DNA of 52,026 bases from Pirellulales bacterium (lineage in GTDB: Bacteria; Planctomycetota; Planctomycetia; Pirellulales; JAICIG01). Where the stretch lies: assembly GCA_035533075.1 (NCBI GenBank), contig DATLUO010000201.1, positions 1 to 52,026 of the forward strand, in the 5' to 3' direction. The number at the start of each line of letters is the position of its first letter. The first letter of the stretch is position 1. Below the pieces are notes generated by a model, which was not told the origin of the DNA, did not search any database, and saw only the letters and a list, made by a program, of their open reading frames with translations. Shown one piece after another: positions 1 to 52,026 of this stretch. The position numbers were made by a program, and so were the translations under genes.

Positions 1-1
1 C

Positions 2-250
2 GACGAGCCCGCCGATAAGGTGATCTTCCACCTGCCCGTCACAAGGCCCTGGTTGAGGCAGCTCGTTCTGGGCCTGGCCCTGCACTGCCATAGTTCGTTC
101 CGTGGCATTCAGGATCTGCTCGGCGACGTGTTCGACACCTCGCTGTTCATCGGCACCATCCACAATGTTCTCCACAACGCGGTGGCTCAAGCGCGCGAGG
201 CCAACGCGCGGCCGGATTTGTCGCGGGTCCGAATCGATGCCGCTCAATAG
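2..250 (+). pseudogene. Transposase-like fragment, cut by the window edge
   Basis: The frame is open from base 2 to a TAG at 248-250 and encodes about 82 residues, including VIFHLPVTRPWLRQLVLGL and IGTIHNVLHNAV. I recognise this as the start of a transposase-like protein common in planctomycetes and cyanobacteria, where the conserved text continues past the point (RIDAAQ) at which this copy stops. The downstream half of the protein is absent and is replaced by an unrelated DUF4214 piece in another frame. The upstream end is outside the window. I infer a dead mobile-element remnant; the family name is from memory and not certain. Confidence 0.5.
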
Positions 251-260
251 GCCGGCGTAG

Positions 261-512
261 TCGTGCAATTCGCGTGATCGGCTTTTCCTGCTCGACGCCG
301 GGGGCCAGACTTACTGGGGCGACCAGTTCGTCAACCACGGCGCCCAAAATGAAACCGTGGTCGGCGGCTTCCTCGGTTCGCCGGAATACGACGCGAGCGC
401 GACCCGCGGGCAAAGCAACCGCGCCCTCTGGGTCGAGAGCGCGATCGAGGAGGTCTTTCATCGGACCGCGACACAGAGCGACGTCGCTTTCTGGGAAAGC
501 CTGATGCAATGA
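261..512 (+). pseudogene. C-terminal fragment of a DUF4214-type protein
   Basis: A frame with no start codon, open from just after a TAG at 258-260 to the TGA at 510-512. It encodes pieces typical of DUF4214 repeats: FVNHGAQNETVVGGFLGSPE followed by VFHRTATQSDVAFWESLM. In planctomycetes such repeats sit at the C-terminus of long secreted, cadherin-like or VCBS-like proteins. Only about 83 residues remain and nothing upstream belongs to the same protein, so this is a tail left behind by a rearrangement that also removed the end of the transposase-like fragment before it. Confidence 0.55.
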
Positions 513-644
513 ATCCGCCGGCCAACGCGGCCAGGATCCCACCGATGAACTATTCAGCCCGTAATCTGGCATTTCCACGTCGACGTGCCAAGCGTGTGGC
601 GGACGACATGTTATAATAAGTTCGCTTGATCGAGGATCTTTTCT

Positions 645-899
645 ATGGCTGTGCCGCTTTCTACAAACCGGTTTGTTTCCGTGGAACCGTCGCCCGTGGT
701 TCTGCCGCTGGAGAACGGCGATCATCTGACGCGCGCCGAGTTCGAGCGCCGCTACATGGCCATGCTTCGCGGCGACAAACGGCAGGTCAAGGCCGTCGCC
801 GAGAGCGGTCTGGCCTCCGCGGCGCACGTGCGGTTCGTGGCCGCGCTCGAGAAGCGATTGAGACGGACCGAGTTCCAACGCAAGCCACGCGAGCACTAA
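645..899 (+). pseudogene. Uma2-family gene with the catalytic middle deleted
   Basis: An intact 84-codon frame from ATG, with a TATAAT-like hexamer at 612-617 upstream. The first 40 residues (VVLPLENGDHLTRAEFERRY) match the usual N-terminus of Uma2 (DUF820) proteins. The rest (LRGDKRQVKAVAESGLASAA, then HVRFVAALEKRL) matches their usual C-terminus. The roughly 120-150 residues between, which carry the PD-(D/E)XK-like acidic residues and lysine, are missing, and the two ends are joined in frame. The family is normally about 190-240 residues. A full-length relative lies at 25550-26206. It could still be translated, but it cannot be a working nuclease; a regulatory or purely vestigial role is open. 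Confidence 0.55.
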
Positions 900-902
900 C
901 CT

Positions 903-2276
<1,374 letters not shown>

Positions 2277-2365
2277 CAAACGGCCGCTGTGGCGTTCCGC
2301 GGAGCGTGGGCACGCCAATTGCCCTATTTTCCCGGCGGGGCCTCAATTCGAAGGGAGACATTGCC

Positions 2366-2590
2366 ATGAGAGAAGCACGCATTACCTTACCGGAACTCGG
2401 CTTGATTGCCGGCACACGCGGGGCATTGGGGGCGGGCGTCGGTCTGCTGCTGGCCGATTGTTTGACGCACGAGCAGCGGAAGGCGGTCGGCTGGACGCTG
2501 TTCCTGGTGGGCGCAATCAGCACAGTGCCGCTCGCTTTCGAAGTTTTGGGAAAAGGAGGATGGCATGATACGCAAGCTCAAATCAGGTGA
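2366..2590 (+). CDS. Small two-helix membrane protein
   Basis: A 74-residue protein starting at an ATG preceded by GAAGGGAGA. It has two hydrophobic segments, about residues 11-27 (LIAGTRGALGAGVGLLLA) and 40-60 (VGWTLFLVGAISTVPLAFEV), joined by a short charged loop (THEQRKA). I have a recollection of very similar small proteins in other planctomycetes and proteobacteria, but no function is known to me. The last 26 bases overlap the next small gene, so the two are likely translated together. Confidence 0.6.
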   Translation: MREARITLPELGLIAGTRGALGAGVGLLLADCLTHEQRKAVGWTLFLVGAISTVPLAFEVLGKGGWHDTQAQIR

Positions 2591-2717
2591 ATATCGGCTC
2601 TATTCGCGGAAGATCGATCCGGGCACCGGCCATCGCCGCAATCTGGGCACTTTCGACTCGCGCGAAAAGGCGGTCCAGCACGAACGCGAGATTCAGTTCT
2701 TCAAACGCCGCGGCTAG
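2565..2717 (+). CDS. Conserved 50-residue basic protein
   Basis: The frame begins MIRKLKSGEYRLYSRK and ends HEREIQFFKRRG, with RNLGTFDSREKA in between. It is too short for usual gene finders, but a textbook AGGAGG lies 5-6 bases before the ATG, inside the end of the preceding gene. I recognise a widespread small protein with the pattern MIRKLKSGEYRLYSRK...RRNLGTF...A..HER..Q.FKR. Its sequence recalls the three-stranded N-terminal arm-binding fold of phage-type integrases, so nucleic-acid binding is plausible, but that is inference. Confidence 0.7.
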   Translation: MIRKLKSGEYRLYSRKIDPGTGHRRNLGTFDSREKAVQHEREIQFFKRRG

Positions 2718-2724
2718 CGGTCTC

Positions 2725-2905
2725 GTAGGGTGGGACCAGCGAGCTTGCGAGCGCCGGCCCACCATCCTCAAGACCATAGGAACTTAGGCAATAGGCGTTG
2801 GGCGTTAGGGCATTATTAGAGGACCGCACCTAAAGCCTAACGCCCATCGCCTAAGGCCTCCATTACGGTGGGCCGGCGCTCGCAAGCTCGCTGGTCCCAC
2901 CCTAC
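2725..2905. repeat. Nested inverted-repeat element (39-bp perfect arms)
   Basis: The arms 2725-2763 and 2867-2905 are exact reverse complements of each other over 39 bases; each begins or ends with the module GTAGGGTGGGACCAGCGAGC. Inside lies a second pair, TAGGCGTTGGGCGTTAGG at 2792-2809 and its complement with one mismatch at 2836-2853. The whole block can fold into one long interrupted hairpin and fills the gap between the small basic gene and the blaI promoter. Partial copies of the outer arm occur at 21406-21423 and 33829-33851, so it belongs to a dispersed family. It may act as a bidirectional terminator or be a non-autonomous mobile element. Confidence 0.85.
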
Positions 2906-2925
2906 CAGCTTAAGCGCTTCCACCC

Positions 2926-2972
2926 TTGCCCAACCGTCGCGGCCCGGCTACAATCACCTAATGATTTAGGTG
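2926..2972 (+). promoter_or_regulatory. blaI-like promoter and palindromic operator
   Basis: TTGCCC at 2926-2931 and TACAAT at 2949-2954 are separated by 17 bases, a good sigma-70-type promoter. Directly after it, 2955-2972 reads CACCTAATGATTTAGGTG, a perfect dyad with 7-base arms around TGAT. BlaI/MecI repressors bind such dyads next to their own promoter, so this is the likely autoregulatory operator of the gene that starts 17 bases later. Confidence 0.7.
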
Positions 2973-2988
2973 TTCGAGGAGGTGCCAC

Positions 2989-3381
2989 TTGTCCGAAGCA
3001 ACGCCCAGCGGCCGCGAGCTGGAGATTCTCAAGGTTCTGTGGGACATCGGCCCGGCCAGCGTGCGCGAGGTGCATGAGCGAATGTGCCCCGGCGGCGAGC
3101 TGGCCTATAACACAGTGCAGACGCTGCTGCGGATTATGGACGAGAAAGGACTGGTCGCGCACCGCACTCGCGGCCGGACTTTTGTTTACGCCGCCCGTCG
3201 CAGCCGCGACGACGAAGCTTCTCGGTTGCTGCGGCGGTTGTTCGACGGCGCCGTCGAGCAGTGCGTCGTCAGTCTGCTGAATGCCGCCGATAGCAGCGCG
3301 GAAGAGCTAAAGCGGCTGGAAAAGCTGATCGCCGACGCCCGACGGCGAAAGCAGGCCGGCCAGAAGGGAGCACAGCCATGA
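2989..3381 (+). CDS. BlaI/MecI/CopY-family transcriptional repressor
   Basis: A 130-residue protein with the winged-helix signature of this family: GRELEILKVLWDIGPASVRE, then a segment with NTVQTLLRIMDEKG and a wing RGRTFVYAA. The C-terminal half is the dimerisation region. The start is a TTG with GAGGAGGTG just upstream; an ATG start would lose the first helix. Its TGA overlaps the ATG of the M56 peptidase. In the family, proteolysis by the membrane partner relieves repression, so the pair most likely forms a sensor-repressor unit controlled by the operator at 2955-2972. Confidence 0.92.
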   Translation: MSEATPSGRELEILKVLWDIGPASVREVHERMCPGGELAYNTVQTLLRIMDEKGLVAHRTRGRTFVYAARRSRDDEASRLLRRLFDGAVEQCVVSLLNAADSSAEELKRLEKLIADARRRKQAGQKGAQP

Positions 3382-6300
3382 CCTGGGACGCGGCGATGTA
3401 CGAGTTTGTCGCGCGAGGATTTGCCGCCACGCTGCCGCTGTTGGTCGTCTCGGCCGCGGTCGTAGCCGCCTCTCGGCAGCCCGTGCGGCGCGTGCGGCTG
3501 ATTGAGTTGACGTTTCTTGCTTGCCTGGCCGCTCCGTGGCTGGGGTGGTTGCCGGTCGTGCCCCACTGGTCGGCCGCGGCGATCGCGCGACGACTGCCGG
3601 CACAAACGCCAGTTAGCCCGAACGTCACGACGGACCATCGAAACGCGGCCCGACACTCTGACCGTGAAGCACCGCGCGACGACGCCAAGCGACCGTCGTT
3701 TTCGCGTGCGCGAGCGCCGGCAGACGATTTGCGCGCGGCGAAACAACCACTGGCCGGCGCAACGCGCTCGCCGCAACCGCCCGTTGTGGCCTTCGACCTC
3801 CGCCGCTGGATTGTGATTGCGTACCTGGTCGGCGTGAGCGTCATGACCGCGTGGTGGTTGTTTGGCATGGTCGGGCTGCTGCGATTGTTGCGATCGGCCG
3901 AAACGGCCGGCGAGCGGTGCCGCAAGGAATTTGACGAGGTCGCGGGCAAAGCCGGTCCGCGGGTAAGGCTGCTGGTCGGCTCGCACATCGAACAGCCGTT
4001 CACTTTTACCTGGCATCGGGCAGTCATCGTGCTGCCACGGGAACTCTGTGACCGCGACGACCCGCGGCCGCTGCGTTGGGCCTTGGCGCACGAGTGGGCC
4101 CACGTCCGCCGGCACGACTCGCTTGGTTGGAGCCTGGCCGGGCTGGTGCGAATCGTCTTTTTCTATCAGCCGCTGGTGTGGTGGCTGCGTGGGCAGTTGC
4201 GTCTGGCGCAGGATTATGTGGCCGACGCGCAGGCGGCCGGCCAGACGCCAAGCCCGGAAGATTATGCGGAGTTTCTTACCACCTGGGTTGCCGCACATGG
4301 CGGCCGACCGCCCGCGGTCGGGCTGGGCATCGGCGGCCGAACGTCAGAACTTTATCGGAGGATCGTCATGCTTGTCGAACGCCGTCGTCCGCTGGAAACG
4401 CATTGTCCTCGCCGCTGGCGCTGGGCCGCCGTAGCCGGCGTGTTATCGATCGTCACCGCCGCCGCCACGCACGGCGAGCCGCCCAAACCGCCTGCGCAAA
4501 AGGCGCCGGAGTCGCCCTCGGCCGCGGCGAGCAAGACGGCGAAAGTCGCGCCCAAGAACCAAGAGCCGTCGCCCGACGCTTCGCCGCCACAACCCGACGC
4601 GGACACGCGCCGCTTGGTCGAGGCCGTGCTGGCGCGGGCCACGGCGATCAAAAGCGGAACGCTCGTTTTCACAGAGAGATTCGACGTTCCGGGCGGCGGC
4701 GCGAGCGACCCCGCGTCGCCCTTTGCGACCCCCGCACAGACGCCGGAGCCAATCTGGCAATGCAGTTTGTCCGGCGAGAGTTGGGCGATACGCATTCCGC
4801 CAAAGACCCAGATCGTCAACCACGACGGCCGGTACATGGATTTTGAGCAAGATCCTGACGCACGGGGGCTGAGGATTGATGACGGACCGCGGTTGACAAT
4901 CGAGCCCGCCACCACATGGACGAAGAAGCAGTTTGACTTCCCCGTGTCCGTCGGCACGATCGCGACTGCGGCGGCCCGCGACTTCGTACGAGCGAACGCC
5001 GATCGCGTGCGCGCCAGCGGTGCGGCAAAAGTCGATGACGTCGACACGCGCATATTGGAATGGGAAGTCGGGCCAACCGACCTGCGGCCTTTTGATTTCG
5101 TCAACGACATGCTCAAAAGCGGCGGCACGCTTCGCTTGTATGTGGCGGACCAACTCGGCGCGGCCTTGCCGAGAATCGAGTACGTCGACCGGTTCGGAAC
5201 GGTTCAAAGGTACTTTTCCGCCAGCGATTTCCGCGAGGTTGCGGACGGGATTCTCTTTCCCTTTCATTACAATGATTCGGGTGTCAAGTTCATCGACTTT
5301 GAGATGGTCGAGCGCGTCAACCAGAAACCGCACGACGAGTTCGTGATCGGGCCGGTCCCCTCGGGAACGCACGTACACGACACACGGCCCAAGAGCGGCG
5401 ACGATGTCAACGCGAACGGCGAGCGGATCGTCGATCTCAGCCGCTATCCCTACCGGCAATTCACCACGGGCGCCGAGTATCCGAATGGCCTTCCCACGGC
5501 GCTGTTGAAAGAACTGGACCGCGATGTGATTGCACCCGCGGCCGAGGCCAATCAAGCAATCAAGCCGGGAGACGCGTCCGAATGGAATCCGCCGAAGAAC
5601 CAATTGCTCTATGGCGGGAAGCGTTTCACCGATTGGGAGCAGCAGTTGCTCAACGACCTTGAGCCAAAGAGGCAGGTCGAAGCGATCACGGCCCTCCAAG
5701 CGTTCGGCATGAAGGGCTACGAGCACGAAGCCTTGACGGCCATTGCCCGGGCGCTAAAATCAGACGACTGGGAGGTCAAGGAATGCGCATTCGGCGCACT
5801 GTCCAAGATTGGTGTCGTTTCCGTGCCCGTGTTGCTCGACTCGCTAAAAAGTCCTGATCCGGCGATGCGCGTTCCTGCAGCGAAGGCCATCGGCGAAGTT
5901 GGTCCGGCGGCCGAATCGGCGATCGACGCGCTCAAGCAGGCCACCAGCGACAAAAATCGTGATGTTCGGAGCAACGCCGTGCGTGCGTTGGTGTTGGTTG
6001 GTGGCGCCAAGGAAGAACTCCGAACGCTCTTCGAGCGACTTGCCACCAGTGACGACTTCAGCCTTAGACTGTCTATCGTTTCGGCCCTGTCGGAAGGAAG
6101 CGGCCTTCCGACCGGACTGGTGCCGCTTGTCGTTCGAGCGCTCGATGACGAGCATTGGCAAATCCGGCTGACCGCCGGACAGGTGCTGATGCGCAAGGGA
6201 CCCCCGACTCGCAAGGTGACCGAGGGCCTGAAGCGACTCCTCCACGACGAGGACAACGGCAATGGCGGAAGCTTTTCGATGGCCTTGGCGCAGAACGAGG

Positions 6301-6668
6301 AGATGAACCTCGAAGCGATGAGCCCCGTGCTTGTTGAGGCCTTGTCGGTTCCGCTGTTGCACGCCGCCGGACTTACGCAGATGCTGGACATGCTGCTCGA
6401 CAAACTGCGGCGGCTGGGACCGAAAGCCGCCGCCGCCGTGCCCACGCTGACGCGACTAGTCGACCGCCAAAACTCTCCTCTGAACGACGCGGGAATCATA
6501 GCGGCCATGGATACCTTGGGCGCAATCGGCTCCGCCGCACGCGATGCCGTGCCGGCGCTGAAAGCCTGGACCGCGACTCCGCCCACGAACCCGAACCGCG
6601 ATTGGGAACGCATCGAAAAGCATGCGTTCAAGGCGCTTGAGAAGATCAAACACGGCGACGACAAATAA
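3378..6668 (+). CDS. BlaR1-like M56 membrane metallopeptidase with HEAT-repeat tail
   Basis: A 1096-residue protein. Helices are near 13-33, 43-60, 144-170, 250-272 and 345-362. The zinc motif HEWAH is at 238-242 with RLAQDYVAD about 37 residues later, as in M56 peptidases facing the cytoplasm. An alanine/proline-rich linker follows, then a soluble region (about 410-740) of unknown type, probably extracytoplasmic, and from about 754 to 1090 a run of HEAT-like helical pairs (VKECAFGALSKIG, MRVPAAKAIGEVGPAA, VRSNAVRALVLVGG). BlaR1 itself ends in a penicillin-binding domain, which is absent, so beta-lactam sensing is not implied. ATGA overlap with the repressor gene indicates coupling. Confidence 0.88.
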   Translation: MTWDAAMYEFVARGFAATLPLLVVSAAVVAASRQPVRRVRLIELTFLACLAAPWLGWLPVVPHWSAAAIARRLPAQTPVSPNVTTDHRNAARHSDREAPRDDAKRPSFSRARAPADDLRAAKQPLAGATRSPQPPVVAFDLRRWIVIAYLVGVSVMTAWWLFGMVGLLRLLRSAETAGERCRKEFDEVAGKAGPRVRLLVGSHIEQPFTFTWHRAVIVLPRELCDRDDPRPLRWALAHEWAHVRRHDSLGWSLAGLVRIVFFYQPLVWWLRGQLRLAQDYVADAQAAGQTPSPEDYAEFLTTWVAAHGGRPPAVGLGIGGRTSELYRRIVMLVERRRPLETHCPRRWRWAAVAGVLSIVTAAATHGEPPKPPAQKAPESPSAAASKTAKVAPKNQEPSPDASPPQPDADTRRLVEAVLARATAIKSGTLVFTERFDVPGGGASDPASPFATPAQTPEPIWQCSLSGESWAIRIPPKTQIVNHDGRYMDFEQDPDARGLRIDDGPRLTIEPATTWTKKQFDFPVSVGTIATAAARDFVRANADRVRASGAAKVDDVDTRILEWEVGPTDLRPFDFVNDMLKSGGTLRLYVADQLGAALPRIEYVDRFGTVQRYFSASDFREVADGILFPFHYNDSGVKFIDFEMVERVNQKPHDEFVIGPVPSGTHVHDTRPKSGDDVNANGERIVDLSRYPYRQFTTGAEYPNGLPTALLKELDRDVIAPAAEANQAIKPGDASEWNPPKNQLLYGGKRFTDWEQQLLNDLEPKRQVEAITALQAFGMKGYEHEALTAIARALKSDDWEVKECAFGALSKIGVVSVPVLLDSLKSPDPAMRVPAAKAIGEVGPAAESAIDALKQATSDKNRDVRSNAVRALVLVGGAKEELRTLFERLATSDDFSLRLSIVSALSEGSGLPTGLVPLVVRALDDEHWQIRLTAGQVLMRKGPPTRKVTEGLKRLLHDEDNGNGGSFSMALAQNEEMNLEAMSPVLVEALSVPLLHAAGLTQMLDMLLDKLRRLGPKAAAAVPTLTRLVDRQNSPLNDAGIIAAMDTLGAIGSAARDAVPALKAWTATPPTNPNRDWERIEKHAFKALEKIKHGDDK

Positions 6669-6684
6669 CGTCCGTCCGCACCCC

Positions 6685-6733
6685 TTGACAGCCTAGGGGA
6701 CGTTGTTAGACTTATCCCTAGACATTCTAGGGA
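6685..6733 (+). promoter_or_regulatory. padR promoter and palindromic operator
   Basis: TTGACA at 6685-6690 is followed after 16 bases by TAGACT (6707-6712). Next to it, 6715-6733 is a perfect dyad TCCCTAGACATTCTAGGGA (8-base arms, 3-base centre). A partial arm, CCTAGGGG, lies at 6692-6699 within the promoter spacer. PadR repressors commonly bind such dyads at their own promoter; the gene starts 8 bases after the dyad. Confidence 0.65.
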
Positions 6734-6740
6734 GAGCCTG

Positions 6741-7091
6741 ATGCGACCCGCCACGCCGAAACAAAACCTGCTGCAAGGGAGCCTCGATCTGCTCATCTTG
6801 CGGACGCTCGTGGCGGGGCCGCATCACGGCTATTCCATCGCCAAACACCTGCACCAGGTGAGCGAAGCCTTCTTGCAGGTCGAGGAAGGCTCGCTCTATC
6901 CGGCGCTGCACCGCTTGGAGCATCGCGGCTGGGTCGAGTCGCAGTGGGGGCCGTCGGAAGCCAATCGCCGCGCCAAGTTCTACCGGCTCACCGCGCTTGG
7001 CCGCAAGCAGCTTCAGAAAGAGACGGTCGCCTGGCGAAAAATGAGCGAGGCCATCGAGCGCGTTTTGAATTATCGTCCCGCGGAGGCTTGA
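6741..7091 (+). CDS. PadR-family transcriptional regulator
   Basis: A 116-residue protein with the PadR core: LLQGSLDLLILRTLVAGPHH, GYSIAKHL, VEEGSLYPALHRLEHRGWV and KFYRLTALGRKQL, ending in a short C-terminal helix. This is the PadR subtype that in Acidobacteria and Planctomycetes sits beside large MacB-like permeases carrying a prefix domain. It is 3 bases upstream of a gene that retains only that prefix. Control is probably autogenous through the dyad at 6715-6733. Confidence 0.93.
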   Translation: MRPATPKQNLLQGSLDLLILRTLVAGPHHGYSIAKHLHQVSEAFLQVEEGSLYPALHRLEHRGWVESQWGPSEANRRAKFYRLTALGRKQLQKETVAWRKMSEAIERVLNYRPAEA

Positions 7092-7094
7092 ATC

Positions 7095-7652
7095 ATGTCA
7101 TGGAACGAACTTTGGCACATCTGGCGTCACCGGCCCGTGCCGGCGGTATCCAGCATCGACGACGAGTTGATGTTTCATTTCCGCTCGCTGGTCGATGAAA
7201 ACCTTTCCCAAGGAATGTCGGCCGCCGGCCAGCGAGCCATTCAGTTGGCCGCCGTGAAAGACGGCTATGCTTTGACGTCGATGTACGAGTTGAAAAAGGC
7301 CGGCGAAAGCTTCGACAGCGACGCCCTCAAGCTGCAGCTCGACGACGCCGTGCCCTTGACGCTCACGGTCCGCGACGCGCAGGGCCGCGCGGCCGCGAAG
7401 GCCCGCGTGATTCCTTTCAGCCGGCAGGCAGCCGGCGGCGAGCAGCACGGCGTTTATTTTCAGGCGGCCAAGCCTATCGAGCTCGTCGCCGACGACGCAG
7501 GGCGCGTGCGTGTGGTTGTGTTTCGGCGCGGCGACAAGGCCGAGATCTATCTCGCTTTGCCGGGCAAGGACTGGGAGCAACAGGCGGTTGCCATTCCGGA
7601 GACAGGCGACGTCTTCGAGGTATCGAGCAAGGAAGTTGCCGACGGGAATTAA
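7095..7652 (+). CDS. Chimeric protein: permease-prefix N-terminus joined to a carboxypeptidase-regulatory-like C-terminus
   Basis: The 185-residue product begins MSWNELWHIWRHRPVP and continues IDDELMFHFRSLVDENLSQG, the prefix found at the N-terminus of MacB-type permeases that follow PadR genes. From about residue 75 it changes to PLTLTVRDAQGRAAAKARVI and later GVYFQAAKPIEL and KAEIYLALPGKDWE, a beta-sandwich resembling the carboxypeptidase regulatory-like domain found at the ends of some planctomycete M56 proteins. The permease body (several hundred residues) is missing. No signal peptide or membrane helix is visible. I infer an in-frame deletion fusion; whether the product works is unknown. 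Confidence 0.6.
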   Translation: MSWNELWHIWRHRPVPAVSSIDDELMFHFRSLVDENLSQGMSAAGQRAIQLAAVKDGYALTSMYELKKAGESFDSDALKLQLDDAVPLTLTVRDAQGRAAAKARVIPFSRQAAGGEQHGVYFQAAKPIELVADDAGRVRVVVFRRGDKAEIYLALPGKDWEQQAVAIPETGDVFEVSSKEVADGN

Positions 7653-7693
7653 ACGTTGCGTGCGGCACAAATCGGTGTGCCGGGGGCAGGTGT

Positions 7694-9856
7694 TCAAAGC
7701 CGACGTATTGCGGAAAATGGCATAGGTGCCGGCGGCGCCATCGTCCGGGCCTCAAGTTTCCGCCCTGCCCGTCCCGCCAGCCACGTTTCCAGGATCAACA
7801 GTCCAATCGCTCCGACGATCAACCACCGCCAAAGCTGCTGGCGACCCTCCAGTTCGGTGTCGCGCTGCTGCCGCAACTGCTCGGCACGTTGAGCGCGGGT
7901 AAGCTGGCTGGCAAAACGGACGCCCAACTGCTCCAGCCGCTCCAGCTCCATCGGCGCCGTGTTGCTTTCTGCCGCCGCCAGGTTGACGGCGAAAAGATCG
8001 TCGCCGTCGCCGACGCGCAGGCGATAAATGCCCGGCTGATCGGCGCCGTCGAATTGAGTCACATCGGCGGCCACGGCGGCCCGCGTACCGTCGGGCTTCT
8101 CGATGCTGACGGCTTGCGACGCCGTGCGAGCAGGCAGCGGAACGGCCTGGCCGACCATTAAACTGGCCGTGCGGGCGGGGCCGCCACATGCCAGGTCGAG
8201 CAGGGCCTGGACCAAGGGCACGAACTTGCTGGACAGGGCGAGCTGGCTTTCGTCGGGCTGCCAGCCGCTGGTACACGCCACGACCCGGCCGGCACCCATT
8301 GCCCGTTCCAGAATGGCGGCGTCGCCGTTGTCGAACCGCGCCACGACGCGCGTCGCGGCCGGCTCTGCGATCGATACTGCCCGATGTCGCCAGAAGTGGA
8401 TCTTGGTGAAATCGCTGTACCGCGGATTCGCGAAGGCGGCAAACAGCGGGTGCGTGAAATCCATCTCACCCAGCAGCGCGTATTGCCGCAATGTAGCAGG
8501 CATACTCCGTGTGCCGTCGCTGTCTACGAGTGTCTCTTTTTCCACGAGTTCCACATCGTCCAAAAGTGCCTTCAGCGACGACGCGCTCGCCGCGTCCTTC
8601 AGCACCACCAGCAGCGTGCCTCCGCCATTTACAAACGCCTTGAGAGCCTCGGCCGCATGAGCCGGCACCGCCGACGTTGCCACAATCAAGGCGGGACGGC
8701 CGGCCGCGTCAAACTGTCTCGGCTCGTCCGCCTTGTGTGTTTCCACATCGACTTTGCGCAGCGGATCGTCGGCCACGGCCAGATCGAAATAGTAGCGCAG
8801 CGAGGCGGTGTCCTCCGCGGCCTCGTCGCCGATCCAGGCAACCTTGACCTGCTGGGCCACGGGCGGCACGACGTAATACGTGTTATCGAACTCCGCGTCG
8901 TCTCCCCGCAGCACGATGCGGTCGGTCGCCATATCGTCGGGCCGCGGCAAACGAATCACGCGGCTCTGACCGGCTGGAACGTAGCTGGCCAGCGGTCCGT
9001 CGCCGGCAACGCGGTCCGCCGGCCGCTGCCAGCCGATGAAGAACTGGTCGCGCGTCGAGTCGGGCGAGTTGCTCACGCGCACGCGCGGCTCGGCCGACGC
9101 CGCTTGCTCGTCGTCGGCGAGCAACTGCACGGCCGCATTGGTGGGCTGCTTGCAAGCGAGCACGTGGACCACCACCGGCAAGTTGTCGGGCCAACGATAG
9201 GCTTGCAGCGCGTCGGTGCGCGAGCCGCGCGCCAGATCGGTAATCAGCACGAGCTGTGTTTCCGAGGCAATCGGCCGCTCGTCGGAGGCCGCGTCAAGTT
9301 CGCCGGCCAACTCGGTCATCGCCTTGCCAAGATCGGTCGAACGCCAGGAGGGACCGAGCGCCCGCAACCGCTGTCGGACGAGATCCGCTTTGCCCGCCGT
9401 CGGCCCGCTGGCGTCCTCGACGAAGTCGATCAGTCGATGCAGGCGGTCATCGAAATGCGAGAGCGCCACGTCGTCTTTCGGCCCAAGCTCCTTGAGTACT
9501 CCCTCGACCTTGCCCACCGCCTGTTGCCACAGGTCGCCGCGCCGCATGCTGGCACTGCTGTCGAGCAAGATCGCCACGCGCCGGCCGGTTTGGTTGTCGA
9601 GGGGCAGCATCGCCGCTTGGCGCAAGAAGGGCCGGGCAAACGCCATCGCCAACAGCGCCAGCGCGGTCAGCCGCAAGACCAGCAGCAACAGATGATCGAG
9701 CCGGCTGCGGCGCGTCAGCCGCGGCGGCGACGCTGTGAGAAACATCAGCGAACTGAACGCCTGCCGGCCGCGCGGCGTGCGGCGAATCAGGTGCAACACC
9801 AGCGGCAGCGAAAGTGCCGCCAGCCCGGCCAGATAAAGCGGCGTCAGCAAGCCCAT
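7694..9856 (-). CDS. BatA/VWA-domain membrane protein
   Basis: A 720-residue protein. The N-terminus MGLLTPLYLAGLAALSLPLV, a second helix near 50-75 and RTPRGRQAFSSLMFL are the BatA module. A von Willebrand A domain follows with the metal site DSSASM. A long soluble part resembles the glutamine-amidotransferase-like region of planctomycete BatA proteins, and a last helix lies near the C-terminus (WLIVGAIGLLILETWLAG). I chose the ATG at 9856 rather than the GTG six bases upstream because the protein family starts at MGLL and the GGGA is better spaced. It starts 13 bases after the DUF58 gene stops, so they form one unit. Confidence 0.88.
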   Translation of the reverse strand: MGLLTPLYLAGLAALSLPLVLHLIRRTPRGRQAFSSLMFLTASPPRLTRRSRLDHLLLLVLRLTALALLAMAFARPFLRQAAMLPLDNQTGRRVAILLDSSASMRRGDLWQQAVGKVEGVLKELGPKDDVALSHFDDRLHRLIDFVEDASGPTAGKADLVRQRLRALGPSWRSTDLGKAMTELAGELDAASDERPIASETQLVLITDLARGSRTDALQAYRWPDNLPVVVHVLACKQPTNAAVQLLADDEQAASAEPRVRVSNSPDSTRDQFFIGWQRPADRVAGDGPLASYVPAGQSRVIRLPRPDDMATDRIVLRGDDAEFDNTYYVVPPVAQQVKVAWIGDEAAEDTASLRYYFDLAVADDPLRKVDVETHKADEPRQFDAAGRPALIVATSAVPAHAAEALKAFVNGGGTLLVVLKDAASASSLKALLDDVELVEKETLVDSDGTRSMPATLRQYALLGEMDFTHPLFAAFANPRYSDFTKIHFWRHRAVSIAEPAATRVVARFDNGDAAILERAMGAGRVVACTSGWQPDESQLALSSKFVPLVQALLDLACGGPARTASLMVGQAVPLPARTASQAVSIEKPDGTRAAVAADVTQFDGADQPGIYRLRVGDGDDLFAVNLAAAESNTAPMELERLEQLGVRFASQLTRAQRAEQLRQQRDTELEGRQQLWRWLIVGAIGLLILETWLAGRAGRKLEARTMAPPAPMPFSAIRRL

Positions 9857-9869
9857 GAGCACATTCCCA

Positions 9870-10859
9870 TCATCGTTTTACGGGCCGCCGGCGCCGCACC
9901 GTCTGCCGGCCGCGGCGCAAACGGGAGTTCAAAAAATCGAACAGCGCCAGCTCCAACGGGCGATCGGTGGCCAGCGGATAAAAATCGATGCCTAATCGGC
10001 TGCAAGTTCGGCTGACCGCCTCGGCGTGCTGGCTGAACCGCTCCAGGTAACGCTGGCGGACCGTCTGCGGATCGACGTAAAGCTGCCGGCCCGACTCCAG
10101 GTCGTGGAAGATGGCCGACTCGTCGAAGCGGAAATCGGTCTCGGCCGGATCGAGCACGCGCATCACCACGACTTCGTGCCCGCGAGAGCGGAGATAGCCC
10201 AACTGCTTTTCCAGCGTTTCGATCGGAGCCAGCAGATCGGACAACAGCACGACCAGGCCGCGTTTGGAGGCCGTCTTGGCGATCTGCTCCAGCGGCGCCG
10301 CCAGATCGGTGGCGGCGCCGGCCAAGGCGCGTTCCAAGGCGAGCATCACGCGGTGCAAATGACCGGGCCGGAAGCGGGCAGGCAGATAGTCCTGAATCCG
10401 CTCGTCGAACGTCACCAGCCCGACCGCGTCACGCTGCACCGACAGGAAATACGCGAACGTGGCGGCGACCGTTTTGGCATAATCGGCCTTGCTGTAGGCC
10501 AGCGAGCCAAAACCCATCGAGCGGCTCAGGTCGACCAGCAGGTAGCAGCGAAGATTGGTTTCGTCTTCGAATCGCTTGATGTAATAGCGGTCGCTACGGG
10601 CAAACAGCCGCCAATCGAGATAACGCAGGTCGTCGCCGTCGGTATATTGCCGATACTCGCTGAACTCGACCGAAAAGCCGTGATAGGGGCTGCGATGCAG
10701 GCCGCTAAAGAAGCCTTCGACGACCACCTTGGCCCGAAGCTGCAGGTTCTTGATCCGCATCAACGCCGCCGGGTCGATGAACGAGGCGCCCGGCGCCGCT
10801 TCCCGCAGAGCGGGGCGGCCGTATGTGACCTGTCGGAACTTGGACCGGCTGGTTCGCAT
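9870..10859 (-). CDS. DUF58 (VWA-like) protein
   Basis: A 329-residue protein with the DUF58 signature: GFFSGLHRSPYHGFSVEFSE, YTDGDDLRYLDWRLFARSDR and YYIKRFEDETNLRCYLLVD, and the metal-site-like DLSRSM. Family members usually sit in an operon MoxR-DUF58-BatA, in which the AAA+ MoxR ATPase acts as a chaperone or remodelling factor for VWA proteins. Here BatA follows directly, but upstream is a toxin-antitoxin pair instead of moxR. A decayed MoxR tail occurs about 36 kb away at 46540-46888. Confidence 0.92.
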   Translation of the reverse strand: MRTSRSKFRQVTYGRPALREAAPGASFIDPAALMRIKNLQLRAKVVVEGFFSGLHRSPYHGFSVEFSEYRQYTDGDDLRYLDWRLFARSDRYYIKRFEDETNLRCYLLVDLSRSMGFGSLAYSKADYAKTVAATFAYFLSVQRDAVGLVTFDERIQDYLPARFRPGHLHRVMLALERALAGAATDLAAPLEQIAKTASKRGLVVLLSDLLAPIETLEKQLGYLRSRGHEVVVMRVLDPAETDFRFDESAIFHDLESGRQLYVDPQTVRQRYLERFSQHAEAVSRTCSRLGIDFYPLATDRPLELALFDFLNSRLRRGRQTVRRRRPVKR

Positions 10860-10874
10860 CGGGACTCTGTGGTT

Positions 10875-11177
10875 TCACTCTTCAAGAGGCGGCGAGCCTC
10901 TTGCGGCATGCCATACCGAAAGGATTTCAACGACTCTCTGCTGCTCCGTGATTTCATAGAAGACGCGATAACTCCCACAGAGAATCTCGCGAACGCGACC
11001 GCCTCCGCCACGTGAATAGACCGGACCAATGAATGGAAACTTGGCGAGAACCTCGACATGCCTGATAATCTCATCACCAACGCTTTCCGCAGCAGATGGA
11101 TTTGCCTGGGAGATGTACGTGCAAGCATCACGGAGCTGTTCCAGCGCCGGCGCGGTCCAAACTATTTTGAACTCCAT
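10875..11177 (-). CDS. RelE/ParE-family toxin
   Basis: A 100-residue protein with the fold motifs of the ParE group: IVWTAPALEQLRDACTYISQ, FIGPVYSRGG, REILCGSYRVFYEI and VEILSVWHAAR near the end. ParE-type toxins poison gyrase, RelE types cut mRNA on the ribosome; the sequence alone does not decide, though the YRVFYEI pattern favours ParE. The ATG lies 16 bases inside the end of the antitoxin gene. The stop is 15 bases before the DUF58 start, so the downstream genes may be read from the same transcript. Confidence 0.88.
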   Translation of the reverse strand: MEFKIVWTAPALEQLRDACTYISQANPSAAESVGDEIIRHVEVLAKFPFIGPVYSRGGGGRVREILCGSYRVFYEITEQQRVVEILSVWHAARGSPPLEE

Positions 11178-11347
11178 TCGGCAACCAATTTCTTCACTTC
11201 TTCGTGCGGGATAACTCTTCCGGCCGCGGCGGCTTCCTGGCCACGTTTAACGGCTGCCAGGATTTCGATCTCTTCGCGGATCGCCTCAATGGTTGTTGCC
11301 TCCGGCAAGCGGCTAACGGCGTCGATAACAAGCTGTTTGTCAGTCAT
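11162..11347 (-). CDS. Antitoxin of the ParE-type pair
   Basis: A 61-residue protein, MTDKQLVIDAVSRLPEATTI to VKKLVAEWSSK. It is mostly helical and ends with GRVIPHEEVKKLVAEW, a pattern common in antitoxins paired with RelE/ParE toxins, where the C-terminal helix wraps the toxin. It overlaps the toxin gene by 16 bases and precedes it. A longer reading upstream to 11728 has no coding support, so the ATG at 11347 is the start. The pair is probably autoregulated from the region 11348-11488 shared with the divergent glycosyltransferase. Confidence 0.82.
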   Translation of the reverse strand: MTDKQLVIDAVSRLPEATTIEAIREEIEILAAVKRGQEAAAAGRVIPHEEVKKLVAEWSSK

Positions 11348-11488
11348 GCCAGCAGTATATCCGATTTTGAGCGAGGATACATCCGACGCATCACGCTGCC
11401 ATCCGCCGGTCCGACGCAAGGCGTCTGGACGCTTTGTGGCGGATTTGCGACATTTGTGTGTGGCAGGCTGGCGTGGTGCGAGTGCGGA

Positions 11489-14338
11489 ATGGTCAATCGA
11501 ATCCAAATTCTGGAAAAATGGGGCGTCGAGCGGGGCCAAATGTTGCGTGTCTGGTTGCCGGCGGCGTGCGCCGTGGCGATGGCCGCCGCGATGTTCTGGT
11601 CTCTCAGCCGGCGGCCGGACGTGAATTTCCTGACGGACCGTCCGCCCGCCCACTGGATCGTCTATCGTGCCGTACCGGATCTGGCCGCACAGCCCGACGG
11701 ACCACGACGCACGGTGTTTCACCGCCAATTCTCGGTCGCCAAACTGCCGGCCGCGTCTCGACTGACCGTGCAGGCGTTGAATGAATTTGCCGTCACCGTC
11801 AATGGCGTTGAAGTGGCCAAGTCGGACGCCTCACAATCATGGAAGACGCCCCAAACCACGGTCGTTGGCGGCGATCTGCTGCAAGTCGGCGAAAACGAGT
11901 TAGAGGTCACCGTAACTTGCCAGCGCGGGCCACCGGCGCTCTGCCTGGCGCTCGACGTGGGCTCGGAGATCATTGCCTCCGACGATCGCTGGCAGGCGTC
12001 GCTGCTGGGCGCCATGGTCCAGCCGGCCCGGTTGGCGGCTGCCGTGCCCGCGTTTGGCAAGGGCACGGCACCGGCCGGCGCGGAGCGGCCGATCGACTCG
12101 TTGGTTCGCACCTGGCCCAGGTTCCTTATTTTCGGCGTGCTGGCGGCCGTGGCCGTCGGGCTGGGGCAGCGGTATGGCGAGCGGATGATGGGGACACGCG
12201 TCTCGGCGAACAGCGAGTGGCTCGTCTTGGCGGCGATTGCCCTGACGTGGCTTGCTCTGCTGATTTGGAATGCGAGATCGTTAACGTTCCTGCTCGGCTT
12301 CGACAGCCCCTTCCATCTCGAGTACGTCGAGCACATCCAGCACAAGGGGACGCTTCCCACCGGCGTCGAAGGCGCCGAAATGTGGCAACCGCCCCTCTAT
12401 TACCTGAGTGTCTCACTACTGACCTCGCTCGCCGGGGCGGCGGCCAACAGCGAACTGGGCATCCTTGTCGAGCGAGCGTTCGCCTACGTCGTGTCTTTGA
12501 CCCAACTTCTCCTGCTGGCGGGCTGCTTGCGGCGTCTCTTTCCCGGCCCGTCCGGGCCCCGCTCCGTCGGACTGCTGTTTGCCGGCTGCCTGCCCGTGCA
12601 GCTTTACATGATGCACTACAATTCCAACGACGTCTTGGCGGCAGCTCTCTCGACGGCCGCGCTCTACACAGCTATCGCGGTGATCCAACTGCCGCGAGCG
12701 CGAATCAGCCCGGCGATGGTTCTAGGAGTCTGCCTGGGGACGGCGGTCCTCACCAAGCTCACCACGTGGCCCGTCGTGCTGGTGATCATGCTGGTGCTCG
12801 TCTGGCAGCTTGCCGCCGAGCGCCGGGCAGCGCGCGAATGGATCGTGCGACTCGGCGTGCCTGTTTGCGTGTGCCTCTTCGTTTGCGGCTGGTACTTCCT
12901 GCGCAATTACCGGAACTTCGGCCGGCCGCTGCCTCCCGATCAGGCCGGCTGGACTTATGGGCAAGATCCCGGCTACGCGATGTTGCCGCAATTCGTTCGC
13001 TTCGGGCAGTCGCTGGCCGAACCGTTCTATAGCGCGTTTGCGGGACTGCCCGACGGAATCTACTCCACGCTGTGGGGCGACGGGGATTGGGGCGGCAAGA
13101 TTCTGCTGGAGACGCGGCCGCCGTGGAACTACGATCTGATGGCGGGCAACTATCTTCTGGCGATCGTGCCGACGCTTCTGCTGTTTGTGGGAAGCGGCTC
13201 GCTCGTGTGGCAGGTGTTGCGGCGTTGGCAACCTGAAAAACTACTGCTGCTAGGAGCCGGCGTGGCCTCGTTTTGCGGTCTCGCCTACTTCTATCTTCTT
13301 CATCCGATGTATGGCGCCATCAAGGCGCATTATGCGCTGCCCAGCATCGCCTCGCTCTGCGTGTTGACGGCGGAGGGTTACGTTGTCTTGTCCGGCAAAA
13401 GTCCGGCGCGGCAAGCGGCGATCGCAACGGCGCTCGGTGCCTGGGGGCTGGCGGCGTTGGCGAGCTTTTCCGTCGGTCCGTCGTCGCCGCAAACGAACGT
13501 CTGGGTTGCCCGGCAGTTCACGTTGCAAGGAAACCTGGACCAGGCCTGGGCAAAGATCAAGAAAGCAATTCGCCAGCGCCCCGACGACCTCCGCTTGCGC
13601 CTGATGGAGGGCCGGGTCTTGGCGTGGGGTCAGCGGTATGAGGAAGCGCGCGGCGCGATGGCCGCCGTCGTTCAAACGGATCCGACGAACGTCGAGGCAC
13701 AGGTCTGGTTGGCCGAGGTGCTGATCGCGCTCGGCCGGGACGAAGAGTCGGTTCCCTTATTGGAAAACTCGCTCCGCCTTGCCCCGGACTACGGCGACGC
13801 CTACCGCCAACTCGCCTTGCTGAACCTGAGGCAAAGCCATGTTGAAACGGCCCGCGAAGTCGCACTCGCCGGGCTGCGCGTGGCGCCGCACGATCCGCTC
13901 CTGCACTTGGTTCTGGGCGAGGCTTTTGCGCAACTTGGCGAACAAGAGCGGGCCATCGAGCATTACCGAATCGCCGTCGAATTCAATCCGCAGTACACGC
14001 CGGCCTTGGGCGTCTTGGCCTCGATCTACGCGACGCATCCGGAGGCGCGCTATCGCAATGCGCAACAAGCCGTCGAGTTGGCGCGTCGCGCCTCGCAACT
14101 GACGGAGCACGAGGATCCGCTGGTCGAAGATACTCTGGCCGCGGCGTATGCCGAAGCCGGCGACTTTGCCGCAGCCGAGCAAACGCTCCGGGCGGCAATC
14201 GAGCGCATGACGCCGGACGAGGCCGGGGCGCTGCGCGAGCGGCTGGCCGACCATCTCGATCGGATCAAGTCGCGAAAACCGTTGCGGGATTACCCCTACC
14301 AACCCAAGCAGCAGGCCGGTTCGGGGCCGCTGGAATAA
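11489..14338 (+). CDS. Multi-span ArnT/PMT-like glycosyltransferase with C-terminal TPRs
   Basis: About 949 residues. A membrane anchor is followed by a beta-rich, sugar-binding-like region (residues 60-180), then roughly ten helices of a GT-C fold with FDSPFHLEYVEHIQ and MWQPPLYYLSVSLL in the first large loop, the usual place of the catalytic acid and the WxPPLYY-type motif of dolichyl- or undecaprenyl-phosphate-sugar transferases. From about 682 to 935 there are five to six TPR units. It likely transfers sugar outside the cytoplasmic membrane. The start may be the ATG at 11489 or at 11540; the frame upstream of 11489 has no gene-like character. The 3' end overlaps the convergent amidohydrolase by 43 bases. 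Confidence 0.8.
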   Translation: MVNRIQILEKWGVERGQMLRVWLPAACAVAMAAAMFWSLSRRPDVNFLTDRPPAHWIVYRAVPDLAAQPDGPRRTVFHRQFSVAKLPAASRLTVQALNEFAVTVNGVEVAKSDASQSWKTPQTTVVGGDLLQVGENELEVTVTCQRGPPALCLALDVGSEIIASDDRWQASLLGAMVQPARLAAAVPAFGKGTAPAGAERPIDSLVRTWPRFLIFGVLAAVAVGLGQRYGERMMGTRVSANSEWLVLAAIALTWLALLIWNARSLTFLLGFDSPFHLEYVEHIQHKGTLPTGVEGAEMWQPPLYYLSVSLLTSLAGAAANSELGILVERAFAYVVSLTQLLLLAGCLRRLFPGPSGPRSVGLLFAGCLPVQLYMMHYNSNDVLAAALSTAALYTAIAVIQLPRARISPAMVLGVCLGTAVLTKLTTWPVVLVIMLVLVWQLAAERRAAREWIVRLGVPVCVCLFVCGWYFLRNYRNFGRPLPPDQAGWTYGQDPGYAMLPQFVRFGQSLAEPFYSAFAGLPDGIYSTLWGDGDWGGKILLETRPPWNYDLMAGNYLLAIVPTLLLFVGSGSLVWQVLRRWQPEKLLLLGAGVASFCGLAYFYLLHPMYGAIKAHYALPSIASLCVLTAEGYVVLSGKSPARQAAIATALGAWGLAALASFSVGPSSPQTNVWVARQFTLQGNLDQAWAKIKKAIRQRPDDLRLRLMEGRVLAWGQRYEEARGAMAAVVQTDPTNVEAQVWLAEVLIALGRDEESVPLLENSLRLAPDYGDAYRQLALLNLRQSHVETAREVALAGLRVAPHDPLLHLVLGEAFAQLGEQERAIEHYRIAVEFNPQYTPALGVLASIYATHPEARYRNAQQAVELARRASQLTEHEDPLVEDTLAAAYAEAGDFAAAEQTLRAAIERMTPDEAGALRERLADHLDRIKSRKPLRDYPYQPKQQAGSGPLE

Positions 14339-16959
14339 AACAGCGTCTGCTGGTCGATCGGCGCTTCCGGCCCCTCGCCGCGCTGGTACACAAGGCGACC
14401 ATCGACGACCACGCCCGTCACGTGCGTGGCGTATTCGAACGGGTCGGCGTCGTAAAGCACCAGGTCGGCCGTCTTGCCGGCTTCGAGCGTGCCGAAGCGG
14501 TCGTCGATTTCCAGGATTTTCGCCGCATCGAGCGTGATGGCCCGCAAGGCCCGGTCGAAACCGAGGCCGTACACCATCGCCATGGCCGCTTCATAACGGG
14601 CCACCCGCGTCTTGGGCACGTAGCCCTCCACCCCGCTGGAAATGGCGATCGACAACCCGCGATCGGCCAGCGCGGCCGCGTTGCCCAGAAAGCTGTGGTA
14701 GGTTTCCATGCCGCCCACCCGTTGCATCGTCGGATGGACGATCACCGGCAGCTTCGCCGCCGCAAGCCGGTCGCCCAGCAAGTAGCCCTCTGTCCCCAGC
14801 GCCAGCCGGCTCTTCAGCTTGAACTCGTCGGTGAGCCGCAGCGCCGTCACCAGATCGTCGGCGCGGTGGGCGGCGAACAGCGCCGGCAACTTCCGCTCCA
14901 GCACCTGGCCCAGCGCCTCGTGCTTCAAATTCCGGTCGGGCTGCGACGACTCGTCCTTGGCCGCTTTTCGTTTTCGCGCATGGTTGGCCGCCTCACTGAG
15001 CGCCGTGCGGACGATCGAAGCCGTCCCCATCCGCGTGCTCGGCTTTTTATCGGGATACGCGTCCTTAGGCACGTCGCCCAGATTGAAGAGCATCATTTGC
15101 GGAAAGCGGACGGCCATCGCTTCGGCGCTGCCGCCGTGCGTGCGGAAAACGCCGGTTTGCCCGGCGATCACGTTGTCGCGGCCGGGGCAGGCGTGAATTA
15201 CCGTGATACCCTGCTGCAACAAAAACCGCAGCAGCGGCTCGGCGGGATGAAAAGCGTCAAGCACTCGTAGCTCGGCTTGGTTCGGGTCGGTCGTCTCGTC
15301 GGCGTCCTGATCGGCCGAAATGTTGTAGGCCCCGCTGAGCGGCACGACGCTGAAGGCATCGATCAAGCCGGGCGTGACCACCGCCGCACTCTTCACCGGC
15401 ACGTCGGCCGGCAGATCGAAACCGTCGCGCGGCCCGGCGTAAACAATCGTTCCGTCGCGGACGTGGACTGCTCCGCCATCGATCGGCTCCTTGGCCACCG
15501 TGTGCAGCCGGCCGGCCAGCACCACGAACTCTTTGGCGGCGGCGTCGGCCTGCTTGGCGTTTTCGGGCATCGCCGGCGCGTCCGATTTCGGTTGCGGCTC
15601 AACGATTGGTTTCGCGGTCGGCACTTGCGAGCGCTCGGCCACGGCAAAGCCGCCGGTCTGATACAGCCGCTCCTTCGCGTCGTCGAGATCGAACACGCGC
15701 CGGCCATCGATATACGTCTGCAATACGCGCGTGTATACACTGAACGGCCCGCCGCTGAGCACCACAAAGTCGGCGTCTTTGCCTTTCTCCAGCGAGCCAA
15801 CGCGGTCGTCGAGGTGCAATGCTTGAGCGGGATAGAGCGTGATCGCCTTGAGTGCCGTCTGCTCGTCCAGGCCGCCCCGCACCGTGATGGCGGCCGTTCG
15901 CAGCAGGAAGCGGCTCTCGGTCACCGGGTCGTCGGTGTTGACATGGATCTTGACTCCCGCTTTCGTCAGCCGGGCGGCCGTCGATTCGAGATACTCGATC
16001 ACCTCGGCCTTTCCGCCGGGACTGTCGGGCAGGGTGAGCGACACCGGCACTTTGCGCCGGGCCAGTTCGTCGATCACTTTGTACGACTCGGTGCCGTGCT
16101 GCAGCACGACCTCGAAGCCGAACTCCTCGGCCAGCCGCAACACGCTGAGAATGTCGTCGGAGCGGTGGCTATGGAAATGGACCGTGCGTTTGCGGGCCAT
16201 CGCCTCGGCCAGCGGTTCCAAGGCGAGATCGACATCCGGCGGCGTCGCCTCTTCGCCGGCCGCCAGCTTCTTGCGATAAGCGTCCCACTTGCGCTGATAG
16301 TCGCGGGCCTTGATGAACTCTGCCCGCTGCAGAGCGGCGACTTTCATCCGCGTGGCCGGCGCCTGCTTGCGAGAGCCGTAGACGCGCTTGGGGTTCTCAC
16401 CGTTGGCCATCTTCAGGCCGCCAGGCATGCCCGGCGAGACCATCGACATCTGTTCCACCGTGTGTCCGCGGAGCTTGACGTAGAGCGTCTGACCGCCGAT
16501 CACATTGGCGCTGCCGGGCATGATGTTAGCCGTCGTGATGCCGCCCGCCGTGGCCATGCGAATTCCGGGATCGAAGGGGTTGATGGCGTCGAGTGCCCGG
16601 ACGGCGCTTTGCACGGGACCGGTCGTTTCATTGCCGTCGCTGTTGGCCGACACTTCGGGCCGCGAGTAGACGCCCAGGTGCGAGTGCGAATCGACCAGTC
16701 CGGGAATGATCACTTTTCCACGCATATCGATGCGTTCCGCATCATCGGGCACGTCCACCTGCTCGGCGAGGCCGACATCGAGAATCTTGCCATCCTGAAC
16801 GACGAGCGCGCCGGGTTTGTAGGTCTGGCCGCCTGCCGTATGGATGGTTGCCCCGGTGAATACGGTCGGCCTGGCCGCATGAGCAGTTTCAAGGGACGCA
16901 ACGCAAACCGAAAGAAGCAGGGCCGCGGCCATCGAGCGGCCTCGCGCTGGGCATATCAT
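14296..16959 (-). CDS. Secreted double amidohydrolase
   Basis: An 887-residue protein with a signal peptide (1-28, ending TAHA) and two amidohydrolase modules in tandem. The first (about 33-455) has PGLVDSHSHLGV with the metal pair His92/His94, TAGGITTANIMPGSANVIGG and VHFHSHRSDDI. The second (about 475-880) keeps the scaffold (PGLIDAFSVVPLSG, GITVIHACPGRDNVIAGQTG) but has lost the HxH pair and is probably structural or inactive. Such fused proteins are common in planctomycetes; they resemble imidazolonepropionase- or dihydroorotase-like enzymes, with unknown substrate. The ATG at 16959 directly precedes the signal peptide. Confidence 0.85.
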   Translation of the reverse strand: MICPARGRSMAAALLLSVCVASLETAHAARPTVFTGATIHTAGGQTYKPGALVVQDGKILDVGLAEQVDVPDDAERIDMRGKVIIPGLVDSHSHLGVYSRPEVSANSDGNETTGPVQSAVRALDAINPFDPGIRMATAGGITTANIMPGSANVIGGQTLYVKLRGHTVEQMSMVSPGMPGGLKMANGENPKRVYGSRKQAPATRMKVAALQRAEFIKARDYQRKWDAYRKKLAAGEEATPPDVDLALEPLAEAMARKRTVHFHSHRSDDILSVLRLAEEFGFEVVLQHGTESYKVIDELARRKVPVSLTLPDSPGGKAEVIEYLESTAARLTKAGVKIHVNTDDPVTESRFLLRTAAITVRGGLDEQTALKAITLYPAQALHLDDRVGSLEKGKDADFVVLSGGPFSVYTRVLQTYIDGRRVFDLDDAKERLYQTGGFAVAERSQVPTAKPIVEPQPKSDAPAMPENAKQADAAAKEFVVLAGRLHTVAKEPIDGGAVHVRDGTIVYAGPRDGFDLPADVPVKSAAVVTPGLIDAFSVVPLSGAYNISADQDADETTDPNQAELRVLDAFHPAEPLLRFLLQQGITVIHACPGRDNVIAGQTGVFRTHGGSAEAMAVRFPQMMLFNLGDVPKDAYPDKKPSTRMGTASIVRTALSEAANHARKRKAAKDESSQPDRNLKHEALGQVLERKLPALFAAHRADDLVTALRLTDEFKLKSRLALGTEGYLLGDRLAAAKLPVIVHPTMQRVGGMETYHSFLGNAAALADRGLSIAISSGVEGYVPKTRVARYEAAMAMVYGLGFDRALRAITLDAAKILEIDDRFGTLEAGKTADLVLYDADPFEYATHVTGVVVDGRLVYQRGEGPEAPIDQQTLFYSSGPEPACCLGW

Positions 16960-17174
16960 TCAAAGACTCCATTTCAAGATGCAACATAGGGTTGATGCAA
17001 CCAAGTATAGCCCGGCATGGCGGCCCGTGCAGTGGGTAGCTGGGTAGACTGGGCAATCTGTTCAGAGGCACCCGCGAAAAAAAGTTGCAAGGCGTATTGC
17101 GACGCGCGTGCGGCGCGTTACATTGCATCTCTGCGCAAATGCTCGTTCCCTTGCCGTATCGCCTCACAGGCGCC

Positions 17175-18104
17175 ATGAAGGCCATCACACATACAGGATT
17201 CTCAATCGACCGGGGCCAAGTGCGCTGGGATTATCTGGCGCCGATTCTTGCCCTGCACTTGCTGGCGTTGCTGGTGTTCGTGCCTTGGCTTTTCAGTTGG
17301 ACCGGCCTGATTGCCTTCGTGCTCGGCGTGAATGTGTTCGGCCAACTGGGCGTGCCGATCGGCTACCATCGTCTATTGACGCACCGCAGTTTTCGCGTTC
17401 CAAAATGGCTGGAACGCTCGTTCGTGACCATTGCGTTGTGCTGCGGACAGAACACTCCGGCGCGTTGGGTGACGTGGCACCGCATGCACCACCAACACTC
17501 CGATGGACTGAACGACCCGCACAGTCCGTTGGTGGCCTTCTTTTGGTCGCACATCGGCTGGCTGCTGTTCGAGCAGGGCGGCACGCACAGCGTCGCCTCG
17601 TATTACAAATACGCGCGCGACATCCTCGACGATCCGTTTTACATGTATCTTGAAAAGCGACGGTCCGCGTCCGCGTTCATCTACCTCGGCCACGCCTTGG
17701 CATTTTTCCTCATCGGGCTGGCCGTCGGCTGGGGCAGTTCCGGTCGGGCGTTGCCTGGCCTGCAGTTCGGCCTGAGCTTGCTCGTGTGGGGAGTGATTCT
17801 GCGAACGGTGTACGTGTGGCACATCACTTGGGCCGTCAATTCGCTCAGTCACATCTTCGGCTATCGCAACTACGCCACCGACGACGAAAGCCGCAACAAC
17901 TGGTTCGTCGCCTTCATTACGGGCGGTGAAGGCTGGCACAACAATCATCACCACGATCCGACGAGCGCATCGGTGCAGCACCGCTGGTGGGAGCTCGACC
18001 TGAACTTCTACATCATCAAGTGCCTTGAATGGCTGGGTCTGGCGAAGGACGTCGTGCCGCTGAAGCACCTCCGAGCGAAGCGCCTGGCGGAGACGGCCGC
18101 GTGA
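17175..18104 (+). CDS. Acyl-CoA/fatty acid desaturase (delta-9 type)
   Basis: A 309-residue membrane di-iron enzyme that introduces a cis double bond into fatty acyl chains. The three histidine boxes are present: HRLLTH (65-70), HRMHH (102-106) and HNNHHH (255-260), with GYHRLLTHRSF and WHITWAVNSLSHIFG around them. Four hydrophobic segments (about 20-58, 82-92, 168-188, 196-216) fit the family topology. I chose the ATG at 17175; in-frame TTG (17085) and ATG (17139) would add residues outside the conserved start. No reductase or ferredoxin gene is adjacent. Confidence 0.94.
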   Translation: MKAITHTGFSIDRGQVRWDYLAPILALHLLALLVFVPWLFSWTGLIAFVLGVNVFGQLGVPIGYHRLLTHRSFRVPKWLERSFVTIALCCGQNTPARWVTWHRMHHQHSDGLNDPHSPLVAFFWSHIGWLLFEQGGTHSVASYYKYARDILDDPFYMYLEKRRSASAFIYLGHALAFFLIGLAVGWGSSGRALPGLQFGLSLLVWGVILRTVYVWHITWAVNSLSHIFGYRNYATDDESRNNWFVAFITGGEGWHNNHHHDPTSASVQHRWWELDLNFYIIKCLEWLGLAKDVVPLKHLRAKRLAETAA

Positions 18105-18131
18105 GCGGTGTCGTCGTCGGGAGATGTCAGT

Positions 18132-19250
18132 TCAGCCTCCTTGTTCTTTCTGCCGGTCCGCCGGGATATACGGAATCAAGCCCTTCTCGAAGGCAATTTC
18201 CTGTGCTTCCCTGGGGCATTGGCGAATGTCCATGATCAGGCCGTTGACCGCCAGCATCCAGACCAGCGGGTTGTCATTCAGACGGCTCGGCAAGCTCCAG
18301 TTCGGGTCGAGCTGGTGAATCCTCAACATTTTTCGGATGGCCGCCAGCTTCGCCGCCCCGCTGCTCTCGCTGATGCCGAACGCGGCGTCGATGTCGCTCA
18401 AACGCATGTGCGGCTTTTGGCTCTTGTCGTGCAGGAAGTTGACCCAGCCAATGGTGCGCACGATGCCGCTGGCCCAGGTGTACGGGCTGCCGCTGAGAAG
18501 AGGCGAGGGACGTTTGCGGCCCAGCTTCTCGGCCAGTTTGCGGCAAAGAACGGCATACTCTTCATTCAGATGCTCTTGGCAAAACTGGTCGACCAATCGG
18601 ATGACGACAGCCAGCGTTTCATCCTTTTGCCACTTGGATTGCGGCTTGGGCATTGGCTTGGGCTTCGGCGCTTTCGCAGGCCGCGGCTCATTCGACATAG
18701 GCAGTGAAGTCACGATCCCGTATCGTGCCTTTGCCTCCTTGAAGCTCTCGTTAAGCGAGCGCCGAACACCGCCGCCAAACGAAATGTTGTAGCTGCTCAT
18801 CAAGCCGTCGTAGACGATCATACCCTTGAACGGCAGCAGCACCGTCTGCGTGAGGACCGGCAGATACGGCCCGATCAATTCCTCAAACGGTTGCGAAAGC
18901 GCCACGACGCCGTACGCTACGGCGGGCGAGGTTGACGTGAGGAACACCGTGTACTTCTTCAGTTCACGGAAGACGTAGAACCGACCCGTGACGAGATGCC
19001 GCCAAGAACGAACGATGTCGAGTTCGTCGTCCGCCAGGTGGGCCGGGTTCTCGGCGACAAAAGAGCCGATCAGATCGACGTGGCTGTTCAGGGCCTCACG
19101 GACTTTGAGGCGAAGTTCCGGCGACAGGGCGGCAAATCCGTCGGGCGTGGCGATTTTGTCAGGAATCACGTTGAGGCGCTCGTTCACATAGAACATCAGC
19201 GCGCGGTGCAGCCGAAAAAACAGCTCGACTTCGTTCAGAGGGAGCAACAT
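18132..19250 (-). CDS. DUF6398-containing protein
   Basis: A 372-residue protein in two parts. Residues 1-185 form a helical domain I do not recognise. A lysine/proline linker (AKAPKPKPMPKPQSK, 192-206) leads to the DUF6398 domain (about 215-360), recognisable by DQFCQEHLNEEYAVLCRKLA, ASGIVRTIGWVNFLHD and NPLVWMLAVNGLIMDIR. DUF6398 proteins are of unknown function and occur near plasmid-type and transposon genes as well as on their own. The ATG at 19250 is preceded by a purine-rich AGAGGGAGCA; the frame continues upstream over the end of uvrB but without coding character. It is 61 bases downstream of uvrB, so co-transcription is possible. Confidence 0.75.
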   Translation of the reverse strand: MLLPLNEVELFFRLHRALMFYVNERLNVIPDKIATPDGFAALSPELRLKVREALNSHVDLIGSFVAENPAHLADDELDIVRSWRHLVTGRFYVFRELKKYTVFLTSTSPAVAYGVVALSQPFEELIGPYLPVLTQTVLLPFKGMIVYDGLMSSYNISFGGGVRRSLNESFKEAKARYGIVTSLPMSNEPRPAKAPKPKPMPKPQSKWQKDETLAVVIRLVDQFCQEHLNEEYAVLCRKLAEKLGRKRPSPLLSGSPYTWASGIVRTIGWVNFLHDKSQKPHMRLSDIDAAFGISESSGAAKLAAIRKMLRIHQLDPNWSLPSRLNDNPLVWMLAVNGLIMDIRQCPREAQEIAFEKGLIPYIPADRQKEQGG

Positions 19251-19311
19251 TGGAAACCAACCATTTTTTGACGGTCTCGATCGTCCGATAGAAAATACCC
19301 GTAGAGGTGCC

Positions 19312-21369
<2,058 letters not shown>

Positions 21370-21405
21370 TCAATTGCTCCGCGGGGTGTTGTGTTGTGCC
21401 AGGAC

Positions 21406-21423
21406 AGGGTGGGACCAGCGAGC
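21406..21423. repeat. Partial copy of the dispersed repeat arm
   Basis: AGGGTGGGACCAGCGAGC matches the outer arm of the inverted-repeat element at 2725-2905, then diverges. It sits in the 57-base gap between the yceH-like gene and uvrB. Confidence 0.75.
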
Positions 21424-21426
21424 CGG

Positions 21427-22206
21427 CTAACCTCCCAGCGAGGCACGGAATCGCTCGAACTCGTCGCGCTGGCGGTGCAGTTCGGCGGCCAATTCGGCTA
21501 CTTCGCGCCGCAGCGCGCCGAGCTCCGCACGCAACTCCGAAAGTTCCGTGGAGCCGATGCCGCCGGTGTGCGGCGACTGCCGGATTTCGGCTCCCGGCGT
21601 TGCGGCCTGCGACGCGGCCCCCTCGCCTTGTTCGTGCGGTGCGGGAACCGCCAGCACTTCCCGCCGAACTTTTTCCATCTCCTGCGGCTGGTAAAGCGCG
21701 TGCGACACGACCTGGCCGCGCCCTTCCGGGCTGAGGGCGATCACCAGTCCCTTGGCCTTCAAAGAATCCAGGAGCGGCTTCAAAGCCGCCAAATCGGCGA
21801 TCGGCTCCATTCGGGCGGCGCGGCCCCGCAGTTCGCCGACGGTCTGGGCGCCCCGCAAGAGCAGCTCGGTCATCACCGCCAGCTCGACCTTATCGACGCC
21901 CAGCCAATCGTAGAGATAGTGCCGGTACTTCAGCACCCGCCCCCCGCCTTGCACCTCGGCCACGGCTCCCACGGCCCGCAGCCGCTCCAGCGAGGCCTCG
22001 ACGTCGCCGGGCTGCAAGTTCGTCAACGGGTGGCGATTGTTCTTCTGATTGGCCCCCGTGCAGATGGCGTTGACCGACATGGGATAGACGTCGGGCGTGG
22101 TCTTGGCCTTTTCGGCCAACACGCCCAGCACCCGGCGATCGATGGCCGCCAGCGGCTGCCACCGCGGCGCGGGCTTGTTTGTCAATGGTTGTTCGACGAC
22201 CGACAT
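21427..22206 (-). CDS. YceH/DUF480-family protein
   Basis: A 259-residue protein. Two winged-helix-like units form the DUF480 (UPF0502) domain: RRVLGVLAEKAKTTPDVYPM, NAICTGANQKNNRHPLTNL, then VELAVMTELLLRGAQTVGEL. The C-terminal 60 residues form a coiled coil (ELRAELGALRREVAELAAEL). The molecular function of the family is unsettled; its fold suggests DNA or protein binding. It lies 57 bases upstream of uvrB on the same strand, with a partial dispersed repeat between them. Confidence 0.9.
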   Translation of the reverse strand: MSVVEQPLTNKPAPRWQPLAAIDRRVLGVLAEKAKTTPDVYPMSVNAICTGANQKNNRHPLTNLQPGDVEASLERLRAVGAVAEVQGGGRVLKYRHYLYDWLGVDKVELAVMTELLLRGAQTVGELRGRAARMEPIADLAALKPLLDSLKAKGLVIALSPEGRGQVVSHALYQPQEMEKVRREVLAVPAPHEQGEGAASQAATPGAEIRQSPHTGGIGSTELSELRAELGALRREVAELAAELHRQRDEFERFRASLGG

Positions 22207-22297
22207 GCGTGTTAGCGAGGCTTCGGGGGTCGTGGTGTCTTCGATACTCGGTTTTCAAATTGCTCGTTCTAGGCTACCATACTCAAGAGAGGTAACA

Positions 22298-22504
22298 ATG
22301 ACGAAATTACTTGAGAGAGCCTTCGCTGAGGCCGCCAAGCTGTCTCCCTCGGAGCAGGACTTGCTGGCGGGCCGTCTGCTTGCGGAACTCGCCGCCGAAG
22401 ACGATTTCGATCGGGCCATTGCTGGCTCTGCTGATCGGCTGGCGGGGATGGCCGCCGATGCTCTCAACGACGAGTTGCAAGACCTCGACCCCGACAAGCT
22501 GTGA
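22298..22504 (+). CDS. Antitoxin of a second RelE/ParE-type pair
   Basis: A 68-residue acidic protein, MTKLLERAFAEAAKLSPSEQ to LNDELQDLDPDKL. The pattern AFAEAAKLSPSEQDLLAGRL is frequent in small antitoxins encoded before a RelE-like toxin. AGAGAGGT lies 5-6 bases before the ATG. Its TGA overlaps the GTG start of the toxin gene (GTGA), so the two are coupled. Confidence 0.8.
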   Translation: MTKLLERAFAEAAKLSPSEQDLLAGRLLAELAAEDDFDRAIAGSADRLAGMAADALNDELQDLDPDKL

Positions 22505-22770
22505 AATCAAGTACAACTCGGCAATTCCGCGAGTTGTTCGCGGTCTTGCCCGCTCACGTGCAACGGCAGTCGCGCGACGCGTACCGACTGTTTCGGCAAG
22601 ACCCTTCGCATCCAAGTCTTCGCTTCAAGAAGGTGTATGCGGATCCGGTGATCTATTCGGCTCGGGTTGGCATCGGCTATCGAGCCCTGGCAACCGTTAG
22701 CGGTGACGTCGCGACCTGGTTCTGGATCGGCTCACATGCGGATTACGACAAGTTGCTTGGGCGACTATAG
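22501..22770 (+). CDS. RelE/ParE-superfamily toxin
   Basis: An 89-residue protein starting at GTG. The sequence RQFRELFAVLPAHVQRQSRD, SLRFKKVYADPVIYSARVGI and TWFWIGSHADYDKLL is a well-known subgroup of the RelE/ParE superfamily found with the antitoxin type encoded before it. The core basic and aromatic residues of an mRNA-interferase-like fold appear retained, but no catalytic set can be named with certainty. Confidence 0.87.
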   Translation: MKSSTTRQFRELFAVLPAHVQRQSRDAYRLFRQDPSHPSLRFKKVYADPVIYSARVGIGYRALATVSGDVATWFWIGSHADYDKLLGRL

Positions 22771-22814
22771 GCTTCGCGATGCTCGGCCGGACGTCACCAG
22801 CCGACTCGACTAGA

Positions 22815-24668
22815 TTATCCCACCGCCAGCGCCGTATACGTCGTGAGTCCCGCGATCAGCAAGAAGAACGCCCCGGCCGAAAACAGGGCGATGCGCACAA
22901 ACCAGCCTGGTTGCAACTCGCGCGGCAAGAGCGTCAGGTTCACCGCCAAGGCATGCCAACAGCTAAAGCCCAAGGCGTAGTTGAAGATGTTGGTCGCGAC
23001 CTTGAGCAGCAACCCGCCCGGCACGAAGAGCAACATCAGCAAGCTGAAAACCGAGTAACAGCAGAGCACCGTAAAATAGAGCTTGCCGATGTGCCGCGGA
23101 TCGACCCGCCGCAACCGGGCGCTCGATGTCCAAAAGACGTCGAGCCAGCGACGAATCACCCCGTCGGCCGTGCTGGAAACCGTCGGCGAAAGCACCAAAA
23201 ACCCGCAGAAGAGCGTCATCAGCGTGAAGGCGTGACCGAGCGACGGTCCCCAGGCGGTCCCCACGTGCTCGCCGACGCTGTTGGCCGTCATGCCGGCGGC
23301 CGTCCAGGTGTCGGCCTCGGTTCCACGCCGCAGAAACTGCACCGAGAGCATGCTCGGCAACCCAAGCCCGATAAAGCAGGCCGGCAGCCAGACCGCGAGT
23401 TGATCGCGCATCACGTGGCGATACCAGCGTTTCCAACGCCGCAGCGTTTCGGCATTCACCGCAAACACACAGCCCACGTGCGAAAGCTGCAGGTGGTGCC
23501 CGCCCACGACACTGGGAATGGCGCCCACATGATGGCCCATGCCCCAGCCTTGATCGCGGGTGTAGTTGCTCAGCGGCGTGTTCGAGAGGCCACCTTGGCC
23601 CGAAATCGCCACCATCGCGCACAGCAGGCTGACCATGCTCAGGTTGATCAGCGGAAAGCCGCGGCCCTGCCAGAGCGAGAGGAAAAGGTTGTCGATATTG
23701 TCGCCGTCGCAGATTCCGTCGCCATCGACGTCGCGAAACTTGTCGGGCTTGCCGTCGCCGTCGATGTCGGCATAGGCGTCCGGTTTGCCGTCGTGGTCGG
23801 TATCGATGGTCGGCTCGAGCCGCTTCTCCGCCACGTCGAGATGGCCGTCGCCGTCCCAGTCTTCGCCCGCATCGAGCACACCGTTGCCGTTGCGGTCTTC
23901 GCCGCGGATGACCGGCACGTTCCCGAACTTCACGAAGCCGCTGAAAATCTCCGCCCACGTGCTCCGCTGCGAAAAACAGAAAGCCAACAGCAGCAGAAAG
24001 CCAAAGACCGTGACGATCTTGAACGACATCACCGCCTTGAGCGAGTTATAAATCTTGCCGCCGAATATCAGCGGCAGCATGCAGAGCAGGAAAATGACGC
24101 AGCCCAGGATGTTGAGCATGGTCGTATCGGTGAGCCCCAAGCCGAACACGTGAGCGATCGCTGCCGTCGATTTCGGGTCGGGCATGCGTCCCGCCGCCAG
24201 CGCAAACACCGGCGTGGCCGCGCTGGCCGAGAGATACGGAAAAATGGCCCCGATATCCAGCAGCAAATACACCGCCAGCCACCACCGTGGGCCGGGCAGC
24301 GTGCGGAACTTGCCCGTGAAAATCGGCTCGCCGCAATAGAGCGCGTAGCGGCTGATTTCGAGATTGTAAAACACCTGGAACACGATGCTCAGCGTGGCCA
24401 GCCACAGCAGCGCTCCGCCGAAGCGGGCGGTGACGAGCGGGCCGGTGAGCCATTCGCCCCCGCCGATGGCCGCCCCGCCCATGAGCAGTCCCGGCCCGAT
24501 CATGGCGAACCAGTTCCGCCAGGTGAACCGCGGCGCATCGACCAGTTCGCCCGTCGTCCAGCGCGGCATGTTGGAGGAACCGGGGTGCGGGGCGACAAAG
24601 GCCGCTTGGGTCAGCAGGTCGGGCGGTTCGGTTTGCGTGGCGGTGGCGGGCAGAGAAGCGATTTCCAT
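22815..24668 (-). CDS. Nramp-like metal transporter with a calcium-loop insert
   Basis: A 617-residue membrane protein of about 11-12 helices, starting at an ATG 138 bases inside a longer open frame. Early text (WFAMIGPGLLMGGAAIGGGE) corresponds to the Nramp TM1 region, though the DPGN metal motif is altered to GAAIGGGE, so the transported ion may differ. Between two helices, residues 257-324 form a hydrophilic insert with five D-x-D/N-G loops (DRNGNGVLD, DWDGDGHLD, DTDHDGKPD, DIDGDGKPD, DVDGDGICD), like EF-hand or thrombospondin type 3 calcium loops. Such loops normally work outside the cell. Function of the insert is unknown; calcium-dependent gating or adhesion are possible. Confidence 0.78.
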   Translation of the reverse strand: MEIASLPATATQTEPPDLLTQAAFVAPHPGSSNMPRWTTGELVDAPRFTWRNWFAMIGPGLLMGGAAIGGGEWLTGPLVTARFGGALLWLATLSIVFQVFYNLEISRYALYCGEPIFTGKFRTLPGPRWWLAVYLLLDIGAIFPYLSASAATPVFALAAGRMPDPKSTAAIAHVFGLGLTDTTMLNILGCVIFLLCMLPLIFGGKIYNSLKAVMSFKIVTVFGFLLLLAFCFSQRSTWAEIFSGFVKFGNVPVIRGEDRNGNGVLDAGEDWDGDGHLDVAEKRLEPTIDTDHDGKPDAYADIDGDGKPDKFRDVDGDGICDGDNIDNLFLSLWQGRGFPLINLSMVSLLCAMVAISGQGGLSNTPLSNYTRDQGWGMGHHVGAIPSVVGGHHLQLSHVGCVFAVNAETLRRWKRWYRHVMRDQLAVWLPACFIGLGLPSMLSVQFLRRGTEADTWTAAGMTANSVGEHVGTAWGPSLGHAFTLMTLFCGFLVLSPTVSSTADGVIRRWLDVFWTSSARLRRVDPRHIGKLYFTVLCCYSVFSLLMLLFVPGGLLLKVATNIFNYALGFSCWHALAVNLTLLPRELQPGWFVRIALFSAGAFFLLIAGLTTYTALAVG

Positions 24669-24765
24669 GCAGGTTCCCGACGGGGTGGGCAAAAGGGTGT
24701 CGGCGGGCAGGACGATGCGGACCTTTTGATAATGCCAACAATCGGCCGGATCCGCAAGGAGTTTT

Positions 24766-25356
24766 TCACCGCGGCCGCAGCTCGGCGTGCCGGTAACAGA
24801 CGACAAGATGATCGTTCACCATGCCCACGGCCTGCATGAAGGCATAGCAGATCGTGCTGCCGACGAAGCGAAAGCCGCGCCGCTTCAGGTCTTTGCTCAT
24901 GGCGTCGGATTCCGTCGTTCGTGCGGGAACTCCCTTGAGCGAGGGCCAGGCGTTCTGCTTGGGTTGCCCGTCGACGAAGCCCCAAATATAGCTCTCGAAT
25001 GTGCCAAATTCCGCCTGCACGGCCAAGAACGCCTTGGCGTTGTCGATCGCCGATGCGATCTTGAGCCGGTTGCGAACGATTCCCTCGTTCGCCAGCAGGC
25101 CCGCTTGCTTCTTCCCGCTGTATTTGGCGACCACGGCCGGGTCAAACCGATCGAAGGCTTGCCGGTAGTTTTCGCGTTTCTTGAGGATCGTGGCCCAACT
25201 CAGCCCCGCCTGCGCTCCTTCGAGAATCAGGAACTCGAACAGCAGCCGATCGTCGTGGACCGGCACGCCCCATTCGAGATCGTGGTATGCGACGTATTGG
25301 TCGCCCTTCGCCCACGCGCACCGCACCAGTTCGGTTGTCGTTCGTTTTGGCGCCAT
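24766..25356 (-). CDS. tag: DNA-3-methyladenine glycosylase I
   Basis: A 196-residue base-excision enzyme removing 3-methyladenine. Motifs: RCAWAKGDQYVAYHDLEWGV (with the Cys and His zinc ligands), HDDRLLFEFLILEGAQAGLS (with the catalytic-site Glu), WATILKKRENYRQAFDRFD, and C-terminal GFRFVGSTICYAFMQAVGMV followed by NDH and CYRH (remaining zinc ligands). I chose the ATG at 25356 (MAPKRT); an ATG at 25395 in frame adds 13 residues with no family support. It lies 97 bases upstream of the transporter on the same strand. Confidence 0.95.
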   Translation of the reverse strand: MAPKRTTTELVRCAWAKGDQYVAYHDLEWGVPVHDDRLLFEFLILEGAQAGLSWATILKKRENYRQAFDRFDPAVVAKYSGKKQAGLLANEGIVRNRLKIASAIDNAKAFLAVQAEFGTFESYIWGFVDGQPKQNAWPSLKGVPARTTESDAMSKDLKRRGFRFVGSTICYAFMQAVGMVNDHLVVCYRHAELRPR

Positions 25357-25549
25357 CGCTTTTCGCACTCGTCTCGCGTCGCAAACCGACATCATGCGGC
25401 GACAAGGCGGCTTCGGTCAACCAGAATCGACTACCATGCGCTGTCGCCCGATGCCCGAAGCGTGGTAGAATATTGATGGGTCCGGATGAAGCATCTCAAT
25501 TTAATTGAACACGCGGACCCGGATTACGAACACGGCTTGAGATCGTCCG

Positions 25550-26206
25550 ATGGCAACTGCTCCCCCTAAAACTGGTTCCGCCAGGACGCTCGCCGATGTG
25601 CTGGCACCTGTGGTCGGCGTGCCGCTCGGCCGCATCCGCGTCCATCCAGCGCCGGGCCGTGCCACCGTGCAAGACGTGATCGACATTCAAGACCGAGAGG
25701 GAGTGCTTTGCGAGCTGGTGGCGGGGGTGTTGGTGGAGAAGCACGTGGGATATTCAGAGTCGCTGCTGGCGAGCGTGATTATCGAGTTGCTCAACGCGTT
25801 TGTACGCTCGCGAAATCTTGGCCACGTGACGGGCGAAGCCGGAACGATGCAGTTGATGCCCGACCTCGTTCGGATTCCGGACGTGGCCTATACCAGTTGG
25901 GAGCGACTGCCCGGTGGCCGGCGGCCAACCGAGCGCGTGCCGCGTCTGGCGCCGAACATCGTGGTTGAAATCCTGAGCGAAGGCAACACGCCGGCAGAGA
26001 TGGCGGAAAAACGGCGGCTTTACTTTGAGGCCGGTGTCGATCTCGTCTGGGAGATTAATCTTCTGCGGCGCTCGGCGACGGCCTATCGTTCGCCGGCCGA
26101 CTTCGAAACGCTAGAGAAAGACGGCCGGCTCGAAGGCGGAACGGTCTTGCCGGGCTTCACCTTACCGTTGGCCGAGGTGTTCGCAGAACTTGACCGCCGC
26201 GCGTAA
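25550..26206 (+). CDS. Uma2-family (DUF820) putative endonuclease
   Basis: A 218-residue protein with the PD-(D/E)XK-like core of Uma2: Glu55 (CELVAGVLVEK), PDVAYTSW with Asp111, IVVEILSEGNT with Glu140, and EKRRLYFEAGVDLVW. Uma2 proteins are abundant in planctomycetes and cyanobacteria; nuclease activity is predicted from the fold, and biological roles are not established. The residue set looks complete here, unlike the remnant at 645-899. No partner gene is obvious. Confidence 0.88.
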   Translation: MATAPPKTGSARTLADVLAPVVGVPLGRIRVHPAPGRATVQDVIDIQDREGVLCELVAGVLVEKHVGYSESLLASVIIELLNAFVRSRNLGHVTGEAGTMQLMPDLVRIPDVAYTSWERLPGGRRPTERVPRLAPNIVVEILSEGNTPAEMAEKRRLYFEAGVDLVWEINLLRRSATAYRSPADFETLEKDGRLEGGTVLPGFTLPLAEVFAELDRRA

Positions 26207-26234
26207 TTCTACACTCCATGTCGCGAGGTTCAAC

Positions 26235-27134
26235 ATGATGACCGCATTGCGAATATCGAACATCGGCAGACGCTCCGCGGAACCGCTCCGGCCGCTGCGA
26301 ACGTCGACCTTCGAGTGCGTGGCGAGCTGGCTGCTCGCCTGCTTGCTGCTGGTCGGCGCCGTGACCTTCTGCTTGCTGGTCGTCTGGCTCGGCATGCGCG
26401 GACCGTTTTCGATTTTCAAGTCCGTGTCCGTTAAGCCCATGCAAGTGAGTGGCGGCGGCGAGAGTGATCTCGGCGACGAACTGTTGCTGGCGTCGCCCGT
26501 CGCCAACGATCTGGCCGCCGAAACCGATTTGACCGACCCTGAGTTCCAGTCGACGCTGACCACGGTCATCGACGCCGCGGCCATGCACGAGGCTGCATTC
26601 GGCGACGCCACGTCGTTCGATGAGGCGCTGAGCGGCAGCGGGCCGAGCGGCACGGGCACGGCAGCCGGACCGGGCGACGACAGCGGCAAACCGGGCATCC
26701 CTCCGCACCTGCGCTGGGAGATCGACTTCGGCAGCGCGGATACACTCGACACTTACGCTCGCAAACTCGACGGCTTCGGCATCGAGCTGGCGACGTTCGG
26801 CGTGCGCGGACCGGGCCAATTGACCTATATCAAAAACCTGTCTCGCCCCGCGCCCGATGTCCGCGTCGGAGCGGCCGGAGCGGAGAAGCGGCTCTACATG
26901 TCGTGGCGCAGGGGCACGCTCCAAGAGGCCGACCGCAAGCTGGCGGCCAAGGCCGGCGTGCCGGCGGGAAGAATCCTGTTGCAATTCTATCCCGCCGAGA
27001 CCGAGCAACTCCTGCTGCGCGCCGAGCACGACTTCCGCGGCCGCGACGCCTCGACCATCCGCAAGACACGCTTCGGCGTGCGGCCCGCCGATCGAGGCTA
27101 CGAGTTTTTCGTCGTCGACCAGCAATATCTCTAG
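26235..27134 (+). CDS. Conserved single-pass membrane protein of unknown function
   Basis: About 299 residues, starting at an ATG (or the next ATG, 26238) behind GCGAGG. A single helix (about 32-55, LLACLLLVGAVTFCLLVVWL) is followed by a glycine/serine/aspartate-rich linker and a C-terminal domain of about 150 residues containing HLRWEIDFGSADTLDTYARK, LYMSWRRGTLQEAD and GVRPADRGYEFFVVDQQYL. I believe the C-terminal domain recurs in many planctomycete proteins linked to ExbB/TolQ-type genes, but I know no named domain. The start is 28 bases after the Uma2 stop, so they may share a transcript. Confidence 0.75.
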   Translation: MMTALRISNIGRRSAEPLRPLRTSTFECVASWLLACLLLVGAVTFCLLVVWLGMRGPFSIFKSVSVKPMQVSGGGESDLGDELLLASPVANDLAAETDLTDPEFQSTLTTVIDAAAMHEAAFGDATSFDEALSGSGPSGTGTAAGPGDDSGKPGIPPHLRWEIDFGSADTLDTYARKLDGFGIELATFGVRGPGQLTYIKNLSRPAPDVRVGAAGAEKRLYMSWRRGTLQEADRKLAAKAGVPAGRILLQFYPAETEQLLLRAEHDFRGRDASTIRKTRFGVRPADRGYEFFVVDQQYL

Positions 27135-27164
27135 GCCGTCAAGCCGCTGATAGCTCGTCCCGGT

Positions 27165-27905
<741 letters not shown>

Positions 27906-27982
27906 GACCGGTCACACCTTCTTCCCCGATGCCGAGCAGTCGACCGGAAGCTCGGCGTGAATGGAGACCCGCGTTTGTTGGT

Positions 27983-28414
27983 TCATAAACTCGGGCGCGA
28001 CCTGTTCAGCGCCTGCGTAACCTCGTACCACAAAAGCGGTGAGACATCATGAGGGCCACTTGCCGCAATTCGCTTGATGGCTTCTTCCGGCTCGATGCCC
28101 TCGATCCGTGCCGTTACCGCCGCTGCAATGGCGGGCGAGCGACTCATGCCTCCGCTGCAGCTTATCAGCGTCGGCGCCATTGCCCTGACGAAGATGACCG
28201 CGGTGTTGATCGCCGCCTCGATTGTTACCGGTGAATTCCCTTGTCCGTCAACCAGCGGAAAACGGCAATAGATTAGCTCCCTTGGGGCCGAAACGGGCGA
28301 CTCCTCCATTGCCAGGTCGATGACGGCCTGGATTCGGTGATCGAACACGCTTTTGAAATCACGCGCATCGAACGCATTGCCGATCCAGAGCAAGCCAGGA
28401 AGAACTTCTCGCAT
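27983..28414 (-). CDS. Dual-specificity-type protein phosphatase
   Basis: A 143-residue protein that begins REVLPGLLWIGNAFDARDF and carries the active-site loop CSGGMSR (Cys86 to Arg92), that is Cx5R, followed by SPAIAAAVTARI as in DSP-type phosphatases. The usual His before Cys is Ser here (ISCSGG). Asp57 in LVDGQGN may be the general acid. I chose the ATG at 28414 because the preceding 27 residues of the open frame overlap the nucleotidyltransferase gene and are not family-like; the chosen start is 13 bases after that gene. In this operon an RNA-end or 2'-phosphate substrate is possible, but protein dephosphorylation cannot be excluded. Confidence 0.85.
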   Translation of the reverse strand: MREVLPGLLWIGNAFDARDFKSVFDHRIQAVIDLAMEESPVSAPRELIYCRFPLVDGQGNSPVTIEAAINTAVIFVRAMAPTLISCSGGMSRSPAIAAAVTARIEGIEPEEAIKRIAASGPHDVSPLLWYEVTQALNRSRPSL

Positions 28415-28427
28415 TATGTCGCTCCAA

Positions 28428-29522
28428 TCACTCAGTCGTCTCCGACTCGTAAATTCCCAGCGCAGCCGAAACCCGCTTCCAACACGCAATCGCATAAGCC
28501 ATCACGTCTTCGTCACTTGCCTCGGGCTGGCGCTCACGAAACCGCCGCTGAAAACTGGGGGAACCACATCGCTCACGCTCACCAACATCGTCAAGCGCTT
28601 TCCTAAGCCGAACTTGTTCGCCCGCCGCCTCGGCCCAGGTCCAATGCATCATCCATAACAGGCTCTCCAGCGCATTCGGATCCTCCACGTACATCGTCGG
28701 TCTTTTCTCGATGTAGGCAATGGTTTCCGCGTATTTTTGAATTAAGGCCGCGCGGCACGGATCCGGCGGGCGCTCCTTAAGCCGCAGCCGGACCAGCAGG
28801 TCGCTTAACTCCGCGGTGCCGCTCGGCGTCTCCGGCAGTTTGCTTTCGTCGAAAGCCCGCTGTAAGTCCGCTTGCAGCCGTTCGTACTCCCGCTCATAAA
28901 ATCCTATGTCGGCCCGCTCAAGCCGCCCTTTTTCTGGGCCGCAGGTCTTGCGCTCGATCAGTTCGGGGATGTAGGGGAGTTTGGCCGTCTCGTTCAGCCG
29001 CACGAGGTTGGCCTCAACCTCGCCAGTTCGCATCAGGTGGATGCCCGTCAGCAATACGCGATATACGTAGAGCAACGGCTTCACGTGCGGCGGGTCGGCC
29101 TTTTGAAAGAGCTTCCACTGGCTCTCGGCAAAGCCCAGGTAATGGTGGGCGTGGTACCTCGTGACGCAGCCGGCGGCAATCGCCGCGAGCTCGTAATACT
29201 CAGGCGTCGCATGGACCACCAGCGGCGAAAGCACCTGTTCCAGCACATAGCCGTTCTTCTTGAGCATCAGCCTGAAGAACTTCGCGGCGTCGTGCGTCAC
29301 GAGGTCGATCTCCAGGCCGTCGTGAACACCCGATTTCTCGATGGTCTCCTGGCCGGGTTTCAGGCTCACGATTTCTTCCAGCGGAAGCAGGTGGACGCCG
29401 CGCAGATCATAGTCGGAATCGGGCGAAGGGAAGCCGTAAAGGTGCGCGCCGCTGATCGTTGCGAACAGCAGTGGGTACGGATGGTCTTCAACTTGCTTTT
29501 GGAGCCGAAAGTCAATCGTCAT
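28428..29522 (-). CDS. RlaP-like Pol-beta-fold nucleotidyltransferase with extra C-terminal domain
   Basis: A 364-residue protein. Residues 1-250 are the nucleotidyltransferase module named RlaP (RNA ligase-associated Pol beta) in work on bacterial RNA repair: FATISGAHLYGFPSPDSDYD holds the glycine-rich turn and the metal-binding Asp37/Asp39, and LEIDLVTHD a third acidic site. Residues 259-364 form an added domain (TIAYIEKRPTMYVEDPNALE, then WMMHWTWAEAAG, and CWKRVSAALGIYE) that looks like the stand-alone RPxMYLG-type small proteins. The ATG at 29522 overlaps the stop of the remnant upstream (ATGA). The role is probably nucleotide addition to, or tailoring of, RNA ends before ligation; inferred from context. 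Confidence 0.85.
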   Translation of the reverse strand: MTIDFRLQKQVEDHPYPLLFATISGAHLYGFPSPDSDYDLRGVHLLPLEEIVSLKPGQETIEKSGVHDGLEIDLVTHDAAKFFRLMLKKNGYVLEQVLSPLVVHATPEYYELAAIAAGCVTRYHAHHYLGFAESQWKLFQKADPPHVKPLLYVYRVLLTGIHLMRTGEVEANLVRLNETAKLPYIPELIERKTCGPEKGRLERADIGFYEREYERLQADLQRAFDESKLPETPSGTAELSDLLVRLRLKERPPDPCRAALIQKYAETIAYIEKRPTMYVEDPNALESLLWMMHWTWAEAAGEQVRLRKALDDVGERERCGSPSFQRRFRERQPEASDEDVMAYAIACWKRVSAALGIYESETTE

Positions 29523-29652
29523 GGCAACTCCTCCGCCAGCGCTCGCCTGCGGGCGTTGACGAGGAACTCGTTGGCTCGCTCGTAGTCGGGCCGTTCGGGC
29601 AACTTGGTCGCGCTGAGCGCCTGGTCGAACTGCCGGTGCAGGTCCCGAACCG
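29519..29652 (-). pseudogene. C-terminal remnant of a second RlaP-like gene
   Basis: The last 40 or so codons (DLHRQFDQALSATKLPERPD, YERANEFLVNARRRALAEELP) parallel residues 217-250 of the next gene's nucleotidyltransferase module (LQADLQRAFDESKLPE ... DLLVRLRLKE). Its stop overlaps the next ATG, as in an intact tandem. The frame runs on to 29914, but that part is the mirror of the fliG start region and has no RlaP features. I infer a once paired RlaP-RlaP arrangement, of which the first copy lost everything but its tail. The original promoter of the operon may have been lost too. Confidence 0.5.
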
Positions 29653-29835
29653 GTGAGCAAGTATCCGCCACATCGGCAATGTAAGGCGCGGTACCGGCCA
29701 AAATGGTTCGCGCGGCGGCTTCAGTTTTCGCCCCCGAATTGCCGATACCGCCAGTGGGTCTGCGCCGTAGACTTTGCGCGACCGGAACCAACGTCGGGCT
29801 GGAGAACCAGTCCACCGGGCGAAAGAAGGGCCATT

Positions 29836-30834
29836 GTGGCGACCACCGAGCTGCGCAAAGCCGCCGTGCTGTTGATGAGCTTGCCGGAAGAGGATGCGGG
29901 CAAAGTCCTGGCAAAACTCCCGCCCAAGCAGCTTGAGATGGTCTCCGTCGAGATCGCCAAAGTCGGCCTGGTGAGCCGCGAGGAGCAGGAAAACGCCATC
30001 AAGGACTTTGCCGACGCCTCGCCCGGCTCGATCGGGGCGGGCAGCGGCGGACTCGACCTGGCCAAGAACCTCGTCGAACGCGCGCTGGGCAAAAACGCCG
30101 GCAGCACCATCGAGAGCGTGCGGCAGCAGATCGAAGCCATGCCCTTCGGCTTCCTGCAGAAGGTCGACAGCCAGAACCTGCTGACCTTCCTCATGGACGA
30201 GCACCCGCAAACCATCGCTCTGATCCTCTCGCACCTCAACGCGCAGCAAGCGGCCGACATCATCGGCGGCCTGCCCAGCGACCGGCAGTTGGCCGTGGTG
30301 CGGCGCATCGCCACCATGGGCCAAACCAACCCGGAGATCATCCACGAGGTCGAAAAGGGACTCGAACACCGCATGTCGAGCGTGATGAGCCAGGAGTTCG
30401 AGAACGCGGGCGGCGTGGAGGCGGTGGCCGAGATCCTCAACGTCACCGACCGCGCCACCGAGCGGAGCCTGCTGGAAAACCTGGCCCAGGAAGATCCCGA
30501 CCTGGTCGAAGAAATCCGCCGCTTGATGTTCGTGTTCGAAGACATCGCCAAGTTCTCGGCGAAGGACGTGCAAACGCTGCTCAAGAACATCGAGAACTCG
30601 CAGCTTGCCATGGCCCTGAAGGGCGCCAGCGAAGAGTTGAAGCAGAAGATTTTGGGCAACATGTCGGTGCGCGCCGCCGACCTGCTGAAGGAAGAGATGC
30701 AATACCTCGGCCCGGTGCGGTTGTCGGCCGTCGAGCAGGTGCAGCAGCAGATCGTCGACGTGGTCCGCCGCCTGGAAGACGCCGGCGACATCACCGTCAG
30801 CGCCGGCGAAGAAGCCGAGGAATTCATCCAATAG
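29836..30834 (+). CDS. fliG: Flagellar motor switch protein FliG
   Basis: A 332-residue FliG of normal length. FliG binds the MS ring with its N-terminal domain, FliM with the middle domain (EHPQTIALILSHL, 122-134) and MotA with the C-terminal torque helix (EEIRRLMFVFEDIAKFSAKD, with its alternating charged residues). The start is a GTG with AGAAGGG 5 bases upstream; the earlier in-frame region has no FliG character. No other flagellar gene is in the window, which fits the scattered flagellar genes of planctomycetes. The gene is divergent from the RNA-repair operon. Confidence 0.96.
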   Translation: MATTELRKAAVLLMSLPEEDAGKVLAKLPPKQLEMVSVEIAKVGLVSREEQENAIKDFADASPGSIGAGSGGLDLAKNLVERALGKNAGSTIESVRQQIEAMPFGFLQKVDSQNLLTFLMDEHPQTIALILSHLNAQQAADIIGGLPSDRQLAVVRRIATMGQTNPEIIHEVEKGLEHRMSSVMSQEFENAGGVEAVAEILNVTDRATERSLLENLAQEDPDLVEEIRRLMFVFEDIAKFSAKDVQTLLKNIENSQLAMALKGASEELKQKILGNMSVRAADLLKEEMQYLGPVRLSAVEQVQQQIVDVVRRLEDAGDITVSAGEEAEEFIQ

Positions 30835-30935
30835 CGGCGCTACCGCACAGAGGCGTAGGCACGGCCGTCGAGGAACCCGCCTGCAGGCGGCGATGCGACT
30901 TGACTGAAGATGACAAGTCGCCACCCGCCTTCCTC

Positions 30936-31125
30936 GCGCAGCGCGCTGCGCGTCATGGGCGGCTTCGATCCCTTCGAGTGGCGCAGCGCGCTGCGCGTCA
31001 CAGTCGGCCGGATTCGATCGGTTCGAGTGGCCCAGCGTGCTGCCGTCGGGCACGGTCCACACTTGGCGCAGCGCGCTGCGCGTCGGACGCCGCCCAGGCT
31101 GAGCTATTTGCGCAGCGCGCTGCGC
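30936..31125. repeat. Array of 16-bp perfect palindromes in the gap after fliG
   Basis: GCGCAGCGCGCTGCGC occurs exactly at 30936-30951, 30981-30996, 31066-31081 and 31110-31125, with a degenerate copy at about 31031-31045. Spacings are 45, about 50, about 35 and 44 bases. The second and third copies share a longer unit that includes TTCGAGTGG before the palindrome. The array occupies the middle of the 358-base non-coding stretch 30835-31192 between fliG and a convergent membrane-protein operon. I see no gene in that stretch. It could form strong hairpins in RNA (termination, mRNA stability) or bind a dimeric protein. Confidence 0.9.
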
Positions 31126-31192
31126 GACCGTTTACCACACCTCCCCATTGGATGTAAAACGAAACCGCTCTAAGTGCTTTTCGGTCACGGTG

Positions 31193-31510
31193 TTACGTCA
31201 GAGGCTGCGAAATCGTTTCGCAATCATTCTGCGATTCCTCCGCAGCGGTGCTTTCACTTTGACGGAGTAACCACTCCGCGATCTTCGCACCGCAGTCCTC
31301 GACGGGCCGGCGCTCGATTCTGCCTCGGCCGACCGAAGGCAGCCGGTGCGTTCGTTTTTTTGGCACCAGCCGATAACCCGCCAGGCGAAAGACCAACAGC
31401 GTCGCCGTGATGACGAGGGACGAGCCGCTTGCGAACAGGGCAGTCGGCAGCTTGTGGAACGTAGGATCCACGAAATAGCCGAGCCCGAAGACCACCAATG
31501 GCACGCCCAT
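31193..31510 (-). CDS. Small membrane protein, unrecognised
   Basis: A 105-residue frame, MGVPLVVFGLGYFVDPTFHK to ETISQPLT, with two hydrophobic segments (about 1-14 and 23-45) and a basic, hydrophilic tail. It begins 3 bases after the stop of the preceding membrane-protein gene, which is the main support that it is real. No family is recognised. It ends the minus-strand run that starts with the repeat protein at 33807. Confidence 0.45.
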   Translation of the reverse strand: MGVPLVVFGLGYFVDPTFHKLPTALFASGSSLVITATLLVFRLAGYRLVPKKRTHRLPSVGRGRIERRPVEDCGAKIAEWLLRQSESTAAEESQNDCETISQPLT

Positions 31511-31513
31511 CCG

Positions 31514-32158
31514 TTAGATTCCCAATCGTTTCGGCACAAAGCTGCCAACGACAGCAACCGTCGAAGCGAGCCATAAGAACAGGCTGGCCCTCACGGCCAC
31601 CACGTGGTCATCTCCCGTGGGTGGAAACAGCCCATTACGTGCGCGTCCAACGCCCAAGGTCACACAGGCGGCGAAGACGAGCAGCATCAATTGCCGCAAG
31701 GAGAATTGAAAGGGTTTCGGAGGCCGCGGTGGCGAGACGAGGGGGTGTCGTGCTAATTCAAAGTGGCGGCGACATAGCGCCGCGATCGCCAGGAAGGTCG
31801 TAACGACCACGGTGGCGCAGAGTTGGGCAGCGAACCAACGAATCCGGCCCCGGTGCCAGGTCTGGGTCGTCGTGAGAATGAGCGCCCAGAGCCAAACAGA
31901 GCCAAACGCGAGTCCGGCGAGACAGGTCAAGACTCGCCGCGCCTCAAATCGCCAGGCCAGTCCGGCCCATAGCCCCAAAAGACACGCCTCGCCGCCAACC
32001 AGCAGCGCGAAAACACAGTTCACTGCGGTGACCTTGCCGACTTGGAACAACGGCGCGAAGCACAAGGCCGTCGCCAGATGAACGGCCAGGAGAACTTCGC
32101 ATAGAGAGCCCAAGGCCCACTCTCGTCGTCCTGAATGTGGCTTGTTGTGGCACATCAT
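31514..32158 (-). CDS. Multi-span membrane protein with planctomycete FSLRQLM motif
   Basis: A 214-residue protein, starting at the first of two adjacent ATGs, with about six hydrophobic segments. After the fourth lies PFQFSLRQLMLLVFAACVTL, the arginine-flanked motif FxLRxL that precedes a helix in very many small planctomycete membrane proteins. No enzymatic motif is seen. Upstream is the one-helix protein at 32222-32404, downstream the small protein at 31193-31510; the spacing suggests an operon. Confidence 0.65.
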   Translation of the reverse strand: MMCHNKPHSGRREWALGSLCEVLLAVHLATALCFAPLFQVGKVTAVNCVFALLVGGEACLLGLWAGLAWRFEARRVLTCLAGLAFGSVWLWALILTTTQTWHRGRIRWFAAQLCATVVVTTFLAIAALCRRHFELARHPLVSPPRPPKPFQFSLRQLMLLVFAACVTLGVGRARNGLFPPTGDDHVVAVRASLFLWLASTVAVVGSFVPKRLGI

Positions 32159-32221
32159 TCGGCATGACCTTAACCTAACCGGGGCACGCGGCCGGTGCAA
32201 TTTAGCCCGGTCTTCAGATAC

Positions 32222-32404
32222 TCAGCGCAGGCGGGACGGCGAGGCGTCGAAGATTTTGTCGGTCTGCTCGCGCTGGATACGAATCCGCTCTTGACGCTGG
32301 TGCTCGCGATACTCGCGCACCGCGAGCGGGATCACCAGGCACAGCGCCGCCGCGACCGCCGTCAGCCAGAACATCGTGCGAAGCTTGAATTGAAAACGTG
32401 GCAT
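32222..32404 (-). CDS. One-helix protein with FKLRTMFW motif
   Basis: A 60-residue protein, MPRFQFKLRTMFWLTAVAAA followed by LCLVIPLAV and a charged helical tail (REYREHQRQERIRIQREQ). It is a typical planctomycete short protein with the FxLRTMFW motif before a single helix, function unknown. It starts 8 bases after the end of the six-repeat protein, which points to translation from the same message. Confidence 0.7.
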   Translation of the reverse strand: MPRFQFKLRTMFWLTAVAAALCLVIPLAVREYREHQRQERIRIQREQTDKIFDASPSRLR

Positions 32405-32412
32405 GAGCTGAT

Positions 32413-33807
32413 TCAGGTCGCCCGCCGCTTGCGGCGATGCTGGTCGAGAAACTGCTTGAGCGACGAACCGCCCCGCATGCCGCGCAGCCCCAGCCGCAAG
32501 GCGTTGTCGACGCTAAGCCAATTGTCGGCGGGCGATTCGACAATCGGCCCCGAGCGGACCTGCGGCCACTGGCCCGTGCGGCGATGATGGGCGTCGGCCC
32601 ACCGCAAGAGTTGCGCGGCCGAAAACCTGGCGATCGAGTGGATGTTCCGCGCGCCGCGGTAACGCGCCCACAGCTTGCCCAGCGACCAGCCGGCAGGAAG
32701 ACCCCGGGCCGCCCTCCGCAAAGCGATGTCGATAATGCCCCAGCTATCGCCCGGCGACTGAGGAATCTTGCCCGAAGTTTGCGTCGGCCAACGCCCGTGC
32801 CGCTCGAAATGCGCATCGGCCCAGGCCAGAATCTGCTTGACGGTGAAGTCGGGCAAGTCGAGATGGTAGCGCACCTGTCGGTGCTCGGCTAACAACCTGG
32901 CTATGGAAGAACCGCCTTTGAAGCCCCGTTTGCCGGCGTGCAGCGCGATCTGCACCTTGCCCCACGTTTCATTCGGCGCCGAAGCGATAGCACCTGAATT
33001 GACATTGGGCCACTGGCCGGTGCGTTGGTGATGCTCGTCGGCCCGGGCGAGCAGCGTCTCGATCGACAGCGGCGGCTGGCGGCGGTGCTTCATCTGAACG
33101 CCGCGCTCCCGCTTCAGCAATCGCGCCAGCGACGAGCCGCCGCGCATACCGCGAATCCCGTGGCGCAACGCCTGATCCACCGCGTGCCAGGTCTCGCCCA
33201 CCGCCTCGGTCACGGGGCCGGTCTCCGGCGTAGGCCACATGCCGGTCCGTTTCTGATGGGCGTCGGCCCACTTCACGATCTCGCCGATCTTAAAAGGGGG
33301 CAAGTCGCCCATATTGCGCCTGCCCCGGTGCTCGGCCAGCAGCTTGGCCAGCGAGGAGCCGCCGGGCAAGCCGCGTTGGCCATTCCTGAGCGCCACTTGG
33401 ACGGCCATCCAGGTCTCGCCGGCCGCCTCCTCAACGCCTCCCGAATGCGAAAGCGGCCATTGACCGTGCTTCTTGAAATGGGCGTCGGCCCAGCGAAGAA
33501 TCTGCGGGATGGTGTAGCGCGGCAGCGCCTTGCGATTGCGAACGCCACGGTAGCGGGCCATTACGCGGGGCAACGAGTCGCCGCCGGGCATGCCCCGCAG
33601 CCCAAGGTGCAGGGCATTGTCGATGCTCTGCCACTTTTCTTCCAGCGTGCCCCGCACGCGGCCGCTGTCGGACCGCGGCCACTGCCCAGTCTCCTCGTGG
33701 TGCGCATCGGCCCAGGCCAGAATCTGCTTGATATAAAGCGGCCGTTTCCGCCAATTGCGGGACCGCGCCGCCTTTCGCGCCGCTGCTCGACGAGTTCCGA
33801 TGGGCAT
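32413..33807 (-). CDS. Protein of six tandem 74-residue WADAH repeats
   Basis: A 464-residue protein with a basic N-terminus (RRAAARKAARSRNWRKR) followed by six repeats, period 74 (once 75). Each unit reads roughly: hydrophobic segment, WADAHxxxxGxWP, SG, ETWxxVxxALRxGxRG, GGSSLxxLLxxxRGxRN. The WADAH segments start near residues 32, 106, 180, 255 (as RADEH), 329 and 403. It is helix-rich and strongly basic. The unit recalls helicase-associated or HNH-associated repeats (aromatic, GxWP, xALR) that bind DNA, but I cannot name the family. The ATG at 33807 has GGAAGG upstream. Nucleic-acid binding is inference. Confidence 0.75.
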   Translation of the reverse strand: MPIGTRRAAARKAARSRNWRKRPLYIKQILAWADAHHEETGQWPRSDSGRVRGTLEEKWQSIDNALHLGLRGMPGGDSLPRVMARYRGVRNRKALPRYTIPQILRWADAHFKKHGQWPLSHSGGVEEAAGETWMAVQVALRNGQRGLPGGSSLAKLLAEHRGRRNMGDLPPFKIGEIVKWADAHQKRTGMWPTPETGPVTEAVGETWHAVDQALRHGIRGMRGGSSLARLLKRERGVQMKHRRQPPLSIETLLARADEHHQRTGQWPNVNSGAIASAPNETWGKVQIALHAGKRGFKGGSSIARLLAEHRQVRYHLDLPDFTVKQILAWADAHFERHGRWPTQTSGKIPQSPGDSWGIIDIALRRAARGLPAGWSLGKLWARYRGARNIHSIARFSAAQLLRWADAHHRRTGQWPQVRSGPIVESPADNWLSVDNALRLGLRGMRGGSSLKQFLDQHRRKRRAT

Positions 33808-33828
33808 GATGGAGACCTTCCTCAAAGC

Positions 33829-33851
33829 GTAGGGTGGGACTAGCGAGCTTG
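33829..33851. repeat. Partial copy of the dispersed repeat arm
   Basis: A GTAGGGTGGGAC module followed by TAGCGAGCTTG matches the outer arm of the element at 2725-2905 with one change (C to T), then diverges. It lies in the gap between the six-repeat gene and the divergent TPR/VCBS gene. Confidence 0.7.
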
Positions 33852-33910
33852 ACCCCTCCACGGCCGCCGCGTGCAGTATAGGATAAGCTAGGAATCCGCG
33901 AGAGTGAAGA

Positions 33911-36751
33911 ATGTCGCCCAACAGGCAAATCCGTCATCGAAACCGCCGTCCGTTGGAGAAACTGCTGCCGGTGGTTCTGCTGCTATTCGCCGCCGTCGTG
34001 GCCTGGCGACTTTGGCAACGCGCCCATTCGCCCGCCCACCTGCTCGAACAAGCGCGTCAAGCGCGAGAGTCGAAAGACTACGCCGCCGCATTGCGCTACT
34101 ACGACCAGATCGACGCCGCCGCCGGCGAGGAGGCCGTCGAGGGCCGCTGCGCCGCCGCGGAAATCTGGCTTCAATTGGGCCACGCCTCCCAGGCCGAAGC
34201 CCGCTTTCGCCAAGCGCTGGAAATCGACCCGCATAGCGCGCCGGCTCACGATCGCCTGGCAAACCTGTTGACCGTGGAAGGCCGCCGCTTCGAGTCGTTG
34301 CCGCACCTCTATGAACTGCTGCGCCAGCGCCGCTGTTCCTACGATGTCCTGTTCCTGGCCGGCGACCACGCCAAGACCGTGGAAGCGGCCGACGACCTGG
34401 CCCGCTTCCGCGCCGCGGCGCCCGACGATCCGGCCCCCTTGATCGGTCTGGCCCGCATCGAAATCCGCAAGCAAAACGACGCCCAAGCGGCCAAGATGCT
34501 GAGACAGGTGATCGCCGACGCCCCCGAGTTGATCGAAGCACATGCCCTGCTGGGACGAGTTCTCTTGGAATCGCCCGAAGACGACGAGCTGGCCACCTGG
34601 TCCGCCGCTTTGCCCAGCGAGGCCGACGGGCATCCGGATATCTGGTTCGTCCGCGGCGGCTGGGCGAAACGACGCGGCGAGACCGAGGCCGCCGCGCGGT
34701 GCCTGTGGGAGGCCCTGCGGCGCGACGCCAATCACCAATCGGCCACGCTGCAATTGTCTCAATTGCTCGAGACGCTGGGCCAAACGGCGCTGGCCAAAGA
34801 CCTGGGCCAACGCGCCGTGGCGCTGGCCGATCTCTCCCTGGCACTCGAATCGTTGCGTTTGCACCAAGACGATGTTTCGCAACTGTTCCGCGTGGCCCGG
34901 CAGGCCGAAGCGTTGGGCCGGTTGTGGGAAGCCCGGGGCTGGAACCAGCTCGCCCTCTCTGCGGGCGATGCCGGCTGGGCGCGCGAAGCGCTGGCCCGCA
35001 TCGAGCCGCAGCTCGACGATGCGCTGCCCCCGACCTTGCCGCAGATCGATCCGGGCGTTCGACTCGATTTAGCGCATTACCCGCTGCCCGACGAACGCCA
35101 GCCAGCACGCTTGCGCTACGATCGCGGCGCCGCGCCGGCGCTCGTTGCCGCCGGCCCCCGGTTTGAAAACGTCGCAAGCGAAGCGGGCATCGCTTTCCGC
35201 TATTTTTGCGGCCGCGAAGGATCGGACCCGCGCGCCCGCATGTTCGAGTCGCTGGGCGGCGGCATCGCGGTCGTCGATTTCGATCTCGACGGCTGGCCCG
35301 ATCTCTATTTCACGCAAGGCTGCCGCTGGCCGCCGCGGGCGGGTCAGAGCGAATTTCTCGACGCCCTGTATCGCAACCTGGGCAGGGAGCGGTTCGCCGA
35401 CGTCACACGCGCCAGCCGCCTCGGCGACGAGCGGTTCAGCCAGGGGGCGACGGTCGGCGACTTCAACAACGACGGCTTTCCGGATCTTTACGTCGCCAAC
35501 ATCGGAGTCAACCGGCTGTACGTGAACGAGGGCGACGGAACGTTCAGCGACGTCGGCGAAGCGGCGGGCATCCGGGCCGACCGCTGGACCACAAGCTGCG
35601 TGTTGGCCGACCTCAACGGCGACGGGCTGCCCGACCTGTACGACGTGAACTATCTCCAAGGCCCCGGCGTGTTCGAGCAGACCTGTCCCGTCGACGGCCA
35701 GCCGCGCACCTGCCGGCCCAGCACGTTCCAGCCGGCCCCCGACATGTTTTACCTCAACTTGGGCGACGGCCGATTTCAAGAAATGACCGAAGCCGCCGGG
35801 CTGCGCGCCGCGGGAGGCAACGGCCTGGGGATTGTGGCGAGCGATTTCGACGGCACGGGCAAGCTGAGCCTTTTCGTCGCCAACGATCAGGACGCCAACT
35901 TTTACTTCGTGAATCGCACGCCGGCCGCCGGCGCACGGCCGCGGTTCGAAGAACGCGGACTGCTCTCAGGACTCGCCTTCGACGGCGCGGGCCGGGCGCT
36001 GGCGTGCATGGGGGTGGCCGCCGGCGACGCCAACGGCGACGGAAGAATCGACCTGTTGGTCACCAACTTCAGCCAGGAGTCGTGTACCCTTTATTTGCAC
36101 GAGGCCGGCGACTTGTTCACCGACGCCACGGGGCCAGCCGGCCTGCGCGGGCCGAGTTTCGCGATGTTGGGCTTCGGCACGCAGTTCCTCGACGGCGAGC
36201 TGGACGGACTCGCGGACTTGGTCGTGACCAACGGGCACGTCCACGAGTTTTCGTCGCCGGGCGTCTCCTACGCGATGCGGCCCCAGTATTTTCGCAATCT
36301 CGGCGGCGGCCGGTTCGAAGAGCTTCCGGCAGACCGCTTGGGAGCCTATTTCGAGCAAGCCTGCTTCGGCCGAAGCCTGGCGCGCCTGGACTTCAACCGC
36401 GACGGCCGCGACGATTTCGCGGTATCGTCGCTCGATGCGCCGCTTGCGCTGTTGTGCAACCGGACGGAGCCGGCCGGCCATTTTCTCGCGGTGCAGCTTA
36501 AGGGTGTGCGGTCCTCTCGCGATGCCGTTGGCGCCGTGGTGACGATCCAGATTGGCGAGCGCCGGCAGACGCAATGGCTGAAGGCGGGTGACGGCTTCCA
36601 GGCCAGCAACCAGCGGCAGTTGACTTTTGGCCTGGGGGCTGCCAGACGCATCGAGAAGCTGCACATTGCCTGGCCGTCCGGGGTCGCACAAGAGTATACC
36701 GACCTGCCCGCCGACGAGTCGTTGATTCTCGTCGAGGGTGTACCGCGATGA
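33911..36751 (+). CDS. TPR - FG-GAP/VCBS - ASPIC/UnbV protein
   Basis: A 946-residue protein. A signal-anchor helix (about 15-32, LEKLLPVVLLLFAAVVAWRL) is followed by TPR-type units (45-370), then a beta-propeller of FG-GAP/VCBS repeats (about 415-830) with calcium-binding loops DFDLDGWPDLYF, DFNNDGFPDLYV, DLNGDGLPDLYD, DANGDGRIDLLV, and finally the ASPIC/UnbV domain (about 857-940, VGAVVTIQIGERRQ to HIAWPSG). Known as the CRTAC1-like family, abundant in planctomycetes; roles in cell-surface binding are presumed. It is divergent from the six-repeat operon, with 103 bases between. Confidence 0.9.
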   Translation: MSPNRQIRHRNRRPLEKLLPVVLLLFAAVVAWRLWQRAHSPAHLLEQARQARESKDYAAALRYYDQIDAAAGEEAVEGRCAAAEIWLQLGHASQAEARFRQALEIDPHSAPAHDRLANLLTVEGRRFESLPHLYELLRQRRCSYDVLFLAGDHAKTVEAADDLARFRAAAPDDPAPLIGLARIEIRKQNDAQAAKMLRQVIADAPELIEAHALLGRVLLESPEDDELATWSAALPSEADGHPDIWFVRGGWAKRRGETEAAARCLWEALRRDANHQSATLQLSQLLETLGQTALAKDLGQRAVALADLSLALESLRLHQDDVSQLFRVARQAEALGRLWEARGWNQLALSAGDAGWAREALARIEPQLDDALPPTLPQIDPGVRLDLAHYPLPDERQPARLRYDRGAAPALVAAGPRFENVASEAGIAFRYFCGREGSDPRARMFESLGGGIAVVDFDLDGWPDLYFTQGCRWPPRAGQSEFLDALYRNLGRERFADVTRASRLGDERFSQGATVGDFNNDGFPDLYVANIGVNRLYVNEGDGTFSDVGEAAGIRADRWTTSCVLADLNGDGLPDLYDVNYLQGPGVFEQTCPVDGQPRTCRPSTFQPAPDMFYLNLGDGRFQEMTEAAGLRAAGGNGLGIVASDFDGTGKLSLFVANDQDANFYFVNRTPAAGARPRFEERGLLSGLAFDGAGRALACMGVAAGDANGDGRIDLLVTNFSQESCTLYLHEAGDLFTDATGPAGLRGPSFAMLGFGTQFLDGELDGLADLVVTNGHVHEFSSPGVSYAMRPQYFRNLGGGRFEELPADRLGAYFEQACFGRSLARLDFNRDGRDDFAVSSLDAPLALLCNRTEPAGHFLAVQLKGVRSSRDAVGAVVTIQIGERRQTQWLKAGDGFQASNQRQLTFGLGAARRIEKLHIAWPSGVAQEYTDLPADESLILVEGVPR

Positions 36752-37260
36752 CCATGTTGTCGCAGTGCCACGCGAGGGACCGTGTTTGCCACCAGCTTTA
36801 ACTGGTGTTTCGCGGCTACCATGCCTTTTTCCTTTGAGCCGACTTCAGCCGGGCTCCTCGACCAGCGCGCCCTTCGGTGTCGCGGGCAAGGGCTAAAGCC
36901 ACGACCGAGAAGCCCGGCTGAAGCCGGCTCATTAGGGGTTGGCTACGGCGATGCGATCGGCCATGCCCCGCCGAGCGGCGACAAAGCTGCTCAAATGCGG
37001 ATCGGCGCCGAGCTCGGCGCTGATCACCGCACCGCGCGTTTCCTGTTGGTGCCAAAGCTGGCCACGCAACCCATCGACGATGGACTCCGATGCGCGCCGT
37101 CTATTTTAGTAAAATTTTTTTATCTGAAGACGCTTGACGAGAGCTTCCGCGCTGGTATAACGCCCTTGAACCGGGATGCGGGGCCGAAACAGAACGCATT
37201 TTAGTTGGCGATTCCAGCCATTGAGGCTTCCTAGTCACCCGAACCGAAAAGGCCCTTTCC
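36752..37260. other. 509-base non-coding stretch with an inverted repeat
   Basis: GAGCCGACTTCAGCCGGGCT at 36836-36855 pairs with AGCCCGGCTGAAGCCGGCTC at 36911-36930 (19 of 20 bases). A short hairpin-like ACCAGCTTTAACTGGT lies at 36791-36806. On the minus strand a piece without a start codon, about 37092-36932, encodes GAVISAELGADPHLSSFVAA followed by RRGMADRIAVANP and a stop, and looks like the tail of an unknown protein. An AT-rich patch (about 37105-37122) and a promoter (37134-37161) precede the DUF1559 gene. I see no intact gene. Confidence 0.6.
37134..37161 (+). promoter_or_regulatory. Probable sigma-70-type promoter of the DUF1559 gene
   Basis: TTGACG (37134-37139) and TATAAC (37156-37161) are 16 bases apart and follow an AT-rich run with seven T residues. 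The gene begins 99 bases later, leaving a substantial leader. Only sequence resemblance supports it. Confidence 0.5.
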
Positions 37261-38394
37261 ATGCGCACCCATCGGACGAACGGCGCGCCGCGCCGCGCTT
37301 TTACCTTGGTCGAACTGTTGGTGGTCATCGCCATCATCGGCATCTTGATCGCCTTATTGCTGCCGGCAATCCAGGCGGCCCGCGAGGCCGCGCGACGCTC
37401 GCAGTGCAACAACAATCTCAAGCAATTGGCGCTGGCGGCGCAGAACTACCACGATATCTGGAAGAAGTTCACCTATGGGCGCGGCGGCTGGAACAATATC
37501 GGCGGGGGGCGCTGCGGCGACTATTCCGGCTTCATCACCTTGCTCCCCTTCATCGAGCAGGAGCCGATGTGGGAGATGATTGTCACCCAGGGCCAGTCTC
37601 CGCTGGTTCCCGCCGGCCAAACCACGGTGGGCCAAGCCAATCCCTGGAACACCAAATTCGTGCCCTGGATGACTCAGATCAATTCGATGCTCTGCCCGTC
37701 GAGCACGATGGCCACCGACAACAAGTACCCCGGCATGGGCGTGCGGAGCTATCACTTCAGTGCGGGACCATTCATCTACGGCTACGACAACAATAACTAT
37801 GCGCTCGATCCGACAGGCGTCTATGCCTACTGGATGAAGATCACCACGGGCTCGCCCACCTGCGCCGGCAGCAGCGTTCAAAAGGGAATGAACAACATTC
37901 TCGACGGCACCAGCAACACGATCGCCATCAGCGAGAAGGTGGTGGGGCCTCCGGGAACGGGATCGAAAAGCATCTTTGGTCAGGGCGTCGAGCCCTTCAC
38001 GCCGGCCATCTTGCTCCCGAACCCGACCATCTGCCTGGCCCAGGCGAACAATGGCTACTACATCGGCGGCGCCATCTCGTCGTTCAATGTGGGCGACCAG
38101 TGGGCGATGGGCCATGCCTACTGGACCTTGTTCACGACGATTCTGCCGCCCAACAGCCCCACCTGCTACGGGGCGACCGGCCTGAATCCCAGCAACGCCA
38201 ACGGCATTTTCCCGCCCACCAGCTATCACCCCGGCGGCGTGCTGGGCGCGATGGTCGACGGCAGCGTGCGGTTCATTACCGAAGGGATCGACTGCGGCAG
38301 CTACGGCATGCCGCCCGCCAACAGCTACGGCGTGTGGGGCGCGATGGGCACGGCGGCGGGCGGCGAAAGCCTGGGCCTGCCGGGCACTCCCTGA
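37261..38394 (+). CDS. DUF1559 prepilin-like protein
   Basis: A 377-residue protein of the planctomycete DUF1559 family. The N-terminus has a type IV prepilin-like methylation segment ([20 protein letters not shown]), followed by [28 protein letters not shown] and LCPSS, and near the end [20 protein letters not shown], the H-x9-DG motif. These proteins are presumably processed by a prepilin peptidase and exported by a type II secretion- or pilus-like machine; their function is unknown. The length is typical. Confidence 0.96.
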
Positions 38395-38693
38395 CGCGCC
38401 TCGTAAGGGAGAGTTCTACTTCACGCGGCCGGGAATGAGACATTGGCGGTGGCTGGGGCAGAAGCTGGCCGAGCGCGGCGTGGCAATCACCAAACCGCCG
38501 TCGGCCAGCGATGCCCCGGTGGTGACGATTCCGGGGCATCGCTTGGCCGCCACGCTCTTGAAGGGCGCCAGCCGCTATCTGCCAAGATGCCGCCACACTG
38601 CCGACGATCGCCAACACGTCGCTGCCGACGCTTGACGGGCAACCCAGGAAGGATAGGCTGCACTAAGGCACCCGAAGGCAACGAGCAAGCATC
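38395..38693. other. 299-base gap with a perfect hairpin
   Basis: GATGCCCCGG (38510-38519) and CCGGGGCATC (38531-38540) are perfect complements around an 11-base loop. There is no T run after it, so it is not a standard terminator. A frame from an ATG at 38435 (66 codons, MRHWRWLGQKLAERGVAITK) spans the hairpin; it has no good ribosome site and I do not recognise it, so I do not call it a gene. Confidence 0.5.
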
Positions 38694-39626
38694 ATGACGC
38701 GGCGCAGAAGCGTAGGTTGGCCGATCACGCTGGGCGTGATCATGATCGTGCTGTTGGTGGCGCTCATCATCGGCTGGGTGCTGCTGGCCCTCGAATACGT
38801 GCCGCTGCTGGCGGTCGGCACCACCTTCCTGGTGCTGGTCCTGATCGGCGTGGCGCTCTACCTGACCATCGCCGTCAAGCAAATCAGCCTCAATCAGCGG
38901 CAGGCGAACTTCATCGACAGTGTCACGCACGAACTGAAAAGTCCCATCGCCTCGCTCAAGCTCTACCTGCAAACGCTCAGCCGTCGCAGCGTGAGCGAGG
39001 CCCAGCAGCTCGACTTTTATCGTTTCATGCTGGAAGACCTGGACCGGCTCGACGCGCTGATCGATCACATGCTCGACGCGGCGCGGCTGGAGCAGGTCGC
39101 CGCCGAAAGCGACGTGGGCGGCGTGTCGCTGCCCGAAATCCTGCAAAGCTGTGCTTCGACCGTCTGCTCGCGGCACCGCCTGCCTCTGGAAACGATCTCG
39201 CTCGACGTTGCTCCCAGCATTGTGCGGGCCCGGCCGGTCGACCTGGAGATCGTGTTCCGCAACCTGATCGACAACGCGGTGAAGTACTCGCTTCCCGATC
39301 CGCGGGTCAAAGTCGAGTCGTGGTCGAACGGCCGCGGCAGCGTGCTGACGCGCGTCAGCGACAACGGGCCGGGCATTCCCGCCAAGCTGCGCCGCAAGAT
39401 CTTCGGCCGCTTCGTGCGGCTGGGCAACGAGCTGGAGCGGACGCAGGCCGGCACCGGGCTGGGGCTGTATATTGTGCGCACGCTGGTCGACCGGATGAAA
39501 GGCAAAATCAGCGTCCGCGGCCGAGGCACGCACCGGGGAACCGTGTTCGAAGTCGAATTGCCGGGCCACGAACGGCTGAACCTGGAAGACCGCGACCACC
39601 AGCCGTTGGCCGCGCCGGTGACCTAA
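38694..39626 (+). CDS. Membrane sensor histidine kinase
   Basis: A 310-residue kinase with two adjacent membrane helices (about 9-32 and 36-60) and almost no extracytoplasmic loop, so it probably senses a membrane or intracellular signal. HisKA domain: DSVTHELKSPIASLKL with His79. ATPase domain: N box RNLIDNAVKYS, G1 DNGPGIP, F-like FGRFVRL, G2 GTGLGLYIV. It lacks HAMP and PAS domains. The response regulator follows after 21 bases. Confidence 0.95.
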   Translation: MTRRRSVGWPITLGVIMIVLLVALIIGWVLLALEYVPLLAVGTTFLVLVLIGVALYLTIAVKQISLNQRQANFIDSVTHELKSPIASLKLYLQTLSRRSVSEAQQLDFYRFMLEDLDRLDALIDHMLDAARLEQVAAESDVGGVSLPEILQSCASTVCSRHRLPLETISLDVAPSIVRARPVDLEIVFRNLIDNAVKYSLPDPRVKVESWSNGRGSVLTRVSDNGPGIPAKLRRKIFGRFVRLGNELERTQAGTGLGLYIVRTLVDRMKGKISVRGRGTHRGTVFEVELPGHERLNLEDRDHQPLAAPVT

Positions 39627-39647
39627 GCGGCCGCGAGAGACACAGCC

Positions 39648-40367
39648 ATGGCGGAACCAACCAAACACATCCTGATCGTCGAAGACGAAGCCCACATGGC
39701 CTTCGGCATCAAGTTCAATCTGGAAGGCGACGGTTATCGCGTGACGGTCGCGGCCGACGGCCCCGCGGCCCTGCGGGCCTTCGAACGCGACCCGCGGGGG
39801 ATCGATCTGGTGGTGCTCGACCTGATGCTGCCGGGCATGAGCGGCTATGCCGTCTGCGAGGCGCTGCTCCGCAGCCGCAACGATGTGCCGATTTTGATGC
39901 TCAGCGCCCGCACGTTGTCCGAAGACCGCATCCGCGGCTACGAGGTGGGGGCCAGCCAATACTTGTCAAAGCCGTTCGAGCTCGACGAGTTGTTGGCCAT
40001 GGTCCGCAACCTGCTGCGCCGGCCGCGCGGCCAGGCGGCGCCGCGCGCCGCCGAGACCTACCGCTTCGGCCGGGCGACGGTCAACTTCGACACCTACGAG
40101 GCCCTGGTGGGCGAGCAGGAGATCCGCCTGACGCCCATGGAAATGAGCCTGCTGCGGTATTTCATCGACAACGAAGGGCGCGTGATCGGCCGCAACGAGC
40201 TGGTCGAGCGCGTCTGGCGGCAGCCCTATATCGAATCGACGCGCACGGTCGACAACTTCGTGATGCGGCTGCGGAAGTATTTCGAGGAGGACCCCGCCGA
40301 GCCGCGTCATTTTTTGAGTGTCCGCGGCGCGGGATACCGCTTCATCGCGTCCGGCCAGAGCGACTAG
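39648..40367 (+). CDS. OmpR/PhoB-family response regulator
   Basis: A 239-residue partner of the kinase. Receiver: acidic pair EDE at 12-14, phosphoacceptor Asp58 (LVVLDLMLPGMSGY), Ser/Thr in LMLSART, Lys in YLSKPFEL. The DNA-binding winged helix (about 135-235) has IRLTPMEMSLLRYFIDNEGR, ELVERVWRQPY, TVDNFVMRLRKYFEEDP and SVRGAGYRF. Targets are not evident. Gene order kinase-then-regulator is the reverse of the more usual one. Confidence 0.97.
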   Translation: MAEPTKHILIVEDEAHMAFGIKFNLEGDGYRVTVAADGPAALRAFERDPRGIDLVVLDLMLPGMSGYAVCEALLRSRNDVPILMLSARTLSEDRIRGYEVGASQYLSKPFELDELLAMVRNLLRRPRGQAAPRAAETYRFGRATVNFDTYEALVGEQEIRLTPMEMSLLRYFIDNEGRVIGRNELVERVWRQPYIESTRTVDNFVMRLRKYFEEDPAEPRHFLSVRGAGYRFIASGQSD

Positions 40368-40408
40368 CCGGCGACCAGACCGGCATTCTGCCGCAGAAGT
40401 CGAAAAGA

Positions 40409-40591
40409 TCAAGGCCGCATCGGTCGTGCGAATAGCCAAAGCCCCCACGCGCAAAGCCCGATCGCGAGAAGCGTTGTCGCAATGAACCACGGCTCGGCGG
40501 CCAGCCTCCAGCCCTGGTCGGCGAGGTTTGCCGCATGTAGGGCAACGATCAGACCGAAGACCACGCTGGTTGTCAGACAATAGGCTTTCAT
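40409..40591 (-). CDS. Small two-helix membrane protein
   Basis: A 60-residue protein, MKAYCLTTSVVFGLIVALHA to LCAWGLWLFARPMRP, with two hydrophobic segments (about 5-22 and 36-55). I recall similar short proteins (MKAYxLTTxVVFxLIVxxH) in diverse bacteria, function unknown. It lies convergent to the response regulator and 116 bases downstream of the deacylase gene. Confidence 0.6.
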   Translation of the reverse strand: MKAYCLTTSVVFGLIVALHAANLADQGWRLAAEPWFIATTLLAIGLCAWGLWLFARPMRP

Positions 40592-40707
40592 GGAAACTCT
40601 GAAGCTAGGCTAGCCAGGTTTTTATTTGACTTGCGGGCATATGGAATCACTACCTGACGCTGCAGCGGCCGACCGATCGATGAGCTGTTCCGACCTCGTC
40701 GAAAGCG

Positions 40708-41904
40708 TCAGCCGCCGGCACTCGCCAGGAACTCGTAGAGCACGTCGGCCGCCTTGGTCAGCTCGTCGATCGAAAGCCATTCGTCGGCCGTGTGGGCCTG
40801 GTCGATCGAGCCGGGTCCGAAAACCACCGTCGGCACGTTCGCCACCGAGATCCGCGAAGCGTTGGTGCCGAACGACACGCCGATCTTTTCGCCGCGGCCG
40901 AGCACGCGCCGCAACACGGCCACCAACCGGTCGGCCAAGGCGCCGTTGTCTCGATCGGCCAACGGCGTACTCAGCAGGTAGGGATGCTGGTGTTCGACTT
41001 CGACCTTGGTGGTCGCGGTTTCGCACAGATAAGCCAGCACGTGCTCGTAAGCGGCCAGCCCCTCTTCGCCCGGCAGCAGCCGACGGTCGATCTCGATCGA
41101 ACACACGTCGGGCACCGTATTGACGCTCAGGCCACCCTGGATCGTGCCCACGCTGAGCGTCGCCCGGCCGCACAGCGGATGTTCGGGGACGATCTTTCCC
41201 AACTCGCCCGCATAACGCTCGAGGGCCTCAAGAACCGGGGCCATGCCGTAGATGGCGTTCTTGCCGCGATCGGGCTTCGAGCTGTGGGCGGCCAGTCCGT
41301 GAGTGCGGCATTTCCAACGAACGGCGCCCTTGTGGGCCACGACCACGTCGAGGTCCGTCGGCTCGGCGACGATCGCGACATCGGGCCGCCGAGGCACGAC
41401 GGATTCGGTGCCCGTGGCCCAAAGCTTGGGCAACTCGCTGGCGCCGCTGTAGCCGTACTCCTCGTTCACGGTGCAGGCCATGATCACCGTGGGCCTGCCC
41501 GGCGGCCGCTCGTCGGCCAGACGCGACACGGCGCCGAGCATGGCCGTCATGCCTCCCTTGATATCGCAGGCTCCGCGGCCATAGAGCCGGCCGTCGCGGA
41601 CCTGCGGCTTCCAGGGATCGATCGTCATGCCGTCGACGGGCACGGTGTCTTGGTGCGCTTCCAGCAGAATCAAGGGGCCGCCGGACTCCGGCGAGCGAGC
41701 GCCGTCGAGCCGGGCCACGATATTCTCGCGCCGCGGCTGCACAAGCTGCCGCTGCCACGGCAAGCCCAGCCGCTCGAACAGCCGCTGCAGATAGTCGGTG
41801 ACGCGCTCTTCGTAAAATTCGGGGCCATCCAGCGGCCGCCCCATCGGATTCACGCTGGGAATGGCGACAAGATCGCTGAGGGTCTGGACGAGGTCGATTG
41901 CCAT
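40708..41904 (-). CDS. M20 peptidase of the ArgE/DapE family
   Basis: A 398-residue zinc-dependent deacylase or dipeptidase. The metal-site motifs are LLEAHQDTVPVDG (His84, catalytic Asp86), GRGACDIKGGMTA (bridging Asp114), NEEYG (catalytic Glu148, ligand Glu149), VAEPT and, near the C-terminus, GPGSIDQAHTADEW (last His). The insert between is the dimerisation domain. Substrates in the family include N-acetylornithine and succinyl-diaminopimelate; the context does not choose between them. The ATG at 41904 is the natural start. Confidence 0.93.
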   Translation of the reverse strand: MAIDLVQTLSDLVAIPSVNPMGRPLDGPEFYEERVTDYLQRLFERLGLPWQRQLVQPRRENIVARLDGARSPESGGPLILLEAHQDTVPVDGMTIDPWKPQVRDGRLYGRGACDIKGGMTAMLGAVSRLADERPPGRPTVIMACTVNEEYGYSGASELPKLWATGTESVVPRRPDVAIVAEPTDLDVVVAHKGAVRWKCRTHGLAAHSSKPDRGKNAIYGMAPVLEALERYAGELGKIVPEHPLCGRATLSVGTIQGGLSVNTVPDVCSIEIDRRLLPGEEGLAAYEHVLAYLCETATTKVEVEHQHPYLLSTPLADRDNGALADRLVAVLRRVLGRGEKIGVSFGTNASRISVANVPTVVFGPGSIDQAHTADEWLSIDELTKAADVLYEFLASAGG

Positions 41905-41943
41905 GGAGTTTGCCTTGGTAAAGCGGAGCCAAGCATTGTACCC

Positions 41944-43410
41944 CTATCGCATTCCCAGTCCCACCCAGTGCTGGCTTTCCAGGAAGTCGAGCAGCCAGGG
42001 GTGGACCCAGGGGTTCCACGTCGGGTAGCTGGCCGAGAGCACCGACAGGCCCAGAAAGATGATCGCCAGACCGCGTGACCAGCGACGGGCGGCCAGCAGG
42101 TCGGCGGCCGGCAGCATTGCCACCAGCCACAGCGGCGCGAACCAAAACACCCAGCGAAAGCCGCTGGTCATGCCGCCATAGTTGCGGTCTTCTTGCGGCA
42201 TCCGCAAATAAAAGGCGATGCACACCAGCGAGACCGAGCCGACCAATAGCCCCAGTGCCCGCCAGTCGGGCGAGCGGCGCAAGCAAAGCATGGCCATTCC
42301 AAGGAAGCTGAACAGCCAGACCGGGGTCAACGAAAAAATGCCGTGGTGGCCGACGAGCGCGTGAAACGCGTAAACTCCCGCCTCCGGCTCGCCCTGGTCG
42401 ATGGGACTTCGTGCTTCGGGCTTCGACCAATAGCTATCGCGCGGCCGGCCGTTGCGAAGGAACTGATAGTCGTACCAATTGTCGCCCGGCTTGCGATGGG
42501 CGTAAGCCGGAATCCACGAACGGTGCGCCAGGTAGTTCGTGCCTTCCGCCGCGGCGGCGACGATCAGCGCGGCGGGCAAGAAGGCCTTCAACGTGCCGGC
42601 AGGCGCTTTGTAGAGCAACCCGACGGTCACGGCCACGGCGAAGGCCAGCGCCGGCAGCTCGTTGGCGGCGGTAAAGGCGGCAAACAGGCCGGCCACAAAG
42701 AACCAGCGCAGCCGCCGTTCGTCGTCGTACCAGATGCGCAGCGACGCATCGAGCGCGATCGCGGCGGCGACGGCGGCCGTCAAATGGTTGTTGATCGTCA
42801 CGGCGAAGGTCGACAAGAAGGTGCCGAAGGCGGCGCACGTCATCACAAACATCCGCCCCCAATCGCTGCCGCCGAACCGCTCCACAAGCCTGCTCACCGT
42901 CAGGAAGTAGACGATCATCGGCAGGCCGTTGAACGCGAGCAGCAGGCCGCGGCCGATGGCGAAGGGATGTGCGCCGAGTGTTGCTCCGGTGGTCTTATAG
43001 ATCAGCCAATAGGGTCCCGCCAGCAGCGTGGCCAAGAGCGGCGGCTTGCTGGAATAGAGATGGCCTTGGCCGGCTTCGGGAGCCGGGCGGCCCTGGTCGT
43101 CATGCTTGACCATGTCGATCGTGTCCCAGTTCGGCTGGCTCACGATTTCGTCGATCTGGTAGGTGCCATGTTCGACCAGGGCACGCACGGTGGCCCAGCG
43201 GCTGCGGTCGTTGCCCGACAAAAAGGGGCGTTGCTTTTGCCAGTCCTTGCGGCCCTGGTCCTTGAGATATTTTTCCAGGCGGACCGTGTCGACGGAGTTC
43301 ACGGCCAGGATCCGCCCGGCCATGCCCCCGACGCTGGCCGCGATCAGCAGTGCGTACACACTGCGGCGGAGCGCGCGGCGGGGATCGGCGGTCGGGGCGG
43401 CATCGGTCAT
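41944..43410 (-). CDS. Multi-span membrane protein, GT-C-like
   Basis: About 488 residues with ten or more hydrophobic segments. A first loop of about 90 residues (NSVDTVRLEKYLKDQGRKDW to SSKPPLLATLLAGPYW) resembles that of GT-C glycosyltransferases, whose SKPPLL motif is typical of ArnT-like members. A second large loop contains HRKPGDNWYDYQFLRNGRPR. I therefore lean to a lipid-linked sugar transferase, but the acidic catalytic residue cannot be identified with confidence. The start at 43410 (MTDAAPTADP) leaves out 15 residues of open frame with poor character. It is 39 bases upstream of the deacylase gene on the same strand. Confidence 0.7.
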   Translation of the reverse strand: MTDAAPTADPRRALRRSVYALLIAASVGGMAGRILAVNSVDTVRLEKYLKDQGRKDWQKQRPFLSGNDRSRWATVRALVEHGTYQIDEIVSQPNWDTIDMVKHDDQGRPAPEAGQGHLYSSKPPLLATLLAGPYWLIYKTTGATLGAHPFAIGRGLLLAFNGLPMIVYFLTVSRLVERFGGSDWGRMFVMTCAAFGTFLSTFAVTINNHLTAAVAAAIALDASLRIWYDDERRLRWFFVAGLFAAFTAANELPALAFAVAVTVGLLYKAPAGTLKAFLPAALIVAAAAEGTNYLAHRSWIPAYAHRKPGDNWYDYQFLRNGRPRDSYWSKPEARSPIDQGEPEAGVYAFHALVGHHGIFSLTPVWLFSFLGMAMLCLRRSPDWRALGLLVGSVSLVCIAFYLRMPQEDRNYGGMTSGFRWVFWFAPLWLVAMLPAADLLAARRWSRGLAIIFLGLSVLSASYPTWNPWVHPWLLDFLESQHWVGLGMR

Positions 43411-43642
43411 GAGGCACTGTGAATGGGGAGCTCGTCTCGGTTGTCGGCGTCTCATCGCCGGCGGTCAGATGCTTGCCGATCATATCCACCTCGCGCCCCG
43501 GTTGCAAAGAATGGTGTCGATTTGACGACAGCAGGGGCAAGGCCCTATCCATCCGCGCGCGTCGCTCAAAAACCGGTCAGAGGCAACCCGCTCGCAAATG
43601 ACCGTTCCGGCTACCTATAATGCCTGAATGAAGGAGATCACC

Positions 43643-44173
43643 ATGCCACGTCTCGCATTCTTCCTCATCTTGTTGTTCGTCTCGGCCGAGTTGTTCGCCC
43701 AGGAGAAGCAGCCCGAGTTCAAACCGCCCGACGACATCGCGTATCGCAGCGAGAACATCATCAGCGACGGCACGCGCATGGCGGCAGACATCTTCGCGCC
43801 GAGAACGCCGGCCGCGGAGAAACTGCCGACCATCGTGATGAGCCACGGTTGGGGCGGAACGGTGGCGGCGTTGCGTCCGGATGCCGTCGTCTTTGCCCGG
43901 GCCGGTTACCAGGTCGTCGCCTTCGATTATCGCGGTTGGGGCAATAGCGACTCGCGACTCGTGCTGGCCGGCAAGAAGCCCGACAAAGAAGACGGAAAGT
44001 TCGTCGCCGAAGTGAAAGAGGTCCGCGAGGTCGTCGATCCGATCGACCAAACGACCGACATCTTGAACGCCATCCCCGGCGTCACGCACTACGGCGTTTA
44101 CAAGGAAGCCCGCGGCAAGGCACAGCAGGAGGCGATCGCCTGGTACGATGAGCATCTGAAGTATGTCCCTTAG
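43643..44173 (+). pseudogene. Alpha/beta hydrolase gene with its catalytic core deleted in frame
   Basis: A 176-residue product with a signal peptide (MPRLAFFLILLFVSAELFA), then the first part of a dienelactone-hydrolase-like fold (ISDGTRMAADIFAPR, LPTIVMSHGWGGT, VVAFDYRGWGNSDSR, DPIDQTTDILNAI). The text then jumps to PGVTHYGVYKEARGKAQQEA and IAWYDEHLK, which in relatives is the C-terminal end carrying the catalytic His. The nucleophile segment (GxSxGG) and the acid are missing, roughly 120-150 residues. AAGGAG lies 7 bases before the chosen ATG, and TATAAT at 43616-43621 may be its -10 box. Expression may persist because the next gene overlaps its end. Confidence 0.6.
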
Positions 44174-45473
44174 CTGCTCCCGTAAAGCGTTGCTCATCCT
44201 CGTCGGCCTGCTGGCCGGTCTCGTGGGCATGCCCGGCGATGCGCCCGTCATCGGCAAGGAGCCCTTGGCGAGTGACACGCCCGAAGTCGACGCCACGACG
44301 CTGCGGCGCAAGGTGCTGTGCGGCTATCAGGGCTGGTTCCGCTGCCCCGGCGATCCGGCGGGCGAGGGTTGGCGACATTGGAGCCGCGACGCAAACCGGA
44401 TCGGCCCCCACACGCTGACTTTCGAGATGTGGCCCGACCTCTCCGAGTATGACCACGACGAAAGGTATCCGGCCGCCGGCTTCACGTACCCGGACGGCAA
44501 TCCGGCACAGCTCTTCAGCTCGGCCAATTCCAAAACCGTCGACCGGCACTTTCGCTGGATGCGGCAGTATGGGATCGACGGCGTGTTTCTACAGCATTTC
44601 GCCGTCGATCTGCCGGGCGGGCCGTTGCAAGACCATTACGCCTCTCGCCGGCAGGTCCTGCAGCACGTGATTGAGGCCGCCCAGAAAACCGGCCGCGTGT
44701 GGGCCTTGTCTTACGACATCGCCGGCATGCCGGGCGACAAGATGTTCGACGTGTTGACCGCTGATTGGAAAAAGATGGTCGACGCCGGCGTCACCGCGGG
44801 GCCTCGCTACCTCCACGACGGCGGCAAGCCGGTGGTGCAAGTCTGGGGCTTTTACCGCAACAGTCCGGTGAGCGCCATGACACCCGAGCTGGCCCATCGG
44901 CTGATCGACTTTTTCAAGGCCGAGGGACGCTACTCCGCCTACCTGCTGGGCGGCGGCGATTGGCAGTGGCGGCGGGATCCCGAGTGGCAAAAGATCGTCT
45001 TCCGTTTCGACGCTTACGCTCCCTGGAACGTGGGCAACTACGGCAAAGATGCCGGCGGCGTGCCGCACGCCTCGATGGCCTGGTGGGAGGCCGACAAGCG
45101 GGCGTGCGAAGAGCACGGAGTTCTATGGTTGCCCGTGGTCTATCCGGGCTTTAGCTGGGACAATCTCAAGCGAAAGCCGCCCGGCACCTCAACCATTCCG
45201 CGGCGCGGCGGCGAATTCTTCTGGGAGCAGTTTCACGAACTGGCGAAGCTCGACGTGGCGGGCGTCTACATCGCGATGTTCGACGAGGTCGATGAAGGGA
45301 CCGCCATTTTCAAGGTCAGCAACACACCGCCCGCACCGGGCCGCTTCGTGACCTACGACGGCCTGCCCGCCGACTGGTATCTGCGGCTGGCCGGCGAAGG
45401 AGCGAAGCTGATCCGCGGCGAGCGGGAGAACCAAAAAGCGATACCGATAGATCCTTCAGCCGGTGGTCATTGA
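44163..45473 (+). CDS. GH71/99-like glycoside hydrolase, secreted
   Basis: A 436-residue protein with a signal peptide (LLILVGLLAGLVGMPGDAP). Characteristic text: VLCGYQGWFRCPGDPAGEGW, RHWSRD, GIDGVFLQHFAVDL, RVWALSYDIAGMPGD, VVQVWGFYRNSP, WLPVVYPGFSWDNLK and IAMFDEVDEGTAIFKV. This pattern belongs to GH71/GH99-like proteins of Bacteroidetes and Planctomycetes, often named xylosidase/arabinosidase; endo-alpha-mannosidase-type chemistry is possible and the substrate is unknown. It overlaps the hydrolase remnant by 11 bases. Confidence 0.85.
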   Translation: MSLSCSRKALLILVGLLAGLVGMPGDAPVIGKEPLASDTPEVDATTLRRKVLCGYQGWFRCPGDPAGEGWRHWSRDANRIGPHTLTFEMWPDLSEYDHDERYPAAGFTYPDGNPAQLFSSANSKTVDRHFRWMRQYGIDGVFLQHFAVDLPGGPLQDHYASRRQVLQHVIEAAQKTGRVWALSYDIAGMPGDKMFDVLTADWKKMVDAGVTAGPRYLHDGGKPVVQVWGFYRNSPVSAMTPELAHRLIDFFKAEGRYSAYLLGGGDWQWRRDPEWQKIVFRFDAYAPWNVGNYGKDAGGVPHASMAWWEADKRACEEHGVLWLPVVYPGFSWDNLKRKPPGTSTIPRRGGEFFWEQFHELAKLDVAGVYIAMFDEVDEGTAIFKVSNTPPAPGRFVTYDGLPADWYLRLAGEGAKLIRGERENQKAIPIDPSAGGH

Positions 45474-45484
45474 GACCCATTCCG

Positions 45485-45835
45485 TCAATCCGTCGGACTT
45501 CTCGCGGTAGATGGCTTCGAATCGATGTCCGCCGCATCGTCGCTTGGTTCATGGCGCGGCGTGAGAAAGAACGTCCAACTGGGAAAGGCGGCTGGCCGCG
45601 GCGGGCAGAACTCGACTTGCCAGACCGGCCCTCCGCGATATTTGAGCGTCACGCGGCCGATCGTCATGCGGCCGGCCGCATAATGCCAGATGGGAGCGCC
45701 GTCGGCCCGGCGAGGTTCCAGCAACACCAACAGGTCGGGGTTGGTTCCGTTGGTGGCAAAGCCGAATACCGCGCCGAGATATTCTTTGCTTTCCGGATCG
45801 CTGTATTCGAGGACCGGCGTGGGAAGCAGGCGCAT
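45485..45835 (-). pseudogene. Truncated conserved planctomycete protein (C-terminal part)
   Basis: About 116 residues from an ATG at 45835, beginning MRLLPTPVLEYSDPESKEYL, GAVFGFATNGTNPDLLVLLE and later WHYAAGRMTIGRVTLKYRGG. I recognise this as the C-terminal domain of longer planctomycete proteins, in which an N-terminal region of about 100 residues precedes the MRLLP text. Here the frame upstream (to 45925) runs over the truncated PIN gene and has no matching sequence. I infer that a deletion removed the start of this gene and the end of the PIN gene together. It may still be translated from the local ATG. Confidence 0.5.
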
Positions 45836-45860
45836 CTCTTCCGAGGTGTTCGCGCCGCCA

Positions 45861-46220
45861 TCAGGCACAATTCGCGCCGACGCGCGTGCAGATGACTTCC
45901 GCTTGGCCGGCAATTGCCGCCGCAACCACCGCGTTGTCGTCTGGGTCGCTCTGAACTGCGGTGACAGTGGGTGTCGTCAGAGGCACGAGCATCGCGAGCG
46001 TTTCGATGTCGGTCGCATAGCGCATGATGCCTGCATCGTCAAGGCCGTGAATGGCGCGTAGCCGCGGATAGCCGAGCGCTCGGCTGAGTTCGTCAAGCAA
46101 TGGCGGGGAGCTGACGAGCACGTGCGGCGGTTCGGCCAGCAATTGCAAGAGCTCCCGAGCTGGTCCAGTCCGTCCTGGCGCCGCGCGGACGAGGATGTTG
46201 GTGTCGACAACGACGTTCAT
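45861..46220 (-). CDS. PIN-domain toxin, C-terminally truncated
   Basis: A 119-residue PIN protein of the toxin group that reads VVVDTNILVRAAPGRTGPAR (Asp6), LLDELSRALGYPRLRA (Glu44) and VQSDPDDNAVVAAAIAG (Asp94/Asp95). Intact members end in a segment VICTRDxHL... of about 25 residues with the last metal-binding aspartate; here VICTR is followed by VGANCA and a stop, so that aspartate is lost. The protein is therefore probably an inactive RNase. It overlaps the antitoxin-like gene by four bases (ATGA). Confidence 0.75.
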   Translation of the reverse strand: MNVVVDTNILVRAAPGRTGPARELLQLLAEPPHVLVSSPPLLDELSRALGYPRLRAIHGLDDAGIMRYATDIETLAMLVPLTTPTVTAVQSDPDDNAVVAAAIAGQAEVICTRVGANCA

Positions 46221-46507
46221 TGCGGTCCGCCGTAGCGAACGTGGTCCATCACCTCGGCGACGGCTTGTTCGATTCCGGCGTCGCTGAGGCCGTGCTTATC
46301 GGCGTACTCTTCAGTCGCCGCGAACGTTTCGCTCAAGTCCGCCCGTGCCTGGCGACAAGCCTCGTCGTCCGACGGCCGCGGCTTCAAGGCCACGATGTAG
46401 AGCTGCCGATCATTATCAAGCGGATGCCCGAGCATCCGCTCCGCAGAGCGGCGATCTTCGCCATCCATCGCACTCACGCTTACGAGCCTTGAAAACGGTT
46501 GGTCCAT
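46217..46507 (-). CDS. Antitoxin-like partner of the PIN protein
   Basis: A 96-residue acidic protein, MDQPFSRLVSVSAMDGEDRR to EQAVAEVMDHVRYGGPQ, ending in a helical segment. It precedes and overlaps the PIN gene in the order typical for VapBC-like pairs. It contains no AbrB or ribbon-helix-helix motif that I can see. The role is assigned from position only. Confidence 0.6.
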   Translation of the reverse strand: MDQPFSRLVSVSAMDGEDRRSAERMLGHPLDNDRQLYIVALKPRPSDDEACRQARADLSETFAATEEYADKHGLSDAGIEQAVAEVMDHVRYGGPQ

Positions 46508-46539
46508 GTCGAAATCATACTCCCATCACCAACAAGGCG

Positions 46540-46888
46540 TCATACCTTTTCCTCTACCGGAACCGCCTTCAATAACCGCTCGACCAGCGCATCCGCGTCG
46601 AGATTGTCGGCGCGAGCGTGGAAGTTGAGCACCAGGCGATGTCGCAACACCGGCGCGGCCATGGCCTGAATGTCGGCGAAGTCGACGTGATACTTGCCCG
46701 ACAAGATCGCACGTCCCTTCGCGCCCAGCACCAGATACTGCGATGCCCGTGGACTGGCGCCGTAGGCGAGATACTTGTGAATGGCGGCCGGGGCTGCCGG
46801 GGCGTGCCCCTATGCCCTGCCGCCTTGCGGCGACCAGCCGGGCGGTGTAGCGCAGCACGCTGTCAGCGAGCCTTGGGGACCGTTTCAT
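46540..46888 (-). pseudogene. Frameshifted C-terminal remnant of a MoxR-family ATPase
   Basis: The first part, from an ATG at 46888, reads PRLADSVLRYTARLVAARRQ and then loses sense. In a second frame the text continues AAIHKYLAYGASPRASQYLV, LGAKGRAILSGKYHVDFADI, QAMAAPVLRHRLVLNFHARA to VPVEEKV and a stop. Together they are the lid domain of MoxR AAA+ ATPases, which normally have about 320 residues; the ATPase core is gone and a shift lies near 46800. The DUF58/BatA pair at 7694-10859 lacks its MoxR, but nothing shows that this piece came from there. Confidence 0.8.
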
Positions 46889-47583
46889 CGTTTCCGTCTC
46901 GGAGCGGGGACGCTTCCCTTGACTGCCGCCGGTGTCGTCGGCGGCAGGAGCTTTACACCAATAAGGATCAATTCCCGGTCGGGCGCATTAGGATTTGGCG
47001 GTGCGGGAATGACATAGATATCGTCCGGACGAAGGTCGGCGATCGCGCTAACCTCGTATGCGCGCTGCGCCTCCCGAGAGCCGTTAGTGCGGCGATAAGT
47101 AAATGCGACCCTTATGGCCGCGTCGTCGCCCGGTATTAGCCTAATGTCGACCTCTCTCCCGCCTTGGGTCTCTGCGTCGCCAGCTAGCCAGCCAGCGTCA
47201 TGCGTTTCACTCAAATAGGCATTACCCGTGGTCGGGAGGCCAAGTGTTGTTGTTTGCGCCGCCATCAGCAGCTTCCCACTGAGCAGCTCCCGTATGACGT
47301 CGCGGTTCTTCCGGTTGCGTTCGCGCGGCGCGGTGAGCTTCAACGCCTCATGCACCTGCGCCCAGTCGGACAGCTTAACACTTGCGGCAGTGAACTTAAT
47401 GCGGATCTCGCCTCCATTAAATCGCGGCGCAGCGCCGCCGACGCGCGTCGCCCTGCTCTTCGACGGCTCCTCAGCGGATAGCTTTTGTGTTTCGGGAAAG
47501 ACGGCGAATGAGGCGAATACAAGTGCCCATTTGATCGCATGGCGACGCCATGCGCTGGGCTTACACTGCGAAGACGTTTGCAT
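46885..47583 (-). CDS. Secreted protein, unrecognised
   Basis: A 232-residue protein with a signal peptide (IKWALVFASFAVFPETQKLS, cleavage near AEE). The mature part contains NGGEIRIKFTAASVKLSDWA and a beta-rich C-terminal half (REVDIRLIPGDDAAIRVAFT, ELILIGVKLLPPTT). The latter vaguely resembles the end of secretin-type proteins, but the evidence is too thin to name it. Base use is less GC-rich than in the genes to the left. Confidence 0.55.
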   Translation of the reverse strand: MQTSSQCKPSAWRRHAIKWALVFASFAVFPETQKLSAEEPSKSRATRVGGAAPRFNGGEIRIKFTAASVKLSDWAQVHEALKLTAPRERNRKNRDVIRELLSGKLLMAAQTTTLGLPTTGNAYLSETHDAGWLAGDAETQGGREVDIRLIPGDDAAIRVAFTYRRTNGSREAQRAYEVSAIADLRPDDIYVIPAPPNPNAPDRELILIGVKLLPPTTPAAVKGSVPAPRRKR

Positions 47584-47654
47584 TAGTGGCTCCTCATAAT
47601 CTAAGTTTACCGGGAGATAGTGTCTAACGCTGGTTCATCTGCGACACGCGGGCA

Positions 47655-48596
47655 TCAGCGCCATTGGTCGTCCCCAAGGATTTCGTGGCCGCGGATTGTC
47701 GCCAAGGCGCGGTACACGGGGAGTTCGATGGAATCGCTCAGCCAGCGAGCCGATCCATCGGCAATCGCGAAATTCAGCCCTCCCGGATGGCGACTTCTGA
47801 ACGACCATGTGTTTGGCCAATCGGCCGGGTCGTAGCGCATGAGGTTGGGTGGAATGGCGCATGTTCCGTAGGCATTGTTTGCATACGGCCAGGAAACGGA
47901 GCTGTTCGCGGACGGAACGTCCTCCCCGATAAGCAGTGTGTTGCTTGTGCCGTCGGAAATGTCGTCAATGCCGCGATGCACCTTGTAGTCGCTGCGATAC
48001 ATCGCCCCGTCGCCCTCGCTTAACCCGTCGTACGAGCCGTTCGTTCCGATGTGGGGCCACTCCGTAGGGATCGGCGTTGGCGCGGCGGAGCCGGGCGGCC
48101 ATGTCGAGTCGGTCCCCCAGTTCGCCCCGCTAACTGCCTTGTACGTCGACTGTCCGACAGCGAGGCCGAAAAGGTTGCCAGCGTCGGTGCGCGGCCCTGC
48201 GCGAATGGCGCCGCTTGACGGACAGAGCAGCAACGATATTTGCTGGGCCGTCGCGACGCTTTGCGCCAAAGTTTCTTGCTGGATGTGTCCTCCCTCGTAC
48301 AGGTCGCGACGCTCCAGCAAAGGCAGGATCTGCGCGGTCCAACTCCACGCGATAGAATTCTTGCCGATGCCGTAGGGGCCACCAAACACGCCGCGAGGAA
48401 AGCGGGCATTGGCGGAGTGAAACACGCTCACCGCGACGCCAAGCTGCCGTATACTGTTCTGACACTGAGCGCGGCGCGCCGACTCGCGCGACGCACTTAT
48501 GGCGGGAAGACACAGCGCCACAAGCAGCCCGACAATGGAAATGGCCACAAGCACCTCCATCAGGGCGACAGCGCTTCGGATGCCGGATCGCCTCAT
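47655..48596 (-). CDS. DUF1559 prepilin-like protein, divergent N-terminus
   Basis: A 313-residue member of the DUF1559 family. The helix reads ALMEVLVAISIVGLLVALCL instead of the usual [16 protein letters not shown], keeping the Glu at position +5. Further motifs are SASRESARRAQCQNSIRQLG, LLERRDLYEGG, LLCPSSG, ISDGTSNTLLIGED and the late HPGGLNFAIADGSARWLSD. It overlaps the methyltransferase gene by four bases, unusual for this family, which normally stands alone. Confidence 0.92.
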   Translation of the reverse strand: MRRSGIRSAVALMEVLVAISIVGLLVALCLPAISASRESARRAQCQNSIRQLGVAVSVFHSANARFPRGVFGGPYGIGKNSIAWSWTAQILPLLERRDLYEGGHIQQETLAQSVATAQQISLLLCPSSGAIRAGPRTDAGNLFGLAVGQSTYKAVSGANWGTDSTWPPGSAAPTPIPTEWPHIGTNGSYDGLSEGDGAMYRSDYKVHRGIDDISDGTSNTLLIGEDVPSANSSVSWPYANNAYGTCAIPPNLMRYDPADWPNTWSFRSRHPGGLNFAIADGSARWLSDSIELPVYRALATIRGHEILGDDQWR

Positions 48597-49492
48597 TCCG
48601 TCCTCCTCAAATCAGGTTTGTGTGCGATTAAATAGAGTACGCCCCCATCGTCGGCGTCGCGGCTTTCCACCGCCGACAACCAGCGCCAGAGCGCGGCGGT
48701 GGACCAACTTGGCCAGCCGAGGAGCCTGCGTCGCCCGGGGCCGAACAGCTTGTAGGGCCATGCCGTCAGCAGCCAGAAATCGAACCAGCGCGACAATACC
48801 GGCGAAATCACGGTCTTGCTGTCAGTGATACTTAGGCCAGCGCTTTCCGTCATTTCTTCCCAGTGCGCGCGGCTGTGCATCGCGTGGTGTTCAAAGAGGT
48901 AATCCAGCAGGCGCACGTAGGTCCGACCGATAAACTCGGCGCCGCAATTCCGGCAGAGCGACGGATACAACATCGACTTTCCCAGGCAAGGCAACACGAT
49001 CGTCGCGACAAACATTCCACCCGGCCGGAGAACACGGCATACCTCGCGAAGTGACCGGCGCGGCTCGGCCAAGTGCTCGCATACGGAAACGGCTAGAACG
49101 GTTCCCATCGACGCATCACGAAACGGCAACCGCGACGCGTCTCCCTGCGCCAACGCGCGGTGCGCGCCGTTGCGCGCCGCGGCACGCAGTTGGTGCAGTC
49201 GCAAATCCACACCAATGTCGAGCGGTATGCGCAAGGCAGCTCTTGCAAACATGCCGTCGCCAACACCTAAATCGAGCACAGGACGCAGCAGCGGAAGGCA
49301 GGCGAGATGGCGGCACTCGGCCGCGCGGAACAAAGCGAGCGCAAGAGGAGACCGCGATAGGTAATTGCTGAATATCTCATATGGCCCAACGACGCTGAGG
49401 CGAGTTTCGTCGGGCGGGACGGCTGCGTCATGCGCGGTCTCCACAGATCGTAACGCACGTACCGGGTCATACCGTTTCTTACAGAGTAACAT
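48593..49492 (-). CDS. SAM-dependent methyltransferase
   Basis: A 299-residue class I methyltransferase. Motif I is VLDLGVGDGMFARAA (72-86); GVDLRL is the acidic ribose contact; GDASRLPFRDASMGTVLAVS and SVCEHLAEPRRSLREVCRVL then RPGGMFVATIVLP give motifs II and III (Methyltransf_11 type). The C-terminal third contains aromatic, possibly membrane-associated text (FDFWLLTAWPYKLFGPGRR). Relatives are often found in lipid or glycan synthesis loci, which fits the mannosyltransferase encoded just upstream. Confidence 0.88.
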   Translation of the reverse strand: MLLCKKRYDPVRALRSVETAHDAAVPPDETRLSVVGPYEIFSNYLSRSPLALALFRAAECRHLACLPLLRPVLDLGVGDGMFARAALRIPLDIGVDLRLHQLRAAARNGAHRALAQGDASRLPFRDASMGTVLAVSVCEHLAEPRRSLREVCRVLRPGGMFVATIVLPCLGKSMLYPSLCRNCGAEFIGRTYVRLLDYLFEHHAMHSRAHWEEMTESAGLSITDSKTVISPVLSRWFDFWLLTAWPYKLFGPGRRRLLGWPSWSTAALWRWLSAVESRDADDGGVLYLIAHKPDLRRTE

Positions 49493-49556
49493 TGATCCTC
49501 AAACGATTTGGCGAAAGAACTGTAACAAACGTCTATGCGCGTACACCAGCGCTATG

Positions 49557-50789
49557 TCAGTAAAAGGGCCGGTTTAGAGAGAACAGAAGGGTATACAAGC
49601 CGAGCAAGGCGGCTCCCGCGAGCGCAAGAGCGGCGGCGGCCATTGCGGGAAGGCGCGCGACAAGTCGTCCCATGATGAGGTACGCGGGAAACACCGCAAC
49701 GGCGAACCGTGCTTGCCCGACCATGCACCCCTCGAAACCGCGGCAACAATAAGGCATTGCGAGTAGGCCCGCCGATGTCAGCGTTTCGTACGCAGACAAC
49801 CACCCCCTGCGTGCGCCGAAGATGACCAGGGCCGACGTTAGTACGAAAAAGATCGGATTGGCGAACTGGAGGCTGAGCAGGGGCGATGTCGCGCCGAAGC
49901 GGCGCCAGAAGCCCGGTGAGGTGGGATCGAACACTCCCCAAAGCGGTGCGGCGGCTAGAAGGCTTGCAACCTTCTCGCCTGGGCTGGTCGGAGCGAGAAC
50001 GCGACACTCGCTCTGCGCTTTCGCGAACGCTAGCGCGTCGCCAAATGAGGCATGCTGGTAAACCATGAATCCTGCGATTCCCCAGAGCGCCAGCGGTGCG
50101 GAATAGGCGAGCCGAGAGAAAAGCGATCGCGCATCTGGCGACGTGCGCATAATCGACAGAAGCAGCGGCAAGACAAGAACCAGACCGACCGCTCTCGTCC
50201 CTGTAGCGGCACCGACGAGCGCTGACCGAATGAATATGGGCCACTCGGCCTCGATGGCATAAAGCGCCGCTAAGGCGGTCAGTAAGAACGTCGATTCCGA
50301 GTAGGCCATGCGGCAGAAAAACGTGGTCGGAAGCAGTCCAAACGTCAGCAAAGTGTAAACGGTCCCCCTCTCACATCGACGGCGCACCTCGCTGCGGTCG
50401 ACGAAACCCTCGCCTGCCGAGCCAGCGGCTGCCTGGCATTCGAACCGCGCCCGCGCGTACGCCGACATGACGACGAACGCCCCGGCGAGCGCTGCATTCG
50501 AGACCGCAACCAATGACCAGCAGGTTGAAAGCCCTGTTACCGTGGCGACCGCGCGGGCCGCGAGGGGATATCCGGGAAAAAAGGCAACTGTCGACAGCGC
50601 GCCCGGTCGGTACGAGTAGCCACAACGGGCGATCTCTGCGTAGCGCATCCCATCGTATCTGGTCAAGGCTTCCAGGCACCCGCGCGGGCGCTGGCAATCG
50701 GCGAGTTCTCCGGACAACCGCGCGGCCAGGAACACCGGCGCGCTAGTCACAGCGTACGCAATCAGACCAAGCATGAGCGTCCGTTTCAT
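49557..50789 (-). CDS. PIG-V-type mannosyltransferase-like membrane protein
   Basis: A 410-residue protein of about ten helices, starting at an ATG whose bases overlap the stop of the LolA-like gene (ATGA). The first loop has LTRYDGMRYAEIARCGYSY with the acidic Asp46, followed by VAFFPGYPLAARAVA, and later FFCRMAYSESTFLLTALAAL, the signature set of the PIG-V GT-C family (transfer of mannose from a polyprenyl or dolichyl carrier). Bacterial members make lipid-linked glycans of unknown structure. Confidence 0.82.
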   Translation of the reverse strand: MKRTLMLGLIAYAVTSAPVFLAARLSGELADCQRPRGCLEALTRYDGMRYAEIARCGYSYRPGALSTVAFFPGYPLAARAVATVTGLSTCWSLVAVSNAALAGAFVVMSAYARARFECQAAAGSAGEGFVDRSEVRRRCERGTVYTLLTFGLLPTTFFCRMAYSESTFLLTALAALYAIEAEWPIFIRSALVGAATGTRAVGLVLVLPLLLSIMRTSPDARSLFSRLAYSAPLALWGIAGFMVYQHASFGDALAFAKAQSECRVLAPTSPGEKVASLLAAAPLWGVFDPTSPGFWRRFGATSPLLSLQFANPIFFVLTSALVIFGARRGWLSAYETLTSAGLLAMPYCCRGFEGCMVGQARFAVAVFPAYLIMGRLVARLPAMAAAALALAGAALLGLYTLLFSLNRPFY

Positions 50790-51940
50790 GATTTCCCCGT
50801 TCGCAGCCGATGCGACCACTGCGCGAACGCGCGCAACTGGAGGGGCAGCCTGCTCGCGGCAATCCCGACACAGGCGAGGCCGCAAATCGTGGCAATACCC
50901 ACCACAGCCCAAGCTGCCACGCCGGTTGACCTACCGCTTCGGGAGACAACCAAACGCCGCCGCGCCGTATGTGCGAGGCGGTTTAGCTGGCATTCCGCGC
51001 TGCCCGGCATAAAGGACAGCGTCCGTGCATCCCAGTCGGCAACGATGGCGCCCGGCGGCGGCTCAAAAACGAACAGTTCGTCGATCTTTCCAGAGTTCGC
51101 CTTGATTTCGCTCACGGTGAATGTGGCGTCCGACAAGATTTTCCTTTCGCCTGCCCCATTATTCCGCCGCCAAACCTGCTGCCTGACGCGGCGCGGGAGC
51201 CACGCGCCGTTCAGCACCTCGACGAACTCCTGGTTCGCAAATCGCACCTCCAACGGCGGTTCGACAAACTTGAGCCGCCGCTCAATGAGCGTGTATGAAC
51301 GCTCCACGTCGAGCCATACTTCATCCGCGTGCGACGTTGTTTCGCGCATTATGTGGCAGCAGCGGCGCCCGCGGACCACGGCGTGATCGTCGACGATCTT
51401 CAGATCGGGCATCTCCAAGAACGCGGCGATGGGAACCAGGGGTTCTTTTTCCAATGCCCCTGGACCTGCGATTAGCGGCCCCCCGAGCGGCGGCCACCAC
51501 CCTATGCAGCGCATGTAGACGTTGAAGTAAGCGTCGTCGAGTTTCCGGTTAAGCGAGGGATCCGCCATCCGCGCGGACGTCTTCGCGTAAGCGTTCACCG
51601 GCCAGTACACAACGACTTTCGCCGGCCGAATGTATACGCAGGTCCAGTCAACGTCGTCGTCCCAGGAAAGTCCATTGCGAAGGTGTTGGTAGTCGGCGCG
51701 TCGGCACTGACCGCAGGCGGCGAACAAATGCCGCGACTTGCGTTCCGTGCCTTCTTGATCATCCGACGTGTAGCCGACCAACTCACCTGCACACGCGAGC
51801 GACGTAACTCGCCCCAGCCCTTCCGCGTACCGGCAGCGGACCTCCGCAATATTATCTATCGAACCGGCGTAGAGCGCGGCGCTCCACCCTATCTTCCGCA
51901 GGTCATTCCGGCAATTTCCGCGAGTTTCCGAGGGCGGGCA
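50786..51940 (-). CDS. LolA-fold-like protein, 5' truncated
   Basis: The reading frame is open from 51940 to the stop at 50786 and has no ATG or GTG in its first 70 codons; the first usable codon is a TTG at 51781, which falls inside the conserved region. Upstream of it the frame still encodes sensible sequence (LYAGSIDNIAEVRCRYAEGL). The body (DEVWLDVERSYTLIERRLKF, VRFANQEFVEVLNGAWLPRR and VFEPPPGAIVADWD) fits the LolA/RseB-like fold of planctomycete proteins, and a membrane helix lies near the C-terminus (WAVVGIATICGLACVGIAA). I infer that the signal peptide and first strands were cut off by the element at the window edge. Confidence 0.65.
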   Translation of the reverse strand, partial: CPPSETRGNCRNDLRKIGWSAALYAGSIDNIAEVRCRYAEGLGRVTSLACAGELVGYTSDDQEGTERKSRHLFAACGQCRRADYQHLRNGLSWDDDVDWTCVYIRPAKVVVYWPVNAYAKTSARMADPSLNRKLDDAYFNVYMRCIGWWPPLGGPLIAGPGALEKEPLVPIAAFLEMPDLKIVDDHAVVRGRRCCHIMRETTSHADEVWLDVERSYTLIERRLKFVEPPLEVRFANQEFVEVLNGAWLPRRVRQQVWRRNNGAGERKILSDATFTVSEIKANSGKIDELFVFEPPPGAIVADWDARTLSFMPGSAECQLNRLAHTARRRLVVSRSGRSTGVAAWAVVGIATICGLACVGIAASRLPLQLRAFAQWSHRLRTGKS

Positions 51941-52026
51941 TCATTGGCCGTAGGAATCGGGCGAGAGGCCGAGCAGCTCGAGGATCTGCCGCTGCACGGG
52001 CGTCAGTTCCGTGACCAGCACTTGCG
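51941..52026 (-). pseudogene. C-terminal end of a transposase-like protein (window edge)
   Basis: The last 27 codons before a TGA at 51943-51941 read QVLVTELTPVQRQILELLGL then SPDSYGQ. The LTPxQxxILxLLxxPxxxY ending resembles the C-termini of some IS4/IS1634-type transposases. The rest is outside the window, so whether the gene is intact is unknown. It is in the same frame as, and directly upstream of, the truncated LolA-like gene. Confidence 0.4.

Follow-up and report, generated by a model that had tools for sequence, protein, structure and literature searches.

Canonical Nramp/MntH proteins, such as DraNramp, DMT1 and NRAMP1, share an overall fold in which helices TM1 and TM6 are discontinuous, and bind their metal with an Asp and an Asn in TM1 (the DPGN motif) and a Met and a His in TM6 (the MPH motif). 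In EleNRMT, one of the Nramp-related magnesium transporters (NRMT), the TM1 aspartate is kept as Asp55, and its role has been described (PMC8806188). A 2026 preprint (PMC12873925) further describes Nramp-related groups that are paraphyletic and, with two exceptions, regards them as uncharacterised; among them are G-motif groups. Proteins matching the family model NCBIfam NF037982 likewise have the LeuT/Nramp fold and a glycine-rich TM1 motif, and lack both DPGN and MPH.

Dx[DN]xDG loops, as found in EF-hands, thrombospondin type 3 repeats and dockerins, serve as Ca2+-binding sites in a wide variety of folds, with a strong bias to extracytoplasmic proteins (PMC3123361). Here we describe a transporter from a Pirellulales bacterium that combines both: an Nramp-related carrier with five such loops between TM5 and TM6. 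In our literature search, we did not find a large calcium-loop insert described for NF037982 proteins; likewise, a search for calcium loops in Nramp proteins, or for Nramp proteins of Planctomycetes, returned no earlier description, which is no proof of absence.

An Nramp-related transporter

The transporter is encoded in a window of 52,026 nucleotides, the whole stretch of DNA that was analysed. Its main features outside the insert are:

22815–24668, minus strand: coding sequence of the Nramp-related transporter, 617 amino acids (121 bits with NCBIfam NF037982, whose cut-off is 50; AF2 fold)
24453–24476, minus strand: unwound TM1 motif GAAIGGGE (residues 65–72), replacing the DPGN type; Glu72 is invariant
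23973–24053, minus strand: TM5 (residues 206–232), from the AF2 secondary structure
23553–23642, minus strand: TM6 (residues 343–372), broken at an SGQGG stretch, with no Met/His at the canonical MPH site

The span 22815–24668 given in the original prediction is correct, the gene itself reading on the minus strand from an ATG at 24668 to a stop at 22815–22817. A plus-strand open reading frame of 686 amino acids over the same span (22779–24839) was rejected as an antisense shadow of the GC-rich transporter gene. A scan for promoters and terminators around the gene returned nothing above chance. Its neighbours in the window are a DNA glycosylase, a ParE-like toxin and uvrB, which give no hint of a substrate. 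The toxin gene (22501–22770, plus strand) is preceded by a short open reading frame ending at 22504, and the two are likely a toxin-antitoxin pair (22311–22770, plus strand), convergent with the transporter gene. Elsewhere, the window encodes a 1096-residue BlaR1-type M56 peptidase fused to HEAT repeats (3378–6668, plus strand), an RNA ligase-like protein (PF09414; 27165–27905, minus strand) with an adjoining, weakly dual-specificity-phosphatase-like protein (27983–28495), and a 946-residue protein with TPR, FG-GAP and UnbV_ASPIC domains (33911–36751, plus strand), which has calcium-type repeats of the FG-GAP kind and is no transporter.

NF037982 (Nramp_1) matches the whole protein with 121.3 bits (curated cut-off, 50 bits) and all 77 of 77 aligned family members with an E-value of 0.01 or better, while Pfam PF01566 (Nramp) does not match the transporter and recognizes only 3 of the 77. 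The AF2 model, computed from the 77-row alignment (pLDDT 90.7, pTM 0.91), has 11 transmembrane helices with TM1 and TM6 broken, that is, the LeuT-type fold of the Nramp/SLC11 superfamily, a membership that applies at the level of the modelled fold. The best structural matches (Foldseek, VIA) all belong to the Nramp family (DraNramp, human NRAMP1, DMT1, EleNRMT and YcsG; Z 27–30), with Z about 29–30 for the canonical proteins and, for DraNramp 6d91, Z 29.9 and an rmsd of 3.0 over 391 residues. Bacillus subtilis YcsG/MntG is itself listed among the Nramp-related proteins; our comparison with it concerns the fold only. On the sequence-profile level, the best match among solved structures is EleNRMT, which the family profile covers from TM1 to TM5 (E 1.5e-6); the profile also matches a Bacteroides Nramp over TM1–TM2.

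These alignments show how the substrate site departs from the known ones. GGGE, the last four residues of GAAIGGGE, aligns with the DPGN of the Bacteroides Nramp, and Gly69 with Asp55 of EleNRMT, so that the transporter has neither the canonical motif nor the NRMT aspartate; where EleNRMT keeps its carboxylate, it has a glycine, and a carboxylate follows three residues further on (Glu72). Likewise, residues 343–372 contain no His, and the TM6 break has no conserved Met. In contrast to canonical Nramp/MntH proteins, the transporter thus has neither the Asp/Asn ligands of TM1 nor the Met/His ligands of TM6, and carries a predicted periplasmic insert: it is an Nramp-related protein without DPGN/MPH, of the kind that the preprint describes, and not a canonical Nramp. 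Of the features of the G-motif groups, it shows the glycine-rich TM1. The original prediction of a calcium-type insert in an Nramp-like carrier is borne out, the branch being Nramp-related. The altered TM1 motif is also present as claimed, but is no peculiarity of this protein: GGGE is the rule in the subfamily. In the subfamily, Glu72, Glu104 and Arg107 are invariant irrespective of the insert, as is the GxGGLxN stretch of TM6, and close relatives without it have the same GGGE and TM6. Since GGGE is general with or without the insert, the altered TM1 is uninformative about the latter.

Calcium-type loops between TM5 and TM6

The insert and its five loops are located as follows:

23694–23906, minus strand: calcium-loop insert (about residues 255–325), predicted periplasmic, between strands 250–254 and 323–327
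23862–23897, minus strand: loop 1, DRNGNGVLDAGE (258–269), an EF-hand-type 12-mer; ligand columns kept in 61 of 61 relatives
23826–23861, minus strand: loop 2, DWDGDGHLDVAE (270–281), an EF-hand-type 12-mer abutting loop 1
23769–23804, minus strand: loop 3, DTDHDGKPDAYA (289–300)
23733–23768, minus strand: loop 4, DIDGDGKPDKFR (301–312)
23697–23732, minus strand: loop 5, DVDGDGICDGDN (313–324); an equivalent last loop is found in 61 of 62 insert-bearing relatives

In the AF2 fold, the loops are located between TM5 and TM6, interrupting the membrane domain between two helices as originally proposed, and are predicted to lie outside the membrane. The Dx[DN]x[DN]G motif starts at residues 258, 270, 289, 301 and 313, and all five copies add an acidic residue at position 9, which corresponds to the ligand pattern D1-x-[DN]3-x-[DN]5-G6-x-x-[D]9 of known Dx[DN]xDG loops. 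Shuffling leads one to expect 0.02 motifs for the whole protein and 0.26 for the insert residues, and none of 5000 shuffles reaches five. In a search of the 8.5 Mb genome with a DNA-level pattern for the loop motif, the single motif occurs 159 times (control, 2), and the proteins at the 30 listed loci that were examined have at most one predicted transmembrane helix; the tandem arrangement with 12-residue spacing is found in this gene only.

Loops TM2–3, 4–5, 8–9 and 10–11 contain 1.4–2.1 Lys/Arg per 10 residues, loop TM6–7 as cut 0.9, and the longer outer loops 0.3–0.9. Together with the known Nramp topology, this positive-inside pattern predicts that the TM5–TM6 loop lies on the outer, periplasmic side, and a cytoplasmic insert, which would have spoken against the original proposal, does not agree with the prediction. 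The insert is modelled with a pLDDT of about 88–95 as a helix-free segment with two short strands (250–254 and 323–327) at its base.

The known calcium loops offer partial parallels. Like EF-hand loops, loops 1 and 2 also have a hydrophobic position 8 and Glu12; true EF-hands can nevertheless be ruled out, because the loops are without helices in the model, none being found in residues 251–327. Like thrombospondin type 3 repeats, the loops are tandem and helix-free, but the conserved cysteines of these repeats are missing (of 63 insert-bearing proteins, only 4 have a cysteine), and the Pfam TSP3 family is unmatched. The insert thus differs from known calcium loops in having neither flanking helices nor conserved cysteines, in matching the Pfam calcium-loop families (EF-hand, FG-GAP, dockerin) only below their cut-offs, and in being part of a multi-pass transporter. 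No solved structure matches the insert alone significantly, and Foldseek is uninformative on the novelty of its fold because the transporter part fills the match list.

The putative ligands are strikingly constant. D1, N3, N5, D9 and E12 of loop 1 are found in 61 of 61 insert-bearing relatives, D1, D3, D5 and D9 of loop 2 in 58–59 of 61, and the four aspartates of the last loop in 60–61 of 61. In twelve pairs of proteins, 215 comparisons at ligand positions gave 5 differences (2%), a value with a mild bias towards conservation, as one sequence per pair served to define the ligands; in the same pairs, differences were counted at 25 of 50 other Asp/Asn residues in the insert (50%), at 249 of 756 other insert residues and at 64 of 315 Asp/Asn residues outside the insert. 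On the codon level, the ligands have a pN of 0.007, compared with 0.053 in the membrane part and 0.146 in the remaining insert. The survey of homologues therefore removes the objection that the insert might be non-conserved.

The loops, their place and their conservation are directly computed, and we consider it probable that, on this Nramp-related secondary transporter of the LeuT fold, they build a periplasmic cap that Ca2+ stabilises. The loop between TM5 and TM6 would have expanded into a compact, helix-free module, in which some four to five Ca2+ ions are most likely held by Asp, Asn and Glu side chains in the calcium-rich periplasm. We infer that Ca2+ folds and stiffens this acidic, otherwise unstructured loop into a cap, with strands 250–254 and 323–327 as its base, beside the outer half of TM6, which lines the outward-facing gate in this fold. 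The cap may then serve as an accessory that stabilises the outer face or offers it for docking, perhaps tuning its opening.

Turnover of the insert in relatives

Apart from one that is labelled Verrucomicrobia, all homologues belong to Planctomycetota and Acidobacteriota. The insert is located at the same place in 63 of 105 aligned family members (Planctomycetota, Acidobacteriota), a sample skewed towards inserts, as the query of the contig search contained one insert peptide. In an insert-blind sample of the closest subfamily, the insert is present in 13 genomes (including this one), absent in 8, and represented by a Gly/Ala linker in 1. With so many close relatives lacking it, the insert is dispensable for the basic function of the carrier. 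Insert length varies, the whole TM5–TM6 stretch ranging from 68 to 171 residues, and the TM5–TM6 loop of this transporter is about 60 residues longer than in its insert-less relatives. On a quick tree of guide value, calculated with the insert columns excluded, parsimony requires at least 11 changes of insert state, 6 of them forced by well-supported branches, gains and losses being indistinguishable. The insert comes and goes as a unit, with the transport core unchanged, and we found no core column that convincingly tracks its presence.

In a distant clade with 38% core identity, loops 1 and 2 are 72% identical, which points to a single origin or to an exchange of the module; ligand constraint accounts for part of this identity. 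In a distant clade, L092–L099, loops 1, 2 and the last are retained, with a long, mostly non-calcium stretch between them. Two transporters, L046 (3974–5785, plus strand) and L057 (3974–5929, plus strand), are 97% identical in the core and have inserts of 90 and 138 residues, respectively. This is a recent replacement of middle repeats, and the length difference shows that these are exchanged rapidly, whereas the first two loops and the last persist. Moreover, a Fuerstiella MAG encodes two Nramp-like genes in tandem (L061, 4034–5770 and 5941–7536, both plus strand), only one of which has the insert.

Such turnover could also be expected of a neutral filler, that is, a tolerated acidic repeat that neither binds Ca2+ nor has a function. 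The repeated presence and absence, the variable length and a relative with a Gly/Ala-rich linker alone at the insert site (L021) fit this reading, but we consider it very improbable, as the ligands are constrained far more than the rest of the insert and the membrane core, and the fold is modelled with high confidence.

For the Ca2+-stabilised cap, an accessory role is more likely than one in substrate selection, because relatives lose or resize the cap while the core and the TM1/TM6 site remain unchanged. That site is the same with or without the cap and no core column follows it, which speaks against a part of the cap in substrate choice.

A rival reading is a docking module, in which the Ca2+-folded cap binds a periplasmic partner (an envelope polymer, a protein or a second copy of the transporter) and thereby places the carrier. 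Surface and secreted proteins are the typical carriers of Dx[DN]xDG loops (PMC3123361), and length and repeat number change fast in L046 and L057, as in binding surfaces. Furthermore, a paralogue in the same genome (contig 156; L002/L154, 149–2062, plus strand) has a beta-rich domain of ~145 residues at the same TM5–TM6 position, which is free of calcium motifs, unrelated to the insert and common to the orthologues L146–L153 (AF2 pLDDT 85.7 overall); this position thus seems to act as a hot spot at which periplasmic domains are placed. However, no conserved neighbour gene offers a partner, and the conserved loops (1, 2 and the last) show no evident binding surface, which leaves docking rather unlikely.

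Only slightly less doubtful, in our view, is a role as calcium sensor, in which Ca2+ bound to the cap would control whether the outward gate beside TM6a opens or closes, and external Ca2+ would set the activity of the carrier. A gating or sensing role is conceivable because the cap leads straight into TM6, the outer gate in this fold, and the ligands are more constrained than the membrane core. If so, the protein would be a bacterial carrier of the Nramp superfamily whose outer gate bears an extracellular calcium sensor of its own, built in and exchangeable. Against this, the insert is present without a co-varying core residue, its state switches several times between closely related carriers that share one core, and its middle part is freely replaced.

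Possible substrates and implications

The nature of the substrate bears on one further reading of the loops, a cation antenna: at the carrier's mouth, the acidic loops would enrich the divalent ion to be transported (Mn2+, Fe2+, Mg2+ or Ca2+). An acidic cluster at the entrance of a carrier related to metal carriers is consistent with such a role, but the canonical metal ligands (the TM1 Asp and the TM6 Met/His) are absent, the motif geometry is that of calcium loops, and there are no metal genes or riboswitches nearby. We therefore regard the antenna as improbable. Riboswitches from Rfam, such as the M-box that links to part of the NRMT group, were detected neither in the window nor at 13 related loci; NRMT members without a magnesium riboswitch are known.

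The missing metal ligands, the carboxylate moved from the Asp to the Asn position of TM1, and the recurring dehydrogenases, lactonases and cyclases in the neighbourhood of relatives make an organic substrate, such as an organic acid or sugar derivative, a serious option. Short-chain dehydrogenases, SMP-30 lactonases, Gfo/Idh/MocA oxidoreductases, cyclases and Ldh_2 proteins recur there, and metal genes are not among the recurring neighbours. B. subtilis YcsG is similarly ambiguous: it is encoded in a 5-oxoprolinase operon and has long been annotated as a 5-oxoproline importer; Mn2+ import by YcsG was reported in a 2023 study. On the other hand, few proteins are as common in bacteria as short-chain dehydrogenases, and the neighbour recurrence is given without a background rate. 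As a clue to substrate or partner, the gene neighbourhood yields only scattered carbohydrate and hydroxyacid genes, and the neighbours in the window are DNA repair and toxin-antitoxin genes. An organic substrate is hence a tentative proposal; it is compatible with the Ca2+-stabilised cap, the loops then being only stabilising.

If the cap indeed binds calcium, the loop of a multi-pass transporter would be added to the contexts in which Dx[DN]xDG calcium loops are known. As nature provides pairs of close carriers with and without the module, its effect is directly testable; the insert-less relative L017, for example, is about 65% identical. This may be of wider interest, since the Nramp-related branch is large, nearly uncharacterised and key to the origin of metal selectivity and proton coupling in Nramp proteins.
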